DNA of 64,000 nt from Clostridia bacterium (GTDB lineage Bacteria; Bacillota; Clostridia; Christensenellales; DTU072). The notes below the pieces were generated by a model that did not search any database, was not told the origin of the DNA, and worked only from the letters and a program-made list of their open reading frames with translations. The stretch covers positions 1 through 64,000 of the forward strand of contig JAFVRJ010000026.1 of NCBI GenBank assembly GCA_017504305.1. Direction: 5' to 3'. Below are positions 1 through 64,000 of this stretch, piece after piece (position 1 is the first letter of the stretch; each line of letters starts with the position of its first letter). Made by a program: the position numbers and the translations under genes.

Positions 1-109
1 CGAGCAAGACAAAGAAAACGGCGCACTCCCCGATATGAGCGTACTTGGTCGTACGTGATTGAGGGGGGTGCGCCTGTTTGATGAAGTATAGTGAAGCTTC
101 TGTATGGGG
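1..109. repeat. Repeat copy 1 (partial) with nested hairpin
   Basis: Outer stem: GGCGCACTCCCC (20-31) pairs with GGGGGGTGCGCC (63-74), with one G-U pair. Inner stem: GCGTAC (39-44) pairs with GTACGT (51-56) around the loop TTGGTC. The left boundary lies outside the window. Confidence 0.8.
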
Positions 110-233
110 TTAGACCGCGGAGAAGCAAGCAAGACGAATAAATACAAAACCCCACGACGGGAGTGTACTTGAACGTACATGACCGAGTGGGTTTTTGTTT
201 ATTTATGAAGTATTGCGAAACTTATGTATGGGG
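110..233. repeat. Repeat copy 2 with covarying hairpin arms
   Basis: The outer stem is a different sequence from copies 1 and 3: an AAATACAAAACCCCAC-like arm (about 139-155) pairs with GTGGGTTTTTGTTTATTT (187-204). The inner stem is GTGTAC (163-168) with GTACAT (175-180) around TTGAAC. The inner C-G pair of the other copies is replaced by T-A. Both arms therefore changed together while pairing was kept. Confidence 0.8.
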
Positions 234-360
234 TTAGACCGCGGAGAAGCGAGCAAGACAAAGAAAACGGCGCACTCCCCGATATGAGCGTACTTGGTCG
301 TACGTGATTGAGGGGGTGCGCCTGTTTGATGAAGTATTGCGAAGCTTATACGCGGTCTAA
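234..360. repeat. Repeat copy 3, closed by a terminal inverted repeat
   Basis: Outer stem GGCGCACTCCCC (269-280) pairs with GGGGGTGCGCC (312-322); inner stem GCGTAC/GTACGT is at 288-293 and 300-305. Unlike the junctions between copies, this copy ends with CGCGGTCTAA (351-360), the exact reverse complement of TTAGACCGCG at 234-243. The whole copy can therefore close into one long stem, with AAGC/GCTT as a second pairing inside it. Confidence 0.8.
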
Positions 361-1431
361 CTACATGCGGGTGGTCTTATCTTCCCCTATCCCTACCATA
401 CCATCTACCACGTACTTCTTGCCGTTGGTATCGGTGACGTAGCCGTAAATGGTGCCGAAGGGTAGAGCATAATAGCTATCGATGATGCCAAAGTGCATGT
501 TCAAGTAGAATACGTCGGCTATTTCAAAGCGGATATCTACTAAACCACGCTCGTCGCGAACGTACCAAGTTTTGGAGTCGCGTTTTTCCTTGGTAAATGT
601 TACGGGGGGCATGGGATAAGAGGTGCCGTCTACCCAAATGAGGTTTTCGTTATATTTGTCTTGGTCGATTGATTGGTTGCGAGTAAGGTTGAAGGCAAAG
701 TCTTTCATTTCGCCATCGATTTCGCATTGTCCCATAGAGGTCAACCAATCGTAGTGAGCTTTATAAGGATAGTAGCCCTTGTGGTCGTCGATAATACTTA
801 CGGAATTGCCATCGGTGATAAATTCTTCGCCGTTAACAACGATTTTACCTTCCGCACGCAAAAAGTCCTTTTCGGAATAGAGGGGCTTGTTCGGTCCAAA
901 GGGGATGGATACTATCGAGGGAGGACATAGGCGAGTTACCTTCATATCGATTTCGAAGGTTCCGCACTTGCCTTTAGAGTAGCCTTTTGCCCAAGCTTTG
1001 CCGTTTAGAAGGTCGTTGCAGATTTCATACTCGGAATTTTTAGTCTTTAAATAGCTATGATCGTCAATAAGTCTCCATGCTACGTGAGCTTTTGAGGAGG
1101 GAATTACGGGATTCCACCAAGAAAGGACCTTTTGAGTACGTTTATCGAACCATACGAAGATACTAAAGCCCATCGCACCGGTGTTATATACGGCACTTAC
1201 CAAAGCGCCTTCTTTCATATTGATTTCAAATGCTTCCCACTCCGTAATACGGCTCTTGTTCATGCAAGCGGGCATCCATTTGCCACAAGGCTTTTTGGCT
1301 TTTACAAGATCAAAGCGCTCAAAAGGCTTATCGTAAGTACCAAAGCAACATTGGCCATTTTCATCAACGAGCGACGGAGGAGTTGCTACCGGCTCGCGTA
1401 AAGGGGAGATATAATCGGGATATTTTGACAT
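361..1431 (-). CDS. DUF2804 family protein
   Basis: The predicted 356-residue protein matches the DUF2804 pattern: an N-terminal FGTYDKPFERFD stretch, a KSRITEWEAFEI segment, a GYYPYKAHYDW segment, an NENLIWVDG segment and a C-terminal GLVDIRFEI region. No catalytic function is established for the family. No signal peptide or membrane segment is visible, so it is probably cytosolic. I chose the ATG at 1431, not the longer in-frame start at 1530, because GAGGTG lies 5 nt upstream and the likely promoter (1460-1488) lies inside the longer version. It is divergent from the decarboxylase beta gene and its stop abuts the structured repeat array, which may shape its mRNA 3' end. Confidence 0.82.
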   Translation of the reverse strand: MSKYPDYISPLREPVATPPSLVDENGQCCFGTYDKPFERFDLVKAKKPCGKWMPACMNKSRITEWEAFEINMKEGALVSAVYNTGAMGFSIFVWFDKRTQKVLSWWNPVIPSSKAHVAWRLIDDHSYLKTKNSEYEICNDLLNGKAWAKGYSKGKCGTFEIDMKVTRLCPPSIVSIPFGPNKPLYSEKDFLRAEGKIVVNGEEFITDGNSVSIIDDHKGYYPYKAHYDWLTSMGQCEIDGEMKDFAFNLTRNQSIDQDKYNENLIWVDGTSYPMPPVTFTKEKRDSKTWYVRDERGLVDIRFEIADVFYLNMHFGIIDSYYALPFGTIYGYVTDTNGKKYVVDGMVGIGEDKTTRM

Positions 1432-1459
1432 AATTTCACCTCGTCCGTTTAATGACTTG

Positions 1460-1488
1460 ATTATAGCAGTTTTCTTCGCGTTATTCAA
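1460..1488 (-). promoter_or_regulatory. Sigma-A-type promoter of the DUF2804 gene
   Basis: On the minus strand, TTGAAT (1483-1488) and TATAAT (1460-1465) are separated by 17 nt. The expected transcription start falls between this site and the ATG at 1431, which settles the start choice of that gene. Confidence 0.7.
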
Positions 1489-1543
1489 GAGGGTATTTTG
1501 TTGCTTATTATTAAATTGGTTCGTATACACGTGCGCGAAAACC

Positions 1544-1577
1544 TTGACTAATCAAAATTTTAGGCATATGATATAAT
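1544..1577 (+). promoter_or_regulatory. Promoter of the first decarboxylase beta gene
   Basis: TTGACT (1544-1549) is 17 nt before TATGAT (1567-1572). This -10 overlaps a second perfect TATAAT (1572-1577), giving TATGATATAAT. The same composite -10 occurs upstream of the oadA operon. Confidence 0.7.
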
Positions 1578-1626
1578 CACGGAGATTGGTGGCTCAAAAC
1601 CTTCTCTTACTTTAACGGAGGATACT

Positions 1627-2730
1627 ATGGATTATCTAATTGAAGGTCTAAACGCGCTTACCCCCGGTCAAGCCGTTATGTGGCTAATCGGTGGCTTGCT
1701 CATCTTCCTTGCAATCAAAAAGGATATGGAACCCGCCCTCTTATTACCGATGGGTTTTGGTGCAATCTTATGCAACCTTCCCCTCTCGCCTGTTATTGGC
1801 GAAAGCGGTATTATTAAGTCGCTTTTTGAAGTTGGTATCGAAGCAAGCGAAGCCATGCCCCTATTGCTGTTTATCGGCATCGGCGCAATGATCGACTTCG
1901 GACCCTTGCTCTCCAATCCCAAACTATTCATCTTGGGCGGAGCCGCACAATTTGGTATTTTTATCACTATCATCCTTGCAGCTATGATCGGATTCCCCAT
2001 CGAAGACGCCGCTTCTATCGGTATCATCGGTGCTGCAGACGGTCCCACCGCCATCATGGTTTCGCAAGTTCTTAAATCCAATTACACCGCTGCGATTATC
2101 GTTGTTGCATACTCCTATATGGCGCTCGTTCCCATTGTTCAACCTGCAGTCGTAAAGCTCTGCACCACCAAAAAGGAACGTTTGATAAAAATGCAATATA
2201 CCTCGAATCAGGTAACCAAACTCACCAGAATATTATTCCCAATCATCGTTACCGTTATCGCAGGCCTCATCGCTCCCGAATCACTTTCGCTCGTTGGTAT
2301 GCTCATGTTCGGTAACCTCATCAGAGAGTGTGGCGTATTGCAATCTCTCTCGGAAACCGCTCAAACTACCTTCTCGAATATCATCACCTTGCTCCTTGGT
2401 ATCACCATTTCCTTCCAAATGCAAGCAGAAGCTTTCCTACGTCTTGAAACCCTCGTTATCATGGCGCTCGGTTTGTTCGCTTTCGTATTCGATACCATCG
2501 GCGGTGTATTCTGCGCGAAGTTTATGAACCTATTTACCAAAAACAAAATCAATCCTATCATCGGTGCAGCAGGTATTTCCGCCTTCCCGATGGCAGCTCG
2601 TGTTGCTGAAAAGATGGGTATTCAAGAGGATCCCTCTAACCACCTTTTGATGCACGCAGTCGGCGTTAACGTCAGTGGTCAAATCGCTTCAGCTATCGTT
2701 GGCGGTTTGATTATCGGTCTCGTTCTGTAG
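1627..2730 (+). CDS. Na+-translocating decarboxylase beta subunit (stand-alone copy)
   Basis: This 367-residue polytopic membrane protein belongs to the OadB/GcdB/MmdB family, which couples release of CO2 from carboxybiotin to Na+ export. The family signature GAADGPTAIM is present around residue 137, with the Asp implicated in Na+ translocation. A second conserved polar region, MHAVGVNVSGQI, lies near residue 341. The start is supported by GGAGG a few bases upstream. It forms a short transcription unit with the 73-residue protein that follows, closed by a terminator, so it is separate from the complete decarboxylase operon downstream that has its own beta subunit. Compared with that second copy (398 residues) it lacks a roughly 30-residue insert in the N-terminal region. 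Which alpha subunit it partners is an inference. Confidence 0.88.
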   Translation: MDYLIEGLNALTPGQAVMWLIGGLLIFLAIKKDMEPALLLPMGFGAILCNLPLSPVIGESGIIKSLFEVGIEASEAMPLLLFIGIGAMIDFGPLLSNPKLFILGGAAQFGIFITIILAAMIGFPIEDAASIGIIGAADGPTAIMVSQVLKSNYTAAIIVVAYSYMALVPIVQPAVVKLCTTKKERLIKMQYTSNQVTKLTRILFPIIVTVIAGLIAPESLSLVGMLMFGNLIRECGVLQSLSETAQTTFSNIITLLLGITISFQMQAEAFLRLETLVIMALGLFAFVFDTIGGVFCAKFMNLFTKNKINPIIGAAGISAFPMAARVAEKMGIQEDPSNHLLMHAVGVNVSGQIASAIVGGLIIGLVL

Positions 2731-2740
2731 GAGGTATAAT

Positions 2741-2962
2741 ATGATGAATATGCTTTTAGCTTTTGAAAATCTTTCCCCCATGAACGGCGAAGTTTTAAAG
2801 GCTTCCCTCAACATCCTCTGGCAAGGTTTGCTTGCTATATTTATCGTTATCGGCCTTATCATTATTGCCGTATCGGTAACCACCGACCTTATCGCAAAGG
2901 GCTCTAACTACAAAGCAAAACACGGCGATATTTCCATCAAAAAAATCTTTAAGAAAAAATAA
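2741..2962 (+). CDS. Small single-pass membrane protein, possible OadG-like subunit
   Basis: This 73-residue protein has one strong hydrophobic span (about residues 28-48) and a basic cytoplasmic tail rich in Lys. It starts 10 nt after the beta-subunit stop behind GGAGG; two adjacent ATG codons are possible starts. Small single-span gamma subunits (OadG) assemble Na+-pumping decarboxylases, and the position directly behind a beta gene suggests the same role. It lacks the soluble C-terminal domain seen in the larger gamma-like protein encoded at 4549. The function is inferred from size, topology and context only. Confidence 0.6.
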   Translation: MMNMLLAFENLSPMNGEVLKASLNILWQGLLAIFIVIGLIIIAVSVTTDLIAKGSNYKAKHGDISIKKIFKKK

Positions 2963-2979
2963 ATTTTCCATCAAATCAA

Positions 2980-3006
2980 AGCGCTCCGACAAGGGGCGCT
3001 TTTTTA
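2980..3006 (+). terminator. Rho-independent terminator
   Basis: AGCGCTCC (2980-2987) pairs with GGGGCGCT (2993-3000) and is followed by six T residues. It closes the beta plus small membrane protein unit. Confidence 0.8.
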
Positions 3007-3062
3007 CGTTAAAATCTTGATTTTAAAAGTCATAATTTTTTGCGCTTTGCCTACGTTAACCC

Positions 3063-3097
3063 TTGACTTTAGCCCCTCTTTTTTTGTATGATATAAT
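3063..3097 (+). promoter_or_regulatory. Promoter of the oxaloacetate decarboxylase operon
   Basis: TTGACT (3063-3068) is followed after 18 nt by TATGAT (3087-3092), overlapping TATAAT (3092-3097). This is the same composite -10 as upstream of the first beta gene, which suggests the two units are expressed alike. Confidence 0.7.
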
Positions 3098-3154
3098 TAC
3101 GGGAATATGGGGCGCCATTTAGGCGAACGTTACCGCAATTTATCGGAGGTTATA

Positions 3155-4549
3155 ATGAAGAAAGTCCAATTTACCGAAACCGTTTTACGTGATGCTAACC
3201 AATCTCTTATCGCAACACGTTTACCTTACGAAAAGTTTGATGGTATCCTTTCCACCATGGATAAAGCAGGATACTACTCCGTTGAGTGCTGGGGCGGAGC
3301 AACCTTTGACAGTTGCTTGCGTTACCTTGGCGAAGATCCATGGGTTAGACTACGTAACATCAAGGCTAAAATGCCTAACACCAAGCTCCAAATGCTACTC
3401 CGCGGTCAAAACCTTTTAGGATACAAACACTATCCCGACGACGTTGTACGTAACTTCGTTGCAAAGAGCATCGAAAACGGCATCGACGTTATTAGAATAT
3501 TCGACGCTCTTAACGATCTCCGCAACGTAGAAGTTGCCGTTGACGAAACCTTAAAGAACGGCGGACACCCCTCTCTTGCTATCAGCTACACTTCCTCTCC
3601 CGTACACACTCTTAAGAAGTTTGCAGAGTTAAGTAAGGATATGGAAAAGATGGGCGCTAAATCCATTTGTATTAAGGATATGGCCGGCGTTATGAGCCCC
3701 CAAGAGGCATCCGACCTCGTAAAAGCTATTAAGGATAGCGTAAGCTTACCTGTAGTACTTCACACCCACTGCACCACCGGTCTTGCCTTTATGACTTGCT
3801 TAAAGGCTGTTGAAGCAGGCGCAGACGTTATCGATACCGCAACCTCTTGCTTCAGTGGCGGTACTTCGCAACCCGCTACCGAAACCTTAAAGTACGCTCT
3901 CGAGCAAATGGGTTACGACACCGGACTCGACGGCGATACCTTGAACGAAGTAAACAACTTCTTCAAACCCATCCGTGATAGCTATCTTGATTCTGGGCTC
4001 CTCGATCCCAAAGTTATGGCTACCGATACCCAAGCTTTGAACTACAAAATCCCCGGTGGCATGCTCTCTAACCTTATCAGCCAACTCAAAGCACAAAACG
4101 CTATCGACAAGCTCCCCGAAGTTCTTCTCGAAACCCCCAGAGTTCGTGCAGACCTCGGCTATCCTCCGCTTGTAACCCCCATGAGCCAAATGGTAGGCGT
4201 TCAAGCTGCTACCAACGTATTGCTCGGCGAGCGTTATAAGACCATCGGTAAGGAAGTTAAGGCTTACTGCCGTGGCGAATACGGTCAAGCTCCCGGCGAA
4301 ATCGATAAAGACCTCATGAAGAAGGCTCTTGGCGACGAAACCCCCATCACCTGCCGTTATGCAGATCTTTTAGAGTCTCAATTCGATAAGGTTAAGGCCG
4401 AGCTCGAAGGCGTTGCAAGAAGCGACGAGGACGTATTAAGCTACATCGCTTTCCCCCAACAAGCTGAAAAATTCTTCACTGCCCGCAAGGAAAAGGAAGA
4501 AAAAACCGTTAAATACACCATCGAAGTAATCGAGGAGGACAATAAATAA
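3155..4549 (+). CDS. oadA: Oxaloacetate decarboxylase alpha subunit (carboxyltransferase)
   Basis: The 464-residue protein is the carboxyltransferase of a biotin-dependent decarboxylase. It moves the carboxyl group of oxaloacetate to biotin and releases pyruvate. It has the HMGL-like TIM barrel followed by the PYC/OADA conserved domain. Visible motifs are LRDANQSL (residues 11-18), LRGQN with the following GYKHYPDD, the active-site Lys in KDMAG (Lys174) and the metal ligands HTHC (His203, His205). There is no biotin domain at the C-terminus; that is encoded separately at 4960. I use the ATG at 3155, preceded by GGAGG, and not the in-frame ATG at 3107. The gene heads a four-gene operon and its stop overlaps the next ATG by one base. 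The HMGL-type fold argues for oxaloacetate over methylmalonyl-CoA or glutaconyl-CoA as substrate. Confidence 0.9.
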   Translation: MKKVQFTETVLRDANQSLIATRLPYEKFDGILSTMDKAGYYSVECWGGATFDSCLRYLGEDPWVRLRNIKAKMPNTKLQMLLRGQNLLGYKHYPDDVVRNFVAKSIENGIDVIRIFDALNDLRNVEVAVDETLKNGGHPSLAISYTSSPVHTLKKFAELSKDMEKMGAKSICIKDMAGVMSPQEASDLVKAIKDSVSLPVVLHTHCTTGLAFMTCLKAVEAGADVIDTATSCFSGGTSQPATETLKYALEQMGYDTGLDGDTLNEVNNFFKPIRDSYLDSGLLDPKVMATDTQALNYKIPGGMLSNLISQLKAQNAIDKLPEVLLETPRVRADLGYPPLVTPMSQMVGVQAATNVLLGERYKTIGKEVKAYCRGEYGQAPGEIDKDLMKKALGDETPITCRYADLLESQFDKVKAELEGVARSDEDVLSYIAFPQQAEKFFTARKEKEEKTVKYTIEVIEEDNK

Positions 4550-4932
4550 TGTTTAACGCCATCGAATCCGTTACCATAGGCGAATCTTTTGCCCTTGCAG
4601 GTGTTTCCATGTCCATCATCATGGGTGTACTTGCTTGCATTATGGTACTTATCTATCTTATGAGTGGTTTCTTCAAGCTTCTCGAAAAGCATAATCCCGC
4701 TCTCAAAGCTAAAATCGACGCTCTTTTCTCCAAGAAAACCGAGCCCACCGAAGCTTCTGAACCCGTCGCAACCGAAGAAAAAGACATTGTTACCGCTCGT
4801 GGCAGCTGTGGCAACATCGTTTTAAAGAACGTTACCGACAGAGAAGCAGCTATGATTATGGCAATCGTTGCAGATAAAATGCAAACTCCCCTAAACGAAT
4901 TACGCTTTAAGTCCATCAAAAAGATCGACTAA
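4549..4932 (+). CDS. Oxaloacetate decarboxylase gamma-like subunit (OadG family)
   Basis: This 127-residue protein has one N-terminal membrane span (about residues 20-43), a Pro/Glu/Thr-rich linker and a small soluble C-terminal domain. That layout fits OadG-type gamma subunits, which hold the alpha and beta subunits together at the membrane. Its start overlaps the oadA stop (TAATG), so translation is probably coupled, and a GAGGA site lies within the end of oadA. Assignment rests on topology and operon position; the sequence itself is poorly conserved in this family. Confidence 0.72.
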   Translation: MFNAIESVTIGESFALAGVSMSIIMGVLACIMVLIYLMSGFFKLLEKHNPALKAKIDALFSKKTEPTEASEPVATEEKDIVTARGSCGNIVLKNVTDREAAMIMAIVADKMQTPLNELRFKSIKKID

Positions 4933-4959
4933 CCACCACAATATTAAGGAGATATAAAT

Positions 4960-5343
4960 ATGAAATATAGAGTTACCCTAAACGATAAAGTATACGAAGT
5001 TGAAGTTGAAAAAGGCGAAGCTATCCTTGTTGACGAATACGATAGAATGACTCCCGCTCAAGCTCCCGCTCAAGCACCTGCAGCCGCTCCCGCTCAAGCT
5101 CCCGCTCCTCAAGCAACCGCTAATGCAAGCGCAAGTGCAGTTAAAGCTCCCCTACCCGGTATCGTAGTAGCAGTTAAAGCTCAAGTTGGTCAAGCTGTTA
5201 AAGCAGGCGAAGCCGTTGTAGTTATCGAAGCTATGAAGATGGAAAACGAAATCGTCGCTCCCACCGCAGGTACCGTTAAAGCCATATACGTACAAAAGGG
5301 CGCAAGCGTACAAACCGACGCTCCTTTATTCGAAATCGCATAG
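4960..5343 (+). CDS. Biotin carboxyl carrier subunit of the decarboxylase
   Basis: This 127-residue protein shuttles CO2 as carboxybiotin from the alpha subunit to the membrane beta subunit. It has an N-terminal strand region, a flexible Ala-Pro-Gln-rich linker (about residues 36-60) and a C-terminal biotinyl domain. The biotinylation motif is AMKMEN, with Lys93 as the modified residue. GGAG lies 8-9 nt before the ATG. A separate Ala/Pro-linked biotin protein, not a biotin domain fused to the alpha subunit, is common in anaerobic Bacillota decarboxylases. Confidence 0.9.
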   Translation: MKYRVTLNDKVYEVEVEKGEAILVDEYDRMTPAQAPAQAPAAAPAQAPAPQATANASASAVKAPLPGIVVAVKAQVGQAVKAGEAVVVIEAMKMENEIVAPTAGTVKAIYVQKGASVQTDAPLFEIA

Positions 5344-5355
5344 TAGGTAGCCACT

Positions 5356-6552
5356 ATGGATATAGGACAAATTTTCGTAGACCTTGCTAAAGGTTCGGGA
5401 TTTGCGCAACTCGGCATGCAATGGCAAAACGCCGTCATGATCGTGCTTGCTTGTTTCTTCCTCTACCTCGGCATTAAAAAGAAATTCGAACCTCTACTTC
5501 TTGTAGGTATCGCTTTTGGTATTTTGCTTACCAACTTACCGCAAGCAAGTGACGCAGACCTTCTATACCACCCCGAGTGGTGGATCGGGCAGGCAGCCAT
5601 TGACAACGGCGTTGATTATCTTAACGTTCTTCAACACGGCGGATTGCTCGACATCCTTTATATAGGTGTTAAAACGGGTGTTTACCCCTGCTTGATATTC
5701 ATCGGCGTTGGCGCAATGACCGACTTCGGACCGATGATAGCTAACCCCAAGAGCTTACTCCTTGGCGCGGCAGCACAGCTTGGTATATTCACTGCGTTTA
5801 TACTCGCATCCTTATTCTTTACCCCTTCGCAAGCAGCTTCTATCGGCATTATCGGCGGAGCAGACGGCCCCACTGCTATTTGGCTCACCAAATCTCTTGC
5901 CCCTGAACTCCTTGCAGCTATCGCAATCGCCGCATACAGCTACATGGCACTCATACCGATCATCCAACCCCCGATTATGCGCCTTTTAACAACCAAAAAA
6001 GAGCGTGAAATCAAAATGGAACAACTCCGTGAAGTATCCAAGAGCGAAAAGATCGTTTTCCCCATTATGGTTACTATCTTCTGTTGCTTATTGCTTCCCA
6101 GCGTTGCTCCCCTACTCGGTTGCTTGATGTTTGGTAACTTATTAAAAGAGTGTGGCGTTACCGAAAGACTTTCCGATACCGCTCAAAACGCATTGATGAA
6201 CATCGTTACCTTGTTCCTCGGCATCTCCGTTGGTGCTACCGCACAAGGTGCAAGATTCTTATCTGCAGATACCCTTTTAATAATTGCTCTTGGTCTAATC
6301 GCATTCAGCCTCTCCACGGCAGGTGGACTGCTCATCGGCAAACTTATGTGTTGGCTTACCAAAGGTAAAATCAATCCCCTCATCGGCGCAGCAGGCGTTA
6401 GCGCAGTTCCGATGGCAGCTCGTGTTGCTCACTCCGAGGGCTTAAAAGCCAACCCCTCCAACTACCTCCTCATGCACGCAATGGGTCCCAACGTCGCAGG
6501 CGTTATAGGCTCTGCCGTTGCAGCAGGCATCTTGATGGCGGTGTTCGGCTAA
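5356..6552 (+). CDS. oadB: Na+-translocating decarboxylase beta subunit (operon copy)
   Basis: This 398-residue polytopic membrane protein decarboxylates carboxybiotin and pumps Na+ outward. The signature [10 protein letters not shown] (about residues 166-175) and the C-terminal [10 protein letters not shown] segment are intact. The N-terminal region contains an extra stretch of about 30 residues with two tryptophans that the paralogue at 1627 lacks. The gene follows the biotin carrier by only 12 nt with a weak GTAGG site, so it may depend on coupled translation. It completes an alpha-gamma-biotin-beta operon that ends at a strong terminator. Confidence 0.9.
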
Positions 6553-6580
6553 AATAAATTGAACTTTCCGATAAACTTAA

Positions 6581-6605
6581 ACGCACCCAATTGGGTGCGT
6601 TTTTA
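6581..6605 (+). terminator. Terminator of the decarboxylase operon
   Basis: A perfect palindrome, ACGCACCCAA with TTGGGTGCGT (6581-6600), is followed by TTTTATT. It may also act on the convergent phosphatase transcript. Confidence 0.8.
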
Positions 6606-6631
6606 TTAAATCGTCTTGAATAACACAAAGA

Positions 6632-7372
6632 TTATGCTTCTTCAGTGTAGCGCTCGATAAGCTCTGCACGAATCTCTTTGGTGATGCCGAATTCCTTTTC
6701 GAAATAACTATCGTAATCGCCGTATACCTCGATTATCTTATTAAGAGAGGTGTCCAACAGCTCTTTGTACACGGTAAAGAAGGCGTGGAAATGCTTGAAA
6801 GCATATCTATGGAATATCTTGGGAATACGTTCTCCGATAACGCTTTCAATAAACGGTTGAACGGAAGTAGAGCGCATATACTCCTCAAGAACGGTTTCGT
6901 AACTTGCGCCAAGAAGCAAAAGAATAAGAGAGATACCAATGCCTGCCCTATCTTTGCCTGCAGTACAATGCAACATCATAGGAGTTTCGTCTTTAACAAT
7001 CGACTTCATTAAAGCAACGTAAGCTTCATTACCAAGGGGTAAATGCTCGTAAGTAGGTGCAACGTCACGCCACGTAACTTGATCAAACAACATCGCAAAA
7101 CTACCGCCCTTTTCAAGCTTAAAAAGCTTGTCGTTTTTATAGGTTGCAGGGATGTTACGATGCTCTGCACCAATCTTTTCGTATGGAGCTTCGCCACGGC
7201 ACTCCTTTGCATCGCGGAAATCGTAAGCTACCTTGATACCGAGTTTTTTGAGCTCGGCAAGTTCCTCGTCCGTTGCACGGTCGAGCATTGCACTACGGTA
7301 GAACAAACCCTTTTTTACTACTCGGTTGCCATCTACAGGCAAACCACCTATCTCTCTAAAATTCGCTATCAT
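6632..7372 (-). CDS. Tyrosine-protein phosphatase (Y_phosphatase3 type)
   Basis: The 246-residue protein has the Cys-based phosphatase signature HCTAGKDRAG, with nucleophile Cys136 and phosphate-binding Arg142, and the N-terminal FREIGGLP plus GLFYRSA pattern of this family. Members remove phosphate from tyrosine or, in some cases, from phosphoinositides. No signal peptide is visible, so it is probably cytosolic. There is no Shine-Dalgarno sequence; instead TATTAT ends 6 nt before the ATG with a TTGTAG-like -35, suggesting a leaderless mRNA. It is convergent with the decarboxylase operon. Confidence 0.85.
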   Translation of the reverse strand: MIANFREIGGLPVDGNRVVKKGLFYRSAMLDRATDEELAELKKLGIKVAYDFRDAKECRGEAPYEKIGAEHRNIPATYKNDKLFKLEKGGSFAMLFDQVTWRDVAPTYEHLPLGNEAYVALMKSIVKDETPMMLHCTAGKDRAGIGISLILLLLGASYETVLEEYMRSTSVQPFIESVIGERIPKIFHRYAFKHFHAFFTVYKELLDTSLNKIIEVYGDYDSYFEKEFGITKEIRAELIERYTEEA

Positions 7373-7378
7373 GCTGAT

Positions 7379-7406
7379 ATAATATCACAAATACCTTTTT
7401 CTACAA
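7379..7406 (-). promoter_or_regulatory. Promoter giving a leaderless phosphatase mRNA
   Basis: On the minus strand TTGTAG (7401-7406), a 16-nt spacer and TATTAT (7379-7384) are followed after 6 nt by the ATG at 7372. The expected start of transcription is at or next to the start codon. Confidence 0.55.
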
Positions 7407-7476
7407 AACATATTACGCAAAAATAAATAAAATTTATTTTTTACTTCATGCGTGATTTTCCTTTGTTGAGAATAAT

Positions 7477-7504
7477 AAAAAGGAGCCGTTTGGGCTCCTT
7501 TTTG
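7477..7504 (-). terminator. Terminator downstream of the PHP pseudogene
   Basis: AAGGAGCC (7480-7487) pairs with GGCTCCTT (7493-7500), with A/T tracts on both sides, so it can work in either direction. Confidence 0.75.
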
Positions 7505-7521
7505 CGCATTGTTGGTTGCCA

Positions 7522-8755
7522 TTAATCAAAGTAAATAGGATTACATAGCGCAGTACAATAATCAGGATGCGGTTTGAAAGCTTGCTCGCGAATCATAAAG
7601 TAAAGCACTACGTTTATAAGTAGCTTTTTAAACCCGCGGTAGGTTTGTTTAGTTTCTGCACGAACAAAGCCCTTGCCCCTAACCGGCACTTCGACTTCGT
7701 AATCTCCACTCTTTTTGGCGGTATACTCATATAGGATACCCTCTTGGTCGCGCACAAACAGCGTCTGACCTTTCTTAAAACGCTTAACCTTTACTTTTAC
7801 GATTGCGCCTTCTGCATAGCTTATGGTATCGCCAACCATCGCATCACCTGACGTCATGGTTATTACCGTACCACGCTTGGCGTTTTCGGTGATGGTAACG
7901 TGGCCTGCATCTATACCTCTTAAGATATCTTCCGGCACAAAGCTTGTTGTGCCACCACTCGATACAACGTTGGTTGTCAGGGCGCATGGGGCCGTTCCAC
8001 ACTTCGACTATATCGTAATCGAAACCTTCAAGTGGCCATAGCCACGGACATTTAGTACATAAGGGGTGATTGATACAAACACGTGCGCCGTTGTTCTCCG
8101 CTTCTTTTTTGCGCTCCAGCCACTCCTCAAAGGTATTGACCGCGAAGGTACCGGTATAAGGTTGCTTTAATCCCCAAACGTTGGCGTGCCCTTTAGAATA
8201 AGTCATCTCGATACCGTTAATCATGGTAAAACCGTCGCGCCTTGGCAAATCGCCTACCACCGTGCGGTTATGATCGGTCATAATAAGGAAGTCGAGTCCG
8301 TTTTTGATAGATTTATTTAAAAGCCAATCGTAGCTTTGTTTGCCATCCGAATAGTAGGAGTGACAATGGACGTCACCTTTTAACCAACGCCCCTTTTTAG
8401 GAATCATCTTTATTATAAGCTCAACGTTAACCACGTCGGAAAGGATTCTATGTCCCGATATATACACCGTCCACCTGCCGGGGTTTGGCGCACTTAAGTC
8501 GTAACGAGGCGTTGAATAAGACGCCGAAATATCAACCTTAACGCCTTGTGCGCCTTGGTTACCGACGTCTTCGCCCTTTTCGTTGACAAGGATAAAGCCT
8601 ACTTCGTTGTTCCAAAGAGCGCCGTCGGGCTTTTTGGGGGAATAGGTATAAATAAACTCCAACCTTTCGATGCCTTCCGGCACTTCAAACGGCACCGGAT
8701 AGAACATTTGGTCAGAGTCTTTTTTAATTGCTATTTTGATTATGGTTTCTTTCAT
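7522..8755 (-). pseudogene. PHP-domain phosphoesterase, disrupted by internal deletion/frameshift
   Basis: The first reading frame (8755-7844) encodes a CehA/McbA-like PHP protein: an N-terminal beta domain, then the metal ligands His130-x-His132 in VHCHSYYSDG, a TDHNR motif and an NHPLC segment. After EWWHNKLCAG (near 7950) the frame becomes unrelated sequence. The authentic C-terminal part continues in another frame (7938-7522) from GGTTSFVPEDIL. Members of the family normally have a GGSD-x-H metal-binding segment between these two points; it is missing in both frames. This fits an internal deletion of roughly 25-40 codons rather than a one-base error. A good GAGGAGG site precedes the original start, so the N-terminal fragment could still be translated. 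The product is unlikely to be an active phosphoesterase. Confidence 0.75.
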
Positions 8756-8807
8756 GTCGACCTCCTCGTATATTGTAACATTTGGAGGAGCAAATTACAA
8801 GGGGGTG

Positions 8808-11024
8808 TTATTCCACCTTGTTTTTGAGGTGTCCGGCAGTTGTCTCGGCAAGATTGCGATACTCTTTAACGCTTGCTCTATAACGGGCGCGAGCATCGTT
8901 TTCTCCATGCAAAACAAAATTATAAATACTTAAATTGAAATCATCATAGATAAGTTCCGCGCAGTTATAAACCTCAAAATAACAACGCGATAGCTTAATG
9001 CGTCGTAATGGGAACTTTCGCCCTGCATAGTCGCATAGCTCCCCTATATTCTTTGCCTTGCATTGAGAGCAGTTTTTGCCGTAAGGGCAGTAACCAAGCT
9101 CCATTACTTTTATATCACCGCGAGTGAATACAAAGGCGGAATTATCGTGTCCCGTTTGGTGTATTTCCCTTTCCGTCAACTCTTTGGATAGCGCATATCT
9201 ATCCGCCTCACTCGAAGCAACCGATGCCGATAAACCGTTAAACAGATTGAAGTCAACGCCGATAAACAACTTAACTCCCCATTGTTTTGCAAAACTTACT
9301 CCTGCAGGGTTTTCGCTGTAAATGCCGTCGAATCCGGCAATACGCTTGGCTATAATACTTATATCTTCCGTGCACAAAAGGGATGGAATATAGAGGTATT
9401 TTTCCGCTCCTTGGGTAAACTCGAAGAAACGCTCGAAAGAGGATTTATCGTTGTAATCACTCGGTGCAAAAATGCAAATATCGGGAGCGTTGCCCTTTGC
9501 AAAGGAAAAATCTTCAGCTATAACGGCAACCGCTTTGTTCGTTTTTAGTGAAGCGGAAGATTGGATTTCAATTGAGCCTACGTCAATAACCTTGCGTTCC
9601 GAAAGTTTTTTGTACGCCCTATCGTATAAATCACGCCTTAAAGAATTCATCACGGACCTTACGCCAAACGGTGCTCCGTCGATTGTTATACTAAAGTTAT
9701 CAACGGCAAATGGATAGCCTGCAACCTTATTGAAAATCTCCTTGACAGCGCTTGCCGTTAGGGGTGTGCCCGTAGCTTTTGGAAAGGCGCTTTCGCTTAC
9801 GCTTTCTGCAACAAGTATACCGTCTGCAAATGCTTTTGCATACGCCTTGCAACCTTCCGCCACGCTAAACTCAACGTCCAAAATCCTAACGCCAACAGCG
9901 CTTAAAAGTTCCTTGTTAAGAGTGACGTCGGTGGTAATCCTAACCTCGTTACCAACCTCTGCTTTGCCTTTATATACAAGCTCCGTTAAAGCGGCCTTTT
10001 GGGGCGCAGCGCACTCGGCACTACCTACTTCAAGCCCGTTTGCAATAATCTTGAAGCAATCGCCTTTTACCGCTTTATGGTTACTGTTTACTAATATTCG
10101 GTTGCCTAAAACTTTCTTTATCGTACCAACTGACTCGCCGATGTGTCCTTGGATTTTTGATGAAATAAACTTTTTATCTTGCTTAAATGCAAGCCCTTCG
10201 GTATAGTCCCCGCGATTATACGTGCGCTTGAGAGCGCTAAAGTCGCCATCCACTTTTTCATTTGGATAGATTATGCCACGATAATATCTTACGCTTGCAC
10301 CTACGTACTCTGCACGCCTCATGCGACCTTCAATCTTAAAAGAGGTTACCCCGGCATCGATTAGCTCGTTGATGCGCTCACCCAGAGATAAATCCGCAAG
10401 GCAAATCGGGTAGTTTTCGTTTGCTCCGTTCAAGGAGTACGTTCTACGGCAAGGTTGCTTACAAAGTCCGCGATTACCGCTATTGCCACCAGCGTAGCCT
10501 GACATATAACAATGGCCGGAAAAGGAGGTACATAGCGCGCCTTGGATAAAGACTTCCGTTTCGATTATCTTGGTTATCTTTTTAATTTCAGCAATAGGTG
10601 TTTCGCGAGCAAGAATTACTCGACTAAAGCCGTATTTTTTAGCAAGAAGCGCCCCTTCTACGTTGTTAATACCGGCTTGGGTTGAAAGGTGCAATTCTAA
10701 ATCTGGAATTTCTTTTTTAATTAGTTTACCAAGAAAAATATCTTGTAAAATTATGGCGTCTACCCCAAGCGAGCACGCCTTGACGATTGCTCCAAAAAAA
10801 TCTTGAAGCTCCGACTGCTTAACAAGAGTATTGAGCGCGCAATAAACCTTGACTCCCATTACTTTTGCGTAATCGAGTGCGGTAATAAGTTCCTCGTCGC
10901 TGAAGTTATCGGCATTTTTGCGTGCCGAAAAATCTTTCAAGCCAAGGTACACGGCGTTAGCGCCGTTGTTAACCGCAACGTAAAACGACTCGATATTGCC
11001 GGCAGGAGCAAGGAGCTCTATCAT
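8808..11024 (-). CDS. Peptidase U32 family protein, RlhA-like (RNA hydroxylation)
   Basis: This 738-residue protein has the U32 domain at the N-terminus (IELLAPAGNIESF at the start, then LSTQAG, and the Cys-rich NRGLCKQPCRR segment) followed by a long C-terminal part of the kind found in E. coli RlhA/YdcP. Despite the family name, characterised U32 proteins act in prephenate-dependent hydroxylation: RlhA on 23S rRNA C2501 and TrhP on tRNA U34. A second Cys cluster, GYCPYGKNCSQCKAKN, lies near residue 660. The start codon overlaps the stop of the upstream U32 gene (ATGA), so the two are translationally coupled. The length favours an RlhA-like role, but the exact RNA target is inferred. Confidence 0.78.
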   Translation of the reverse strand: MIELLAPAGNIESFYVAVNNGANAVYLGLKDFSARKNADNFSDEELITALDYAKVMGVKVYCALNTLVKQSELQDFFGAIVKACSLGVDAIILQDIFLGKLIKKEIPDLELHLSTQAGINNVEGALLAKKYGFSRVILARETPIAEIKKITKIIETEVFIQGALCTSFSGHCYMSGYAGGNSGNRGLCKQPCRRTYSLNGANENYPICLADLSLGERINELIDAGVTSFKIEGRMRRAEYVGASVRYYRGIIYPNEKVDGDFSALKRTYNRGDYTEGLAFKQDKKFISSKIQGHIGESVGTIKKVLGNRILVNSNHKAVKGDCFKIIANGLEVGSAECAAPQKAALTELVYKGKAEVGNEVRITTDVTLNKELLSAVGVRILDVEFSVAEGCKAYAKAFADGILVAESVSESAFPKATGTPLTASAVKEIFNKVAGYPFAVDNFSITIDGAPFGVRSVMNSLRRDLYDRAYKKLSERKVIDVGSIEIQSSASLKTNKAVAVIAEDFSFAKGNAPDICIFAPSDYNDKSSFERFFEFTQGAEKYLYIPSLLCTEDISIIAKRIAGFDGIYSENPAGVSFAKQWGVKLFIGVDFNLFNGLSASVASSEADRYALSKELTEREIHQTGHDNSAFVFTRGDIKVMELGYCPYGKNCSQCKAKNIGELCDYAGRKFPLRRIKLSRCYFEVYNCAELIYDDFNLSIYNFVLHGENDARARYRASVKEYRNLAETTAGHLKNKVE

Positions 11025-12235
11025 TTGCGCTTTCTCCTTAAAATATCACCGGAGGTTAGCTTGAGGTTGGTAATAATCTTGACCTTCTGTTGGACGATTT
11101 TGGCATCGTCAATAAGCTCCTCTTTGTCGTTATACATATCGCCAATAATAAGCTCACTATTAAAGCACTCGTTAGGACTCAAGACTTCGAGGACGTCGTC
11201 TTTTTTAAAGCGGTTACGCATTTCCACAATCGCATAACCCTCTCCGCTTTCCAACACGACTGCTATAAACTCGTGAGTGCCTTGATTTTGTCCCTCTCTA
11301 TAAGCAATGGTCTTGTCGTTATCGCCAAAAGCATATGCGGTAGTATAGTCGCGGTGAACTACCTTGCGAACTTCCTCCTCAAGCTCTAAACGCACCTTTT
11401 CAAAGGTATTAGCCTCCACTGCATCGATAGCTCTACGGTAGGCGTTAACCACCGTCGCAAGATAATACTCCGACTTCATCCTTCCCTCGATTTTGAGAGA
11501 ATAGACTCCCGAATCGATAAGTTCGGGAATATAAGATAGCATATTTAGGTCTTTGCTGTTTAGCACGTAAGCGCCCCTGCCGTCTTCTTCAATTTCGAGA
11601 GGATCGCCACCTCTACCTACCTCGGTCATGCGATAATTCCATCTGCACGCTTGCACGCACTCACCGCGGTTGGCGTCGCGTCCGTTAAGGTAGTTGCTTA
11701 ACAAACATCTACCGCTATACGATACGCACATCGCGCCGTGCACAAAGGTTTCAAGCTCAACGTTCGGGTTGTGTTCGTGGATTTCCTTGACGTCTTTTAG
11801 AGGGAGTTCTCTTGCCAAAACAACGCGTTCCACCCCTTGATTTGCCCAAAATTCAACGGTATATTTGTTGAGAGTGTTCGCCTGCGTAGAAAGGTGTATG
11901 GTAAGGTTTGGTGCTACTTTTTTGCACAGCGATATAAAGCCCGCATCCGTTATAAGCACTGCGTCTACGCCTATTTCTTCAAGCGCTTTAAAATAATTTT
12001 CAGCACTTTCAAAATCGCTGTTGCGCGGGAAAATATTAACCGTTACGTAAACTTTTTTGCCCCTTGCATGAGCGTATTCCACGCCCTCGCGGAGCTCATC
12101 TAACGTAAAATTGTCGGCGTATGCACGTAAGGAAAAATCCTTACCGCCTGCATAAACTGCATCTGCGCCGTAATCTAAAGCCGTCTTAAGTTTTTTTAAG
12201 CTACCTGCCGGAGCTAATAATTCTATATTTTTCAT
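11021..12235 (-). CDS. Peptidase U32 family, TrhP-like tRNA 5-hydroxyuridine synthesis protein
   Basis: The 404-residue protein begins with the U32 hallmark ELLAPAGSLKKL. It carries the conserved LSTQAN, FVHGAMCVSYSGRC and NRGECVQACRW segments, whose four cysteines probably hold an iron-sulfur cluster. Length and motifs match E. coli TrhP (YegQ) and Bacillus YrrO, which are needed for ho5U34 formation in tRNA. It is the first gene of a two-gene unit and overlaps the longer U32 gene by 4 nt. No clear Shine-Dalgarno site precedes the ATG. Confidence 0.82.
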   Translation of the reverse strand: MKNIELLAPAGSLKKLKTALDYGADAVYAGGKDFSLRAYADNFTLDELREGVEYAHARGKKVYVTVNIFPRNSDFESAENYFKALEEIGVDAVLITDAGFISLCKKVAPNLTIHLSTQANTLNKYTVEFWANQGVERVVLARELPLKDVKEIHEHNPNVELETFVHGAMCVSYSGRCLLSNYLNGRDANRGECVQACRWNYRMTEVGRGGDPLEIEEDGRGAYVLNSKDLNMLSYIPELIDSGVYSLKIEGRMKSEYYLATVVNAYRRAIDAVEANTFEKVRLELEEEVRKVVHRDYTTAYAFGDNDKTIAYREGQNQGTHEFIAVVLESGEGYAIVEMRNRFKKDDVLEVLSPNECFNSELIIGDMYNDKEELIDDAKIVQQKVKIITNLKLTSGDILRRKRK

Positions 12236-12317
12236 AGATATATTTTGGCATAATCCTTTTAAAAAATCAATTATTTGTGCTACACTATTATTATCCGTAG
12301 GATAAGGAGTAAGTTTT

Positions 12318-13274
12318 ATGCTCGAAAAATTTAAGATTGGACATTATACCGACTCGGAAAACGGCACCGGTTGTACCGTAATACTTGCAGAAGAAGGCGC
12401 CGTTGCAGGATGCTCTATCAGAGGTTCTTCCCCCGCTACTCGAGAAACCGACCTATTAAGGACGGAAAAGACCGTTGGACAAATTAACGCTGTTGTTCTT
12501 TCCGGCGGTTCGGCTTTTGGTTTGGAAGCATCCTCCGGCGTAATGGATTATCTTTACGAAAACGGCAAAGGTTATAATGCCGGCAAATACCGCGTACCTA
12601 TCGTATGCGGAGCTTCCGTCTACGACCTCGAATATAAAAACTTTGCCTATCCCGATAAAAAAGCGGGGTATGAGGCCTGCAAAAACGCAAAGCCCTCTAA
12701 CTTCGAGCGTGGCGTTATCGGTGGCGCAAGCGGAGCAACCATCAGCAAGCTCCTCGGCATGGAAACCGCCGTCAAAACCTCTCTCGGTATCCAAACCTAT
12801 TCCTTAAACGGATTGGAAATCGCCGTTATCATGGTAGTTAACGCTCTCGGCGACGTAGTTAAAGATGGCAAAATTATCGGTGGTGCTCTTGCTCCCGACG
12901 GCACCCCTATCGACATGAAAAAGATATTTACTTTGGGCGGTATCGACGAACCTAAAAGCGCCAATACCACTATCGGTTGCGTGCTTACCAACGCCGTTTT
13001 GACCAAGGCTCAAGCCAACCTCCTTGCCGACATAGCCCACGACGGTTTTGCTATTGCGCTATCCCCTTCTCACACTCGCTTTGACGGCGACGCAATGTTT
13101 ACCATGAGCAGTGGAGAAAAGGTAGTTGCCTTCGACACCATACTTTCGATTGTTCCCGACCTTGTAGCACGCGCAATACAAAGCTCCGTTACAACCACCG
13201 AGCCCATCGAAAAACGCATTAGCCCCATAATGTTCAAGTTGTTCCAGAAAATTTGGAAAACCCTTGCAAAATAG
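12318..13274 (+). CDS. P1 family (S58) aminopeptidase, DmpA-like self-processing hydrolase
   Basis: This 318-residue protein matches the DmpA/BapA/ThnT group of N-terminal-nucleophile hydrolases. These cut themselves into two chains and release N-terminal residues from peptides. Conserved stretches include AVVLSGGSAFGLE, GVIGGASGAT and SPSHTRFDGD. The expected autocleavage site is in SANTTIG, between Asn216 and Thr217, making Thr217 the nucleophile as in ThnT. There is no signal peptide. AAGGAG lies 8 nt before the ATG. It is divergent from the U32 genes, and its 3' flank is the multi-hairpin element beginning about 12 nt after the stop. Confidence 0.87.
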   Translation: MLEKFKIGHYTDSENGTGCTVILAEEGAVAGCSIRGSSPATRETDLLRTEKTVGQINAVVLSGGSAFGLEASSGVMDYLYENGKGYNAGKYRVPIVCGASVYDLEYKNFAYPDKKAGYEACKNAKPSNFERGVIGGASGATISKLLGMETAVKTSLGIQTYSLNGLEIAVIMVVNALGDVVKDGKIIGGALAPDGTPIDMKKIFTLGGIDEPKSANTTIGCVLTNAVLTKAQANLLADIAHDGFAIALSPSHTRFDGDAMFTMSSGEKVVAFDTILSIVPDLVARAIQSSVTTTEPIEKRISPIMFKLFQKIWKTLAK

Positions 13275-13285
13275 TTTTAAAAAAT

Positions 13286-13638
13286 AAAAAGAGCCACGAA
13301 GCCGAGTCCCTACAAGGGATTCGGCAACTAAATAAATCCTAAACGGATTTGTGATATTCGTCTAACGACGAGTTATATTGCCTATCGGCAGTTATATTTG
13401 CCTAACGGCAAGTTGTGGATTTATTTAATATAACTTTGGCGATAGCCAAAATATAACGCAAGATTTGTCTTGCATATAACTTTTAGCCACAAGGCTAAAA
13501 ATATAACTCATATATGCTTAATATTTTGTGGATATGAAAAGCACACTACATTTCACTTTTAGTGAAGTATAGTGTGCTATACTTTTATTATGGATAAAAA
13601 CTCCCTAATAAGAACTGCCTAAATCGTGACTCTTTTTT
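13286..13638. mobile_element. MITE-like multi-hairpin element with terminal inverted repeats
   Basis: This gene-free stretch is bounded by near-perfect inverted ends, AAAAAGAGCCACGA at 13286-13299 and TCGTGACTCTTTTT at 13624-13637 (one mismatch). Inside is a series of perfect small hairpins: GCCGAGTCCC/GGGATTCGGC (13301-13325), then stems with TAA, TATC, TAAC, GATA, ATTTGT and ACAA loops, and finally GCACACTA/TAGTGTGC (13541-13577). The hairpins in the left half are separated by GTTATAT and those in the right half by ATATAAC, so the whole array also folds on itself. AAATAAATCC (13330-13339) pairs with GGATTTATTT (13417-13426). No protein is encoded, so it would need a transposase in trans if mobile. 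Confidence 0.7.
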
Positions 13639-13647
13639 GTTTTACGA

Positions 13648-14802
13648 TTAGTCTTGTTTTAGTTTGGTTTGCTCGATGCTCATTGCGCCGTCGGTACCGA
13701 TGGTAATGATGGTGCCACCGCGTTGCTCGTGCTGATTTTCGATACCAATGTATGCAAGGTGGTCGATGCTCATACCGTAGGTCAAACGAATACCTTTATA
13801 TTCAATACTCCAAATATTTACGTGGTCATGTCCGCAGAATATGCCTTGTGTGCTACCAAGCTCTAATGCCGTTTCAAAGAAGTTGTCTTCGGGGACAGAA
13901 CAGCAAACCTTTTCATTGGGCTCTTTGGCAAAACCATAGTAGTATTTTGCGTTTTCGGTGCTTTGATAGCCGTTTGCGCGATACTCGTTCCATGCGGTTT
14001 CATACTCGCGGAGCGGAATATGTATAAATACCAACGACTTTACTTCCGGTGCGTTTGCATCGGTTGCCTTATTGAGCGCGTTCATGCGATTTACTTCGCC
14101 TTTGTACCACTCGATTTGGTTTTGATGCAAGCCGTCGTATTGGTTCAAGAAACCGGTAACGTATGAGTGAGTATCCATCATGTACAACGTTTGGGTGATG
14201 ATACCCTTGCTATTTTTAACGTTAATTGCATAGTTGATATCGTCTACGCCCTCTGCTTTGTCGATTAAGCAATACTTGCCTTGCTTGTAAACTTCATAAA
14301 GGTCGTTACGGTCGTAAAGGCTGTATTCTTCGGTGTCGTGGTTGCCAAAACATACTGCGTAATATACGCCCATTTTGTCAAGGAGTGCCATCAAAAGTTT
14401 GGTTTCTCTCTTGTTATCGATGGTGCCCGATTGGAAGGGTACGGGATAAACCATGTCGCCGGTCAAAACAACGAGGTTGGGGCGAACTCTTTCGATAAGG
14501 GTTTCGACCGCCTTAAGAGCTTTTCTGTCCTTGCCAACGGAGAACGCACCACCGCCGATATGGACGTCGGTAAGCTGTAAAATTCTAAACGCTTTGTCGG
14601 TGTGGAAGGTATAAACGCCGTCTTCCATGGTCGGAGCAAGGGGGGATCCTACGAATTTAGCACTCTCTGCTAATTCCATATTGATATCGTAAGCGATAAA
14701 GTCGGTTGCGATACAACCGGCAAGGCCAACTACCAATAAAATCAAAATGATTCCTATTACTTTTAACGCTATTTTCTTTTTACTCTTTCTGCGTAGCGCC
14801 AT
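13648..14802 (-). CDS. Membrane-anchored metallophosphoesterase
   Basis: This 384-residue protein has a basic N-terminus and one transmembrane segment (about residues 11-33), then a calcineurin-like phosphoesterase domain. The metal-binding motifs appear in order: TDVHIGG (Asp79, His81), GDMVYP (about 115), GNHDTEE, a HIPLRE segment and GHDHVNIW. The domain is expected to lie outside the membrane; the substrate cannot be told from sequence. I chose the ATG at 14802, which sits 5 nt behind GGAGGA, over the in-frame TTG at 14817. A good promoter lies at 14846-14874. Confidence 0.85.
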   Translation of the reverse strand: MALRRKSKKKIALKVIGIILILLVVGLAGCIATDFIAYDINMELAESAKFVGSPLAPTMEDGVYTFHTDKAFRILQLTDVHIGGGAFSVGKDRKALKAVETLIERVRPNLVVLTGDMVYPVPFQSGTIDNKRETKLLMALLDKMGVYYAVCFGNHDTEEYSLYDRNDLYEVYKQGKYCLIDKAEGVDDINYAINVKNSKGIITQTLYMMDTHSYVTGFLNQYDGLHQNQIEWYKGEVNRMNALNKATDANAPEVKSLVFIHIPLREYETAWNEYRANGYQSTENAKYYYGFAKEPNEKVCCSVPEDNFFETALELGSTQGIFCGHDHVNIWSIEYKGIRLTYGMSIDHLAYIGIENQHEQRGGTIITIGTDGAMSIEQTKLKQD

Positions 14803-14845
14803 GATTCCTCCTCCCAAACGCAGTGTTTTTAAGTTTAATATATAA

Positions 14846-14874
14846 ATGATATATTAAGCATCGGTTTTTGTCAA
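14846..14874 (-). promoter_or_regulatory. Sigma-A-type promoter of the phosphoesterase gene
   Basis: A perfect TTGACA (14869-14874) and TATCAT (14846-14851) are separated by 17 nt on the minus strand. Confidence 0.75.
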
Positions 14875-14886
14875 TAATGATTTAAA

Positions 14887-14914
14887 AATAAAGCAGTCTT
14901 ACGACTGCTTGTTT
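14887..14914 (-). terminator. Terminator after the antiporter operon
   Basis: AAGCAGTC (14891-14898) pairs with GACTGCTT (14903-14910); on the minus strand it is followed by TATTTTTAAA. Confidence 0.7.
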
Positions 14915-14934
14915 TTTATAAACGGCTTTTGGGG

Positions 14935-16215
14935 CTATTCCTTTTCCTCCGCCTTTTTCTTTTGGAACTTACTGCGAAGCCCTTCGATAAGGGAAACTAT
15001 GGGAAGCTTGCCTTGCTCGCTTATTTCGCCCGCCGCCTTTAAGCACATTTTGGTAAGTAGCGGTCCAACCAATTCATAAACCAACGTAGCGCACAAAACG
15101 ACAGTTACCACTCCGCTTGCAACGGACTGTAACACCGGCTCGTTAGCAACGGTTTGCGCCATACCGATAGCTACGCCCGCTTGCGGTAAAAGGGTAATAC
15201 CGAGATACTTTTTAACCGACTTATCCGCTTTTGTTACCGCACCGCCGAGGAAGGCTCCAAAGTACTTACCAAACGAACGGAACAGGATATAAACAACGCC
15301 GATTACGCCGATATAGGGTATTTGGTTTAAGTTAAGCTCTGCGCCCGAGATAACGAAGAACAACATAAATAGCGGAGGCGTCCATCTTTCCGGTCCGTCC
15401 AAAATGATGATGGCGTCCTTACGACAGTTGGTAAATGCAGCGCCTACCATCATGCAGATAAGAAGAGAGCTCATGTGAACGCCCAAAATCTCGATTTGGC
15501 AAAGTCCTACAGCAATAAATACTATGCAAACTATACAACACAAGCGATTGGCGCGAGATTTAAATAGCTTACATAAAAAAGCCAAAATCACACCGAGAAC
15601 CGCACCGATACCAAGGCTCAAAACGATTTCGAGTAACGGTAATAGAGCAATGGTTTTGGCAGTAAGTGCTCCTCCGCCGGCAAGAACTTTGGCTACGCCA
15701 AAGCAAATTGCAAATACGATAAGGCCTATCGCGTCGTCAAGAGCAACTACCGGAAGTAGAGTATCGGTAACCGGACCTCTCGCCTTGTATTGACGTACAA
15801 CCATAAGAGTCGCCGCAGGCGCGGTGGCGGTTGCTACTGCCGAAAGTATAAGTATAACCGGTGTTGATATGAGTTCCGGCTTTATTGCTTGTACGACAAA
15901 CAGGGCCGTCATTACGAACACGACGGCGCAAATAGCCTGTAGTACGGTAATAGTTATAACTTTACCACCCAATTTTTTGATGGTTTCGATCTTAAACTCA
16001 CCACCGATGGAAAAAGCTATAAATCCAAGTGCGATGGTGGTTATAAAACTAATATCGTGGATGGTATTTTCGTTTAAAAAATTCATGCAATATGGTCCTA
16101 CCAATATGCCGGCAATCAAATATCCGGTAACGTTTGGCAGGTTAAATAGCTTCATAATTCTATTAAGAATTAATCCGAAAACCATAGCAAGGGCAACGCC
16201 CAAAATAGCATTCAT
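14935..16215 (-). CDS. CPA2-family cation/proton antiporter
   Basis: This 426-residue protein has about 12 hydrophobic spans and matches monovalent cation:proton antiporter-2 transporters (KefB/NapA/GerN-like). Hallmarks are NVTGYLIAGILVGP near residue 28, a TATAPAAT segment near 129 and the ion-binding Asp pair in ALDDAIG (Asp160, Asp161). There is no C-terminal RCK/TrkA-N domain, so nucleotide regulation would have to come from another protein. The 108-residue PII-like gene directly upstream is the obvious candidate. It probably exchanges Na+ or K+ for H+ and would fit a cell that builds a Na+ gradient with the nearby decarboxylase. Confidence 0.87.
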   Translation of the reverse strand: MNAILGVALAMVFGLILNRIMKLFNLPNVTGYLIAGILVGPYCMNFLNENTIHDISFITTIALGFIAFSIGGEFKIETIKKLGGKVITITVLQAICAVVFVMTALFVVQAIKPELISTPVILILSAVATATAPAATLMVVRQYKARGPVTDTLLPVVALDDAIGLIVFAICFGVAKVLAGGGALTAKTIALLPLLEIVLSLGIGAVLGVILAFLCKLFKSRANRLCCIVCIVFIAVGLCQIEILGVHMSSLLICMMVGAAFTNCRKDAIIILDGPERWTPPLFMLFFVISGAELNLNQIPYIGVIGVVYILFRSFGKYFGAFLGGAVTKADKSVKKYLGITLLPQAGVAIGMAQTVANEPVLQSVASGVVTVVLCATLVYELVGPLLTKMCLKAAGEISEQGKLPIVSLIEGLRSKFQKKKAEEKE

Positions 16216-16248
16216 GCTTTTTCTCCCTAAATTATCCTAATTTTCTTA

Positions 16249-16575
16249 TTAAAGTCCCTCGTAATAATCAACGGGAATTGAGAACATAACGCCTTTATGC
16301 GTTAAATCCTTAACTATATCACGAACGGTGGTTTTAGCAACCTCCATCCGATCAGGTTCTACGAGCATCATGAGAGTATGTCCCGTATCAAAGGAGCGGT
16401 GAGTGATTTTACTCAAAAAGCCAAATACCGGTACTGCCTCGACCGAGTCGGAGTGCATGACGTCGTGTAAACTCAAGCTTGCAAAGACTATACCGTTTAA
16501 GCCCTCTTTGTTGAGCTCGTGGAGAACGTGATGGAATTCATCTCTATCCTTAAGATTAACAACCAATAAATGCAT
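16249..16575 (-). CDS. Small PII-like protein paired with the antiporter
   Basis: This 108-residue soluble protein has an alternating strand/helix pattern compatible with a ferredoxin-like PII fold: MHLLVVNL as first strand, helix 10-25, GIVFASLSLHD, a loop region, then HTLMMLVEPD followed by a helix and a closing strand. PII-like proteins often sit beside membrane transporters and gate them in response to nucleotides. The gene is the first of a two-gene unit with the CPA2 antiporter (33 nt apart). I start at the ATG at 16575, behind GGAGG, instead of an in-frame upstream start. No standard PII T-loop signature is visible, so the family call is tentative. Confidence 0.55.
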   Translation of the reverse strand: MHLLVVNLKDRDEFHHVLHELNKEGLNGIVFASLSLHDVMHSDSVEAVPVFGFLSKITHRSFDTGHTLMMLVEPDRMEVAKTTVRDIVKDLTHKGVMFSIPVDYYEGL

Positions 16576-16598
16576 AGCGCACCTCCTAAAACGCAACG

Positions 16599-16627
16599 AT
16601 TATAATACTTTAACTTCGTTAAGTCAA
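16599..16627 (-). promoter_or_regulatory. Promoter of the PII-like/antiporter operon with inverted repeat
   Basis: TTGACT (16622-16627) and TATAAT (16599-16604) are spaced by 17 nt on the minus strand. TTAAC-TTC-GTTAA (16610-16622) sits in the spacer and could be an operator, though 5-bp arms can occur by chance. Confidence 0.7.
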
Positions 16628-16651
16628 CAAATTTTATGTTGCTAACCACAC

Positions 16652-16680
16652 TTGTCATCTATAATATCTCGTGTTATAAT
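16652..16680 (+). promoter_or_regulatory. Promoter giving a leaderless fumarase mRNA
   Basis: TTGTCA (16652-16657), a 17-nt spacer and a perfect TATAAT (16675-16680) are followed after 6 nt by the fumarase ATG (16687). There is no room for a ribosome-binding site. Confidence 0.7.
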
Positions 16681-16686
16681 GTTCGT

Positions 16687-17589
16687 ATGCAAAATTTAGA
16701 AGTACTAAAGAATTCTTTTACCGCTAAAGTCGCGGATTTTATAAACGTCGTAGCTAAAAAGCTACCAGACGACGTCCTTGTTCGCCTCAAAGAAATGCAA
16801 TCAAATGAAACCGAACAACGCGCTTTGGCCGTTTACGATTGTATCTTTAAAAACCTCGAAAAGGCTATTTCTCTCGACCGCCCCATCTGCCAAGATACCG
16901 GTGTCGTGCAATTTTTCGTTAAGGTGGGAACGAACTTCCCCCTTATAAACGATCTCGAATCCTGCTTGCGTAAAGCGGTAGAGATAGCAACGGAAAAAGC
17001 GCCCCTCCGTCATAACGCAGTCGAGACCTTTATCGAAAAGAATACCGGCACCAACCTCGGTACGGGAGTACCGTATATCGAGTACGACCTAATACCTAAT
17101 TCCGACAAACTCGAACTTACCGTTTACCTCGCAGGAGGCGGTTGCTCTCTGCCGGGAAGATCCACCGTTTTGATGCCGTCGGAAGGCTATGAGGGCGCGT
17201 TTAAGTTTGTTGCAGATACCCTTGTTACTTATGGCATCAACGCCTGCCCTCCCCTTGTTATAGGAGTTGGCTTCGGTCCTTGTATGGCTACTTCCGCAAA
17301 GCTTGCAAAAAAGGCTTCTTTGCGCAGTATAGGCTCCCATAACCCCAATGAAAAGGTTGCTGAAATGGAAGTTAAGCTACAATCGGCTCTTAATAAAATC
17401 GCTATTGGTCCGCAAGGTCTTGGTGGCACTGAAAGCGTTGTTGCCGTCAATATCGAAAACATGGCAAGACACCCTTCTTCCTTTGGCGTAGCCGTTGCTT
17501 TCGGATGCTGGGCACATCGTAGAGGAGTAGTTGAATTTAACGCCGACTTATCTTCAAGTGTTCTTACCCACGAAGGAGTTACGCTATGA
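16687..17589 (+). CDS. Class I fumarate hydratase, alpha subunit
   Basis: This 300-residue protein is the N-terminal half of two-subunit, iron-sulfur class I fumarases, which interconvert fumarate and malate. The cluster-binding cysteines are visible in CQDTGVVQF (Cys69), GGGCSLPG and GFGPCMATS. The related L-tartrate dehydratase (TtdA) has the same architecture, but no tartrate-related gene is nearby. I place the start at 16687: the longer in-frame version would begin upstream of the promoter. The mRNA looks leaderless. The beta subunit follows with a 4-nt overlap. Fumarase may feed malate and oxaloacetate into the decarboxylase branch encoded at 1.6-6.5 kb, though this link is inferred. Confidence 0.87.
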   Translation: MQNLEVLKNSFTAKVADFINVVAKKLPDDVLVRLKEMQSNETEQRALAVYDCIFKNLEKAISLDRPICQDTGVVQFFVKVGTNFPLINDLESCLRKAVEIATEKAPLRHNAVETFIEKNTGTNLGTGVPYIEYDLIPNSDKLELTVYLAGGGCSLPGRSTVLMPSEGYEGAFKFVADTLVTYGINACPPLVIGVGFGPCMATSAKLAKKASLRSIGSHNPNEKVAEMEVKLQSALNKIAIGPQGLGGTESVVAVNIENMARHPSSFGVAVAFGCWAHRRGVVEFNADLSSSVLTHEGVTL

Positions 17590-18185
17590 AAAAGATACTA
17601 TCTACACCCATAAAAACCGAGGACGTTGCTTCCCTTAAAGTAGGCGACGTTGTGTATCTTAACGGACTACTCGTTACCTGTCGCGATACCGGCCACAAGC
17701 GTAGAGTTTTAGAAGGCGTTATTCCTAAAGTCGACCTTAACGGTGGCGCGGTATTCCACGCCGGCCCCATCGTAAAAGAAGTCGACGGTCGTCTGGAGAT
17801 TGTGGCAATAGGCCCTACCACCAGCATGCGCATGGAAAAATATGAAAAAGAATTTATGGAGCTAACCGGCGTAAAGCTCATAATCGGCAAAGGCGGTATG
17901 GGCGAAAAAACCACCAAAGCTTGCGTCGAAAACAACGTCGTTCACGCAGTATATCCCGGCGGTTGCGCGGTGGTTGCCGCCGACCAAGTGGAGGAGCTTC
18001 TTGACGCGGAGTGGTTAGATCTCGGCATGCCGGAGGCTTTTTACGTTATGAGAGTCAAGGAATTCGGCCCATTGATTATTTCAATCGACACCCAAGGCAA
18101 CAATCTATTTGAACAAAATAAGCGCACCTTCAACGAGCGCAAAGTTGCATCTCTTACCGAACTATACGACGATTTAAAAAAATAA
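17586..18185 (+). CDS. Class I fumarate hydratase, beta subunit
   Basis: The 199-residue protein corresponds to the C-terminal domain of class I fumarases (TtdB-like). Recognisable stretches include the N-terminal LKVGDVVYLNGLLVTCRDT, AVFHAGPIV, GPTTSMRME and IIGKGGMG, followed by YPGGCAV. The start overlaps the alpha stop as ATGA, with GGAG inside the alpha gene, so equal expression through translational coupling is likely. The subunits together form the active enzyme. Confidence 0.88.
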   Translation: MKKILSTPIKTEDVASLKVGDVVYLNGLLVTCRDTGHKRRVLEGVIPKVDLNGGAVFHAGPIVKEVDGRLEIVAIGPTTSMRMEKYEKEFMELTGVKLIIGKGGMGEKTTKACVENNVVHAVYPGGCAVVAADQVEELLDAEWLDLGMPEAFYVMRVKEFGPLIISIDTQGNNLFEQNKRTFNERKVASLTELYDDLKK

Positions 18186-18186
18186 C

Positions 18187-19578
18187 ATGCATCCCTCACT
18201 CCCGAAAAATAAAGTTGAATATAAAAACTATTTAACGGATGTTATTCCTATTATATTATATAGCGCCCTTACGGGAATCCTTTCCGGAGGGATTGTCTTC
18301 GGCTACAACTATTGTGCGGAGTTTTTTGCCCACCAATCGGCAACTGCCTACGATTTTGTAAGGGAAAACCCCGCTTTCATCCCCCTACTTTTTTTGGCTC
18401 TTATTTTGCTCGCCGTTTTTGTTTGGATCGTCTTAAAGTTTATCCCCGAAGTTAAACGTCTTGGCGTCCCTCGCACCGAAGCTGCCTTGCGCGGGCTCAA
18501 ACCTATATCTTGGTGGCGCACTTTAATTGGCACCATTTTAGGCACTTTGCCGGCTTTTTTAGGTGGTTTGAGTTTAGGTGCAGAGCGTCCGTCAACTTCA
18601 ATAGGCGGTTCAATAGGTGCCGGCGTCGCAAAGCTCGATAGACGTAAAAACAGATCCCCCGAACAACAAAAAGAACTTAATCTCTTGGTATCTTCCGCCG
18701 GCTCGGGTGCCGCTTTTGCAACCGCTTTTTGCGCTCCTATAACCGGCCTTGTGTTTACCCTTGAGGAATTGCATCAAAAGTTCAACGCAAAACTCTTGCT
18801 TGCAGCCGCAAGCAGTATTACTACCGCGACTATCACCTCCACGATTCTGCGTGAAGTCCTCGGCATGGAAAGCTCTCTTTTTCACTTCGAAGTATCTTCT
18901 TTACCCCTCGAATTAAGCTGGACACTCCCCGTAGTCGGCCTCGTTTGCGGTCTATTGGCTTCCGTTTACAGCAAAGCTCTCGGCATAACTTGCCAATCAA
19001 GTAAGATTACAAAAATCCCTTTATTTTTGAAGCTAATTGCCGTCTTTTTGATAACCGGTGTTATCGGGATTCTTTGTGCAGATTCGTTGGGCTCCGGCAT
19101 GTCGCTTATCAATAAGATTTCCTCGTTGAACATCGGTTGGAAAGCCCTCCTATTGCTCTTTGCCCTCAAGGCACTTCTTACTCTTTTAGGATTAGGTTCC
19201 GGCGCCGCCGGCGGGTTGCTGGTGCCCATGCTGACTTTAGGCGCATTGATAGGCTCGCTACTCGGCAACCTATTTATCGCAATAGGCGTGCCGGACGACC
19301 TTTACACCACCTTCGTTGTCATCTCGATGAGCGCTTTCCTCGGCGCACTGTTCCGCACGCCAATTACCGCCGTGGTTTTAGCTATAGAATTGACAGGCTC
19401 TACTTCCGGCATACTCACCATCGGGCTCGAAATATTTATTGCCTACGTAGTCGCAGAGCTTTTAATGCGTAAACCTATATACGACGTTCTGCTCGATATA
19501 AGCCTTGAGGACTACGAACTATGCACCTCTAACGGCGGAATAATCGCCGAGCTAAAAACTTTTTTTAAGCGAAAATAA
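18187..19578 (+). CDS. ClC-family chloride channel/exchanger with non-canonical pore motifs
   Basis: This 463-residue membrane protein has the ClC fold and no C-terminal CBS domains. The region after the GxEGP-like motif and the APITGLVFTLEEL segment (Glu193/Glu194, the internal proton-glutamate region) are clear. The usual selectivity motifs are altered: GSGIP is replaced by RLGVP (91-95), GREGP by GAERP (131-135, keeping gating Glu133), and GxFxP by GLLVP. Loss of the central Ser suggests changed anion preference. The gene starts one base after the fumarase beta stop without a Shine-Dalgarno site, so it is probably translated by coupling. Confidence 0.82.
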   Translation: MHPSLPKNKVEYKNYLTDVIPIILYSALTGILSGGIVFGYNYCAEFFAHQSATAYDFVRENPAFIPLLFLALILLAVFVWIVLKFIPEVKRLGVPRTEAALRGLKPISWWRTLIGTILGTLPAFLGGLSLGAERPSTSIGGSIGAGVAKLDRRKNRSPEQQKELNLLVSSAGSGAAFATAFCAPITGLVFTLEELHQKFNAKLLLAAASSITTATITSTILREVLGMESSLFHFEVSSLPLELSWTLPVVGLVCGLLASVYSKALGITCQSSKITKIPLFLKLIAVFLITGVIGILCADSLGSGMSLINKISSLNIGWKALLLLFALKALLTLLGLGSGAAGGLLVPMLTLGALIGSLLGNLFIAIGVPDDLYTTFVVISMSAFLGALFRTPITAVVLAIELTGSTSGILTIGLEIFIAYVVAELLMRKPIYDVLLDISLEDYELCTSNGGIIAELKTFFKRK

Positions 19579-19590
19579 AAAAAGTACTTG

Positions 19591-19617
19591 AATTTATCTC
19601 ACTATAGTGCTATACTA
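19591..19617 (+). promoter_or_regulatory. Promoter of the 40-residue membrane peptide gene
   Basis: TTGAAT, a 17-nt spacer and TATACT lie about 30 nt before the small gene. With that gene and the next promoter, this accounts for most of the 327-bp gap between the ClC gene and the fusion gene. Confidence 0.6.
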
Positions 19618-19642
19618 CAAAAAAATTCTTAAGGACGCTTGT

Positions 19643-19765
19643 ATGAACCGTGCCGAGTTATACAACAAAATAGCAACCTTTTCCGCTCCGATTATTGGGG
19701 CTATTGCTATTATATCCATTATCGGCATAATTAACATTATTATCCCCTTGGGGGATATATTTTAG
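19643..19765 (+). CDS. Small single-pass membrane peptide (40 residues)
   Basis: A short frame starts at ATG 19643, 7 nt after AAGGA, and ends at TAG 19763-19765. The product begins MNRAELYNKI, continues with an almost uninterrupted Ile/Ala/Gly-rich hydrophobic stretch (about residues 12-36) and ends with PLGDIF. It has its own sigma-A-like promoter, a ribosome site and a plausible membrane topology, which makes chance unlikely. No family is recognised. It could be a stress-type or regulatory membrane peptide; sequence alone does not say. Confidence 0.55.
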   Translation: MNRAELYNKIATFSAPIIGAIAIISIIGIINIIIPLGDIF

Positions 19766-19842
19766 AGCGCCCGTCCGGCAGACAATGGACAAATTAATAT
19801 TTTTACACTATCCCGTCAATGGGTTTATTTTGCGTTAAATCG

Positions 19843-19871
19843 TTGCCTACTTTTAATTAAGTATATATAAT
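19843..19871 (+). promoter_or_regulatory. Promoter of the XRE-cupin-ligase gene
   Basis: TTGCCT (19843-19848) is followed after 17 nt by a perfect TATAAT (19866-19871). Confidence 0.7.
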
Positions 19872-19880
19872 AGGAGTTAA

Positions 19881-19892
19881 GCGGAATTCCGC
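19881..19892. promoter_or_regulatory. Palindrome in the leader of the fusion gene
   Basis: GCGGAATTCCGC is a perfect 12-bp palindrome between the -10 box and the ribosome site (AAAGGA, 19895-19900). A location just after the transcription start suits an operator for the protein's own XRE domain; this is inferred. Confidence 0.45.
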
Positions 19893-19905
19893 GTAAAGGA
19901 TAAAT

Positions 19906-22173
19906 ATGTATAACAATCAAGAAATCAAAGAAATTGCAGAACGTCTTAAATATTTGCGTGAGGCTTTGGACGTAAGCGTTGAAGAAGCCGCAAATGCAGC
20001 GATGGTCTCTATCGATGAGTACCGCGATGCCGAAGCAGGTAAAGTTGACTTCACCTTCAACTTCCTACAAAAGCTTGCCAAGCACTTTGGTGTAGACATT
20101 ATTCAGCTTATTTCCGGCGAATCTCCCCGTCTTACCGGATTCCAAGTAACCCGTGCGGGCGAAGGTCTTTCTCTTGAAAGAGAACGTGGCTTTGAATATA
20201 TTCACCGCTCTCCCTTCTTCAAAGATAAGAGCGCAGAGCCCTTCCTTGTAACCGCAAAGTACGACCCCGAGGAGCAAAACAAGCCGATAACCGTTTCTAC
20301 CCACGACGACCAAGAATTCGACTATATCTTGAAAGGTAAGCTCCGCGTAACCGTTGATAACTATACCACCATACTCGGCGAAGGCGATTCAATTTACTAT
20401 AACGCAAACCTCCCCCACGGCATGGTCGCGTACGAAGGCGATTGCGAATTCTTGGCGGTAGTTATCAAAAACTCCAACGCCCTTTCGGAAATCACCGAAG
20501 TCACTTCCGAGCAAAGCAAGGAAGCAGCTAAAGAGTATAAGGAAATCTTCCACGAGTTCGTAACCCCCACCCTCGATGATAAAGGTAGACTTGTTAAGCT
20601 CGACTTCCACCCCCAAGACAACTACAACTTCGGCTACGACGTTGTTGACGCCATCGCCAAAAAATCCCCCGACAAAACCGCTATGGTTTGGCTCGACAAC
20701 CAAAAGAACGAGCGCATCTTCTCATTTAGCCATATAAGCGAAGAATCCAACCGCACCGCAAACTACTTCCGTTCTTTAGGTATAGGCAAGGGTGACGCGG
20801 TCATGCTCGTTCTAAAGCGCAGATATCAATTCTGGTATGCAATGGTAGCTTTGCATAAGCTCGGCGCAGTAGCCGTACCCGCATCCAACCAACTAATGGC
20901 TCACGACTATGAGTACCGCTTTAACACCGCTAAAATTAAAGCTGTCGTTATGGTCGGCGAAGAAGCCATGCAAAAAGAGTGTGAATCCGCTATTAAGACT
21001 TCCCCCACCGTTAAAACCCTTATACAAGTCGGCGGTCCTCTCCGAGAAGGTTGGCACGACTTTGATAGCGAATATTCAAAATTGGGCTCCGAACTTGAGA
21101 GAGTAGATACCCGTATTGACGATACCTGCTTGATGTACTTCACCTCCGGCACCGAGGGCTATCCCAAAATCGCAGCTCACTCGCAAAAGTATTCGCTCGG
21201 TCATTTGGTAACTGCAAAGTATTGGCACAACGTTGATAGAAACGGTTTGCACTTTACTATTTCCGATACCGGTTGGGGTAAATCCGTTTGGGGCAAGCTC
21301 TACGGACAATGGCTATCTGAAGCAGCTGTCTTTACCTATGACTTCGATAAATTCAAGGCAGAGGATATCCTCCCGTTGTTTGCAAAATACCACATCACCA
21401 CTTTCTGCGCACCGCCCACAATGCTACGCTTCTTCTTGCTTGCAGATATCAATAAGTACGACCTTTCTTCCTTAAAGTACGTTACCACCGCAGGCGAAGC
21501 GCTCAACCGTGAAGTATTCGACCAGTTCTACAAAACTACCGGCCTTAAGATTCGTGAGGGCTTTGGTCAAACGGAAACCACTCTTACCATCGCAAACCTT
21601 GTTAACAACGATATTCGTTTGGGCTCTATGGGCAAACCTACTCCTCAATACGACGTTGACATCGTTGACGAGAACGGCGTCACCACCAAAGATGGTGAGG
21701 TTGGTGAAATCGTTATACGTATTGCCGACGGCAAACCCTTCGGTCTATATAGCGGATACTTCCTCAACGAAGAAGCTACTGCAAAAGCGATGCGTGACGG
21801 CCTCTATCACACCGGCGATATGGCATGGCGTGACGAGGACGGCTTCTACTGGTACATGAGCCGTATCGACGACGTTATCAAGTCCAGTGGCTATCGTATC
21901 GGACCCTTTGAAATCGAATCGGTTATCATGGAGCTTCCCTACGTAGTAGAGTGTGCAATCACCGGTGTACCTGACCCCATCCGTGGCCAAGTAGTCAAAG
22001 CGACCATCGTTCTTAAGGAAGGCGTTGAAGGCAACGATGCTCTTAAGAAAGACATCCAAAACTACGTTAAAACCCACACCGCACCCTACAAGTACCCGAG
22101 AGTTATCGACTTCGTTACCGAGCTCCCGCGTACCACTAACGGCAAAATCCGCAGAGTTGCATTGCGTAAATAA
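19906..22173 (+). CDS. XRE-cupin-acyl-CoA ligase fusion protein
   Basis: The 755-residue protein joins three modules. Residues 1-65 form a helix-turn-helix of the XRE type. Residues about 105-190 are a cupin with a HDDQEFDYILKG strand and an LPHG segment. Residues 225-755 are an AMP-forming acyl-CoA synthetase. The ligase motifs are complete: YFTSGTEGYPK (about 410), GFGQTETT (about 551), YHTGDMAWRDEDGFY, the RIDDVIKSSGYRIGP hinge region and the catalytic Lys in TTNGKIRR (about 746). The best match by pattern is the medium-chain/acetyl-CoA synthetase-like branch. XRE-cupin pairs are common regulators, so this may be a ligase that senses its substrate and controls its own gene. The palindrome in its leader fits that view. 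The substrate is unknown. Confidence 0.85.
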   Translation: MYNNQEIKEIAERLKYLREALDVSVEEAANAAMVSIDEYRDAEAGKVDFTFNFLQKLAKHFGVDIIQLISGESPRLTGFQVTRAGEGLSLERERGFEYIHRSPFFKDKSAEPFLVTAKYDPEEQNKPITVSTHDDQEFDYILKGKLRVTVDNYTTILGEGDSIYYNANLPHGMVAYEGDCEFLAVVIKNSNALSEITEVTSEQSKEAAKEYKEIFHEFVTPTLDDKGRLVKLDFHPQDNYNFGYDVVDAIAKKSPDKTAMVWLDNQKNERIFSFSHISEESNRTANYFRSLGIGKGDAVMLVLKRRYQFWYAMVALHKLGAVAVPASNQLMAHDYEYRFNTAKIKAVVMVGEEAMQKECESAIKTSPTVKTLIQVGGPLREGWHDFDSEYSKLGSELERVDTRIDDTCLMYFTSGTEGYPKIAAHSQKYSLGHLVTAKYWHNVDRNGLHFTISDTGWGKSVWGKLYGQWLSEAAVFTYDFDKFKAEDILPLFAKYHITTFCAPPTMLRFFLLADINKYDLSSLKYVTTAGEALNREVFDQFYKTTGLKIREGFGQTETTLTIANLVNNDIRLGSMGKPTPQYDVDIVDENGVTTKDGEVGEIVIRIADGKPFGLYSGYFLNEEATAKAMRDGLYHTGDMAWRDEDGFYWYMSRIDDVIKSSGYRIGPFEIESVIMELPYVVECAITGVPDPIRGQVVKATIVLKEGVEGNDALKKDIQNYVKTHTAPYKYPRVIDFVTELPRTTNGKIRRVALRK

Positions 22174-22190
22174 TTACTTAATTCCAATTA

Positions 22191-22220
22191 AAAAGGACAC
22201 CGATTACGGTGTCCTTTTTT
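22191..22220. terminator. Bidirectional terminator between convergent genes
   Basis: AAAAGGACACCG (22191-22202) pairs with CGGTGTCCTTTT (22207-22218), with T tracts in both directions. It serves the ligase fusion gene and the convergent LRR gene. Confidence 0.85.
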
Positions 22221-22226
22221 GTTATG

Positions 22227-25200
22227 TTAACCTTGATAGTTAAAAATTATTTCGCTTTCGTATGTGAAATTCCAGTTTCCGGCTTTTTCGATTGCGTTCC
22301 ACTGCTCTTCCGTTCCTCTATAATAAATTTTACATAAACCAATTGCGCCGCCTTTTATCGTTGTTACGCTTTCGGGTATAACCAATTCTTCCAGGTTGCG
22401 GCAACTACTAAACGCATTTATACCGATTTCAGTTACGCCATCGGATATTGTTACCTTCGTTATTTCGTTGTTGATATAAAATGCTCTACTGTAAACCGTG
22501 TCTATATCGGACGGGAGCACTAATTCCGTATCGTCGCCCAAATAGCTTATAAGGTGACGTTGACCGCCGTTTGTAAAGTATACAAAGCCGTTTTCGTCCT
22601 CGCTGAACTTTGTAGAACCGAACTTGTTGCTATAAATATTTTTAGCATAGTAGCCCACTCCACCGAGTGCCCAGTCCTCGGGACCAGCGTATCTTCCGCT
22701 ATTATTACATACTTCAACCAAGCTCTGGCATCCTTCAAAAGCCATATCGGCTACGTCTACCAACGTAGTGGGTAAATATATTCTCCTCAACTTCGGACAG
22801 CCGTGGAAAGATTCCCCCCAAATAGTAGTTAGGCCTTCTTTGACGTCTACGTATTCCAAATTTTGACAGTTCTTAAACGCATAATAGTCGATATCTGTAA
22901 CAGTAGAAGAAAGCACTACTTTTTGTAATCTATCACAATTTTGGAAACCTGACCTTGCAACTTCTGTTATTCCCTCGGAAAATACTACTTGCTTAAGATT
23001 ATCTTTGTTATAGAAGGCATACCAATTCATACCTGTTGCGCCTTCGGGCAACGTAATACGAGTTCCAGAGCCGATATAATTTATAATTATATCTTCATCA
23101 TCAATGACGTTATCATTATCTACGTTCTTCTTGTAGTGTACAAATCCGTTTTCATCAAGTGAAAGTCTGCTTTGCGCGTTAACATTTACGTGTACTACGC
23201 GTGCTACGTCGGTTAAACCGCCGTCGTTTTCGTAGTATTCGCCTTCTTCCTCAATGCTTGGGTACTCGTCATCTCTTCCAATGAAAATTTTAAGAGGCGA
23301 AAAATCGAATATTTCAACAAGCCTAATGCAACCATAAAAAGCATCCTCGCCTATTGCTCGAAAACTTGTGCCTAACGTAATTTGCATTAGGTCTTCACAA
23401 CGGCCAAAGGCAAAATCTCCTATCGTTCTAACGCTATTACCTAAAACAACTTTCATTAGCCCTGTACCGCTAAACGCACCGTCACCTATGGTTTTAACGC
23501 TATCTAACGTAAGTATTTTGAGGTTTTTACAACCTGTAAATGCGCCTTCTTCTATTCTGGTTACGCCACTGTGTGTTTCAATAGATTTTAAATCCTTTGA
23601 CCATCTAAAAGAATACTTTTTAATTGCTGTAACTTCGCTCGGAACTACCAAATCAACCAATTTTTCGTCGTTAATATAAAAGTTTTCGCAGTATTCAATC
23701 GGATTGGAGCTCGCTTCATCAAAGGTTATATTCATCCAATCTTTTAATTCGCCTGCATACCTTACGGTTTCCGCATTGATATTAGCTAATGCCGCTGAAC
23801 CGATATTCGTTATGCTTTTAGGTATCGTTATGCTATCTACGTTGCCGTAAAACGCGTTTGCACCTATGCTTTCTATACCTTCATTTAACGTTATGGAAGT
23901 CAGCGTGCACGCTTTTTGTCCCATACCGTAATACGAGCCAAACGCTCCTATGCCTATTCTTTTTACACTACCGGGGATGTTAATTTCCTTAAGAGTAACA
24001 CAACTGCTGAACATACGATTACCAATTGCTTCAGCACCCTCTTTAATCGTTAAATTCGTAAGACTGTTGCAGAACGAAAAAACACTGTCCCCAATAGATT
24101 CGAGCCCTGTTCCTATGGTTACGCTCTTCAACGCGTCGTTTTCGCTAAAAGCTTCCTTCCCAACGTGCGTTAAACTATCGGGGAGTTCAACACTTTTTAA
24201 ACTTACGTTATGATAAAATGCTTTATCTCCTATGCTTGTAACTTGACCTAAATCTATACTCTCTAACAGCTCGTTATTAAAAAAAGCTTCATCGCCAATG
24301 GCTTTAACTTGATTTGGCAACGTCAGTTGCTTAAGCTTACAATAGCTAAAGGCACTTTTTGGAATTTCGGTTATTCCTTTACCTATTGTGACTTCTTCAA
24401 GTTGTGACTGTGCAAACACTTCTTCACCGAGTTTTGTTACACTATCGGGTATAGTAATGCTTTTAAAATTCGTGCCAATAAAAGCTTTATTGCCTATTTC
24501 CTGCACACTACTACCAATTACAACTTCCTTTATCATCGGCCTGCCCGAAAAACAGCCATCGGCTATCCTCCATACCGAATTACCTATGGTTACTTTATTT
24601 ATATCAATCGATACCGATGAAAACAGTTCGTCTTGCAGTACTATAGTACCATCGTTAATTTTTATGTCACCTGGAACTTCCCTTTGAAAAATACAATAAG
24701 CAAGAACGTACGGGTTTTGAGCGTTACCTAAATAATAAACGCCATCTTCTTTGGTGTTTATTAACTCTCTACTATTATAACTAAACGCATTTTTGCCGAC
24801 GTAACGGATACTGCTCGGTATAGATACGTTGGTTATACTATTTATATTAAAAGCTTCGGCACCAATCGTTGTAACACCTTCGGGTATAACAACGGACGTT
24901 AAAGTACTAAATAATCCTGCATAACAATTGATATCCGTAACGCCTACAGGGAGCTCTACGTGTGTGGATTCTTCCCCAAAATCTATTACGCTTTTGAAGT
25001 CACCGTCCGTATAATATACTACGCCTGCATCGTCTTTGGAAAGTCTACTCGGCAAAGAACTTTTATTATGTATAACTTTAGCATTGTAAGCTATACAGCC
25101 GTTACTTGTGGAGCCTACTTCCATTTCAATTTTCGATAAATTATAAATTTCAACCAATTTATTACAACCGGAAAAAGCACTACCCTCTATTGTTTTTACT

Positions 25201-25817
25201 TTTTTACCGATGATTACACTGGTAAGTCTACCTGAACACCAGTAAAATGCCCCATCGCCTATTTCGGTTACCTCTGCTCCGGTATCTATTTTAGAAATAT
25301 GTTGGTATCTATAAAAAGCATACGCCGGTATTTTGGTTATTCCTTCGGGTATAACAATTTCGCCGCTAACCAATTCCTCATTAAGATAAAATTGGGTGTT
25401 AGATATAGGATTGGCATCTCCGCTGGCAAAATCAATACTACACCATTGTGACAAATCGCCAAGATAGGTTACCTTTTCTAAAAAAGGATATTCAAATGCA
25501 CCTTTACCGAATTTGACGATGCTGGCAGGTATGGTTATAGATTTCATATCATTAAAACCATAAAATGCATTTTCAGCAATACTCGTTACGGGCAAGCCAT
25601 CGTATTCTGCATCAATAACAATATCATATTTATCATTAAACGGATTGGCTTTTCGTTCAATACCCGTTACTGCGTAGGTGTTATCGCTTTGTAAAGTATA
25701 AATAACTTTAGGCGCTCCGCCTAAAAGTCCACCGCCTCCGCTACACGCAAACATAACCATAGTTATACAAGCCACTAATACGATAATCAAAAATAAACCT
25801 GTTATTCTTTTTTTCAT
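22227..25817 (-). CDS. BspA-like leucine-rich repeat lipoprotein
   Basis: The protein has about 1196 residues from the ATG at 25817, chosen because GAGG lies 6 nt upstream. A signal peptide ends in the lipobox-like VMFAC followed by SGGGG, so it is probably anchored as a lipoprotein. Most of the rest is LRR_5 (BspA/TpLRR) repeats of about 23 residues with the pattern (L/V)xxIxIPxxVxxIGxxAFxxC. Between repeat blocks lie recurring non-LRR inserts: three copies built on RLSxDxNGxVxY, and two on a YxGxLxxWxxIxF pattern. Such proteins usually bind host or other surfaces; no enzyme domain is present. The gene lies behind a sugar symporter gene with a hairpin between them. Confidence 0.88.
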   Translation of the reverse strand: MKKRITGLFLIIVLVACITMVMFACSGGGGLLGGAPKVIYTLQSDNTYAVTGIERKANPFNDKYDIVIDAEYDGLPVTSIAENAFYGFNDMKSITIPASIVKFGKGAFEYPFLEKVTYLGDLSQWCSIDFASGDANPISNTQFYLNEELVSGEIVIPEGITKIPAYAFYRYQHISKIDTGAEVTEIGDGAFYWCSGRLTSVIIGKKVKTIEGSAFSGCNKLVEIYNLSKIEMEVGSTSNGCIAYNAKVIHNKSSLPSRLSKDDAGVVYYTDGDFKSVIDFGEESTHVELPVGVTDINCYAGLFSTLTSVVIPEGVTTIGAEAFNINSITNVSIPSSIRYVGKNAFSYNSRELINTKEDGVYYLGNAQNPYVLAYCIFQREVPGDIKINDGTIVLQDELFSSVSIDINKVTIGNSVWRIADGCFSGRPMIKEVVIGSSVQEIGNKAFIGTNFKSITIPDSVTKLGEEVFAQSQLEEVTIGKGITEIPKSAFSYCKLKQLTLPNQVKAIGDEAFFNNELLESIDLGQVTSIGDKAFYHNVSLKSVELPDSLTHVGKEAFSENDALKSVTIGTGLESIGDSVFSFCNSLTNLTIKEGAEAIGNRMFSSCVTLKEINIPGSVKRIGIGAFGSYYGMGQKACTLTSITLNEGIESIGANAFYGNVDSITIPKSITNIGSAALANINAETVRYAGELKDWMNITFDEASSNPIEYCENFYINDEKLVDLVVPSEVTAIKKYSFRWSKDLKSIETHSGVTRIEEGAFTGCKNLKILTLDSVKTIGDGAFSGTGLMKVVLGNSVRTIGDFAFGRCEDLMQITLGTSFRAIGEDAFYGCIRLVEIFDFSPLKIFIGRDDEYPSIEEEGEYYENDGGLTDVARVVHVNVNAQSRLSLDENGFVHYKKNVDNDNVIDDEDIIINYIGSGTRITLPEGATGMNWYAFYNKDNLKQVVFSEGITEVARSGFQNCDRLQKVVLSSTVTDIDYYAFKNCQNLEYVDVKEGLTTIWGESFHGCPKLRRIYLPTTLVDVADMAFEGCQSLVEVCNNSGRYAGPEDWALGGVGYYAKNIYSNKFGSTKFSEDENGFVYFTNGGQRHLISYLGDDTELVLPSDIDTVYSRAFYINNEITKVTISDGVTEIGINAFSSCRNLEELVIPESVTTIKGGAIGLCKIYYRGTEEQWNAIEKAGNWNFTYESEIIFNYQG

Positions 25818-25835
25818 TTCCAACCTCATTCAAAG

Positions 25836-25854
25836 CACCCCGATTCTCGGGGTG
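25836..25854 (-). terminator. Intergenic hairpin (terminator or attenuator)
   Basis: CACCCCGA (25836-25843) pairs with TCGGGGTG (25847-25854). Following T residues are good on the plus strand but poor on the minus strand, so it may only partly separate the symporter gene from the LRR gene. Confidence 0.5.
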
Positions 25855-25864
25855 TTTTCATTTT

Positions 25865-27361
25865 TTATTCGGCGACTTCGGTGTTTTGCGCTCTCATGCG
25901 CTCTGCACGCATTTCTTCAAGCTCTGCTTTGATCTTTTCCTTCTTCTTGCCCGTATAATCAAAGAATATCATCGGGATACAGGTGAGAAGCATGCCGGCT
26001 GCAGGTATTAACGTTATCATTAAGAACAAGCCGTCGCGAGTTGCTACCGATTGTACTTGCTCTACCTTGATGCCCGCTTCTTCAATAGGCTCTACGTAAT
26101 GAATAAGCTCAAGCACTACTGAAGTAATAAGGGTGGCTACACCTGCAGATGCTTTACTGATAAGAGTTTGTGCCGCAAACGATACGCCCTCTATGCGTTG
26201 TCCATCCTTCCACTCTGCATAGTCGGTACAATCCGCTACAAAGTTATAGGTAATACAGTTGAATACGCCGAGCGGTATACCGATAAGTATGGTAAAGAAT
26301 AAAAGTACGAATATAGAGGCTACGCCCAGTTTATCGTAACCGATGAAGTACAATATTACCGATACGACTACGCCGAACAACATACTTGCTATGTAGATTT
26401 GCTTTAAACTAAACTTCTTGCGTGCAAGCGGTACGAGGAGCATTGCAGGTACCATACCGATACCAACCATCAAGCTCAAAACGGTAAGGAAGGTGCCTTT
26501 GGTAATAAAGGAACGTGCACCGTTTGGATATAAAATATAGTAAGATACGATACCGCTATCGCTAACAACCTTTTCGGTATTATAGAGGTACTTGCTGATA
26601 TAAGGCGCACAAGTTTGTGCCATAACGACGGTAGATGCAAGGAGTGCGGCGCCTATGAAAATAAGCAAGGGTTTATTTGTAACGAAGCCTTTGAAAATAT
26701 CCTTGATGGATTTCGGCTCTACTTGCAAAATAAGTTTTTCTCTCGTGCCGAAGAAGGCGAGTAAACTAATTGCGCTACCTATGCAACCAAATACGATGCC
26801 GGCGATGAGATAACCCTTTTCAAGGCCCAAAGAATCGGTAAGAATCGGTACTGCAAGAGTAGGAACAACGCCACCGATGGTGGAGCCGATACGAGCAATC
26901 GATATAAAGTTGGATCTTTCGCCGTCATTGGGAGAAATTGCAGAAGAAAGGCTCCAGAACGGTACGTCTTGTACGGTAAAGCACATACCCCAAAGGATAT
27001 AGGTAAAGTAACAGAAGGCAAGCTTGCCACCATACTCAACTATTCCCAAATATATGGGAGAAAGGAATAGTAAGCAGGTAGAAATTGCTATAATTATCGG
27101 CGAGAACAAAAGATAGGGTCTAAACTTACCCCATTTAGTTTGCGTCTTATCGACAACGATACCCATAGCCGGATCGTTGATTGCATCAAAGATACGTGCA
27201 ATCAAAATAAGAGTGCCTGCGTGGGTAGGCGCTATGCCAACCGCATCGGTAAAAAAGATGAGAGCAAAGGTTGACATCAAAGTGTAGATCATCGATCTAC
27301 CAAATGCCGACGAGGTAAACGAAGCGTACTCCGTTTTAGCAATGTACTTGGTCTTTTCCAT
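25865..27361 (-). CDS. GPH-family sugar:cation symporter (MelB-like)
   Basis: This 498-residue protein has about 12 membrane spans. The N-terminal pattern FGRSMIYTLMSTFALIFFTD, the ARIFDAINDPAMG segment, and WGKFRPYL after the second span are typical of glycoside-pentoside-hexuronide symporters. These import sugars or their conjugates with H+ or Na+. The substrate cannot be read from sequence; no glycosidase gene is adjacent. AAGGAG lies 6 nt before the ATG. A strong palindrome sits in the leader. Confidence 0.85.
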   Translation of the reverse strand: MEKTKYIAKTEYASFTSSAFGRSMIYTLMSTFALIFFTDAVGIAPTHAGTLILIARIFDAINDPAMGIVVDKTQTKWGKFRPYLLFSPIIIAISTCLLFLSPIYLGIVEYGGKLAFCYFTYILWGMCFTVQDVPFWSLSSAISPNDGERSNFISIARIGSTIGGVVPTLAVPILTDSLGLEKGYLIAGIVFGCIGSAISLLAFFGTREKLILQVEPKSIKDIFKGFVTNKPLLIFIGAALLASTVVMAQTCAPYISKYLYNTEKVVSDSGIVSYYILYPNGARSFITKGTFLTVLSLMVGIGMVPAMLLVPLARKKFSLKQIYIASMLFGVVVSVILYFIGYDKLGVASIFVLLFFTILIGIPLGVFNCITYNFVADCTDYAEWKDGQRIEGVSFAAQTLISKASAGVATLITSVVLELIHYVEPIEEAGIKVEQVQSVATRDGLFLMITLIPAAGMLLTCIPMIFFDYTGKKKEKIKAELEEMRAERMRAQNTEVAE

Positions 27362-27383
27362 CTCTTTCTCCTTAAAATATATT

Positions 27384-27401
27384 GTACGCGCACGCGCGTA
27401 C
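27384..27401. promoter_or_regulatory. Palindrome in the symporter leader
   Basis: GTACGCG (27384-27390) and CGCGTAC (27395-27401) flank the loop CACG, about 23 nt before the start codon. It could be a repressor operator or an mRNA hairpin. Confidence 0.45.
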
Positions 27402-27442
27402 TATGTGCCGTTTAAGGCTCCCTTTATGGATGTTTGGGTGCC

Positions 27443-28417
27443 CTATTTTTTGTTTTTCTTATTATCGATGCCTTTGTTGTGACGTGTGATAAAGTATCCT
27501 ACGACGCTTGCAACTATCGCGCTTAACCCAAGAACCACCCAGAATCCATACTGTTTGCCTTGGAAAGGTACGCCGGTGTTCATGCCCCAAAACGATGCAA
27601 CCAACGTCGGTACGGAGATGATTACCGTCATGATGGTAAGGGTTTTCATGATTGAGTTTTGGTTGTTGCTTATAACCGATGCATAAGTGCTCATCGTGCT
27701 TGCCAAAATGTCGGAGTATATGTTACACATATCCATCGCCTGACGGTTTTCGATTACAACGTCTTCGATAAGTTCTTCCGCTTCCTCGTCGTTACGCGAG
27801 CGGTTCATTCGAGATAACCTTTCGATTACTATGCTATTGCCACGCAAAGAGGTCGAGAAGTAAACAAGAGACTTCTCGAGGTCGAGCAGTTGAACAAGCT
27901 CTTTATTCTTTGTAGCGCGATGGAGCTCCGTTTGAATACGTTGGGAGCTTCTATCGATCTGGCGCAAATATTGTAGGTATTTTACGTGGGTGTGGTAAAG
28001 AAGTTGATAGAGGAAAAAATCCCTCTTTGCCGTCTTGAGACCTTTGACTCGGCCGGACATAAAGTTGTTGATGACGGAGTTTTCTTTAAGACAAACGGTG
28101 ATAATGCTGTTTTTGGTGGCAATAACGCCAAGAGGCATGGTGGAATAGCTGTAGTAGTCTTCCTCCTCCTCGATTGTAGGGATATCAAAAAGCACCAAGG
28201 TATCGCCGTCGTCAACTTCGATACGGGCACGTTCCTCTTCGTCAAGCGCTGCTTTTAATAAGCTTTCGTCGACACCTGTTACGCGCTCTATAAGCTCGAT
28301 TTCGCGGTCGGTGGGGTTCTCAAGGTGAATCCATTGATCCTTAAGATTGATGCCACCGCCAAACTCCGGTTGCTTTTCGATAATGCGGTTGTTTTTAGTT
28401 TCGAATAATTGAATCAT
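27443..28417 (-). CDS. CorA-family divalent metal transporter
   Basis: The 324-residue protein has the long acidic and helical cytoplasmic domain of CorA proteins, then two C-terminal membrane spans. The signature GMN is at residues 278-280 in FWGMNTGVPF at the end of the first span. It probably carries Mg2+ (or Co2+/Ni2+) as a pentamer. GGAGG lies just before the ATG. It stands between hairpins and reads the same way as its neighbours. Confidence 0.9.
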   Translation of the reverse strand: MIQLFETKNNRIIEKQPEFGGGINLKDQWIHLENPTDREIELIERVTGVDESLLKAALDEEERARIEVDDGDTLVLFDIPTIEEEEDYYSYSTMPLGVIATKNSIITVCLKENSVINNFMSGRVKGLKTAKRDFFLYQLLYHTHVKYLQYLRQIDRSSQRIQTELHRATKNKELVQLLDLEKSLVYFSTSLRGNSIVIERLSRMNRSRNDEEAEELIEDVVIENRQAMDMCNIYSDILASTMSTYASVISNNQNSIMKTLTIMTVIISVPTLVASFWGMNTGVPFQGKQYGFWVVLGLSAIVASVVGYFITRHNKGIDNKKNKK

Positions 28418-28447
28418 TCCGCACCTCCTTTGCTTATAAGCAAAATT

Positions 28448-28475
28448 AAAGGGATATGTAAGCCATATCCCTTTT
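28448..28475 (-). terminator. Terminator between the unknown membrane protein gene and corA
   Basis: AAAGGGATATG (28448-28458) pairs with CATATCCCTTT (28464-28474). A second perfect hairpin, GTCGCAACG/CGTTGCGAC (28494-28515), lies just upstream on the same transcript. Confidence 0.7.
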
Positions 28476-28572
28476 TAAGCGCAAAATGGGAACGTCGCAA
28501 CGCGTACGTTGCGACTTATGGCTTATTTGATTATTAAGTTAGGACTATAAGGGTCTTCCATAATTGCTCCGA

Positions 28573-29691
28573 TTATTTTTCGAACTTATCGAAGTAAACG
28601 CCTGCACATACTGCCAAGCAGTCTGCAAAGATGTCTTCTTCTTCAGGGCTGTAAATGCCGGAAGTGATTTGCTCGTCGAGGTAGGTTGCGAACTCTGCAA
28701 GAGTTTGCTCGTCGAGAGCGGGATCTTCTGCTACTCTTACGGTAAGGTTAACGAGCTCGAGAAGATGTAGGCCACGTGCTTCTTCGGGAGTTTCGGGAGC
28801 GACTGCAACGTCTGCAGCAACTTCTTCAACAACTTCAACGGGTGCTACCACGGGAGCGGGAGCTTCTTCAACGATGAGGCTCTCGTCAATTTTGGGGGTG
28901 GTAACGATTTCCAAGATTTCGCTATCGCCAAGCTTGGAAGCAAGGATATCTTCGATAGCAGCATTGATCTCTTCGATATTTTCGCTGATGAATTCGTCTT
29001 GAGTTTCGCGGAAGATGATTACGTTGGTATCGAGAGCGTCTTGGAACTTACGGAAGGATTGTTGAACCTTTTTGTATTGCTTTTTGCCAGCACATGCAAG
29101 GAAAGCTCCGAAGATAACGTATACGAGCCACGGTACAACGAGGGTGCCGAGAACGGGTAATACGAGAAGTACGATAGCTTGGATACCTTTTACGCTTGCA
29201 ACGTCGATACCTGCAACTACGTCGTAGCAACAAATAGCACTAACTGCGATGCAAAGGAGGATTACGATAGAGCTCCATACTTTGAAGAAGCCTTTGCCTG
29301 CCTTATATTTGCAGTTGCCTTTGCGAGCACCCAATGCTTCGGATTCGGTGATGTAATCCGAGGGGTAACCGGTTTGTTGCTCCAAGAAAGCGCCCCAGCC
29401 TTTTGCTACGCTCAAGGGCATTCTTGAGTCTTGTATACGAGCGTTGAGTTGGTCAACGTTTTCGGCGTCGATAGTGCCGTTAGCGTTAACAAAAGCAACG
29501 GTGTCGTCAAGATGCTTGCGGAACTTGTTGGCTTTGCTACCGGACTTAACGCCGAGAGCAATAAAGAATCCTACGATAATGAGGATTGCGCCTGCTGCAA
29601 GAATATAAACTGCGGGAGAAAGAGTGCTTCCGAGTTCGAGGAAGTCTACCTTACCCATAAAAGATTGTACCATTTCGATAATCTTTTCCAT
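28573..29691 (-). CDS. Multi-span membrane protein of unknown function
   Basis: This 372-residue protein has hydrophobic spans near residues 27-50, 137-162 and 170-200, separated by a soluble helical stretch. It ends with an acidic tail: an Ala/Pro/Val/Glu-rich linker (about 270-305) and a final helical domain of about 65 residues. The overall layout loosely recalls MotA/TolQ-type proteins, but no signature is clear and I do not assign it. It has its own promoter and GGAGAGG ribosome site. It lies downstream of addA on the same strand, probably as a separate unit. Confidence 0.7.
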   Translation of the reverse strand: MEKIIEMVQSFMGKVDFLELGSTLSPAVYILAAGAILIIVGFFIALGVKSGSKANKFRKHLDDTVAFVNANGTIDAENVDQLNARIQDSRMPLSVAKGWGAFLEQQTGYPSDYITESEALGARKGNCKYKAGKGFFKVWSSIVILLCIAVSAICCYDVVAGIDVASVKGIQAIVLLVLPVLGTLVVPWLVYVIFGAFLACAGKKQYKKVQQSFRKFQDALDTNVIIFRETQDEFISENIEEINAAIEDILASKLGDSEILEIVTTPKIDESLIVEEAPAPVVAPVEVVEEVAADVAVAPETPEEARGLHLLELVNLTVRVAEDPALDEQTLAEFATYLDEQITSGIYSPEEEDIFADCLAVCAGVYFDKFEK

Positions 29692-29722
29692 AACCCTCTC
29701 CTAAAGAATAGTATGTAAATCA

Positions 29723-29751
29723 ATTATAAAGCTAATTGACGAATTTTGCAA
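29723..29751 (-). promoter_or_regulatory. Promoter of the unknown membrane protein gene
   Basis: TTGCAA (29746-29751) and TATAAT (29723-29728) are spaced by 17 nt on the minus strand. Confidence 0.7.
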
Positions 29752-29815
29752 CCCCTTTTTTTATAAAATTTTATATTATATATTAAAATATATTAAAAAC
29801 GCGCAAAATAGTACT

Positions 29816-32800
29816 CTAAAACTCGATAATTTCGCCCCTATTCAAGACGAAAACCGCTTTGCGATGGAGCTTTTGACCGCTGGATGCTTCGAAAGCGCGT
29901 GCGTAAAGGTCAAGTTGCGTGCGGTAACGCTCGCGGAGAGCCTCCGTAGGCGAGGAGCTAACTTTATAGTCGATAAGCACGTTTTGCTCGCCGAGGACAA
30001 CCAAGTCCATAACGCCTTGCACAAGCGTTTTGTCCCTGCTCGTAGCGCCCGCAAGCACTTCACAAGCAGGTGCGTAGTAGATAAATTCTTGCTCGCGCAA
30101 GCACTTTCCGGGGCGCGCATAGTCCATGAGCGGGTGCGCTAAAGCGCGCATGACAAGTGTGGCATCCACTATGCCTTGCTCTATAACGCCATCTCTCTCC
30201 AATCCCTCGACAAACGCCTTTACGGAGCCTAAATCCGCAAGATTGAAGTCGATTAATTCCATTACCTTGTGGTATGCTATACCTTTTTCAATCGTTTGGG
30301 TGCCTAAAGTTGGAATATAGTGCGGTTTTTCCTCGCTATCACGGTTTAGGGCGGTAACGGTGTACTTGTTGCTGAGTGTCGTCGCCTCGGTGTGCGGATA
30401 AACCTCAAACGTCAAAGCACTACCACCCAAGGGCAACCTTTCTTGCAATCTTTCAACGGGAGCGTCCTCTATTTCTACGATAGGATCTACCACGCAAGGA
30501 ATCAATGGGTTACGGCTCCTTGCATACAAAATCCAATCAAGGAAGGAGTCAAATTGATCGGGACGCTCGTACTCGGTAAACTCCTCCACCTTGCTTTCGC
30601 CGGAAACGTATAGTTTATATCTTGCTCTGGTCGCGGCAACGTACATAAGCCTCAATGCTTCGAGGTTTTGCTTTACCACAACCGCTTCTTCGATAGCACG
30701 TCTTCTCGTGCTTTTTTCCACACTGCCTTCTTCCCTATTAAAACAGTTGATACCTACGCCGTATCTTGCGTCAAGCGCCAAACTATCCGTCTTAATCATA
30801 TTGTTGGGCGGGGTAGAAGATCGCGCCATAAATACTACAGGGAACTCCAAGCCCTTGCTCTTATGTACCGTCATTATACGAACGGCATCACCGGCGACAA
30901 CCGGTTCGGGAATTTTAAGCTCTACACCCGACGATAAAAATTCAACGTAATCGGTAAGCGTTGTGGCAAACTTTTTACTTGCAATAGCATGCACGTAAGC
31001 GTTATAGGTTTCAATACGTTTGGTTTGACCGCTTGCCATTAGCTTTGAAAGATATCCGCTTTCCGTCATAACGATGCCTATAAGTTTTGTAACGTCTACA
31101 AGCGCCGACGTCTTACGATATTTTTTAACCATATCGTTAAATGCCGTTATCTTATCCGTCAATCTACCTTGATATAGGGTGACCGCACGATGGAAAAAGG
31201 GTTCTTTTAAGTTTTGATTGCGAATCTCGGCAAGCTCCGACTCGCTAAATCCACCGATGGGCGAAAGCATCGCTCCCGCAAGAGCAAGGTCCTCTTTGGG
31301 ATTATCAAGCACCTTCATAAAGGCGTTGATTGCGTTGATATCGCGCATATCACGCTCGCCCTCAAAGCCTTCCGCAACGTAGGGAATACCATATTTATCC
31401 AATACTTTGCGAGTGCCTTCCGCTCCCCTTTTATATCTATATAATATAGCTACGTCGCTATAGCGTAAAAGTCGCTCGCCTCCCATACTCTTATCGTAGA
31501 CCGTTTGCTTGCCGACAAGCTCCTTGATTTTGCTTGCGATATAGTAGTCTTCCTTTTTGAATTCGATTTGGCTCCTTGCGCCCTCTTTTACCGAGTAGAT
31601 GCCTTCCGGCACTTCACTCTCTTTGCGCTCGGGAGTAAACACAGCCACCTCAACCTCGGGAGAATTGCCGTTTGCATTGTTGGCAAGACCCGCCTCGCCA
31701 AAGCGCGACTCTCTGCGATAATCGATACCGCCGAAATCGTAGGTCATAACTTCACTGAAAACGTCGTCGACAAACTTCAATACCCTCTGGTCGCTACGGA
31801 AGTTTTTGTTAAGGGGCACGTTTTTACCGCCGTCGCCCTCTTTGAACTTACGGTGTTTTTCGAGGAAAATATCCGGGTCTGCTTCGCGGAAGCCGTATAT
31901 AGCTTGCTTAACGTCGCCCACCATAAACAGATTGCCACGCGCAATCTTATCAAAAATAGCCTCTTGCAAACGGTTGGTGTCTTGGTACTCGTCGAGGAAG
32001 ATATAATCGATACCCTCGCTAAACTCTTTGGCTAAACTTTTGCGCGAAAGAATTTGAAGCGCGTATCTCTCTACGTCTTCGAAGTCGGCTTTACCCTCCT
32101 CTTCTTTTAGCTCGGAGTACTTTTGACGTACCTTTACCACCGTTTCGAGGAGCATTTTCGCAAGGCGACGACTATCCGCATCCTCCCTTTCGCACTCCGT
32201 TAAATCGACGGTAAATATCCTTTGCGCTTTGGCAACCAGCCCTTTGATGGCTTCATTAATCTTTTTAACGCGAGCTAAATACTCAAGGTACTCCGCCTCC
32301 CCTTTTGTAGAAGACGGCACCGTCATAAACTTATCGATAGCGATAATCCTTTCGATAAACGCTTGATCGTCGGCGTGGATAATATCCCAAACCAAATCGT
32401 TAAGCTCAACCGCTTTTTGATAGCATCTCTCATAGCTCTTTGGAGGTGCATAGGTTTTTGCATCCGCGATAAGAGCTTCAGTAGCATCCGTAAACAGAGA
32501 GAATTTTTTGCGGAAACGCGCCACCGTATCTTTAATAACGGTGCTTTCGATAAGGGGTTTTTCTGCCTCTTCCAACGCGTACGCCATAAACACGGAGGGA
32601 TTTTCTTGCGCGCTTATGAAAGATATTATCTCGTTAATGGGTTCTTTGAGTTTTTCAAAGCTCTTGCCGTCGCTAAACAAAGTACCGAGTTCGTTAAAGG
32701 AGGCCTCACCCTCTTTAATCGATTTCTCGATGACTTGCTCAATGGCGGTATTAAGTAGCGCCTTGCCCTCCTCGTCGTCTAAAATCTCCAAACCGGGGCT

Positions 32801-33157
32801 AACGCCTATTTCTTCAAAATAGCGCTTGTAAATTTCACCGCATATAGCATCGATAGTGCCGATATATGCAAAGGGCAAAAGTTGCAACTCGCGCTTATAA
32901 TGCTCTGCCCTTTCACCACCCAAACGAATTTCGCGGAGCAGTCTTTCGGTCAGTTTTTCCTTCATGTCTTGAGCGCTCGCCTTGGTAAAGGTAAGCACTA
33001 TTATGCGAGTAACCGAGCCTGTTTCAAGGTAGCGCAAAATCTTTTCCACCATAACGGTGGTCTTTCCGCTACCGGCGGACGCCGATACCAACATATCTTT
33101 GCCGATAAACTCAAGAGCTTTATCTTGGCCACTTTTTGAAAAATCTATATTAGCCAT
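29816..33157 (-). CDS. addA: ATP-dependent helicase/nuclease subunit A
   Basis: This 1113-residue protein is the UvrD-type helicase and one of the two nucleases of AddAB, which processes double-strand breaks for recombination and degrades foreign DNA. The Walker A motif ASAGSGKTT is at residues 26-34; FLDEYQDTN, the GDVKQAIYGFREADP segment and MTVHKSKGLEFPVVF follow as helicase motifs. The C-terminal RecB-like nuclease shows the metal-binding Asp1051 in GVMDL and Asp1063-x-Lys1065 in IDYKVS, plus RTQLDLYA. AAGGAG precedes the ATG, and the start overlaps the end of addB by 8 nt. Confidence 0.93.
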   Translation of the reverse strand: MANIDFSKSGQDKALEFIGKDMLVSASAGSGKTTVMVEKILRYLETGSVTRIIVLTFTKASAQDMKEKLTERLLREIRLGGERAEHYKRELQLLPFAYIGTIDAICGEIYKRYFEEIGVSPGLEILDDEEGKALLNTAIEQVIEKSIKEGEASFNELGTLFSDGKSFEKLKEPINEIISFISAQENPSVFMAYALEEAEKPLIESTVIKDTVARFRKKFSLFTDATEALIADAKTYAPPKSYERCYQKAVELNDLVWDIIHADDQAFIERIIAIDKFMTVPSSTKGEAEYLEYLARVKKINEAIKGLVAKAQRIFTVDLTECEREDADSRRLAKMLLETVVKVRQKYSELKEEEGKADFEDVERYALQILSRKSLAKEFSEGIDYIFLDEYQDTNRLQEAIFDKIARGNLFMVGDVKQAIYGFREADPDIFLEKHRKFKEGDGGKNVPLNKNFRSDQRVLKFVDDVFSEVMTYDFGGIDYRRESRFGEAGLANNANGNSPEVEVAVFTPERKESEVPEGIYSVKEGARSQIEFKKEDYYIASKIKELVGKQTVYDKSMGGERLLRYSDVAILYRYKRGAEGTRKVLDKYGIPYVAEGFEGERDMRDINAINAFMKVLDNPKEDLALAGAMLSPIGGFSESELAEIRNQNLKEPFFHRAVTLYQGRLTDKITAFNDMVKKYRKTSALVDVTKLIGIVMTESGYLSKLMASGQTKRIETYNAYVHAIASKKFATTLTDYVEFLSSGVELKIPEPVVAGDAVRIMTVHKSKGLEFPVVFMARSSTPPNNMIKTDSLALDARYGVGINCFNREEGSVEKSTRRRAIEEAVVVKQNLEALRLMYVAATRARYKLYVSGESKVEEFTEYERPDQFDSFLDWILYARSRNPLIPCVVDPIVEIEDAPVERLQERLPLGGSALTFEVYPHTEATTLSNKYTVTALNRDSEEKPHYIPTLGTQTIEKGIAYHKVMELIDFNLADLGSVKAFVEGLERDGVIEQGIVDATLVMRALAHPLMDYARPGKCLREQEFIYYAPACEVLAGATSRDKTLVQGVMDLVVLGEQNVLIDYKVSSSPTEALRERYRTQLDLYARAFEASSGQKLHRKAVFVLNRGEIIEF

Positions 33158-36100
33158 TTATCTCTCCTTTATCATAGTCGGTAGGCGATGCCTTGCTGGA
33201 AAGCACGCGGATATCTTCGTATTGCGCTCCACCGCAAATTTCGCGGTAGGGACAGTACTCCGAGCATTTTTTAAGCGGAGTTTTTTCGACGTAGCCTTGA
33301 GCAATTTCTTCAACCGCTTTGACTATCAACTCTTTGACGTAATCAAGAGCGTTTTGCATTTGTTGCTCGGTTATAAAATCTTTACTCGTTGCGTGAACTC
33401 GTCCGTCCTCTTTGATGGAGAGCTTCATGCGCGGAATTATGTTGGAATATAGCTTTTCGCCACCTTTAATCGCGGTGTATAAAGGTGTATCGAGCCCTTC
33501 AACGGCTTCGTTAGAACCAACGATTTGACCTTTAAAATTGACGTTGCGACCTTTGGAGTTGTAGCCACCGCGCGTACTTAAGTAGAAAGCTCCTACCGGC
33601 TCTGCGTTAAGTAGCTCCTTGACGGCAAGAAGGTATACGTAAAGTTGAATTTTACTGCCGTAATATACGTTTTGCAATTCGCTTGCAACGTGTCCGGTTT
33701 TGTAATCCACGGCTATGGCGAGCTTTTTGCCGGAGGGCGTAGTGCTTAAATCAATACGGTCGATTTTGCCGTGCATAGCAATTTTTCCGTAGGGGGTATC
33801 GAAATAAATGGTATCGATATCTCCGCCACGAGATGCAAATTTCAGCTCGATATAAGCCGGATCGAACTTGCCTTGAAGTACGTTTTCGGTGAGATACCCC
33901 ATCATTGTGCGAGCATCTTTGCGAAGATTGTTTAATAGATACGCTACTGAAGGATTGTTATAAAGCGCCTTTACCGAGTCGTCTTCAAAAGCAAGCTTCA
34001 ACGCTTTGTCTTCTGCAAACGTCCTTTCCTCCGACGTCATGGTGCGTAGCTTGCCGAGCGTCAGCTTAAAATAATACTCCAGCGCGTTATGTATTACGTT
34101 ACCTACGTCAACCACCTTGAGTTTGCCTTCGGCGCGCTCCTTGAGCCTTAAGCCGTAGCGCAAAAAGTGCGAATACGGACAGTTAAAGTATGCCTCGAGC
34201 TGGCTAACTTCGGTACGCAAAATGCCCTTTTGCTCAAACGTATATAACATCGGTACCGCCCTTTCGCAATCTTGCTTGGGCGTTAAATATTCCTTTTCTG
34301 CATCGCTCAAGGTCGCATAGACGTCTTTTAGCACGCTCTTTGGGGCATCGGTTGTAGCATAAGTGTAAAATGCGTTATTGGGATGCGCAACCGCATCTTC
34401 AACGCTATCTTTAGAGGAGTTTACCCCTACTTTAAAGCGTGCGTTAAGCGACTCAACTCGTTTGTTGAGCATGGCAGATATCTCTTTAATAACCTCGGAT
34501 GGCTTATTTTGGGTTGCCTCAATAGAGCTTTCGGGATATCCAATATAAAGTTTATCGGTTTTGGTTATAAGGTCTATAAATGCAAAACGCTCCTCGCGGA
34601 TATGATCGACGGGAGTAGGATATAGTCTTACGCCACCGCGCTCCAACCTTTCTGAATCGAGTGCGGATATTATTGCTTGATAGCCGTGAGTTGCGGGTAG
34701 TAAGTCAGCCGTCGCGTTTATAACGAATATCGCTTTAGCGTTAAGTACGCAACTTTCCCTCAATGCACCGACGTATACGGCGTCTATAAAACGAGGTATC
34801 AAAGCTATTTCTTCCGCAGTACACGAAGACGCCAACGTTTTTGCAAAGCCGGTTGCGCTTTCGCGTTCGTCGCCTATCAGTTTTACGTACTCCTCAAGTA
34901 TGCCTTTGAATCTTTCAAGCGCTTGATTGTTGAGGGTAACGAGGTTGCCGTCAACGCCGTCTAACGCCTCCTCAATCAACTCCTTAAACTCCTCCCCTTC
35001 GATGATTTGGGTTAGAGCATAAACGTAGCTTTTAACAGGGCGTTGGGTGCCTTGCAAATTTTCTGTAAGCGCTACTACTCTCTTTCTTATCGGCTCGTAT
35101 TCCGCTTCACCTTCCTTTAGGAAGTCGCCGTAGTTTAAGTTTTTTGCAACGATATAGTTGTCGTAATCAGCAACGAGGTCGAAGTCGCTATAAAGCAACG
35201 GGTTTTTTATAAGCGCCCTTACCTTATCCGCCCTAAAGCCGTAACGTGCAACCTCAAGACAGCTTGATATAAACTTGTAAACGAGGGAATAAGTCAACGG
35301 ATAGCGCTCGTCGATAAAGTGCGGAATACCATACCTTACCAAAACCTCTTTGAGGTCCTGCTTTGTCGAGCCGTCTGCATCGATTACAACTATATCGTTG
35401 TAGCGATACCCCTCTCGTCTTACAAGGCGTGCAATTTCCCTTGCGACCGCGTTGTACTGGGAATAAACGTCCTCTTCTTTAAATAGCGTGACCGCTTTGG
35501 TTACGTCGTTTGCTTTTACGTCGGTTACCGCAAACAAATGGCGATGTATGGTGTTAAACGGCTCGCGGATAGCCTCAATCCTACGTTCCCTCCTATCCAC
35601 CTCGATTTTGGATAGTTCGCAGTAATCAAGCAGTCTTTCGAGAGCGCCGTATGGATAAAGATTGCGGTTCAATCCACCGTTACTATCCATAAGCCCTATG
35701 GTTACGCTCTTTGCGTGAGTCGCAAGCGCGCCAATGATTTCTATTTGCTTTTGCGAAAGACTATCGAACCCAAAAAGATATACGTCCGTTTGCGCTATTG
35801 CTTGGTCGCCGGGCAACGCTTTAATGAAAGCATCAAGTCGAGTGGTGCTATCGTTAAGCGCGCCGAGCTCCTTCATGTATTCACGGTACAACACCAAAAT
35901 ATCTTGCGCTTTGCTTAAAGTAGAACCCTCTAAATTCTCGAGAGCATTTTCGAAATCCTCAACGGTAACGCCGTTATTACGTATAGATGCAATAACCGCG
36001 TAAATTTCGCCGGCAAAACCGTCTGTAAGCGCCGCTTTACGATAGTGGTTCAAGTTTTCGAGATTTTTGTTGATGACTTTTTTAAATACTAAAACCGCAC

Positions 36101-36350
36101 CCTCTTTACTCAAGCAAGCTCCGATGCGGTTGCCGAGAGTCTTAACTGCAAAACGGGTGAAAGACACCACCTCTATGGTCATAGAGCCTTGTAAATCCAG
36201 CCTTTCCAAAATGACTTTTTCGGCAGAAAGGGAATATGCGTCCGGCACGATAACCACGTGTCTGCCAGTGGTTACGCCGTTGACGACTATCCTATCTATG
36301 ACCGCTTGCATTGCGCTGTTTGCGGTATTTGCAGTAATTATCTTAAGCAA
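33150..36350 (-). CDS. addB: ATP-dependent nuclease subunit B
   Basis: The protein has about 1066 residues. AddB is the second nuclease and the Chi-recognition partner of AddA. The inactivated helicase-like N-terminus begins LLKIITANTANSA. The C-terminal nuclease has the iron-sulfur cysteines Cys724 in FNCPYSHFLRYGLRLK and Cys1029, Cys1033 and Cys1039 in KKCSEYCPYREIC, which hold the [4Fe-4S] staple seen in AddAB. I set the start at TTG 36350, because the predicted transcription start (about 36388) lies inside any longer version; AAGGA is 11 nt upstream. It overlaps addA, so the two form an operon. Confidence 0.9.
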   Translation of the reverse strand: MLKIITANTANSAMQAVIDRIVVNGVTTGRHVVIVPDAYSLSAEKVILERLDLQGSMTIEVVSFTRFAVKTLGNRIGACLSKEGAVLVFKKVINKNLENLNHYRKAALTDGFAGEIYAVIASIRNNGVTVEDFENALENLEGSTLSKAQDILVLYREYMKELGALNDSTTRLDAFIKALPGDQAIAQTDVYLFGFDSLSQKQIEIIGALATHAKSVTIGLMDSNGGLNRNLYPYGALERLLDYCELSKIEVDRRERRIEAIREPFNTIHRHLFAVTDVKANDVTKAVTLFKEEDVYSQYNAVAREIARLVRREGYRYNDIVVIDADGSTKQDLKEVLVRYGIPHFIDERYPLTYSLVYKFISSCLEVARYGFRADKVRALIKNPLLYSDFDLVADYDNYIVAKNLNYGDFLKEGEAEYEPIRKRVVALTENLQGTQRPVKSYVYALTQIIEGEEFKELIEEALDGVDGNLVTLNNQALERFKGILEEYVKLIGDERESATGFAKTLASSCTAEEIALIPRFIDAVYVGALRESCVLNAKAIFVINATADLLPATHGYQAIISALDSERLERGGVRLYPTPVDHIREERFAFIDLITKTDKLYIGYPESSIEATQNKPSEVIKEISAMLNKRVESLNARFKVGVNSSKDSVEDAVAHPNNAFYTYATTDAPKSVLKDVYATLSDAEKEYLTPKQDCERAVPMLYTFEQKGILRTEVSQLEAYFNCPYSHFLRYGLRLKERAEGKLKVVDVGNVIHNALEYYFKLTLGKLRTMTSEERTFAEDKALKLAFEDDSVKALYNNPSVAYLLNNLRKDARTMMGYLTENVLQGKFDPAYIELKFASRGGDIDTIYFDTPYGKIAMHGKIDRIDLSTTPSGKKLAIAVDYKTGHVASELQNVYYGSKIQLYVYLLAVKELLNAEPVGAFYLSTRGGYNSKGRNVNFKGQIVGSNEAVEGLDTPLYTAIKGGEKLYSNIIPRMKLSIKEDGRVHATSKDFITEQQMQNALDYVKELIVKAVEEIAQGYVEKTPLKKCSEYCPYREICGGAQYEDIRVLSSKASPTDYDKGEING

Positions 36351-36389
36351 TCGGTGGTTTTTCCTTTTCTTACGTAAAACGTAAGACAC

Positions 36390-36423
36390 ATTATAACATA
36401 CCACACGAGTAGCAAAAATTCAA
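36390..36423 (-). promoter_or_regulatory. Promoter of the addBA operon
   Basis: TTGAAT (36418-36423), a 17-nt spacer and TATGTT (36395-36400) overlap a TATAAT (36390-36395), again forming a composite -10. A small hairpin, CTTACG/CGTAAG (36369-36385), would sit at the 5' end of the mRNA. Confidence 0.65.
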
Positions 36424-36439
36424 GACTCTTTGAACAATC

Positions 36440-36470
36440 CCCCTTAATTGTTACGTTTTGGTAACAATTA
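36440..36470 (-). terminator. Hairpin overlapping the spoIIE stop codon
   Basis: TAATTGTTAC (about 36445-36454) pairs with GTAACAATTA (36461-36470), including the TAA stop. It lacks a T tract, so it is a weak terminator or an mRNA end-protecting hairpin. Confidence 0.45.
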
Positions 36471-38684
36471 AAATAGGCGCGCAACTATTATTGAGCAATC
36501 GTCGCGCTCATCGGGGCTAAATCGATTTAAGTTGTCGATTACGGTAGCGCAAATATCGTCAGGGTTACGAGTTTTTATCGAGGTAAGTATTTCTTCAAGG
36601 CGCTCCTCGCCCAACCCGTCTACTACTCCGTCCGATATCAATACGATAAAATCAGAAGTTGTAATTTTGCGCCTTTCCGTAGTCGGCGCGCTACCCTCCA
36701 CTATGCCAAGCGGTAGACTTCCCGCCTTAATCACCTCCAGCCCGTCCGGAGTAAGCAAGTATCCGTCACGACCGCCCTGCTTGATAAAATCCACCTCCCC
36801 CGTTTCGGTATCAATTACCGCTATGTCGATTGCGTTAAACTCCTCTTTGTTCCTTACCTTGAGGAGCGTTGCAACACTCCTCAAAACGGTCTCGTGCTCA
36901 AAGCCCGATTTGTATAAGCTCTCAATTAGACTAATAGCACATCTCGCGTTGCGCTCCGCTCCTCCGCCATGCCCCATTCCGTCGGAAATAGTAAGCATAA
37001 CCTTACGTGGACTAATACGCGTTACCGCACCCTTGTCACCGCTCAAGTCCTCTTTCGAAAGTATCCTTTCCCCATACGCCACACGATACTTCGGCGCACG
37101 CTCAAACACCATCGCTACCCTGCCGTTAATCGTGGGCTTTTTATCGATAATCGCCATTTTAGTGCCCGTAATCTTCGATATTGTACTACCAATATTCGGA
37201 TTTTTGCTATCTCGCTCCATTACGCTCAAGCATATTGGGCCATCCTTTACCACAACTATTTCGCTTACCGCTATCGCATGACGATTGAAAGCCTCGGCTA
37301 TGCGTCTTTCAAGCACCGTGTCGTACGTTAAAGGCCTACCCACCTCCTTGCCAAGCCCCAACAATATTCCGCTTAATCCTTCAACTTGTTCTTTTAGTAG
37401 CTTGCGGTTTTCGGTTATGCCGTCCATCTCCTCAACCACTTCCATCCTCCGGTTTAGACACTCGTTTGCCGTAACTATCAATCCATGTAGGTTACGACAT
37501 CTTCCGCTTAAAAACGGACTTGCATCCAATATGCTCGCCTTGCCCAAATTGACCGCCGAACACATAAGCTCCACCATTACGACTTCGGTGGAATTACCAC
37601 CTAAATCACGCTTGCAGTTTTCATAAAATGGACAGCTTTCGCAACACCTTTTGGCTACCTCCCTCGCAAGTAGTTGTGGGTTGAGTTTCTCCTTGCAGTC
37701 CTCGGTTAACGCTCCTGCAACCTCTTTTAGCGACTCGCTCAACATTATAAGTTTAGCTTCCGTTTCCGCACGGTTTTTATTTATAACCGCCCTCGTTAGC
37801 GCGCCACCTTCGTGATTAAAATAATCGGATATCTTCTTTTTTACCTTGTTTGGAATAAGAATTATAACCAACGTACTTACTGCCGGCGCAACAAGCGATA
37901 GATAACTATTGTTGTTTTTATCTACAAGGGTCAGTAGCGCGGTAATCGCTATACCGATTATTCCGCCAAAGTAGCTATAGTCTTTAGGAATTGCGCTAAC
38001 CGCAACCCCGTAAGTCACCGTTATCGCCAGTTGATTAAGATTTCCGCCGAGCGCTCCCCCTACGCCAAGCGCAACGCTCGTTAATAAGGGCGCACGTTTA
38101 CTTATCAGAGGAGCAATACTTATTATCAAAACGCTTATAAGCGAATAAACTTCAAACCAATATATATTTACCTTTTGTAGTCCCATCCCTATTATCACCA
38201 AAAATGCACCTGCCGATATAAGCTCTGATCGCGTTAGCGGATAGGCAAGCTTTTTTACTACGGTTGCGTAAATCAAGCATAGACAGCTATACAAAATAGG
38301 TATGGAAATAACAACTCCTATAAGCAGTATGATAATCGACTTAAGATCCACCGCTTTTATGACTACTTCCGGCACTACCGAAAGAATTGAGTACAAGGTA
38401 ACGTGCAGAGCCTTTGGTCGCGCCTTAAGTTTATAATGGAATAGTAGTGCTACCGCGTTTACTATAACCGGAGTGGCACTATACAACAAGTTCCATACTT
38501 TGAAGTCGGTTATCATCGCAGTAGCAATAAAAATCGGCGACAAAATCAAGAGGTTTTGACGGTGGTAAGATAGCGCAAAATAAAATGGTATGCTAAAGGC
38601 AATTAGCCCGTATGTTTTTTCGACGTAGTGCAAAAACAACAAGACTACGGAATATAGTATATATTTAATAATATCGGTTTTCAT
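36468..38684 (-). CDS. spoIIE: Stage II sporulation protein E-like phosphatase
   Basis: This 738-residue protein has about ten N-terminal membrane spans (residues 5-285), a central region with a C-xx-C-type cysteine cluster (RCCESCPFYENCKRD) and a C-terminal PP2C phosphatase domain. PP2C motifs are ISDGMGHGGGAERNA, SDFIVLISDGVVDGLG and the terminal DERDDCSIIVARLF. SpoIIE dephosphorylates SpoIIAA to release sigma-F in the forespore, and its presence implies that the organism belongs to a spore-forming lineage. There is no ribosome site; TATTAT lies 6 nt before the ATG, so the message may be leaderless. Confidence 0.88.
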   Translation of the reverse strand: MKTDIIKYILYSVVLLFLHYVEKTYGLIAFSIPFYFALSYHRQNLLILSPIFIATAMITDFKVWNLLYSATPVIVNAVALLFHYKLKARPKALHVTLYSILSVVPEVVIKAVDLKSIIILLIGVVISIPILYSCLCLIYATVVKKLAYPLTRSELISAGAFLVIIGMGLQKVNIYWFEVYSLISVLIISIAPLISKRAPLLTSVALGVGGALGGNLNQLAITVTYGVAVSAIPKDYSYFGGIIGIAITALLTLVDKNNNSYLSLVAPAVSTLVIILIPNKVKKKISDYFNHEGGALTRAVINKNRAETEAKLIMLSESLKEVAGALTEDCKEKLNPQLLAREVAKRCCESCPFYENCKRDLGGNSTEVVMVELMCSAVNLGKASILDASPFLSGRCRNLHGLIVTANECLNRRMEVVEEMDGITENRKLLKEQVEGLSGILLGLGKEVGRPLTYDTVLERRIAEAFNRHAIAVSEIVVVKDGPICLSVMERDSKNPNIGSTISKITGTKMAIIDKKPTINGRVAMVFERAPKYRVAYGERILSKEDLSGDKGAVTRISPRKVMLTISDGMGHGGGAERNARCAISLIESLYKSGFEHETVLRSVATLLKVRNKEEFNAIDIAVIDTETGEVDFIKQGGRDGYLLTPDGLEVIKAGSLPLGIVEGSAPTTERRKITTSDFIVLISDGVVDGLGEERLEEILTSIKTRNPDDICATVIDNLNRFSPDERDDCSIIVARLF

Positions 38685-38690
38685 ACCGAC

Positions 38691-38696
38691 ATAATA
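38691..38696 (-). promoter_or_regulatory. Possible -10 box for a leaderless spoIIE mRNA
   Basis: TATTAT ends 6 nt before the spoIIE ATG, the same geometry as for the fumarase and phosphatase genes. No good sigma-A -35 is seen, so an activator or another sigma factor may be needed. Confidence 0.4.
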
Positions 38697-38700
38697 AAAG

Positions 38701-38730
38701 AAAACAAGCCGCGATTAACGGCTTGTTTTG
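38701..38730. terminator. Terminator after the signal peptidase gene
   Basis: ACAAGCCG (38704-38711) pairs with CGGCTTGT (38719-38726), with T tracts on either side. It closes the large minus-strand unit that ends with the signal peptidase and separates it from spoIIE. Confidence 0.75.
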
Positions 38731-38752
38731 TCGTAATTATAGCAATGTGGAA

Positions 38753-39313
38753 TTAAGGTCTTTTTACCGGCTCTAAATCCTTAAGCACGCCTTCTTCGGG
38801 GTTGTACTTGAAGATAACTCTACCGACTATATCTTCATAAGAGCCAAACTGTTGCGAGCTACGAGAGTCGGCGGAATTGAGCCTATTATCTCCGCAGTAG
38901 TAAAACTTGCCGGGAGGTACGGTGATTTTGCCGTGAGCATCCAGTTCGCGAGCGTTAACTATGCCTTCGGAAAGATATTCTTCCTCAAGTTTTACGTCGT
39001 TTACGTAGATGTAATATGCACCCGTTTCGTCCGCTTTTATTTCCACGGTGTCGCCCTCAAGGGCTATGATACGCTTGACGTAGTGTCTATCTCCGTTTGT
39101 GCCTTTGATATGCGTGTTGAATACAACGATATCCCCTGCCTTATATTGACCTTGCTTATAAAGAATCATGGCATCGCCGTCGTGTAAGGTTTGCTCCATA
39201 GAAGTGCCGTCTACGTTAATGGTCGCAAACAGCCAATTGGACAGAAAATATGCTCCGACAATGCATATAAGTATTAAGATTATATCGCCTATAACTTTTA
39301 GAGTGTTTTTCAT
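38753..39313 (-). CDS. lepB: Signal peptidase I
   Basis: This 186-residue protein has one N-terminal membrane span (about residues 7-30) and an extracellular catalytic domain. The Ser/Lys dyad is clear: Ser38 in GTSMEQTL and Lys80 in YVKRIIALEGD. The C-terminal box GDNRLNSADSR is present. It removes signal peptides from exported proteins. Its ATG directly follows the stop of the preceding hydrolase-like gene (TAGATG), so it depends on coupled translation. It is the last gene of a unit that starts with large secreted proteins. Confidence 0.92.
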   Translation of the reverse strand: MKNTLKVIGDIILILICIVGAYFLSNWLFATINVDGTSMEQTLHDGDAMILYKQGQYKAGDIVVFNTHIKGTNGDRHYVKRIIALEGDTVEIKADETGAYYIYVNDVKLEEEYLSEGIVNARELDAHGKITVPPGKFYYCGDNRLNSADSRSSQQFGSYEDIVGRVIFKYNPEEGVLKDLEPVKRP

Positions 39314-40984
39314 CTATATAAATAATATGTTGCCTATAGCTACGCCTTGACCTCGTATTGCCAAAACTTTGATACCTACCCATGAGTGAGGTGGTATATT
39401 AGATTCATCCTTAAAGTCGGTTAGCTTTAATTGGGTGCCCATAAACAACCCTTTGGTGTTATTTAGTCTAATTTTTGCGGTGTAAGTTGCACTGCCTTCT
39501 TTGCCTGCGCCAATTAAGATTACGTCCACTTCAGTGTAGCTTGAAGAATATAGCTCGATGTTCAAAATCCTATCGTTGGTCGTTAAGTCCTCCGGATCGA
39601 ATCGGTAGGTACGAAGCCCTCCGCACTCGGAAGTCAAACCAACCGCGCCTTTAGGGGTGCTTATTAGCTTAAGGGATGGCTCGAATAAAACGGTGCCGTC
39701 ATAGTCTGCAACAAAGCCCGATTCTTCCTCACCCGCTTGATAGACAACCGCAACTCTTGACTTATGCGACTTCTCTCTCGGATGGACGGGGTAACCCTTT
39801 AGGTCGGCAAATTCCACGGTGGTGGAAAGCGATACTCCCATTATGTACTCTACGACTGCGTAAGCAAAAAGAGGTTCCTTTTCGTCGTAATCTTCCGCTT
39901 GAGCGATATACTCGGTGGATGATGCCGATACACAATCCGCCTCATGCCAATCGCGAATTTCGTGTTGGTACTCTTTAACAGCGTAATAAACGGTTACCTT
40001 TTTAATCATCGCTCCCGCATCGCAATTGACGCTAAACGAGGGTATGCCATCGTCGCCTACTTGTATCGACATAGTGGGCATATCGGGCATCTTTTCGCCG
40101 TTTATTAACGATTTAAGCCATATTATAAGAGTGTTATATGCTTCGGGGAGCATAAAGTCGGATGCTCGAGGGCTGATGGAGATGTGTACCTCGTCGGTGC
40201 CCATAAGCGCTTTTAGGTTGGATAGCCTATCGATATCGCTCTTGCTTGCGTTGGAGCCGATGGCGATAAAGGTAGGAACTTTTATAAACTTTGCATATGC
40301 AACCGATGCAATACCGGTAAGCCAGCACATCCTTTCCTCGTCCATAACAAGCTCTCTTTCCGAGCCGTAACGACTGTGCTTGATGTACTCGCGGTAACCT
40401 GCCCCGTTTATACAAGCAAGGCCGTCTGCTTCACCGCCAGTGCCAACTACTTGCATCGCTACTTCAACAGCATCGCCTAAACCCATTGCAATAAGCTTGC
40501 CGTCGCCTATGGTGCGCTTGATGAAGATAATAGTTCTTTTTACGATTTTTGCGTACAGGTATTGTGAAGTTTCTTTAGCGGTAGGCATTACCTTGCGGAT
40601 ATGGTCCCCCGCTTTAGCGTACTCGCCGTACTCAAGGGAGGGCGGGAATATGGTTTTAAGTTCGGCTATAGCCGATATATCGGGTATAACAACTACGTAA
40701 CCTGCCTCTGCAAGTTTGGCAACGAGAGCAATATCGGGTTCTTTATGATACTCGCTTACCACCAATATTACGGGGGAGAGGTCGTTGGTTCCCGTCGCAC
40801 TTATGACGCGAACGGCAACGCGTACGTCGCCGTCCTCTGCCGTTAGTGCCGTAAATTGATACCTTTCCTCGGAAACACCGTCGGCAAGAGTGCCGACGTA
40901 ATCCGTCTTGACGGCTTTGAGGGGCTCTAATCTCGGATCGTAGCCCTGCCATATTTGGGAAGGTACCATTACTTTATATTCCAT
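39314..40984 (-). CDS. Degenerate alpha/beta-hydrolase-like protein with C-terminal beta domains
   Basis: This 556-residue protein has an N-terminal half that reads like an alpha/beta-hydrolase: SPVILVVSEYH, a VVVIPDIS segment, a helix and KLIAMGLGDAVEVA, where a G-x-S-x-G nucleophile elbow would be expected. Here the expected Ser is not present (GLGDA), so catalysis is doubtful. The C-terminal half (about residues 300-556) is strand-rich, with two probable beta-sandwich regions. No signal peptide is visible. I choose the ATG at 40984 (GGAG upstream) over the adjacent TTG. It lies between the Ca2+-type ATPase and signal peptidase genes. The function is unknown. Confidence 0.6.
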   Translation of the reverse strand: MEYKVMVPSQIWQGYDPRLEPLKAVKTDYVGTLADGVSEERYQFTALTAEDGDVRVAVRVISATGTNDLSPVILVVSEYHKEPDIALVAKLAEAGYVVVIPDISAIAELKTIFPPSLEYGEYAKAGDHIRKVMPTAKETSQYLYAKIVKRTIIFIKRTIGDGKLIAMGLGDAVEVAMQVVGTGGEADGLACINGAGYREYIKHSRYGSERELVMDEERMCWLTGIASVAYAKFIKVPTFIAIGSNASKSDIDRLSNLKALMGTDEVHISISPRASDFMLPEAYNTLIIWLKSLINGEKMPDMPTMSIQVGDDGIPSFSVNCDAGAMIKKVTVYYAVKEYQHEIRDWHEADCVSASSTEYIAQAEDYDEKEPLFAYAVVEYIMGVSLSTTVEFADLKGYPVHPREKSHKSRVAVVYQAGEEESGFVADYDGTVLFEPSLKLISTPKGAVGLTSECGGLRTYRFDPEDLTTNDRILNIELYSSSYTEVDVILIGAGKEGSATYTAKIRLNNTKGLFMGTQLKLTDFKDESNIPPHSWVGIKVLAIRGQGVAIGNILFI

Positions 40985-40987
40985 CAA

Positions 40988-43690
40988 TTATTTCTCCAAC
41001 TTACGTTCGATAAATTTTTGGAGTTCTACCATAGGTACGATCAAGAAGGATGCGCCTATAGCAATAAGCCATTGATCCCAAGTGAGAGGTTTGGTGCCAA
41101 AGAGGTTTTCGCCAAGACCGGGGATAGCAACAACCAATACTACGAGAACCAAACCAACTACGAAGGAAAGGTTTAGGAACTTGTTGTTGAACATGCCCTT
41201 GTTGATGATGCTTTGCTTTTGAGATTTAAGGTTAAAGCTGTGGAAGAGCTGTATAAAGCAAAGGGTTACGAACGCCATAGTCTCGGATACTTCGTGGCCT
41301 GCGCCAACCTTTTCGAAGTAGAGGAAACCTACCAAGAAGGATGCCATAACGAGTACCGTTTGCATCAAGCCTTGGATGATGATATCGATGCCGGTTTTGC
41401 CTGCGAATAAGCTGGAGCCGGATTTACGCGGAGGATGGTCCATAACGTCAGCTTCTGCCTTTTCGGTCCCGAGTGCAAGAGCGGGTAAGCTATCGGTTAC
41501 CATGTTAACCCAAAGGATCATAACGGGGGTTAAGAATACTACGTTGTGACCTACGATAGAGGAAATTACTATAGATGCGATGAACAAGCAAAGAACTTCC
41601 GCTATATTTGCCGACAAGAGGTATTGAACGGCCTTTTTGATGTTGGCGTAAACTTTACGTCCTTCCTCAACTGCGTTAACAATAGTTGCGAAGTTATCGT
41701 CTGCAAGAACCATATCGCTTGCGCCCTTGCTTACGTCGGTGCCGGTAATACCCATGCCGATACCGATATCTGCGCTCTTAATGCTGGGAGCGTCGTTAAC
41801 GCCGTCGCCGGTCATTGCTACAACCTTATCGAGAGCGCGGTAAGCCTTAACGATACGAACTTTATTTTCGGGACTTACGCGAGCGTAAACGCGATACTTA
41901 TGGATGTTGGCCATATATTCTTCTTCGCTCATCTTATCGAGCTCTGCGCCGGTCAGGACTTCTTGGTCGGGGCTATCGATAATACCAACTTCTCTTGCGA
42001 TTGCGGCAGCGGTCTTTGCGTGGTCACCGGTAATCATAATAGCGCGGATACCTGCTTTCTTACATACTGCAACGGCTTCCTTAACTTCGTCACGAGCGGG
42101 GTCGATCATGCCGGTAAGACCTACAAAGGTAAGACCTTCTTCGTACTTTTCGCGATCGGTCTCGTCAAGCTTGATAGCGTAAGCAAGTACGCGGAGAGCT
42201 TTATCCGCCATGGTGCTGTTGGCGTTAAGGATGTTTTCTTTATCGCTATCGGTGATGGCGCGAGCTTCGCCGTTTACAAGGATGTACTCGCATTTGTCAA
42301 GGAGCATGTCGGGTGCGCCCTTAACGTGTATAATGCGCTTACCGTCAACGTCGTTAACGGTGGACATTAATTTACGCTTGCTATCAAAGGGGATTTCATC
42401 AACGCGGGTATATGCGCCTAAATTACCAAGATCCTTCTTTTGTGCGTAAGCAACAAGAGCGGTTTCGGTGGGATCGCCTACCAACTTGCCCTCTTCGTTA
42501 GAAGTGGTATCGTTACATAGGCACATGATGCGTACAAGAGTTTTAACGTCGTCGTTTTCAACCGCTTCTGCATCGCTGATTGCTCCGCCGGAGGTGGTGT
42601 AAAGCTCTTTGACGGTCATTTGGTTGAGGGTGATAGTACCGGTCTTATCGGAACAAATGATTTCGCAACAACCTAAAGTTTCAACTGCAGGAAGGTTACG
42701 TACGATAGCACGTCTTTCGCTCATTCTTTGTACGCCGATAGCCAAAACGATGGTAACTACTGCCGGTAAGCCTTCGGGGATAGCTGCAACGGCGATTGCT
42801 ACTGCCGTCATAAATGCATCCATAATAACGTCAAAGGATACCTTGCCATCATTTACGAAGCTCAAAATTACGCTTGCTGCAAAGATAACTGCTGCAATAC
42901 CAAGTACTAATACGCTTAAGAATTTTGCAGTCTTTGCAAGTTGCTTTTGGAGAGGAGTGGTTACGCCGGAGTCTTCAGAAAGCATCTTTGCAATCTTGCC
43001 AACTTCGGTATTCATACCCGTTGCGGTAACAACGCCTTGTCCACGACCAAAAGATACCGTGCCGGATGAGAAAGCCATACAAGTTCTGTCGCCAAGAGGT
43101 GCTTCTTCGTTTTCGAGAGCGCTGATGCCCTTGTTAACGGGTACCGATTCGCCGGTAAGAGCCGCTTCTTCTATTTGTAACGAAGCGCATTGGATAAGTC
43201 TCATATCCGCCGGAACCATATCGCCTGCTTCCAATACGACGATATCGCCTACGACGATTTCTTCGCTCGGAACCTTTTCGATACTACCGTTACGTATAAC
43301 TTTGGCAAAAGGCTTGTTAAGATTTTTAAGTGCGTCGAGAGATTTTTCTGCCTTGCCCTCTTGTACCAATCCGATAATTGCGTTGACTATAACTATCAAA
43401 AGAATAAGTCCGCTATCGATCAGTTCGCCGTACTCGTTGGTGCCCGCTCTTACGTTTTGGACGATAGTTAATACACCCGAAATAAGAGCCGCCGCCAATA
43501 AAACGATGATCATAAGGTCTTTGAATTGATCAAAGAACTTCAAAATCATAGGACGTTTTTTTGCCTCGTCCAATGCATTTTTGCCGTTCTTTTCAAGGCG
43601 GGCTTTGGCTTCTTCGTTGGTTAAGCCGTTCGCGCTTGAATTGAGCTCGGTCAAAACTTCGTCTACTTGACTGGTGTAGAACTGTTTCAT
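40988..43690 (-). CDS. Calcium-translocating P-type ATPase (PMCA/SERCA-like)
   Basis: This 900-residue protein has the full P2-type ATPase layout. It has an N-terminal cation-ATPase domain, TGESVPVNKG in the actuator domain, PEGLPAVV in span 4, the phosphorylated Asp348 in CSDKTGTITLNQM, KGAPDMLL in the nucleotide-binding domain, MTGDGVNDAPS and a C-terminal six-span region. It exports Ca2+ (or Mn2+) using ATP. The ATG at 43690 is used, with AGAGG upstream, instead of the GTG two codons earlier. It follows the GH20 gene by 22 nt. Confidence 0.92.
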   Translation of the reverse strand: MKQFYTSQVDEVLTELNSSANGLTNEEAKARLEKNGKNALDEAKKRPMILKFFDQFKDLMIIVLLAAALISGVLTIVQNVRAGTNEYGELIDSGLILLIVIVNAIIGLVQEGKAEKSLDALKNLNKPFAKVIRNGSIEKVPSEEIVVGDIVVLEAGDMVPADMRLIQCASLQIEEAALTGESVPVNKGISALENEEAPLGDRTCMAFSSGTVSFGRGQGVVTATGMNTEVGKIAKMLSEDSGVTTPLQKQLAKTAKFLSVLVLGIAAVIFAASVILSFVNDGKVSFDVIMDAFMTAVAIAVAAIPEGLPAVVTIVLAIGVQRMSERRAIVRNLPAVETLGCCEIICSDKTGTITLNQMTVKELYTTSGGAISDAEAVENDDVKTLVRIMCLCNDTTSNEEGKLVGDPTETALVAYAQKKDLGNLGAYTRVDEIPFDSKRKLMSTVNDVDGKRIIHVKGAPDMLLDKCEYILVNGEARAITDSDKENILNANSTMADKALRVLAYAIKLDETDREKYEEGLTFVGLTGMIDPARDEVKEAVAVCKKAGIRAIMITGDHAKTAAAIAREVGIIDSPDQEVLTGAELDKMSEEEYMANIHKYRVYARVSPENKVRIVKAYRALDKVVAMTGDGVNDAPSIKSADIGIGMGITGTDVSKGASDMVLADDNFATIVNAVEEGRKVYANIKKAVQYLLSANIAEVLCLFIASIVISSIVGHNVVFLTPVMILWVNMVTDSLPALALGTEKAEADVMDHPPRKSGSSLFAGKTGIDIIIQGLMQTVLVMASFLVGFLYFEKVGAGHEVSETMAFVTLCFIQLFHSFNLKSQKQSIINKGMFNNKFLNLSFVVGLVLVVLVVAIPGLGENLFGTKPLTWDQWLIAIGASFLIVPMVELQKFIERKLEK

Positions 43691-43712
43691 TTTCACCTCT
43701 CTATGTTAACAA

Positions 43713-45182
43713 TTATTTACCGTATTTAGCTTTTAGACGCTTCTTGTTTTCGGCAACGTTTTTGGCGTTTTGGAGTTGAGTCTTATCCCAAGCGTTACCA
43801 AAGAACTTTACTAAACTAATGATTTTAGCAATCGGATTAGGGTCTACTTTTTCTATTCTATCACACTCTATACCAAGTTTGTCAATAATCTTATAATTAT
43901 ATTTAAGGCGCGTGCGGAAACCTTTGTAGTCTTGGTGCCACTCGCTCCATCCGCGCTCTGCGATTGCAATAAGCCTCGGGAAGGTCTGACGATCGATATC
44001 CTTTTGGTTTTTGACGTACTCCGCCCATAGCGGTCCTTCAACGCCCATGATGTTTTCGGTTGCGGTTACTCCGTCGATTTCGGGGTTGCAACTAAAACAC
44101 TTTTTAAGCGAGGTCAAGCCGTAAGGATAGTCGAGATAATAACTGAAGAACGGTGATATTATACCCTTTTTGCCTCTATTTATTTCTCTTACCGCAGCAT
44201 TACGGTTTACTTCGGCGCCCTGCCAATAGTGGACTATTACGTCGTCGTGAACGTTTTCGCCTACCATGCCGTCGTTCCAGTTGATTACCGTCTTGCCGTA
44301 GCCCTTGCAGAACTCCACTATCCTTGCCATAAAGTGCGCTTGAAGTTCGTCCTCGTCCTTGAGATTGTTTTCTTCCATAACCCTTTGACACTCTTTGCAA
44401 TCCAACCAGTGCAACCTCAACGCTTCGTCGCCACCCAAGTGTATGAGGTTAAAGGGGAAAATCTCAAAGATTTCCTTCAAAACGTCGGTTACGAACTCGT
44501 AACTGCTTTCTTTACCAGCACAAAGAACTTCAGGATGTATACCAAAGCTATCCTTAACACCGATTACGCTATTGTTGCAATCAAGGTAAGGGTACGCCGC
44601 TATCGCAGCAGCAGTATGCCCCGGAATATCAAACTCCGGCATAACCTCTATATGGCGCTCCTTTGCATAGGCAACGACTTCGCGCATTTCCTCCTTGGTG
44701 TAGTAGCCTTTAATGGGCTTACCATCCCCTCTGGTGCCGTCGCGATAAGAGCCGATTTCGGTAAGCAAAGGATATTTATCGATTTGTATTCTCCAGCCTT
44801 GATCCTCCGTCAAATGCCAATGGAATACGTTAAGCTTAAAGCGGGGCATGATATCTATCATGCGCTTGACCGTTTCAACCGAGAAAAAGTGTCTTGCGCA
44901 ATCAAGCATATATCCGCGATAGACGTAACGAGGCGCATCTTCAATTTCGCAGTGAGGTAACGCCCCCATCATCTCTAAAAGGTTCAATACCGTCATCTTG
45001 CCGTAATAAAAACCATCGTCGTCGCTTGCGTAAACCTTTACGCCGTCGCCGTCGATAGTGAGTTTGTATCCGCTCTTTTTGATGCTATCGTCCTTTATGT
45101 TAACTACGTCTTCAAGAGTATAGTTGAACAGCTTGTCGGATAGAATCTTTTCGCTATTGACTTTAGGAATAATTGGTAACAT
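43713..45182 (-). CDS. GH20 beta-N-acetylhexosaminidase
   Basis: The 489-residue protein has the GH20 catalytic barrel: YRGYMLDCARHFF near residue 88, LNVFHWHLTEDQGWRIQI, EFDIPGHT, and the catalytic pair Asp252-Glu253 in HLGGDEALRLHW. It releases terminal GlcNAc or GalNAc, using substrate-assisted catalysis. No signal peptide is visible, so it would act on oligosaccharides already taken up, for example from mucin glycans or chitin. GGAGG precedes the ATG and the gene follows the cohesin-like lipoprotein gene by one base. Confidence 0.92.
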   Translation of the reverse strand: MLPIIPKVNSEKILSDKLFNYTLEDVVNIKDDSIKKSGYKLTIDGDGVKVYASDDDGFYYGKMTVLNLLEMMGALPHCEIEDAPRYVYRGYMLDCARHFFSVETVKRMIDIMPRFKLNVFHWHLTEDQGWRIQIDKYPLLTEIGSYRDGTRGDGKPIKGYYTKEEMREVVAYAKERHIEVMPEFDIPGHTAAAIAAYPYLDCNNSVIGVKDSFGIHPEVLCAGKESSYEFVTDVLKEIFEIFPFNLIHLGGDEALRLHWLDCKECQRVMEENNLKDEDELQAHFMARIVEFCKGYGKTVINWNDGMVGENVHDDVIVHYWQGAEVNRNAAVREINRGKKGIISPFFSYYLDYPYGLTSLKKCFSCNPEIDGVTATENIMGVEGPLWAEYVKNQKDIDRQTFPRLIAIAERGWSEWHQDYKGFRTRLKYNYKIIDKLGIECDRIEKVDPNPIAKIISLVKFFGNAWDKTQLQNAKNVAENKKRLKAKYGK

Positions 45183-45183
45183 A

Positions 45184-45927
45184 TTAACCTCCGTAATTAT
45201 AGGTTGAACTTGGTACTACGTAATCGGATTCACCGTCCGAAATCGTTGCATTTTGTATGTTTATGGTTCCTTTAGTGCTCGGTATGGTTGCCTTAATCTC
45301 AACTAAATCGCTACTATCAGGAAGCGCATCATAGCCGGTTGAGGATGATATTACAATCTTTTTAGCGGTATCGGAAATCGTAAAGGCGCTTATAAGATAG
45401 CCCCTTTCTACTTTGAGGCTAACCTCCGATAAGTTTATACCTCCCGTCGTCGATACGGTAAACGCAACGGCATATACTCCGTTTTGTAACGTGCTTGCCC
45501 TTGCCCCTTTGACCGTTATCAATAAGCCCTCGCCTTCTTCCTTAACGACTGCGTTCAAGCGGAAGGAGGTGTCGATCGTAATCATACCGCTTACCTTGTA
45601 AATAAAGGTGGTGGTTGCGCCTTTATAAGTTACGGTGAGCGTCCTTGCGGTAGTAGTGGTAGAGGTATCTAACCCCGTAACCATAGAGGGAGTTATCGCT
45701 ATGGTTTGCGATCCGCCACCCTTAAAGTTAACCACTATTTTTGCATTTGTTAGATCGGGTACCTCGTCAAGAGAATAGCTCTCTTTGAAAGAGCCTGCGA
45801 CTATACTTATGGAATTAACCGCCTTATCACCGCCGTCCTTATTTCCGCATGCCACAAGGGTAAGTGCCATAAGAATTACTATTACTATTACTATAAGCCA
45901 AGCAGTACTTTTTGCTTTGCTATGCAT
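45184..45927 (-). CDS. Small lipoprotein with Ig-like and possible cohesin-like domain
   Basis: The 247-residue protein has a signal peptide ending in LTLVAC, so it is probably a lipoprotein anchored to the membrane. Residues about 38-112 form a bacterial Ig-like (Big_3) domain. The C-terminal part (about 115-240) is all strands. Its length, its central SLKVERGYL segment and its late LVEIKATIP stretch recall cohesins, the modules that bind dockerins. This matters because the upstream gene, overlapping by 8 nt, ends in a dockerin. A very strong AAGGAGG site precedes the start. The cohesin call is a hypothesis from pattern and context. Confidence 0.6.
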   Translation of the reverse strand: MHSKAKSTAWLIVIVIVILMALTLVACGNKDGGDKAVNSISIVAGSFKESYSLDEVPDLTNAKIVVNFKGGGSQTIAITPSMVTGLDTSTTTTARTLTVTYKGATTTFIYKVSGMITIDTSFRLNAVVKEEGEGLLITVKGARASTLQNGVYAVAFTVSTTGGINLSEVSLKVERGYLISAFTISDTAKKIVISSSTGYDALPDSSDLVEIKATIPSTKGTINIQNATISDGESDYVVPSSTYNYGG

Positions 45928-48900
45928 TTTCTTCCTCCTTACTGCGCGGTCTTACGTTTATTATCATCTTCTTTGCCGTATCGTTTAAAGGCGCTTGCTT
46001 GGGCTCTGCCCCCGAAGTCTTGCGCGCCCATTTTACAAGGTCGGTAAGGTTGGCTTTGCCGTCACCGTTATAATCTAAAACCTCTTTTACTTGGCTACCC
46101 GATGCAACGCTATCAAGGTGGGCTTGCAAGTCGTTGTGGTCAACTATACCGTCACCATTACCGTCGCCCTTAAGATAGACCACAAGTTCTACTACCGCTT
46201 TGCCCGATGCATTGACAAGTTGGTATTTATCCCCCGTTGCAACGCGCTTATCAAGCGACGATAGAACGTCTATCTCTCCGTAAACTCTACTATCATATCG
46301 TGCGGTTAAATAACTTGCACAAGTAATAAGCCTATAAAGATCACCAACCGTTACGCTTTCGGTTAAAGCAATCTTGCGATTTTCGACGTCGATTTTAACG
46401 TTATCGGTAGATCTACCCACTATTGCTAAACTTTCCTTACCAACAGCAATATTGAAGTATGCAACAAAGCTACCCGCCGATATCGTAACGCGTTGGGTGC
46501 CGGATATGGTCGTAGTATAGTTTACGTTAAGTCTGGTGATTTCGTTATCAACGTAAGTGACGGTTTGTGCGCTTGCATATGTTACTACAACCTTTGCGCC
46601 CGTCCAGTTGATGGCGTCACCATAGCCGTAACTTACCACGTTAGGTAAAGAGCTTAACGTCAACGACAACACGGTGTCCGAGACCGTTACTACAAAGCTT
46701 GCGGTATATACGTCGCCGTCGTAAACGTAACTTACAGTAACCGTTTGCGTACCGATCTTGGTGGGAACGTAGTTGGTGGTATAACTGCTTGAAGAAAGCG
46801 TGGTCGCGCTACCATCTGCGTAACTTGCCTTAATCATAACCGAAATAGGCTCGCCGTATGAGTACTCGTATTTAGTATATGCACGTACTACTTCGAGCAA
46901 GGTTACGTAGTTTGGTACGTAGCAGTTTCCGCTCCATACCTTGATGGGAGTTCCCCTACCTACGTAGTAGATAGATATCATTTGCGAGGACGGCGCGTTA
47001 TTGGAGTTGAACGCCGGATCGTAATAGAAATCGGTATCGTTATAGGCTATAGACTCCGTCCTGCCGGAAACGTAAGTTATAACGTAGGTGGACGTCGGAT
47101 CGAATCTATCCCCCTTCTTGTACTTTGTATTGGGCGCTACGTCTACGCGTATATTAGAGAACTTATCAAGAACCGTAACGTTAAACGTGGTGGTTATATT
47201 GGTATCTTTTAAATATACAATAGTTATAGTTTGAGTACCTACTTTACTGATATCGTATGCCGAAACAAGATATTCGGTGGTTTCAAGCGCCCTTTCTGCA
47301 CCCGATGCCGTTGCGGCCGTTACTTGGTAGGCGATATCTTCGCCCCACTCTATGGTAATATCTTCTATCTCGTTTATTGCTGTTACAAAATCTTCAACCG
47401 AGATAACGTACTCCACCCAAGTGTAAAGGTATCTTGCCCTTAACGTATGCGTGCCAAGCTCGTTGGTGGTATAATCAAGCTCCATCGGAGCAATTGTTTT
47501 CGTAGTGCCGTTTTCGTAGGTTATAGTAAGCGCTATGTCAAGATTTTCGCTATCGCTGTTGATTATGCTTCCAAATTGATAACGATTAACGCTTCCTTCC
47601 GCTATAGCCACCGAGGTAGTTTTGGGCAAGCCGTATACATCCAAAGTCATAGACCAAATCTCAATCGCCGATACGCTTACCGAGTTGCCGTTGATCGTTT
47701 GTCTTTCCACAAACACTTTGATTATCGCTTTAGCTTCCCCTTCTTGCACTGCGCTAAAAGGAGTAACTCCGTCCGATGATAAAATCTCATACCAAATATT
47801 ACCGGTGGTATCGTCGGTTACTTCAACGGTTGCGTTTTCTTGTACAATATTAAGTCCGCAGTAGAGTTTTTTGCCTACTTCGTAATAGTAATAGGAGGTG
47901 TCGGCGTCTTTACCAATCAAATGATACTCGCCGTCAACGTAAACAGATACCACTACGTTACAACTCTTGGTCTCTTGGGAATCAGGATCTGTATAGCTTA
48001 TAATGACGTTGTGAACGCCCTCTCTTACGCTATATAGAGAATATAACGGACTTGTCTTATCGTCTACCTCGGTATGCTCATCGCGAACGTCACAAGCACC
48101 CAGCTCCGTTTGGCGTATCGCTCCGCTCATCATATAAAGGTCGACAAGCTCCGTTTTGTTGATCGCTTCACCATAACCATAATTGTTTTTGAGAGGAACA
48201 AAGGCTATCTTGTTTACGTAGTCGACCACCGTTACTTGATGTTCGATCGAGAACTCTTTATCCCAATTTTGATCAACGTAAACGAAATTGATGGTTTGCA
48301 TACCAACCGCAGTCTTCTTGTATCCTTTGAATCCGGCGGGGTTCATTAGATTGGGTCCCACTACCGCGCCACTTGCGTAGTTTATTACGTAGCTTCCGCT
48401 TGCAACAAGCTCTTCGCCGTATAAATATTTGCTTTGTGGGGTTTCGCTTAAGCCTATGTCAACTACGTAATCTTTGACTACTACCGTAAACTCGGCGCTC
48501 GCGCCCATATAGCTCACGTAGATTGTTTGAACGGTGTTAATTAAAGTACTATTATATCCCGTAACCATCTCGTCGGTAAGAGCGATGGTTTCCGTCTTGC
48601 CTTCAAGCGATACTATTAACTCATATCGACTAAAATCTAACTCCGCACCATAGCGATAGTTGGCATCACTCTTGACGTTTACGCTGATTTCCAGTAGCGT
48701 AGCAACCACTTTTATTATACAACTTGCGCTAAAACTACCAAGCGTTGCCGTAATAGTTGCTGTTTCACCTACCGTAGCACTATCAAGCACCTTTACCGCC
48801 CCTTCACTATCAACCGTGACGTTTGCATTATCAGAACTAAAGGCAGGTACCGCTGTGGTAACAGCCCCTTGCGGTAGTGTGTTGAGGGTAAGATAACTGG

Positions 48901-51900
48901 TTGCCCCTATTACAACGCTACGCTCCGCCTCGCTAAAGACAATACCGGTTATTGCTATGTTTTCGTATACTTCAATGGTGAAAGTAAGAGTTTTTCCACT
49001 ACCGTGTTCGGTGACGGTACAAGTAGTCGATCCCACGCTTAAGGCTATAACGGTACCCTGCGTGCGATCGGTTGCCTCAACTTCAGCTACTAAACTATCG
49101 GCAACGCTATACTTCATCCTCTTGTAGGTTGCGTTTGAGGGTAAATAACTTACTTCAAAATTAAAGGTTTCGCCCTTTGCTATCTTTAATACGTTGTTGC
49201 TAATGCCAACCGATACTAACGAGTTTACGCTTACGTAATTGCTGTAAATCAGATTGTCAACCCCTTGATTGGTGCCGTATTGGGCGTTACCCGTACCGCG
49301 ATACTCTACAACGCCGTCCTCGCGCAAGAAAGCACTATGATACTCACCGCCCGCGATATCTACTATATCGTATAAGTTCGCGGTAGCACATTGTCCGTAA
49401 CTGTTGTCACCCGTTGCATAGACGTTGCCGTTTGCGTCAAGCGCCAATAAATGGTGAGTGCCGGCATCTATCTTCTCAATGCCCGCCCAGCTCGATACGT
49501 CACCTCCGGGAAGATTTCCAACAATCGTTACTTGACCACGACCATCCAAACAAGCAATAAAATCGTTACCGCAGGCAACTTGTATAATGTTGCTCATCGC
49601 ACTTAACGCTTCGATTTCATAGGCGTTAACGTTACCGCATGCAACTACCTTACCATCCTTTGTAACGCCTGCAACGCGCTTGGCGTTAGCCGAAATATAA
49701 TCGATATTAGTCCACTCTTTTGCTTGGAGTTGTCCCTTGTCGTTAAGGCCTACGGCAACTACGCTACCATCCGTTTTAAGGCCGTAAGAGGTATAACTGC
49801 CGGCGGCAACCATCATTACGTCAGTCCAACTCGATACCGCCGTTTCGCCGTAAGAGTCGTTCCCAAGCGCTACAACGGTTAGATTCTTCCTTAACGCTAA
49901 AGTGTGCGTGTAACCGAGTGCAACCGCTGTAATCGCCTCTAATTCAGCTACAGCCCACTGTCCCACTTCACTAAAGCCAGATGCGTCTACCGTTCCATCA
50001 CGCTTGACGCCAACCGTCATGCGCGTCGACGCCTCGATAGATGCCTTTAGTTCGGTTTTTGCACTTATAATGGTATCCCAACCATGATTTGACGGATCTT
50101 GTACCGTCTTTTCCGTAATGGTGACTTCATCGCCGTCCGCGTCTACCACTTTAAGCACCGCTTTAACCGGTTCTTCATCGCTAACAAATCCGCCATTATC
50201 AAATAGGCTTTCAAAAACGTTGCCTTTGTCTGCATATATAAAGTCCGCTTTAAAGCTACGCTCGCCGTCCTTGTATGCAGGCAGGAACTTACCTAAATTC
50301 AAAGTGTTTTGTGAAACTAAATTACCGCTTGCATCTATAAGCTCGACCTCTATCGTCGATAGATACTCCGGCGTAATGCTACCGATATTAACGGTTGCAG
50401 TAACACCTGCAAATTCCGCGGTATTCCATATTGCTACGTCGTTGAGGGTTATTTTATCCTTAAAATAATTGTCGTCGACTTGCGCTCCGCCCTTTTTAAC
50501 ACTGAACTCAATGCTCGTTGCGCTCATTGAAAGCGTTTCAATGATTACTCCGCTGTTGCTACCGTTGGTTAGGTAGAGGTTTTCGGATGAATAAGCTTTG
50601 GTAACATTTTGAGTGCCTATTTTGGAAAAATATTGGTTGTTGGGCGATAGATATCCGTAATCAACGTCCTTTTTGCTGTTGGCGTATAAAACGCTGCCTT
50701 TATCATATATGGTCGAGTGGACTTGAGGACGGAATACGAATACTTCGTCAGCAGCGCTTCCCGTGCCTTTGTACTCCGCATCCATATTTCCGGTGGAATC
50801 TTCAAACGAATCCGGCTCTTTTATACGGTAAACGATAAGTCCGCTACCGGGGAGCATCGAGTCGTAACCGGACTCGGTAACCCTACGATATTCTACCATA
50901 AAGTACTCGCTTGAGCCGGCAACCGGAATTTTATACGCTAAAACTTGCGTAGCATCGATAGCGCTACTCGTGGGAGCAAGGGAATATACGCCGTTGCCGG
51001 ATATGGTTTGGATTTGGTTTGATTGGATTCCGCCTATATACTTATCGCGAGTATACGTCAACATGTGTTGCGGAACGCTTTGGTTAGTGCTCATTAAATC
51101 CCACTTGCCGACAGGTACAAAGTCCTCGTCGTAGTGGTAGAGGTCGGGAGCGCCCAGAACGTGAGAGGTTTCGTGGCAAAGTACGCCAAGATTTAAAGAG
51201 CCTGCAAAGTTAAAGGAGTATTCCCCTACTTTAACCCCGTTGATTTCCGAATAAGAATCCAATCCGTCGATACCGTCGAGGTTCCAGCTGTGTGGCCACA
51301 ACAACGATCCCCAAGTATCCGACGAGAAAGAGGAAATCAAAAAGGACATGCAATCAATGTATCCGTCGTCGTTAACGTCAAGATTGGTGCTTCCCGGTAT
51401 GTTAAATTGCGCCTTTGCCGCAGCTACCGCATTGGTCAAAAGAGAGGCTTCCTTACGAGCGCGATCGTTGCCGTCCGTGTTGTAGTAGGAGCGCTTTTCG
51501 CTATCCTTATAGACGTATACCGAGTTACTCCCAGGCATCACCGAGTTAATAGTAACGGTGTTGTTGGATGCAACTTGAAAATAGTTTTTAAGAGATTGTG
51601 TTTGCGAACCGAAATACTTTAACGTTTCCTCTTGCGGAGTATAGAGTTCATCCGCAAAACAAATAAATATTACAAGGTTGGTGATATTTCCGCCGTTTGT
51701 GGCTAACAACGGCTTGGTTTCTATCACTTCCGCATCATCATACTCGTAGTCCGTTAAAAGATCGGGATTCAAGTCCAAATCAACGTCGCTTAAAACCATT
51801 TTGGGGAGGTTTTTAACTGCTTTTGCGCTTGATAAAAAGCTTACTCCGCTCGCTACCGGCCTTCCGTTTTGATTGACGGCATACTCGAGGGTGGCGTTTT

Positions 51901-52177
51901 CGTTGTTGCGCACAAGAATATATCCGTTAGCATCGTGTGCATAACGAAAATCTTGATCACCGCTTTCATAAAAATATGCCTTTTCCCCATTGTAAAGGGT
52001 CATTTCTTGCTCAAAAGTATATTTACCAAAGTATACGTCTTTGTTTAAGGGAACTCTTTGGCTTGCGATACCACCGTTTTCCCCTTCTATATCAAGCGCG
52101 AAAACGGTAGCCACGACTATGATTGCCAATAGCGTCAAGGTAAATAATAACTTTTTTGCCTTCCCAATTTTATTCAT
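45920..52177 (-). CDS. Secreted M6 metalloprotease with RCC1-like repeats, Ig domains and dockerin
   Basis: The 2085-residue protein has a signal peptide (about residues 1-28), then an M6/InhA-type zinc protease with His335-Glu-x-x-His339 in HETSHVLGAPDLY. Residues about 715-970 hold RCC1-like propeller repeats (AxGxxHTLAL and VxAxGxNxYGQ patterns). Then come a Big_2 domain and about eight Big_3-type Ig repeats with Y-x-YGE starts. A dockerin occupies about 2002-2055, with two Ca2+-binding motifs, GDGNGDGIVDHNDL and DYNGDGKANLTDL. A dockerin implies docking to a cohesin; the adjacent lipoprotein is a candidate. The domain mix suggests surface-held protein degradation. Confidence 0.85.
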   Translation of the reverse strand: MNKIGKAKKLLFTLTLLAIIVVATVFALDIEGENGGIASQRVPLNKDVYFGKYTFEQEMTLYNGEKAYFYESGDQDFRYAHDANGYILVRNNENATLEYAVNQNGRPVASGVSFLSSAKAVKNLPKMVLSDVDLDLNPDLLTDYEYDDAEVIETKPLLATNGGNITNLVIFICFADELYTPQEETLKYFGSQTQSLKNYFQVASNNTVTINSVMPGSNSVYVYKDSEKRSYYNTDGNDRARKEASLLTNAVAAAKAQFNIPGSTNLDVNDDGYIDCMSFLISSFSSDTWGSLLWPHSWNLDGIDGLDSYSEINGVKVGEYSFNFAGSLNLGVLCHETSHVLGAPDLYHYDEDFVPVGKWDLMSTNQSVPQHMLTYTRDKYIGGIQSNQIQTISGNGVYSLAPTSSAIDATQVLAYKIPVAGSSEYFMVEYRRVTESGYDSMLPGSGLIVYRIKEPDSFEDSTGNMDAEYKGTGSAADEVFVFRPQVHSTIYDKGSVLYANSKKDVDYGYLSPNNQYFSKIGTQNVTKAYSSENLYLTNGSNSGVIIETLSMSATSIEFSVKKGGAQVDDNYFKDKITLNDVAIWNTAEFAGVTATVNIGSITPEYLSTIEVELIDASGNLVSQNTLNLGKFLPAYKDGERSFKADFIYADKGNVFESLFDNGGFVSDEEPVKAVLKVVDADGDEVTITEKTVQDPSNHGWDTIISAKTELKASIEASTRMTVGVKRDGTVDASGFSEVGQWAVAELEAITAVALGYTHTLALRKNLTVVALGNDSYGETAVSSWTDVMMVAAGSYTSYGLKTDGSVVAVGLNDKGQLQAKEWTNIDYISANAKRVAGVTKDGKVVACGNVNAYEIEALSAMSNIIQVACGNDFIACLDGRGQVTIVGNLPGGDVSSWAGIEKIDAGTHHLLALDANGNVYATGDNSYGQCATANLYDIVDIAGGEYHSAFLREDGVVEYRGTGNAQYGTNQGVDNLIYSNYVSVNSLVSVGISNNVLKIAKGETFNFEVSYLPSNATYKRMKYSVADSLVAEVEATDRTQGTVIALSVGSTTCTVTEHGSGKTLTFTIEVYENIAITGIVFSEAERSVVIGATSYLTLNTLPQGAVTTAVPAFSSDNANVTVDSEGAVKVLDSATVGETATITATLGSFSASCIIKVVATLLEISVNVKSDANYRYGAELDFSRYELIVSLEGKTETIALTDEMVTGYNSTLINTVQTIYVSYMGASAEFTVVVKDYVVDIGLSETPQSKYLYGEELVASGSYVINYASGAVVGPNLMNPAGFKGYKKTAVGMQTINFVYVDQNWDKEFSIEHQVTVVDYVNKIAFVPLKNNYGYGEAINKTELVDLYMMSGAIRQTELGACDVRDEHTEVDDKTSPLYSLYSVREGVHNVIISYTDPDSQETKSCNVVVSVYVDGEYHLIGKDADTSYYYYEVGKKLYCGLNIVQENATVEVTDDTTGNIWYEILSSDGVTPFSAVQEGEAKAIIKVFVERQTINGNSVSVSAIEIWSMTLDVYGLPKTTSVAIAEGSVNRYQFGSIINSDSENLDIALTITYENGTTKTIAPMELDYTTNELGTHTLRARYLYTWVEYVISVEDFVTAINEIEDITIEWGEDIAYQVTAATASGAERALETTEYLVSAYDISKVGTQTITIVYLKDTNITTTFNVTVLDKFSNIRVDVAPNTKYKKGDRFDPTSTYVITYVSGRTESIAYNDTDFYYDPAFNSNNAPSSQMISIYYVGRGTPIKVWSGNCYVPNYVTLLEVVRAYTKYEYSYGEPISVMIKASYADGSATTLSSSSYTTNYVPTKIGTQTVTVSYVYDGDVYTASFVVTVSDTVLSLTLSSLPNVVSYGYGDAINWTGAKVVVTYASAQTVTYVDNEITRLNVNYTTTISGTQRVTISAGSFVAYFNIAVGKESLAIVGRSTDNVKIDVENRKIALTESVTVGDLYRLITCASYLTARYDSRVYGEIDVLSSLDKRVATGDKYQLVNASGKAVVELVVYLKGDGNGDGIVDHNDLQAHLDSVASGSQVKEVLDYNGDGKANLTDLVKWARKTSGAEPKQAPLNDTAKKMIINVRPRSKEEENA

Positions 52178-52209
52178 AACAAAACCTTTGTAGATAGTAC
52201 TACAGCATA

Positions 52210-52238
52210 ATTATACTATATAATAGTATAACCGTCAA
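52210..52238 (-). promoter_or_regulatory. Promoter of the protease operon
   Basis: TTGACG (52233-52238) and a perfect TATAAT (52210-52215) are separated by 17 nt on the minus strand. It probably drives the unit running from the protease through the lipoprotein, GH20, P-ATPase and hydrolase-like genes to signal peptidase. Confidence 0.75.
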
Positions 52239-52270
52239 GATAGCGTCCAATTACAAATATCGGAAGACAA

Positions 52271-52300
52271 AAAAAGACCGCCTTTTGGCGGTCTTTTTAT
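52271..52300 (-). terminator. Terminator of the giant-protein gene
   Basis: AAAAAGACCGCC (52271-52282) and GGCGGTCTTTTT (52287-52298) form a perfect stem around TTTT. Confidence 0.85.
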
Positions 52301-52310
52301 TAAGTTGTCG

Positions 52311-53627
52311 TTAGATTACGTCGATCGAGCAGTAAACCACTACCTCTCTTCCTGCGAAATTCATCTTTGTTTTCAAAGTATATCTTCCGCCCACTCTCGA
52401 TTTATCTGTCGAGATAGCTCCAACGCCTCCTGTTACTCTTGTTCCCACAACACCCTTTAAGGGATTCCACATCGCAGAGTTGTTTCTATCTGCGACGTAG
52501 AAGACTTCTGCGTCTTGCCACGGGATTAGATACATTAGGTCGTAGGCATACCCTTCTACCTTCTTGACTTCTGCGAACAAGATACCTTCTTGCCAAGTTA
52601 CGGTAGGTCTTTCTTCTCTTACCGACATCATCGGCAAGTATCTTAGGCTGAACATTGAACCGGTTTCTAACTTAATAATCGGTACGCTGTTTTGCTTGAA
52701 TGTCTCGCCTACACTTGCAATCTTATAAGTTGTTGCATCTTCCGGCATTATCGTGCTTGTTGCAGAGTTGGTAGATGCGCCTAATGCCTTCATGTCGTCC
52801 GGATAAATTACACTAGTCGGGAGTAAGGGACGGATTTCACTATAACCAAACATTGCATCCGGATTGTGTAGCGAGATTCCGTACTTAACAAGGTTGTCGT
52901 AACCGGTCGGGCTGCCCTTACCTTCGTCCTTAACTTCATCTGCGTCTTCAACGTGCGGATCTCTATATACCGAGAATACTATTGTGCCCATTATCGGTCT
53001 CTTCGGGTTGGGATATGCGCGCCTATCGGTTGCATCCCATTCAACGTAACCTACGTATCCTGATCCGCCGTCTCCTTCATAACGGAGTGAAGGAGTATGT
53101 GTTAGCGCTCTTATGGTGTTGCCATTCTTTTCTAATCCTATCGGATACATCGGGTTGCCGTCGGAGTCTGTTGCATATCCATAGTAGCTCAGCATGGTTT
53201 CGGTAGTATATCTAACCGGTATTGCGCTCTTCGATTGTGCCGGAGTTCCGCCTGAGAATAGTTGTTTATATTCTATGGGGAGGGTTACTCCGTCTGCGTC
53301 GTCTATACTCATGGAGTACATTGTCGGCATCGTTGTGTTAACAAGTTTCTTGTTCTTGTTAACGTAGAATCCCCATTTTACCGTTTGTCCGCCTCTACCG
53401 CCGAGCGTCATGGTCGCATATTGCATTTCGTTAGCCGGGGCACCCCAGTTTACCATGTCAAAGCTCCAGAGGTTATAGTTATTATTGAAGGTTCCACCGC
53501 CGTTGATTCCCTGATCGTATAAGCCCTTGAATAAAAACGATTTTCCATTATCGAAGGTAATTTTGTAGAAGTCGTTTTCACCAATTTCACAGACAAGGTC
53601 ACCATTGAGATGCGTGTTCTTTGCCAT
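52311..53627 (-). CDS. C-terminal part of the giant repeat protein, in a shifted frame
   Basis: This 438-residue frame begins at an ATG with no ribosome site. Open frame extends upstream of the ATG and meets the long frame of the giant protein near 53640. Its sequence (an extracellular-looking beta-rich region with SFLFKGLYDQG, LGGRGGQTVKWGFYV and a terminal AGREVVVYCSIDVI) reads as the natural end of that protein. A terminator follows directly. No sortase motif or C-terminal membrane span is seen. I regard it as the C-terminus of the upstream protein cut off by a one-base frameshift, not as an independent gene. Confidence 0.7.
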   Translation of the reverse strand: MAKNTHLNGDLVCEIGENDFYKITFDNGKSFLFKGLYDQGINGGGTFNNNYNLWSFDMVNWGAPANEMQYATMTLGGRGGQTVKWGFYVNKNKKLVNTTMPTMYSMSIDDADGVTLPIEYKQLFSGGTPAQSKSAIPVRYTTETMLSYYGYATDSDGNPMYPIGLEKNGNTIRALTHTPSLRYEGDGGSGYVGYVEWDATDRRAYPNPKRPIMGTIVFSVYRDPHVEDADEVKDEGKGSPTGYDNLVKYGISLHNPDAMFGYSEIRPLLPTSVIYPDDMKALGASTNSATSTIMPEDATTYKIASVGETFKQNSVPIIKLETGSMFSLRYLPMMSVREERPTVTWQEGILFAEVKKVEGYAYDLMYLIPWQDAEVFYVADRNNSAMWNPLKGVVGTRVTGGVGAISTDKSRVGGRYTLKTKMNFAGREVVVYCSIDVI

Positions 53628-56600
53628 TTCAGCTGCGGCAACAAGATGATTTCTTCTTCACCATAAGCATAGTTTTCGGTAATGAGAAGATCTCTTCCGC
53701 CATCAAGCCTCCACGTGTTGTCGACGTTGAATCTGAAACTATAGGTTTGACCATCAAGATCGAGTTGGAAGGAGTTTACAACAACGTCGTCGCTATACTT
53801 AATCCTCATTCTGTTGTTAATGAGTCTATCCCACGAAGTCTCAAGTAGCATTGAGTAATTTGACGTACCTTCGGGGTTTGCGTACATCTTTTGCGGATCT
53901 TCTTCATTTAGATCGCCAAAGAATATGAGACCCTTTTCAGGTAGCGGTATACCACCTTCGCCGATGAAGAAGTACGGGTTCAAAACGTCATAGTTATCGA
54001 AGTAATATGAACCAGTCATTCCGCCTGTTTCGTCTTGACGCATTACTTCGTAGGGATCGAATCCTTCAAGCGACTTCTCGCTGTGTTGTTGCCACCATTC
54101 GTAGTAGGTTAAGGTGTAATATCTCGGATCATCCTCGTCCTTTCCTAACGTTTCATCGAAGAACCTTACGCCTACGATATAGGATTGCTCGGTCTTAACC
54201 TCAAATCTTACCATTTGTTGTGCATCTTCACCGAGAGCAAATCCGGGGAATACAACGTAGAATCTCGTATCCTTACCCTTGTGTCCAAGACCTATTGCGG
54301 AATCGAGGTGGAAGGTGATCGGGAGATTTTCTTCTTCCTTTGTTAATGCGTATCTGTTTGCTATTTCAGCACTAACGGCTCCATCATTTGCGCCCATCTT
54401 AAACAATGATGCAACGCCGTTGATGGTAAACCTTATGGTATTTACAGCATTTCTGCCTGCCGGCATATGCGGGAAGTTGACCGCGAATTCACCTTGCTTG
54501 AAGCAATCTCTTACTACTGCTGCAGAAACGTTCTCTTCATCCGAATAGAGGTAAGGTTGAATCGTCGTGTCGCTATCCTTTAGAACGTCGATATCTTTAC
54601 CGGAAATAGTTCTATTGTAAATCTTTACGTTGAACTTCACTGTTTGTTCAAAGGCAAGGTCTCCATCGTATCTAATCGTTGCGGATACGGAAACATTTCC
54701 GCCTTCATATCCTTTAGAAGAATCAAGTATTCCCTTAACGGCGTCATCGTTCCAGCTTACCTTAATCTTACTGCTACCGAAGTTGTCAAATGCATATACG
54801 TTGTCATCTCCAACAAACTTTAGCTTGCTGCTTGCGCTCGGATAGATAGCATCAGGATTATAGATTGCAAACGGGTCGATTTCAAACGAATCTTTGTTTC
54901 CGTTATACTCATCTGCTAAGTAGAAGAATTCGGAGTCTTCTTTTTCAAAGAGTGTATCCAACGCTCTGCCCTTATAGTTGACGGCTATCGCTATCTCTTG
55001 TTGTCCTTGTGGGCAATCTTTGTCATAAAGGTTAATTGTTGCATATAGCGTTGCCGTGCCACCAGTAAAGTCTACTGCCTTATTGCCAACTTTATAAGCA
55101 TCTCTAAAGTCATAGGTTACGTATGCTTTGATCTCGCCACCTAAGGTTTGCAACGTGACGTTTCCGGCATTGACCATCGTCTTGATGTCGTTGGATTCGA
55201 TGCTTAATCCGTTTGCTGCGATACCATACGGATCAACGTCGTACGACATCTGCAATCCGCTTACGTAAGACATATTGGTAACGTTTATGATAAACGAAAC
55301 TTCTCTTTCAATATCTAAAGCAGCCGTTGTGGACTCGGGAGCAAAGTTGACGTTAGCTTGAATTCTTGCGCCCGCATACAGCCTCGTTTGTTCCGGAGCC
55401 CCGGTAATGACGTAGTTATCTTGAGTTAATTTGATTATTTGCTCGGTTACACCATCGCCATCGTTAAGAACAAGCTTAATTCTCTTATAGAAGGAGAAGG
55501 TTGCGCTTGCAAAGTTTCCATCATAGAGTTCGGTATGAGGATTGAGCTCTCTATTAATAGCTTCATCCATTGAGATAAAGTCGTCGCCTGACTCACTGTG
55601 TGATACGTAACGACGTACCGTTTCTCTATTGAGAACTTCTACGTTAACTTGAATGCTTTGAATACGGACTTCTCCATTGATAATGGTCTTTACGTGTGCA
55701 ATGGGTGCATCGTTATCGAAGGGCGAATCTTCACCGCTCGGTTGATACTTATAACCCTTTACGCTGTACTTCTCTTTGTTGCCGAAAAGTTTAGAATAAT
55801 CCCAATCTACTTCTACTTCAATAGGAGTATTGTAATCGTGGAAGTATGCAAGTACTGTTTCGGGTAGTCCTATAAAGCCCTTATAGGGATCAACGACCAT
55901 ACCGGTAATAATACCGTTTTCATCCACTCTCAATACGCTATTTTCCTCAAGACCTGCGCTGGATACGCCGATTTCGGTGAGGTGTGCAGAACGTACGTAG
56001 ATCGGAACCATAAAGGTTTGTTCGAGCTCGCCACCCTTATTGAGTGTTGCTTTTACGTTATACGTGCCACCGTTGAGGTTGTAGACGAGATTATCGGTAC
56101 TCCAATCAAGTTCGTACTTCTCTTCTTGACCATCTTTGAAGAGTACGGTTACGCCTTCTTCAAATTGTTTTGCCTCAACACGAACTTCTTCATCATTTAC
56201 TCTGCCAATCGATGCGTTTACGTCGTTTATGTCAAGATTGCCACGATAGCATACGAAGTAAACATCCTTTGCGGAGTGGTAGTAAACTTGAGCTATTTGT
56301 CCACCGATTATCTTCGCGTGTTCCGTTGACTTGGACCACGTTGCAACTTCCGCCGGCCATGCTTTTTGCTCAAGGAGAGCTGCTCCCACAACGGCTTCTG
56401 CAAGAGTATTTGCATTGCTTAATCCGGTCTCTGTCGAGGGGCTCTTAGCTATTGCTACTACGGTAGCTGTTCCGAGTGCGTCAAAGTCAATAGGCTCGTA
56501 TACACTGCCGGTAATGTTAGTGTTAGCATCGGTGTACCAAGTCTTAACACCTACTGCAACACGGCTTTCAACAACCACCTTAACGGGTAACGCTTGACGT

Positions 56601-59600
56601 ACTTCATAGCCATTTTCACCTGCACCAACAATTTCTTCTACGCCACCGAAGTCTTGGGTTACTCCGACCAAGAGGTTGATGTTGTGGGTGATTGTCTCTA
56701 AATAACCTAATTCAAACGTCGAGTATTGTACGTTGAGTGTCAAGTTTCTATTAGAGCTTGTCGTTACCTGGAGCCCGTCATCATCGAATCCAAAGAGCTT
56801 GTGGAGAGTATCCGCAACACTTCCGTTAATTGCGTACGGGTTAAGGGTTACTTCTTCGGGCAACGTATAGTCTATAATGGTTTCAACGTTCAAGTTGATC
56901 GTTTCGGTCGTCTTGAAGTATCCAAACTTGTCGTCCCCGATCCATGCGGTTGCTTCGTATCCTACGAGTTGATCTCCATCAATGATGGGAGCAACACTCT
57001 TCCAGATTACTTCTCTTTCGATGGTTATTATATTGTCGTTTGCATCCAACAAGCCGAGAGCTGCATACTTGGGAAGCGTAATCATATCATACGTATAGTA
57101 GCGCTTGCTTCCATTTGCGAAGTATTCGAACGGATCCGAGAACGCGGCATCATTGTAGTACGTTACCATTGCGTTGCCATCGGCTTCTGCAACCTTATAC
57201 TTTGCCTCATTTACGTAAGTGATGGGGAGGTCGCAGAAGTTATTTGCCTTCGTTCCTAATTGTACTTTGCCTTTTATTGTATTTAAAAGATAGAAGTCAC
57301 GTACGTTTACGTCGCCGAAATTGAACTTGGCGGAAACAACTTCCTCTCCAGCTTCAGTCATTACGGTCAACTTGTCAGGCATTACAAAGTTATAGGGGTC
57401 GCTTACAACGATATTGTAGCCTTCGCCGTTCTTCTCAATTGTGTAGCCTTCGCCCGATTGCGGAACAACGATACCCTCGATAGCTCTTGAAGCGAATAGG
57501 TCTTCAGTAAGCGTCCAAACGATACGTTGCGTCCAGATTTGCTTGCCCGCTTTATATCCCTTATTTGCAATAAGTACGCTAATTTGCGGAGCTTCACCCT
57601 CTGCATATTTAGCTTTGAGACCACCTTCGTCAACGTAATCCCAACCAACTATTTCGAAAGATTCTGCATTGATTGTTCTACCTTGGATTTGGTGGATCGT
57701 TGCGGTAATTCCACTGTTAGTATTTCCGTTGCTGTCGAACAAGTGCTTGTTGATATCGTTATCAGCGTTGTATACGTTAATACCACCGTCAACTACGGGA
57801 ACGTTTAATCCCGAAATCGTCGACTTAACCAAACTTACGCGTACGTATGGAATAGTATCTACGCCAAACGCTTCGTCAAGGAACAATACGTCAACGTAAT
57901 GCCATGCACCGCTCGTATGGGCTTCTTTAATGCGTACGTTGGTCATGTATTCTTTCTTGTTAATAGTTACAACATCACCTTCAACCAAGCCATTAAGCGT
58001 GCTGTTTGCGATGTCAAAGTATACTTGCGTTGCCTTTGCACCATTTACACCGGCGTAGTTGACGTTGGGCGTATTGGTTATGGATCCCATTACGTTATCA
58101 ACGGTTTGTCCATCTTGAACGTAAGATTCATACGGATATACGTTGATTTGCTCAACGGTTCTCGGATCCATTGCAGGTATTTCAAAGTAGGTTTCTAACG
58201 CGTTTGCCTCTCCGCCACCCATTTCTTCAAAGAGGGCTACCTTCCAAACGTAGGTGCCGCCTGCATATGAAAGCGCTTTGCCGTCCTTGATTGTCCACGT
58301 AAAGTTCTTGCCTTCTAATAAGGTAGTCGTATAGTGGATTTCTTTGCTGTCAGGATATCCGTATTCTACTCTAATCTTACTCGGCAAGTTGAACGGGTTG
58401 TGTATGCCGGAGTATGCCGTCGTTACGCTAGGCCCATCGTTATAGACGTATTTCTTGTCCAACGTCTCGCCGGCGCTGTCCAGAGCTTTAAGATATTCAT
58501 CAAAGCTACCACTATCAACGCCTTCTACTACGATTGCATAGTAATCTTCAGTTATATATGCCGTTATATTCGATTGCCTACCGCGATAAGTGGTGGTTAC
58601 GATCTCGTGCTCGTTAACGTTAGAGCCAAAGGCTATGCGTTGCGGCCATCCACCATCTAAATTATTAACAGTGCCATCTAAACTGAACTTATCGAACGTT
58701 ACCGCTTTACCCTTTTCAAAGTAAACGATAGTCATGTTGCCGATAGTCATGTTGTCTTCTTTACCGACAGGAGTATAAGCAACTGTTAGGGTAACAGCGT
58801 TTTGTGCTCTGTCTTCAAACGGCGTCGGAGTTACTAATTCTTTTCTTATTTCAGGCAACGAGCTATTTACAATATACTTCGGATTTACAACAACGTCGAT
58901 AGTTACCTTTTGTACGTTTTCACGAGCATCCTTAAGATAGAATACTATAGGATAAGTTTTCCTGGTTATTGCATTGTAATCTATAGTGTCGAGCTTTGAT
59001 AAGTCGTGACCCTCTACGTTACGCCAAATGCTCTCACCGCTTTCGATCGTATGTTCACCCTCTTCGGTGTGTACGTTCAATTCGGTTATCGTGCTTAAGA
59101 TTCCCTTAACATTAGTGTTTTCGAAGGGGTTTACCACGTATTCAAATACAGTATTTCCTTCTTTGACAACTGTGTCGATCTCTACCTCGTAAGAGCCAAT
59201 TTGTCCATTGTATCTAATGGAGCTTCCAATCGTCGTAGATCCGTTGACAAAGCCTTGCTCTGCAAGAAGGGTGCTGTATTCTTGAGCTTCCTCAAACGAT
59301 ATGCCTTGATATACTATATAGTCTGCATGGAATCTGCCCTCGTCCTTCATATAGACACTTGCTTTTTGGTCTTTTAAGGAGTGGAGTATTCCATATTTCT
59401 TAAGTATTTCGTCAGCCGACAACTCATTTGCGGTTAACTTCTTCAGCGCCTTGTTGAGTTCGCCTACATTCTTGAACGCTATGCTACTGTTAGCAAGATC
59501 CTTTTGGTTCGCCAAGGTCAAAATCATGACCGTTGTCTTATTGCCAGACACCTCATCAACAAGGGTTTCAAAGGTGAAGTCTCCGTAGAGGTTAGATTGC

Positions 59601-62600
59601 AACGTGTTCACGTCGGTGATTTCACGTGATGTAACGGGTATTTTGACCTCGATAGTTACCGCTTTAGAAGACTTCTCGGTTTGAGTATCTTTAAAGCTAT
59701 ATGTAAGCAAGCACGTAGTATCTTCGCCCGTGTAGCTTACTTTAGAATCACTGAAGTCCCAAACAAGATTATCAAAGACATATTTTCTATAGAGGAAGTC
59801 GGTTTCTTTTCCATCTATGTTAAAGGTCTTAAGTTCGCCACCAGGCAAGGTGTAAGTAAGCTTTGCGGTATACTCAAATTGTTCAGGTAATAATGCCTTA
59901 TAGTCATCCCACGTTGTAAATGTGTAAGGATCAATTTCGGGCATTTCGAGAGCGGGGTCACCCTGTGTTTCATTACCATCATTGTCAATCCTTAACGTTG
60001 AAGTCGGATCTACCTTAATACCGCTTTGAACGGTTGCTTGGATATGTTGAACAACGCCGTTTTCATCCATGCCGTAAATCTTATCTGCAATATAACCTAC
60101 TACAAGACCGGAAGTATACTCACCATCATCTCTGGGAGTAAAGTCAAGTCTGCTGAAGTCCCAACAGATTTCTACGCCAAGAGAATCAGTAGACGTACCG
60201 TCTGCAAAGCTTGCATTATTACGTGACGGCAAGATCATATTGATATCATTAACAACATATGTGCCGTTTTTATTGATATTGTGTCTTACGCCACCGGTTT
60301 CTGCTGTCCAAGTTCCGCCGTATGCAGTAAAGTCGAGCATGTTGTACGGATCGTGGAATACGATTCTTTCCGGAGCGGTGTAGATTTTAGAATTTTCTCC
60401 GTCAAATTGATAATATAATCCGCCAAGCGCGTTAACGGAGCGTAGTCTTAAACCGGTATTGTGTAAGTCGAGCTCCCAGAATCTATCGTCTTTTGCGCTC
60501 ATGATTTCAAGAGCTTGAACAAACTTGCTCTCGGTGGAATAATCGATAGAACCATCTGCCTTTAACGGATAACGACTTGCATATGAATACTCATAGCTAT
60601 CAATAACTTCATTTAAGAATGCGGATCCATTCAAAAGACCGGTCCAGTTGGGGTTGTCAACTTTGTAGTTGGTTTCAGTAACCATCCAGCCTACGTCACC
60701 ATATATGAAGTCTTTATCATCAAAGTGTCCGTAAACGTCTCTTACGTATGTCTTACCAACAAGGACCTTGTGTACTAATCCATCCTCGAGTTTTACGTAA
60801 CGGTAGTCGCTTATGATTACGTAGGAGTTTACAATGTTAGTTGCTATCCACTCCTTGATCATCGACTCGATCTCTGCATAGTTTTCGTCCAACGGTTTAC
60901 CTTCTCTATCGTAAAGGATGGTATCTGCACGAAGGATTGTTGCATTGGGTGTATATGTGGAGCTTTCCTTCATTAAACCCATCGTTGAGGTGGTGTATGA
61001 AGCGCCATTAACAAAGAGCGTGATGCGGTTTAATAACGCGTGTGCGCCTCTGTTCATCGAGATCTTTGCGTAGATAGATTTATCGATAAAGTCGAGTTCG
61101 CGATAGAAACCGCTTGTTATATTGCCATCATCGTCTAATACTGCAGCCTCTTTTACAGAACCTTCACTTTGTCCAACGTTGCTTGACCACGATGCAATAG
61201 TTCCATCGAGAGTTGCATATCGCTTGTGGTTTTCACCATTGTATTTATTATAGTTATATCCAACTAGCTTGTCGTCGACGTCAAGCACACCTGCGTTATC
61301 AATGAGGTCGTTAACGTCGGTGGTCAAGTGACCATATTCTGCGGCAAGTTTGGTTTCAATATCGTCGCTAACACCGATCTTAATCATCTCGCTATTGCCT
61401 ATGATTTCTGCATCATATTCGCCGGTTAATTCATTGTAGTCAGACGTTACGTAACCATACGTTTGGGTTCTCTTTGTTTCCGTCCAAAGGGTTGAAGAAA
61501 CTGCCGTTTGTTGTAACGGGCTTCCCTCGAGGTCTTTTTCTTCGATCATCGAGTATGCATACGTAATGGGTAATATGTGAGAAACCAATCTCATCACCTG
61601 ATCGACAAGGTCAATCAAGAAATCAAGCTCATAGATACCCATTTGGATAAGGTTGATGACGAAGAACATAGCGTCAGCACTCAAAATTCCGCCAAGAAGA
61701 TCCGGCAATAAATCGTTAATGGCAGCACCCGCCATACTACCAAGCAAACCACCAATTAATCTTTGACTTGCTTCATAACGGATGCTTCTAAAGTCAACTT
61801 CGTTCTTAAATACGTAATCACCGTATTGTTCCTCTAGCTCTTCACTAAACTCGCCATAGAACTTAAGTTCTTTAATGCTATTATCAGAAGTTCCTTCAGG
61901 TGCTTGGCAAAGATCTGCCATATTATAGCGTTGATCTTTGGTCAATTGACCATATCCCATTATCGGGAGAAGCAATCCGTAAAGCATATCCAATAAACCA
62001 TTGATAACTTCGCTATTTACCCATGCTTCGATATAGGTAATACCATCCGAAGTGTCTTCTCTACCCTTTTCAAAACCGGTAACATAGTTGGTCCACGGAA
62101 CAAATATGGGCTTGCCCATAACGTCGAGATATTGGGAGGTCGTATCGAATCCTTGAGCAGAACCAAGCAATGAATTAAATACGTTGCCAGTAACGCTACC
62201 AAGGATGTTGCCACCAATACCGCCGATCGCGTTGGATATAGCATTAGAGATAGCGGAGGATGCTTGTCCCTTTGCGGTATCAACAAGCATGTTGAGCATC
62301 TCGTTGCCTAATTGTTCTAAATATTGATATTGGGTTAGCGGTATGCCATCTTGAGTATAACCAGCATCCCAATCTTCTTGGTTAGAAGGATCTACACTTG
62401 AGGCATCCGAATAGTCTGCACCAAGACGCAGTCTCAATCCCGTAACGTATTGAGATAAGTCTAATCCTGCTGACTTCTCGCTTTGCTTGTTCATCCATGG
62501 CGGAACTTCTTTCGGAACAAGATAAATGGTACCAACGTCAACTACCGCCTCGTTTTCACTCATTATAATCTTATTTTTGATAGGCTTACCGCTTGAGTCA

Positions 62601-64000
62601 ACGTTAAGCTTACCATCAACGTAGGTTAAACGTGAATCGTAATCGTAGTTTACGTAATCAGTACTTCTTACCTTCAAAATGTACTCGGTTCCGAGTGCAA
62701 GTCCGTCGATGCTGATAACACCATTTTCTATATTGCTTAATGGGTTGCCATCGCCATCTACTGCATAGCTGCCCGTATAAACACCATCTACATAATTCAA
62801 CTTTTTTGCATAGTTAAGTGCGTTATTACGTAAATAGTTGTTTTGGATTTCACTACCACCTTGGAACTTATTGCGTTCCATTCCATCAGCAGAGTCGGAC
62901 AACCTGATAGTATGACCGGGTATTTCAAGCCATAACTCAAGGGAGCCAATGCTTGACGAGTCTTCCACTGCCTTTTTAGCCGCCAAAACGATTCTATAAA
63001 CGTTAGAGCTTGTTGCACCAGTTACGTGCTTTTGATTGAGGAATAATCTTACTTCAACAATAGCTCTTACGCCGTCTTGATAACTGATCGCATGATAGTA
63101 TCTACCCTTGATTTTTTCAGTTACAACAAATCCGAGCTTTCCATCAAGCTTATTGTCCTTAAATGCATTAAGTGCAGTTTGTGCCGTTGTTGCATCCTTA
63201 TAATCGTAAACGTGATATACAATATTATCACGAACAAAGCTTGCGTATAATCCTCCGTTTTCTGGATCTACCGGAACAAGATTATCGTCAAACGAGTTGT
63301 CAAACGACGTGCATATATCTTGCATTGCTTTTTGATTATACTTAAGCTCAGTCCTATTGCTTTGAGCATACGTAGCAAACACTGCCGTATCACTACCATT
63401 TAATATGGTTGCTGCGCCGTTATGGAATGCAACGACTATTCTATGTGCAACGATCTTTTGCGAACCATAGCTATATTTTTGGTTTACAAATGCTCTTGCC
63501 TCAACCATTGCGTTTGCTTTGGTTGCATAATGATATGTTGCGTTTACCTCGACTCTTGTGAAATCATTATTGCTATCAAGAGCCTTTGCAAATGCATTAA
63601 GTGCGGAAGTCGTATCAGCTTCCGAATTGTAATTATAGACACGATATTCAACGTTGTTTTCTACAAAGCTCGAGTAAAGGGTTCCATTTGCACTAAGATC
63701 TGCAACAAAGCTCTCCTTGAAGGCTACGTCAATAGACGTGGTCTTTGCTTCTTCAAATCGTGCCATATTGGTTGCATCGTGTGCGATATCGGTAAACACT
63801 TTAAGAGCAGACTCGCCCACAAGATATTCGTCTTTTAGCGTTACCAAAAGTCCGGTTATCTTGCCGGTTACAACGGTTTCGCCGCCTTCGCCACCGTCAC
63901 CGCCTTCGCCGCCTTCGCCACCTTCGCCGCCGTCACCACCGTCGCCGCCGCCACCGGTAGACTCGTTGATTAGCTTTTCGCAGAAAATTTCGTATCCACT
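53450..64000 (-). CDS. Giant surface/secreted protein with recurring DPY/NPF-led modules (5' end outside window)
   Basis: The frame is open from the window edge for more than 3,500 residues. The apparent TTG start at 63847 is not real: the frame continues upstream through a Gly-rich linker of (GG(D/E)) units (63882-63955) preceded by SGYEIFCEKLIN. Beyond the linker come two related domains of about 165 residues (63.8-62.95 kb, sharing the LY(S/A)SFV, ALNAF and NQK signatures). Then come a hydrophobic/amphipathic block (62.3-61.5 kb) and about a dozen beta-rich segments each introduced by DPY, DPF or NPF and often followed by a WDFS-like strand (60.36-53.9 kb). No enzyme motif was found. The last about 60 codons (below 53640) are the wrong frame; the true end is the 52311-53627 segment. 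Confidence 0.7.
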   Translation of the reverse strand, partial: SGYEIFCEKLINESTGGGGDGGDGGEGGEGGEGGDGGEGGETVVTGKITGLLVTLKDEYLVGESALKVFTDIAHDATNMARFEEAKTTSIDVAFKESFVADLSANGTLYSSFVENNVEYRVYNYNSEADTTSALNAFAKALDSNNDFTRVEVNATYHYATKANAMVEARAFVNQKYSYGSQKIVAHRIVVAFHNGAATILNGSDTAVFATYAQSNRTELKYNQKAMQDICTSFDNSFDDNLVPVDPENGGLYASFVRDNIVYHVYDYKDATTAQTALNAFKDNKLDGKLGFVVTEKIKGRYYHAISYQDGVRAIVEVRLFLNQKHVTGATSSNVYRIVLAAKKAVEDSSSIGSLELWLEIPGHTIRLSDSADGMERNKFQGGSEIQNNYLRNNALNYAKKLNYVDGVYTGSYAVDGDGNPLSNIENGVISIDGLALGTEYILKVRSTDYVNYDYDSRLTYVDGKLNVDSSGKPIKNKIIMSENEAVVDVGTIYLVPKEVPPWMNKQSEKSAGLDLSQYVTGLRLRLGADYSDASSVDPSNQEDWDAGYTQDGIPLTQYQYLEQLGNEMLNMLVDTAKGQASSAISNAISNAIGGIGGNILGSVTGNVFNSLLGSAQGFDTTSQYLDVMGKPIFVPWTNYVTGFEKGREDTSDGITYIEAWVNSEVINGLLDMLYGLLLPIMGYGQLTKDQRYNMADLCQAPEGTSDNSIKELKFYGEFSEELEEQYGDYVFKNEVDFRSIRYEASQRLIGGLLGSMAGAAINDLLPDLLGGILSADAMFFVINLIQMGIYELDFLIDLVDQVMRLVSHILPITYAYSMIEEKDLEGSPLQQTAVSSTLWTETKRTQTYGYVTSDYNELTGEYDAEIIGNSEMIKIGVSDDIETKLAAEYGHLTTDVNDLIDNAGVLDVDDKLVGYNYNKYNGENHKRYATLDGTIASWSSNVGQSEGSVKEAAVLDDDGNITSGFYRELDFIDKSIYAKISMNRGAHALLNRITLFVNGASYTTSTMGLMKESSTYTPNATILRADTILYDREGKPLDENYAEIESMIKEWIATNIVNSYVIISDYRYVKLEDGLVHKVLVGKTYVRDVYGHFDDKDFIYGDVGWMVTETNYKVDNPNWTGLLNGSAFLNEVIDSYEYSYASRYPLKADGSIDYSTESKFVQALEIMSAKDDRFWELDLHNTGLRLRSVNALGGLYYQFDGENSKIYTAPERIVFHDPYNMLDFTAYGGTWTAETGGVRHNINKNGTYVVNDINMILPSRNNASFADGTSTDSLGVEICWDFSRLDFTPRDDGEYTSGLVVGYIADKIYGMDENGVVQHIQATVQSGIKVDPTSTLRIDNDGNETQGDPALEMPEIDPYTFTTWDDYKALLPEQFEYTAKLTYTLPGGELKTFNIDGKETDFLYRKYVFDNLVWDFSDSKVSYTGEDTTCLLTYSFKDTQTEKSSKAVTIEVKIPVTSREITDVNTLQSNLYGDFTFETLVDEVSGNKTTVMILTLANQKDLANSSIAFKNVGELNKALKKLTANELSADEILKKYGILHSLKDQKASVYMKDEGRFHADYIVYQGISFEEAQEYSTLLAEQGFVNGSTTIGSSIRYNGQIGSYEVEIDTVVKEGNTVFEYVVNPFENTNVKGILSTITELNVHTEEGEHTIESGESIWRNVEGHDLSKLDTIDYNAITRKTYPIVFYLKDARENVQKVTIDVVVNPKYIVNSSLPEIRKELVTPTPFEDRAQNAVTLTVAYTPVGKEDNMTIGNMTIVYFEKGKAVTFDKFSLDGTVNNLDGGWPQRIAFGSNVNEHEIVTTTYRGRQSNITAYITEDYYAIVVEGVDSGSFDEYLKALDSAGETLDKKYVYNDGPSVTTAYSGIHNPFNLPSKIRVEYGYPDSKEIHYTTTLLEGKNFTWTIKDGKALSYAGGTYVWKVALFEEMGGGEANALETYFEIPAMDPRTVEQINVYPYESYVQDGQTVDNVMGSITNTPNVNYAGVNGAKATQVYFDIANSTLNGLVEGDVVTINKKEYMTNVRIKEAHTSGAWHYVDVLFLDEAFGVDTIPYVRVSLVKSTISGLNVPVVDGGINVYNADNDINKHLFDSNGNTNSGITATIHQIQGRTINAESFEIVGWDYVDEGGLKAKYAEGEAPQISVLIANKGYKAGKQIWTQRIVWTLTEDLFASRAIEGIVVPQSGEGYTIEKNGEGYNIVVSDPYNFVMPDKLTVMTEAGEEVVSAKFNFGDVNVRDFYLLNTIKGKVQLGTKANNFCDLPITYVNEAKYKVAEADGNAMVTYYNDAAFSDPFEYFANGSKRYYTYDMITLPKYAALGLLDANDNIITIEREVIWKSVAPIIDGDQLVGYEATAWIGDDKFGYFKTTETINLNVETIIDYTLPEEVTLNPYAINGSVADTLHKLFGFDDDGLQVTTSSNRNLTLNVQYSTFELGYLETITHNINLLVGVTQDFGGVEEIVGAGENGYEVRQALPVKVVVESRVAVGVKTWYTDANTNITGSVYEPIDFDALGTATVVAIAKSPSTETGLSNANTLAEAVVGAALLEQKAWPAEVATWSKSTEHAKIIGGQIAQVYYHSAKDVYFVCYRGNLDINDVNASIGRVNDEEVRVEAKQFEEGVTVLFKDGQEEKYELDWSTDNLVYNLNGGTYNVKATLNKGGELEQTFMVPIYVRSAHLTEIGVSSAGLEENSVLRVDENGIITGMVVDPYKGFIGLPETVLAYFHDYNTPIEVEVDWDYSKLFGNKEKYSVKGYKYQPSGEDSPFDNDAPIAHVKTIINGEVRIQSIQVNVEVLNRETVRRYVSHSESGDDFISMDEAINRELNPHTELYDGNFASATFSFYKRIKLVLNDGDGVTEQIIKLTQDNYVITGAPEQTRLYAGARIQANVNFAPESTTAALDIEREVSFIINVTNMSYVSGLQMSYDVDPYGIAANGLSIESNDIKTMVNAGNVTLQTLGGEIKAYVTYDFRDAYKVGNKAVDFTGGTATLYATINLYDKDCPQGQQEIAIAVNYKGRALDTLFEKEDSEFFYLADEYNGNKDSFEIDPFAIYNPDAIYPSASSKLKFVGDDNVYAFDNFGSSKIKVSWNDDAVKGILDSSKGYEGGNVSVSATIRYDGDLAFEQTVKFNVKIYNRTISGKDIDVLKDSDTTIQPYLYSDEENVSAAVVRDCFKQGEFAVNFPHMPAGRNAVNTIRFTINGVASLFKMGANDGAVSAEIANRYALTKEEENLPITFHLDSAIGLGHKGKDTRFYVVFPGFALGEDAQQMVRFEVKTEQSYIVGVRFFDETLGKDEDDPRYYTLTYYEWWQQHSEKSLEGFDPYEVMRQDETGGMTGSYYFDNYDVLNPYFFIGEGGIPLPEKGLIFFGDLNEEDPQKMYANPEGTSNYSMLLETSWDRLINNRMRIKYSDDVVVNSFQLDLDGQTYSFRFNVDNTWRLDGGRDLLITENYAYGEEEIILLPQLKWQRTRISMVTLSVKLVKTTSTKLPSIMENRFYSRAYTIRESTAVEPSIITITSGALTW

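Follow-up and report, generated by a model that had tools for sequence, protein, structure and literature searches.

Results

A hairpin array at the end of a DUF2804 gene

The window analyzed here, a 64,000-nucleotide stretch from a Clostridia bacterium (genome of 1.8 Mb in 27 contigs, with ∼3% not assembled), covers the opening 64 kb of contig C26. A tandem array at positions 1 to 361 (TRF: 1–349, period 124, 2.8 copies) comprises one truncated and two complete units (Table 1). Because the window begins where the contig begins, unit 1 lacks its 5′ end. The initial annotation, made from the letters alone, had described a tandem array of three copies ending at the stop codon of a gene, and both array and boundary were recovered, the last base of the repeat being a base of the stop codon. 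Copies 1 and 3, however, are 100% identical over 67 nt, so the array holds two versions rather than three independent copies; these versions are subfamilies, each of which also occurs at other loci of the genome. The exchange of stem arms in the middle copy and the replacement of C-G by T-A in the inner stem were correctly observed. The loop beginning TTG and ending C is kept inside the window array but varies across the family, and the inverted repeat closing copy 3 exists but measures 11 bp rather than the 10 first given. When compared to shuffled sequence, unit 3 folds far better on both strands, with RNA and DNA energies alike, and unit 2 does likewise with RNA energies.

Table 1. Features of the array and the adjoining gene. 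R1, covariance model built from non-enterobacterial units only; z, fold versus shuffled sequence, + strand; A1, alignment of 48 units.
Feature	Position	Strand	Evidence
Unit 1, 5′-cut by contig start	1–112	+	R1 match, 56.1 bits, E 1.1e-12, model positions 18–127
Unit 2, other subfamily, outer stem unclosed	109–236	+	R1 match, E 4.7e-21; fold z −5.9
Unit 3, complete, closed by outer stem P1	233–361	+	R1 match 233–360, 99.7 bits, E 1.3e-24; fold z −9.8
P1 left arm, unit 3, GTTAGACCGCG	233–243	+	Sequence; paired in predicted folds
P1 right arm, unit 3, CGCGGTCTAAC; one base common to stop codon	351–361	+	Sequence
P4 (middle stem) left arm, unit 3, GGCGCACTCCCC	269–280	+	Sequence; fold
P4 right arm, unit 3, GGGGGTGCGCC	312–322	+	Sequence; fold
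P4 left arm, unit 2, ACAAAACCCCAC	144–155	+	Sequence; fold
P4 right arm, unit 2, GTGGGTTTTTGT	187–198	+	Sequence; fold
Conserved apex, unit 2, GAGTGTACTTGAACGTACATGAC	161–183	+	Conserved columns of A1
Conserved apex, unit 3, GAGCGTACTTGGTCGTACGTGAT	286–308	+	Conserved columns of A1
DUF2804 gene, stop codon 361–363 adjoins array	361–1431	−	ORF; Pfam PF10974, E 3.9e-30; orthologues

Elsewhere in the window, ORFs 1627–2730 and 5356–6552 encode similar membrane proteins (72% alike over 140 nt, 2534–2673 versus 6356–6495), apparently beta-type subunits of oxaloacetate decarboxylase, and lie on either side of ORFs resembling the other decarboxylase parts. Four spaced 48-nt direct repeats at 22337–25357 (65–71% alike) probably derive from a repeat protein, and tandem repeats of 9/18/27 bp at the window end (63878–63956) are probably coding.

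Fold and covariation

A complete unit is one long imperfect hairpin of 125 to 128 nt (about 127), in which P1 at the base is followed by a short P2, a GCAAGAC/GTATTGC region, P4, and an apex with a tandem G-A mismatch. The sequences of P1 and P4 are free; the GCAAGAC/GTATTGC region and the apex are kept, the apical core being fixed as GGAG-YNTAC/GTANR-TGAC and the internal loops likewise fixed. In alignment A1, which spans several phyla and whose rows were pre-selected for folding, double-sided changes occur in 32 of 38 pairs, including 9/9 in the outer stem, and the covariation score was 0.557, as compared to 0.172 for shuffles and at most 0.167 with partners slid. In view of the pre-selection, the covariation test was repeated on an unselected set of 74 gapless core matches, in which the same diagonals, also that of the outer stem, held most of the top column pairs. 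Double-sided covariation among units of different phyla thus far exceeds chance. The argument of the initial annotation from paired changes is strongly supported in that pairing is maintained across phyla, although the differences within the array itself separate two subfamilies and are not changes made in place. The array in the window is a real, well-supported structured repeat.

Among non-Watson-Crick pairs, with the apical G-U left out, G-U (67) was about as frequent as A-C (52), which links the pairing to neither RNA strand with any clarity; no clear sign favors action as RNA over action as DNA. One strand is nonetheless marked by the conserved GA/GA plus G-U apex, and it is the better-folding of the two.

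Copies and arrays in the genome

BLAST of the genome returned 42 matches and the covariance-model search 80 units, a few of them partial. At the loci examined, 67 of these 80 units fall in 39 groups, a script-joined count in which two or three “groups” belong to one array. Tandem arrays are closed at the gene-proximal unit only, P1 pairing averaging 8.4 of nine pairs in gene-proximal units and 5.5 of nine (best of three registers) in internal units; this arrangement is new relative to the literature consulted for ERIC. Near-identical units (92–98%) occur at different genes, which suggests that units have spread recently or undergone gene conversion. Several contig ends lie in or near arrays (window position 1, the ends of C26, C8, C20, and C15, and the start of C2), and the repeats therefore probably broke the assembly.

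Relation to ERIC/IRU elements

The element core, CCCCAC-GACGGGAGTGTACTTGAACGTACATGACCGA-GTGGGG, is reminiscent of the ERIC center, CCCCAGGAGCTTACATAAGTAAGTGACTGGGG. Model R1 found seven of seven ERIC loci (E. coli, Klebsiella, and Rahnella) at the correct place and strand (E 9e-9 to 7e-3), with no other match up to E 10 in the same 124 kb; a single E. coli site, sampled in different strains, accounts for three of the four loci from that species, so that the seven represent five independent sites. In the reciprocal search, a model from enterobacterial ERICs only (R2) gave 16 matches in 140 kb with E no higher than 1, 16/16 at known elements, with the strongest E-values for Desulfovibrio and Porphyromonas levii (5e-5 to 9e-5) and values of 0.03 to 0.12 for Clostridia. 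With the core removed, ERIC flanks still beat shuffles against deltaproteobacterial (p = 0.010), Desulfovibrio (p = 0.013), and clostridial (p = 0.003) units, while four groups of one or two units showed no flank similarity above shuffles and a gapless comparison of ERIC flanks with the clostridial profile was weak per locus. Reciprocal covariance-model detection identifies the element as an ERIC/IRU relative rather than an unnamed RNA. The initial remark that the layout belongs to no named family does not hold, because ERIC/IRU agrees in layout, in length, in core, and in the geometry relative to stop codons. Common descent with ERIC is likely; it is supported mainly by the core and the fold, together with length and position, and moderately by the flanks alone.

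The published E. coli ERIC consensus is 127 nt (PMC2759123), and ERIC/IRU/RU-1 elements (MITEEc1; MITEPlu5 in Photorhabdus) share with the present units the length of ∼127 nt, the single imperfect hairpin, the multi-copy state, the central GGAG-YNTAC/GTANR-TGAC apex with its tandem G-A (A1 versus the ERIC alignment A3), and a one-orientation position next to or over stop codons. They differ in that the ERIC end TATACCC is absent here, where the outer stem (GTTAGACCGCG in unit 3) is free across the family; in their hosts, which here belong to other phyla, the relatives of this genome being Clostridia-type; and in the tandem arrays found here, with no IS630-type enzyme detected. Rfam covariance models gave no match to the window elements, and none on two 10-kb loci that carry ERICs; Rfam thus seems to hold no ERIC model.

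Distribution across bacteria

In the search of related genomes, which the initial annotation had proposed, R1 had matches in 55 of the 151 genomes searched from the order and in 22 of a 299-genome phylum sample (own genome included in each); within the genus, some but not all genomes are carriers. Matches also occur in Desulfovibrio sp. A2 (63), P. levii (21), a deltaproteobacterial MAG (148, near the number scored), two Bacteroidales MAGs (58 and 91), an alphaproteobacterial MAG (24), a Bacteriovoracaceae genome (15), and Sulfurospirillum cavolei (1). Because some carriers are named isolates with many copies, mis-binned MAG contigs are not the whole cause of this distribution.

A 2024 review places ERIC only in Enterobacteriaceae and Vibrionaceae (PMC10969869), and no report of ERIC outside those families was found in a literature search that covered few subscription journals. 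Searches for repeats in this order returned nothing relevant, and those for the core sequence only chance matches, judged by titles. Presence in Bacillota, Bacteroidota, Desulfovibrio, and other phyla, together with free-sequence outer stems, is new relative to the literature consulted. Phage origin was considered and rejected, IMG/VR containing only two exact core matches.

Two further observations concern relatives of this genome. In G007 and G019, apex copies stand in other long repeated surroundings (L033, 1133–1525; L038, 1503; L034, 1503), possibly a further subfamily. In G013, a genome of the same family, transposase matches number 30 for Y1 and 15 for DDE_3, most of them fragmentary or interrupted by stops; its neighbors differ in this respect.

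Position at stop codons

Proximity was scored when the right end of an element lay −18 to +14 nt from a facing stop, with simple longest-ORF gene calls and partly non-independent loci, such that p-values are a guide only. On this basis, a facing stop was present at the right end in 30 of 37 groups in this genome, as compared to 1 of 35 at the left side; the corresponding figures in other genomes were 52/104 and 0/104. Enterobacterial ERICs have the same orientation behind ybhI, potI, and two Rahnella genes, and one ERIC is located 54 nt behind psuT. This one-orientation stop-codon lock is new relative to the literature consulted.

Among DUF2804 orthologues, an element directly follows the stop in this genome, G004, and G011, and none does so in eight others. 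The protein end is of equal length in all 11 species, with or without the element, indicating that the native stop of the gene is kept. Element-adjoining genes also use TGA stops, and TGA is not depleted; a TA-only target accordingly fails to explain the lock, and insertion at the TA of TAA/TAG was rejected as its sole cause. Paired TA dinucleotides near element ends were in slight excess. No clean empty site for an element was found.

Discussion

The array most probably is a cluster of ERIC/IRU-type miniature palindromes, which have dispersed over the genome and are located directly behind stop codons. Such elements would move as units, and their arrays would grow by unit addition. Recognition may be by folded shape rather than end sequence, as the free sequence of the outer stem would fit shape recognition better than an end-binding transposase. 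Within the mRNA of the adjoining gene, the hairpins could act as a 3′ structure affecting transcript ends or stability, an effect that, according to reviews (PMC2229807, PMC10969869), is reported for ERICs behind Yersinia genes.

Alternatively, though this is unlikely, the elements may now be immobile: an old set of strong terminators, acting in both directions, that has been retained where genes end and rearranged by recombination. Fold stability, gene-end position, the A and T runs that flank P4 stems in this genome, and a terminator-like pattern at 149–164 on the − strand are consistent with such an origin, but the terminator scan was at chance level, G+C-rich carriers lack T runs, ordinary terminators do not have conserved loops common to several phyla, and near-identical units are found at different genes. 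Somewhat less likely still is convergence, by which long hairpins would favor a YNTAC/GTANR stem bearing a tandem G-A apex and ERIC would be unrelated. Flank-only similarity that is weak per locus and absent in small groups would agree with convergence, as would the reciprocal E-values for Clostridia; against it, ERIC has the same element length, central apex, strand, and stop-codon geometry, the flanks exceed shuffles in three groups, and full-length matches were obtained in both directions.

Derivation from IS630, as a MITE mobilized by a DDE transposase specific for TA, is improbable, lower again than convergence. This origin was proposed for the Photorhabdus relative, for which a TA duplication and IS630-like CCC ends were reported (PMC6267812), and the slightly raised number of paired TA dinucleotides around the ends of the present elements is in keeping with it. 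However, a DDE_3 (PF13358) search found none in six element-bearing genomes (G000, which is this genome, G004, G011, G026, G035, and G040), and the outer stem, with double changes in 9/9 pairs, is free in a manner unlike transposase-bound end repeats; the IS630 origin was rejected on the lack of DDE_3 in the genome. Movement of a REP/RAYT-type element by a Y1 transposase is highly improbable and, barring a divergent enzyme or one encoded in the ∼3% not assembled, was rejected for this genome: despite a GGAG-like foot and, as in REP/BIME (GTAG- and CGTC-tagged), a palindrome, a position 3′ of genes and frequent grouping, the units are 125 to 128 nt rather than 20 to 40, REP units being four to five times shorter, Y1 and RAYT families had no match in this genome, G004, or G011, and GTAG REPs, which can supply a stop codon (PMC3733652), are tied to RAYT enzymes not found in this genome. 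“REP-like element” was nevertheless the nearest of the initial guesses, the actual relative being ERIC/IRU, whereas the guess of a recombination substrate is without direct support.

Two other systems bear comparison. Integron attC sites are likewise imperfect hairpins behind a stop codon, with the folded strand antisense to the gene, but the end boxes here are in the opposite order (GTTAGAC...GTCTAAC, as compared to RYYYAAC ... GTTRRRY in attC), on which ground attC was rejected; in addition, the outer stem here is not conserved and the array is no cassette array. BOX elements of pneumococcus, with modular tandem middle units and pairing ends, are alike by analogy and serve as a lead only.

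Beyond the assignment of the array to elements of the ERIC/IRU kind, it is possible, if doubtful, that a superfamily of mobile hairpins extends across bacteria, with ERIC as one of its branches, and that its members are recognized by folded shape rather than end sequence by an unknown enzyme and set at stop codons in fixed orientation by insertion itself. Within such a superfamily, insertion might, for example, be coupled to translation termination or to transcript 3′ ends. As a rule concerning insertion or selection, the stop-codon lock is strong and testable. For decades ERIC has served as a target for typing, and its mode of movement is unsettled; a multi-phylum family whose end sequences are free and whose internal motifs are fixed speaks against a transposase that simply binds the ends, and it provides a comparative set for finding the mobilizer.
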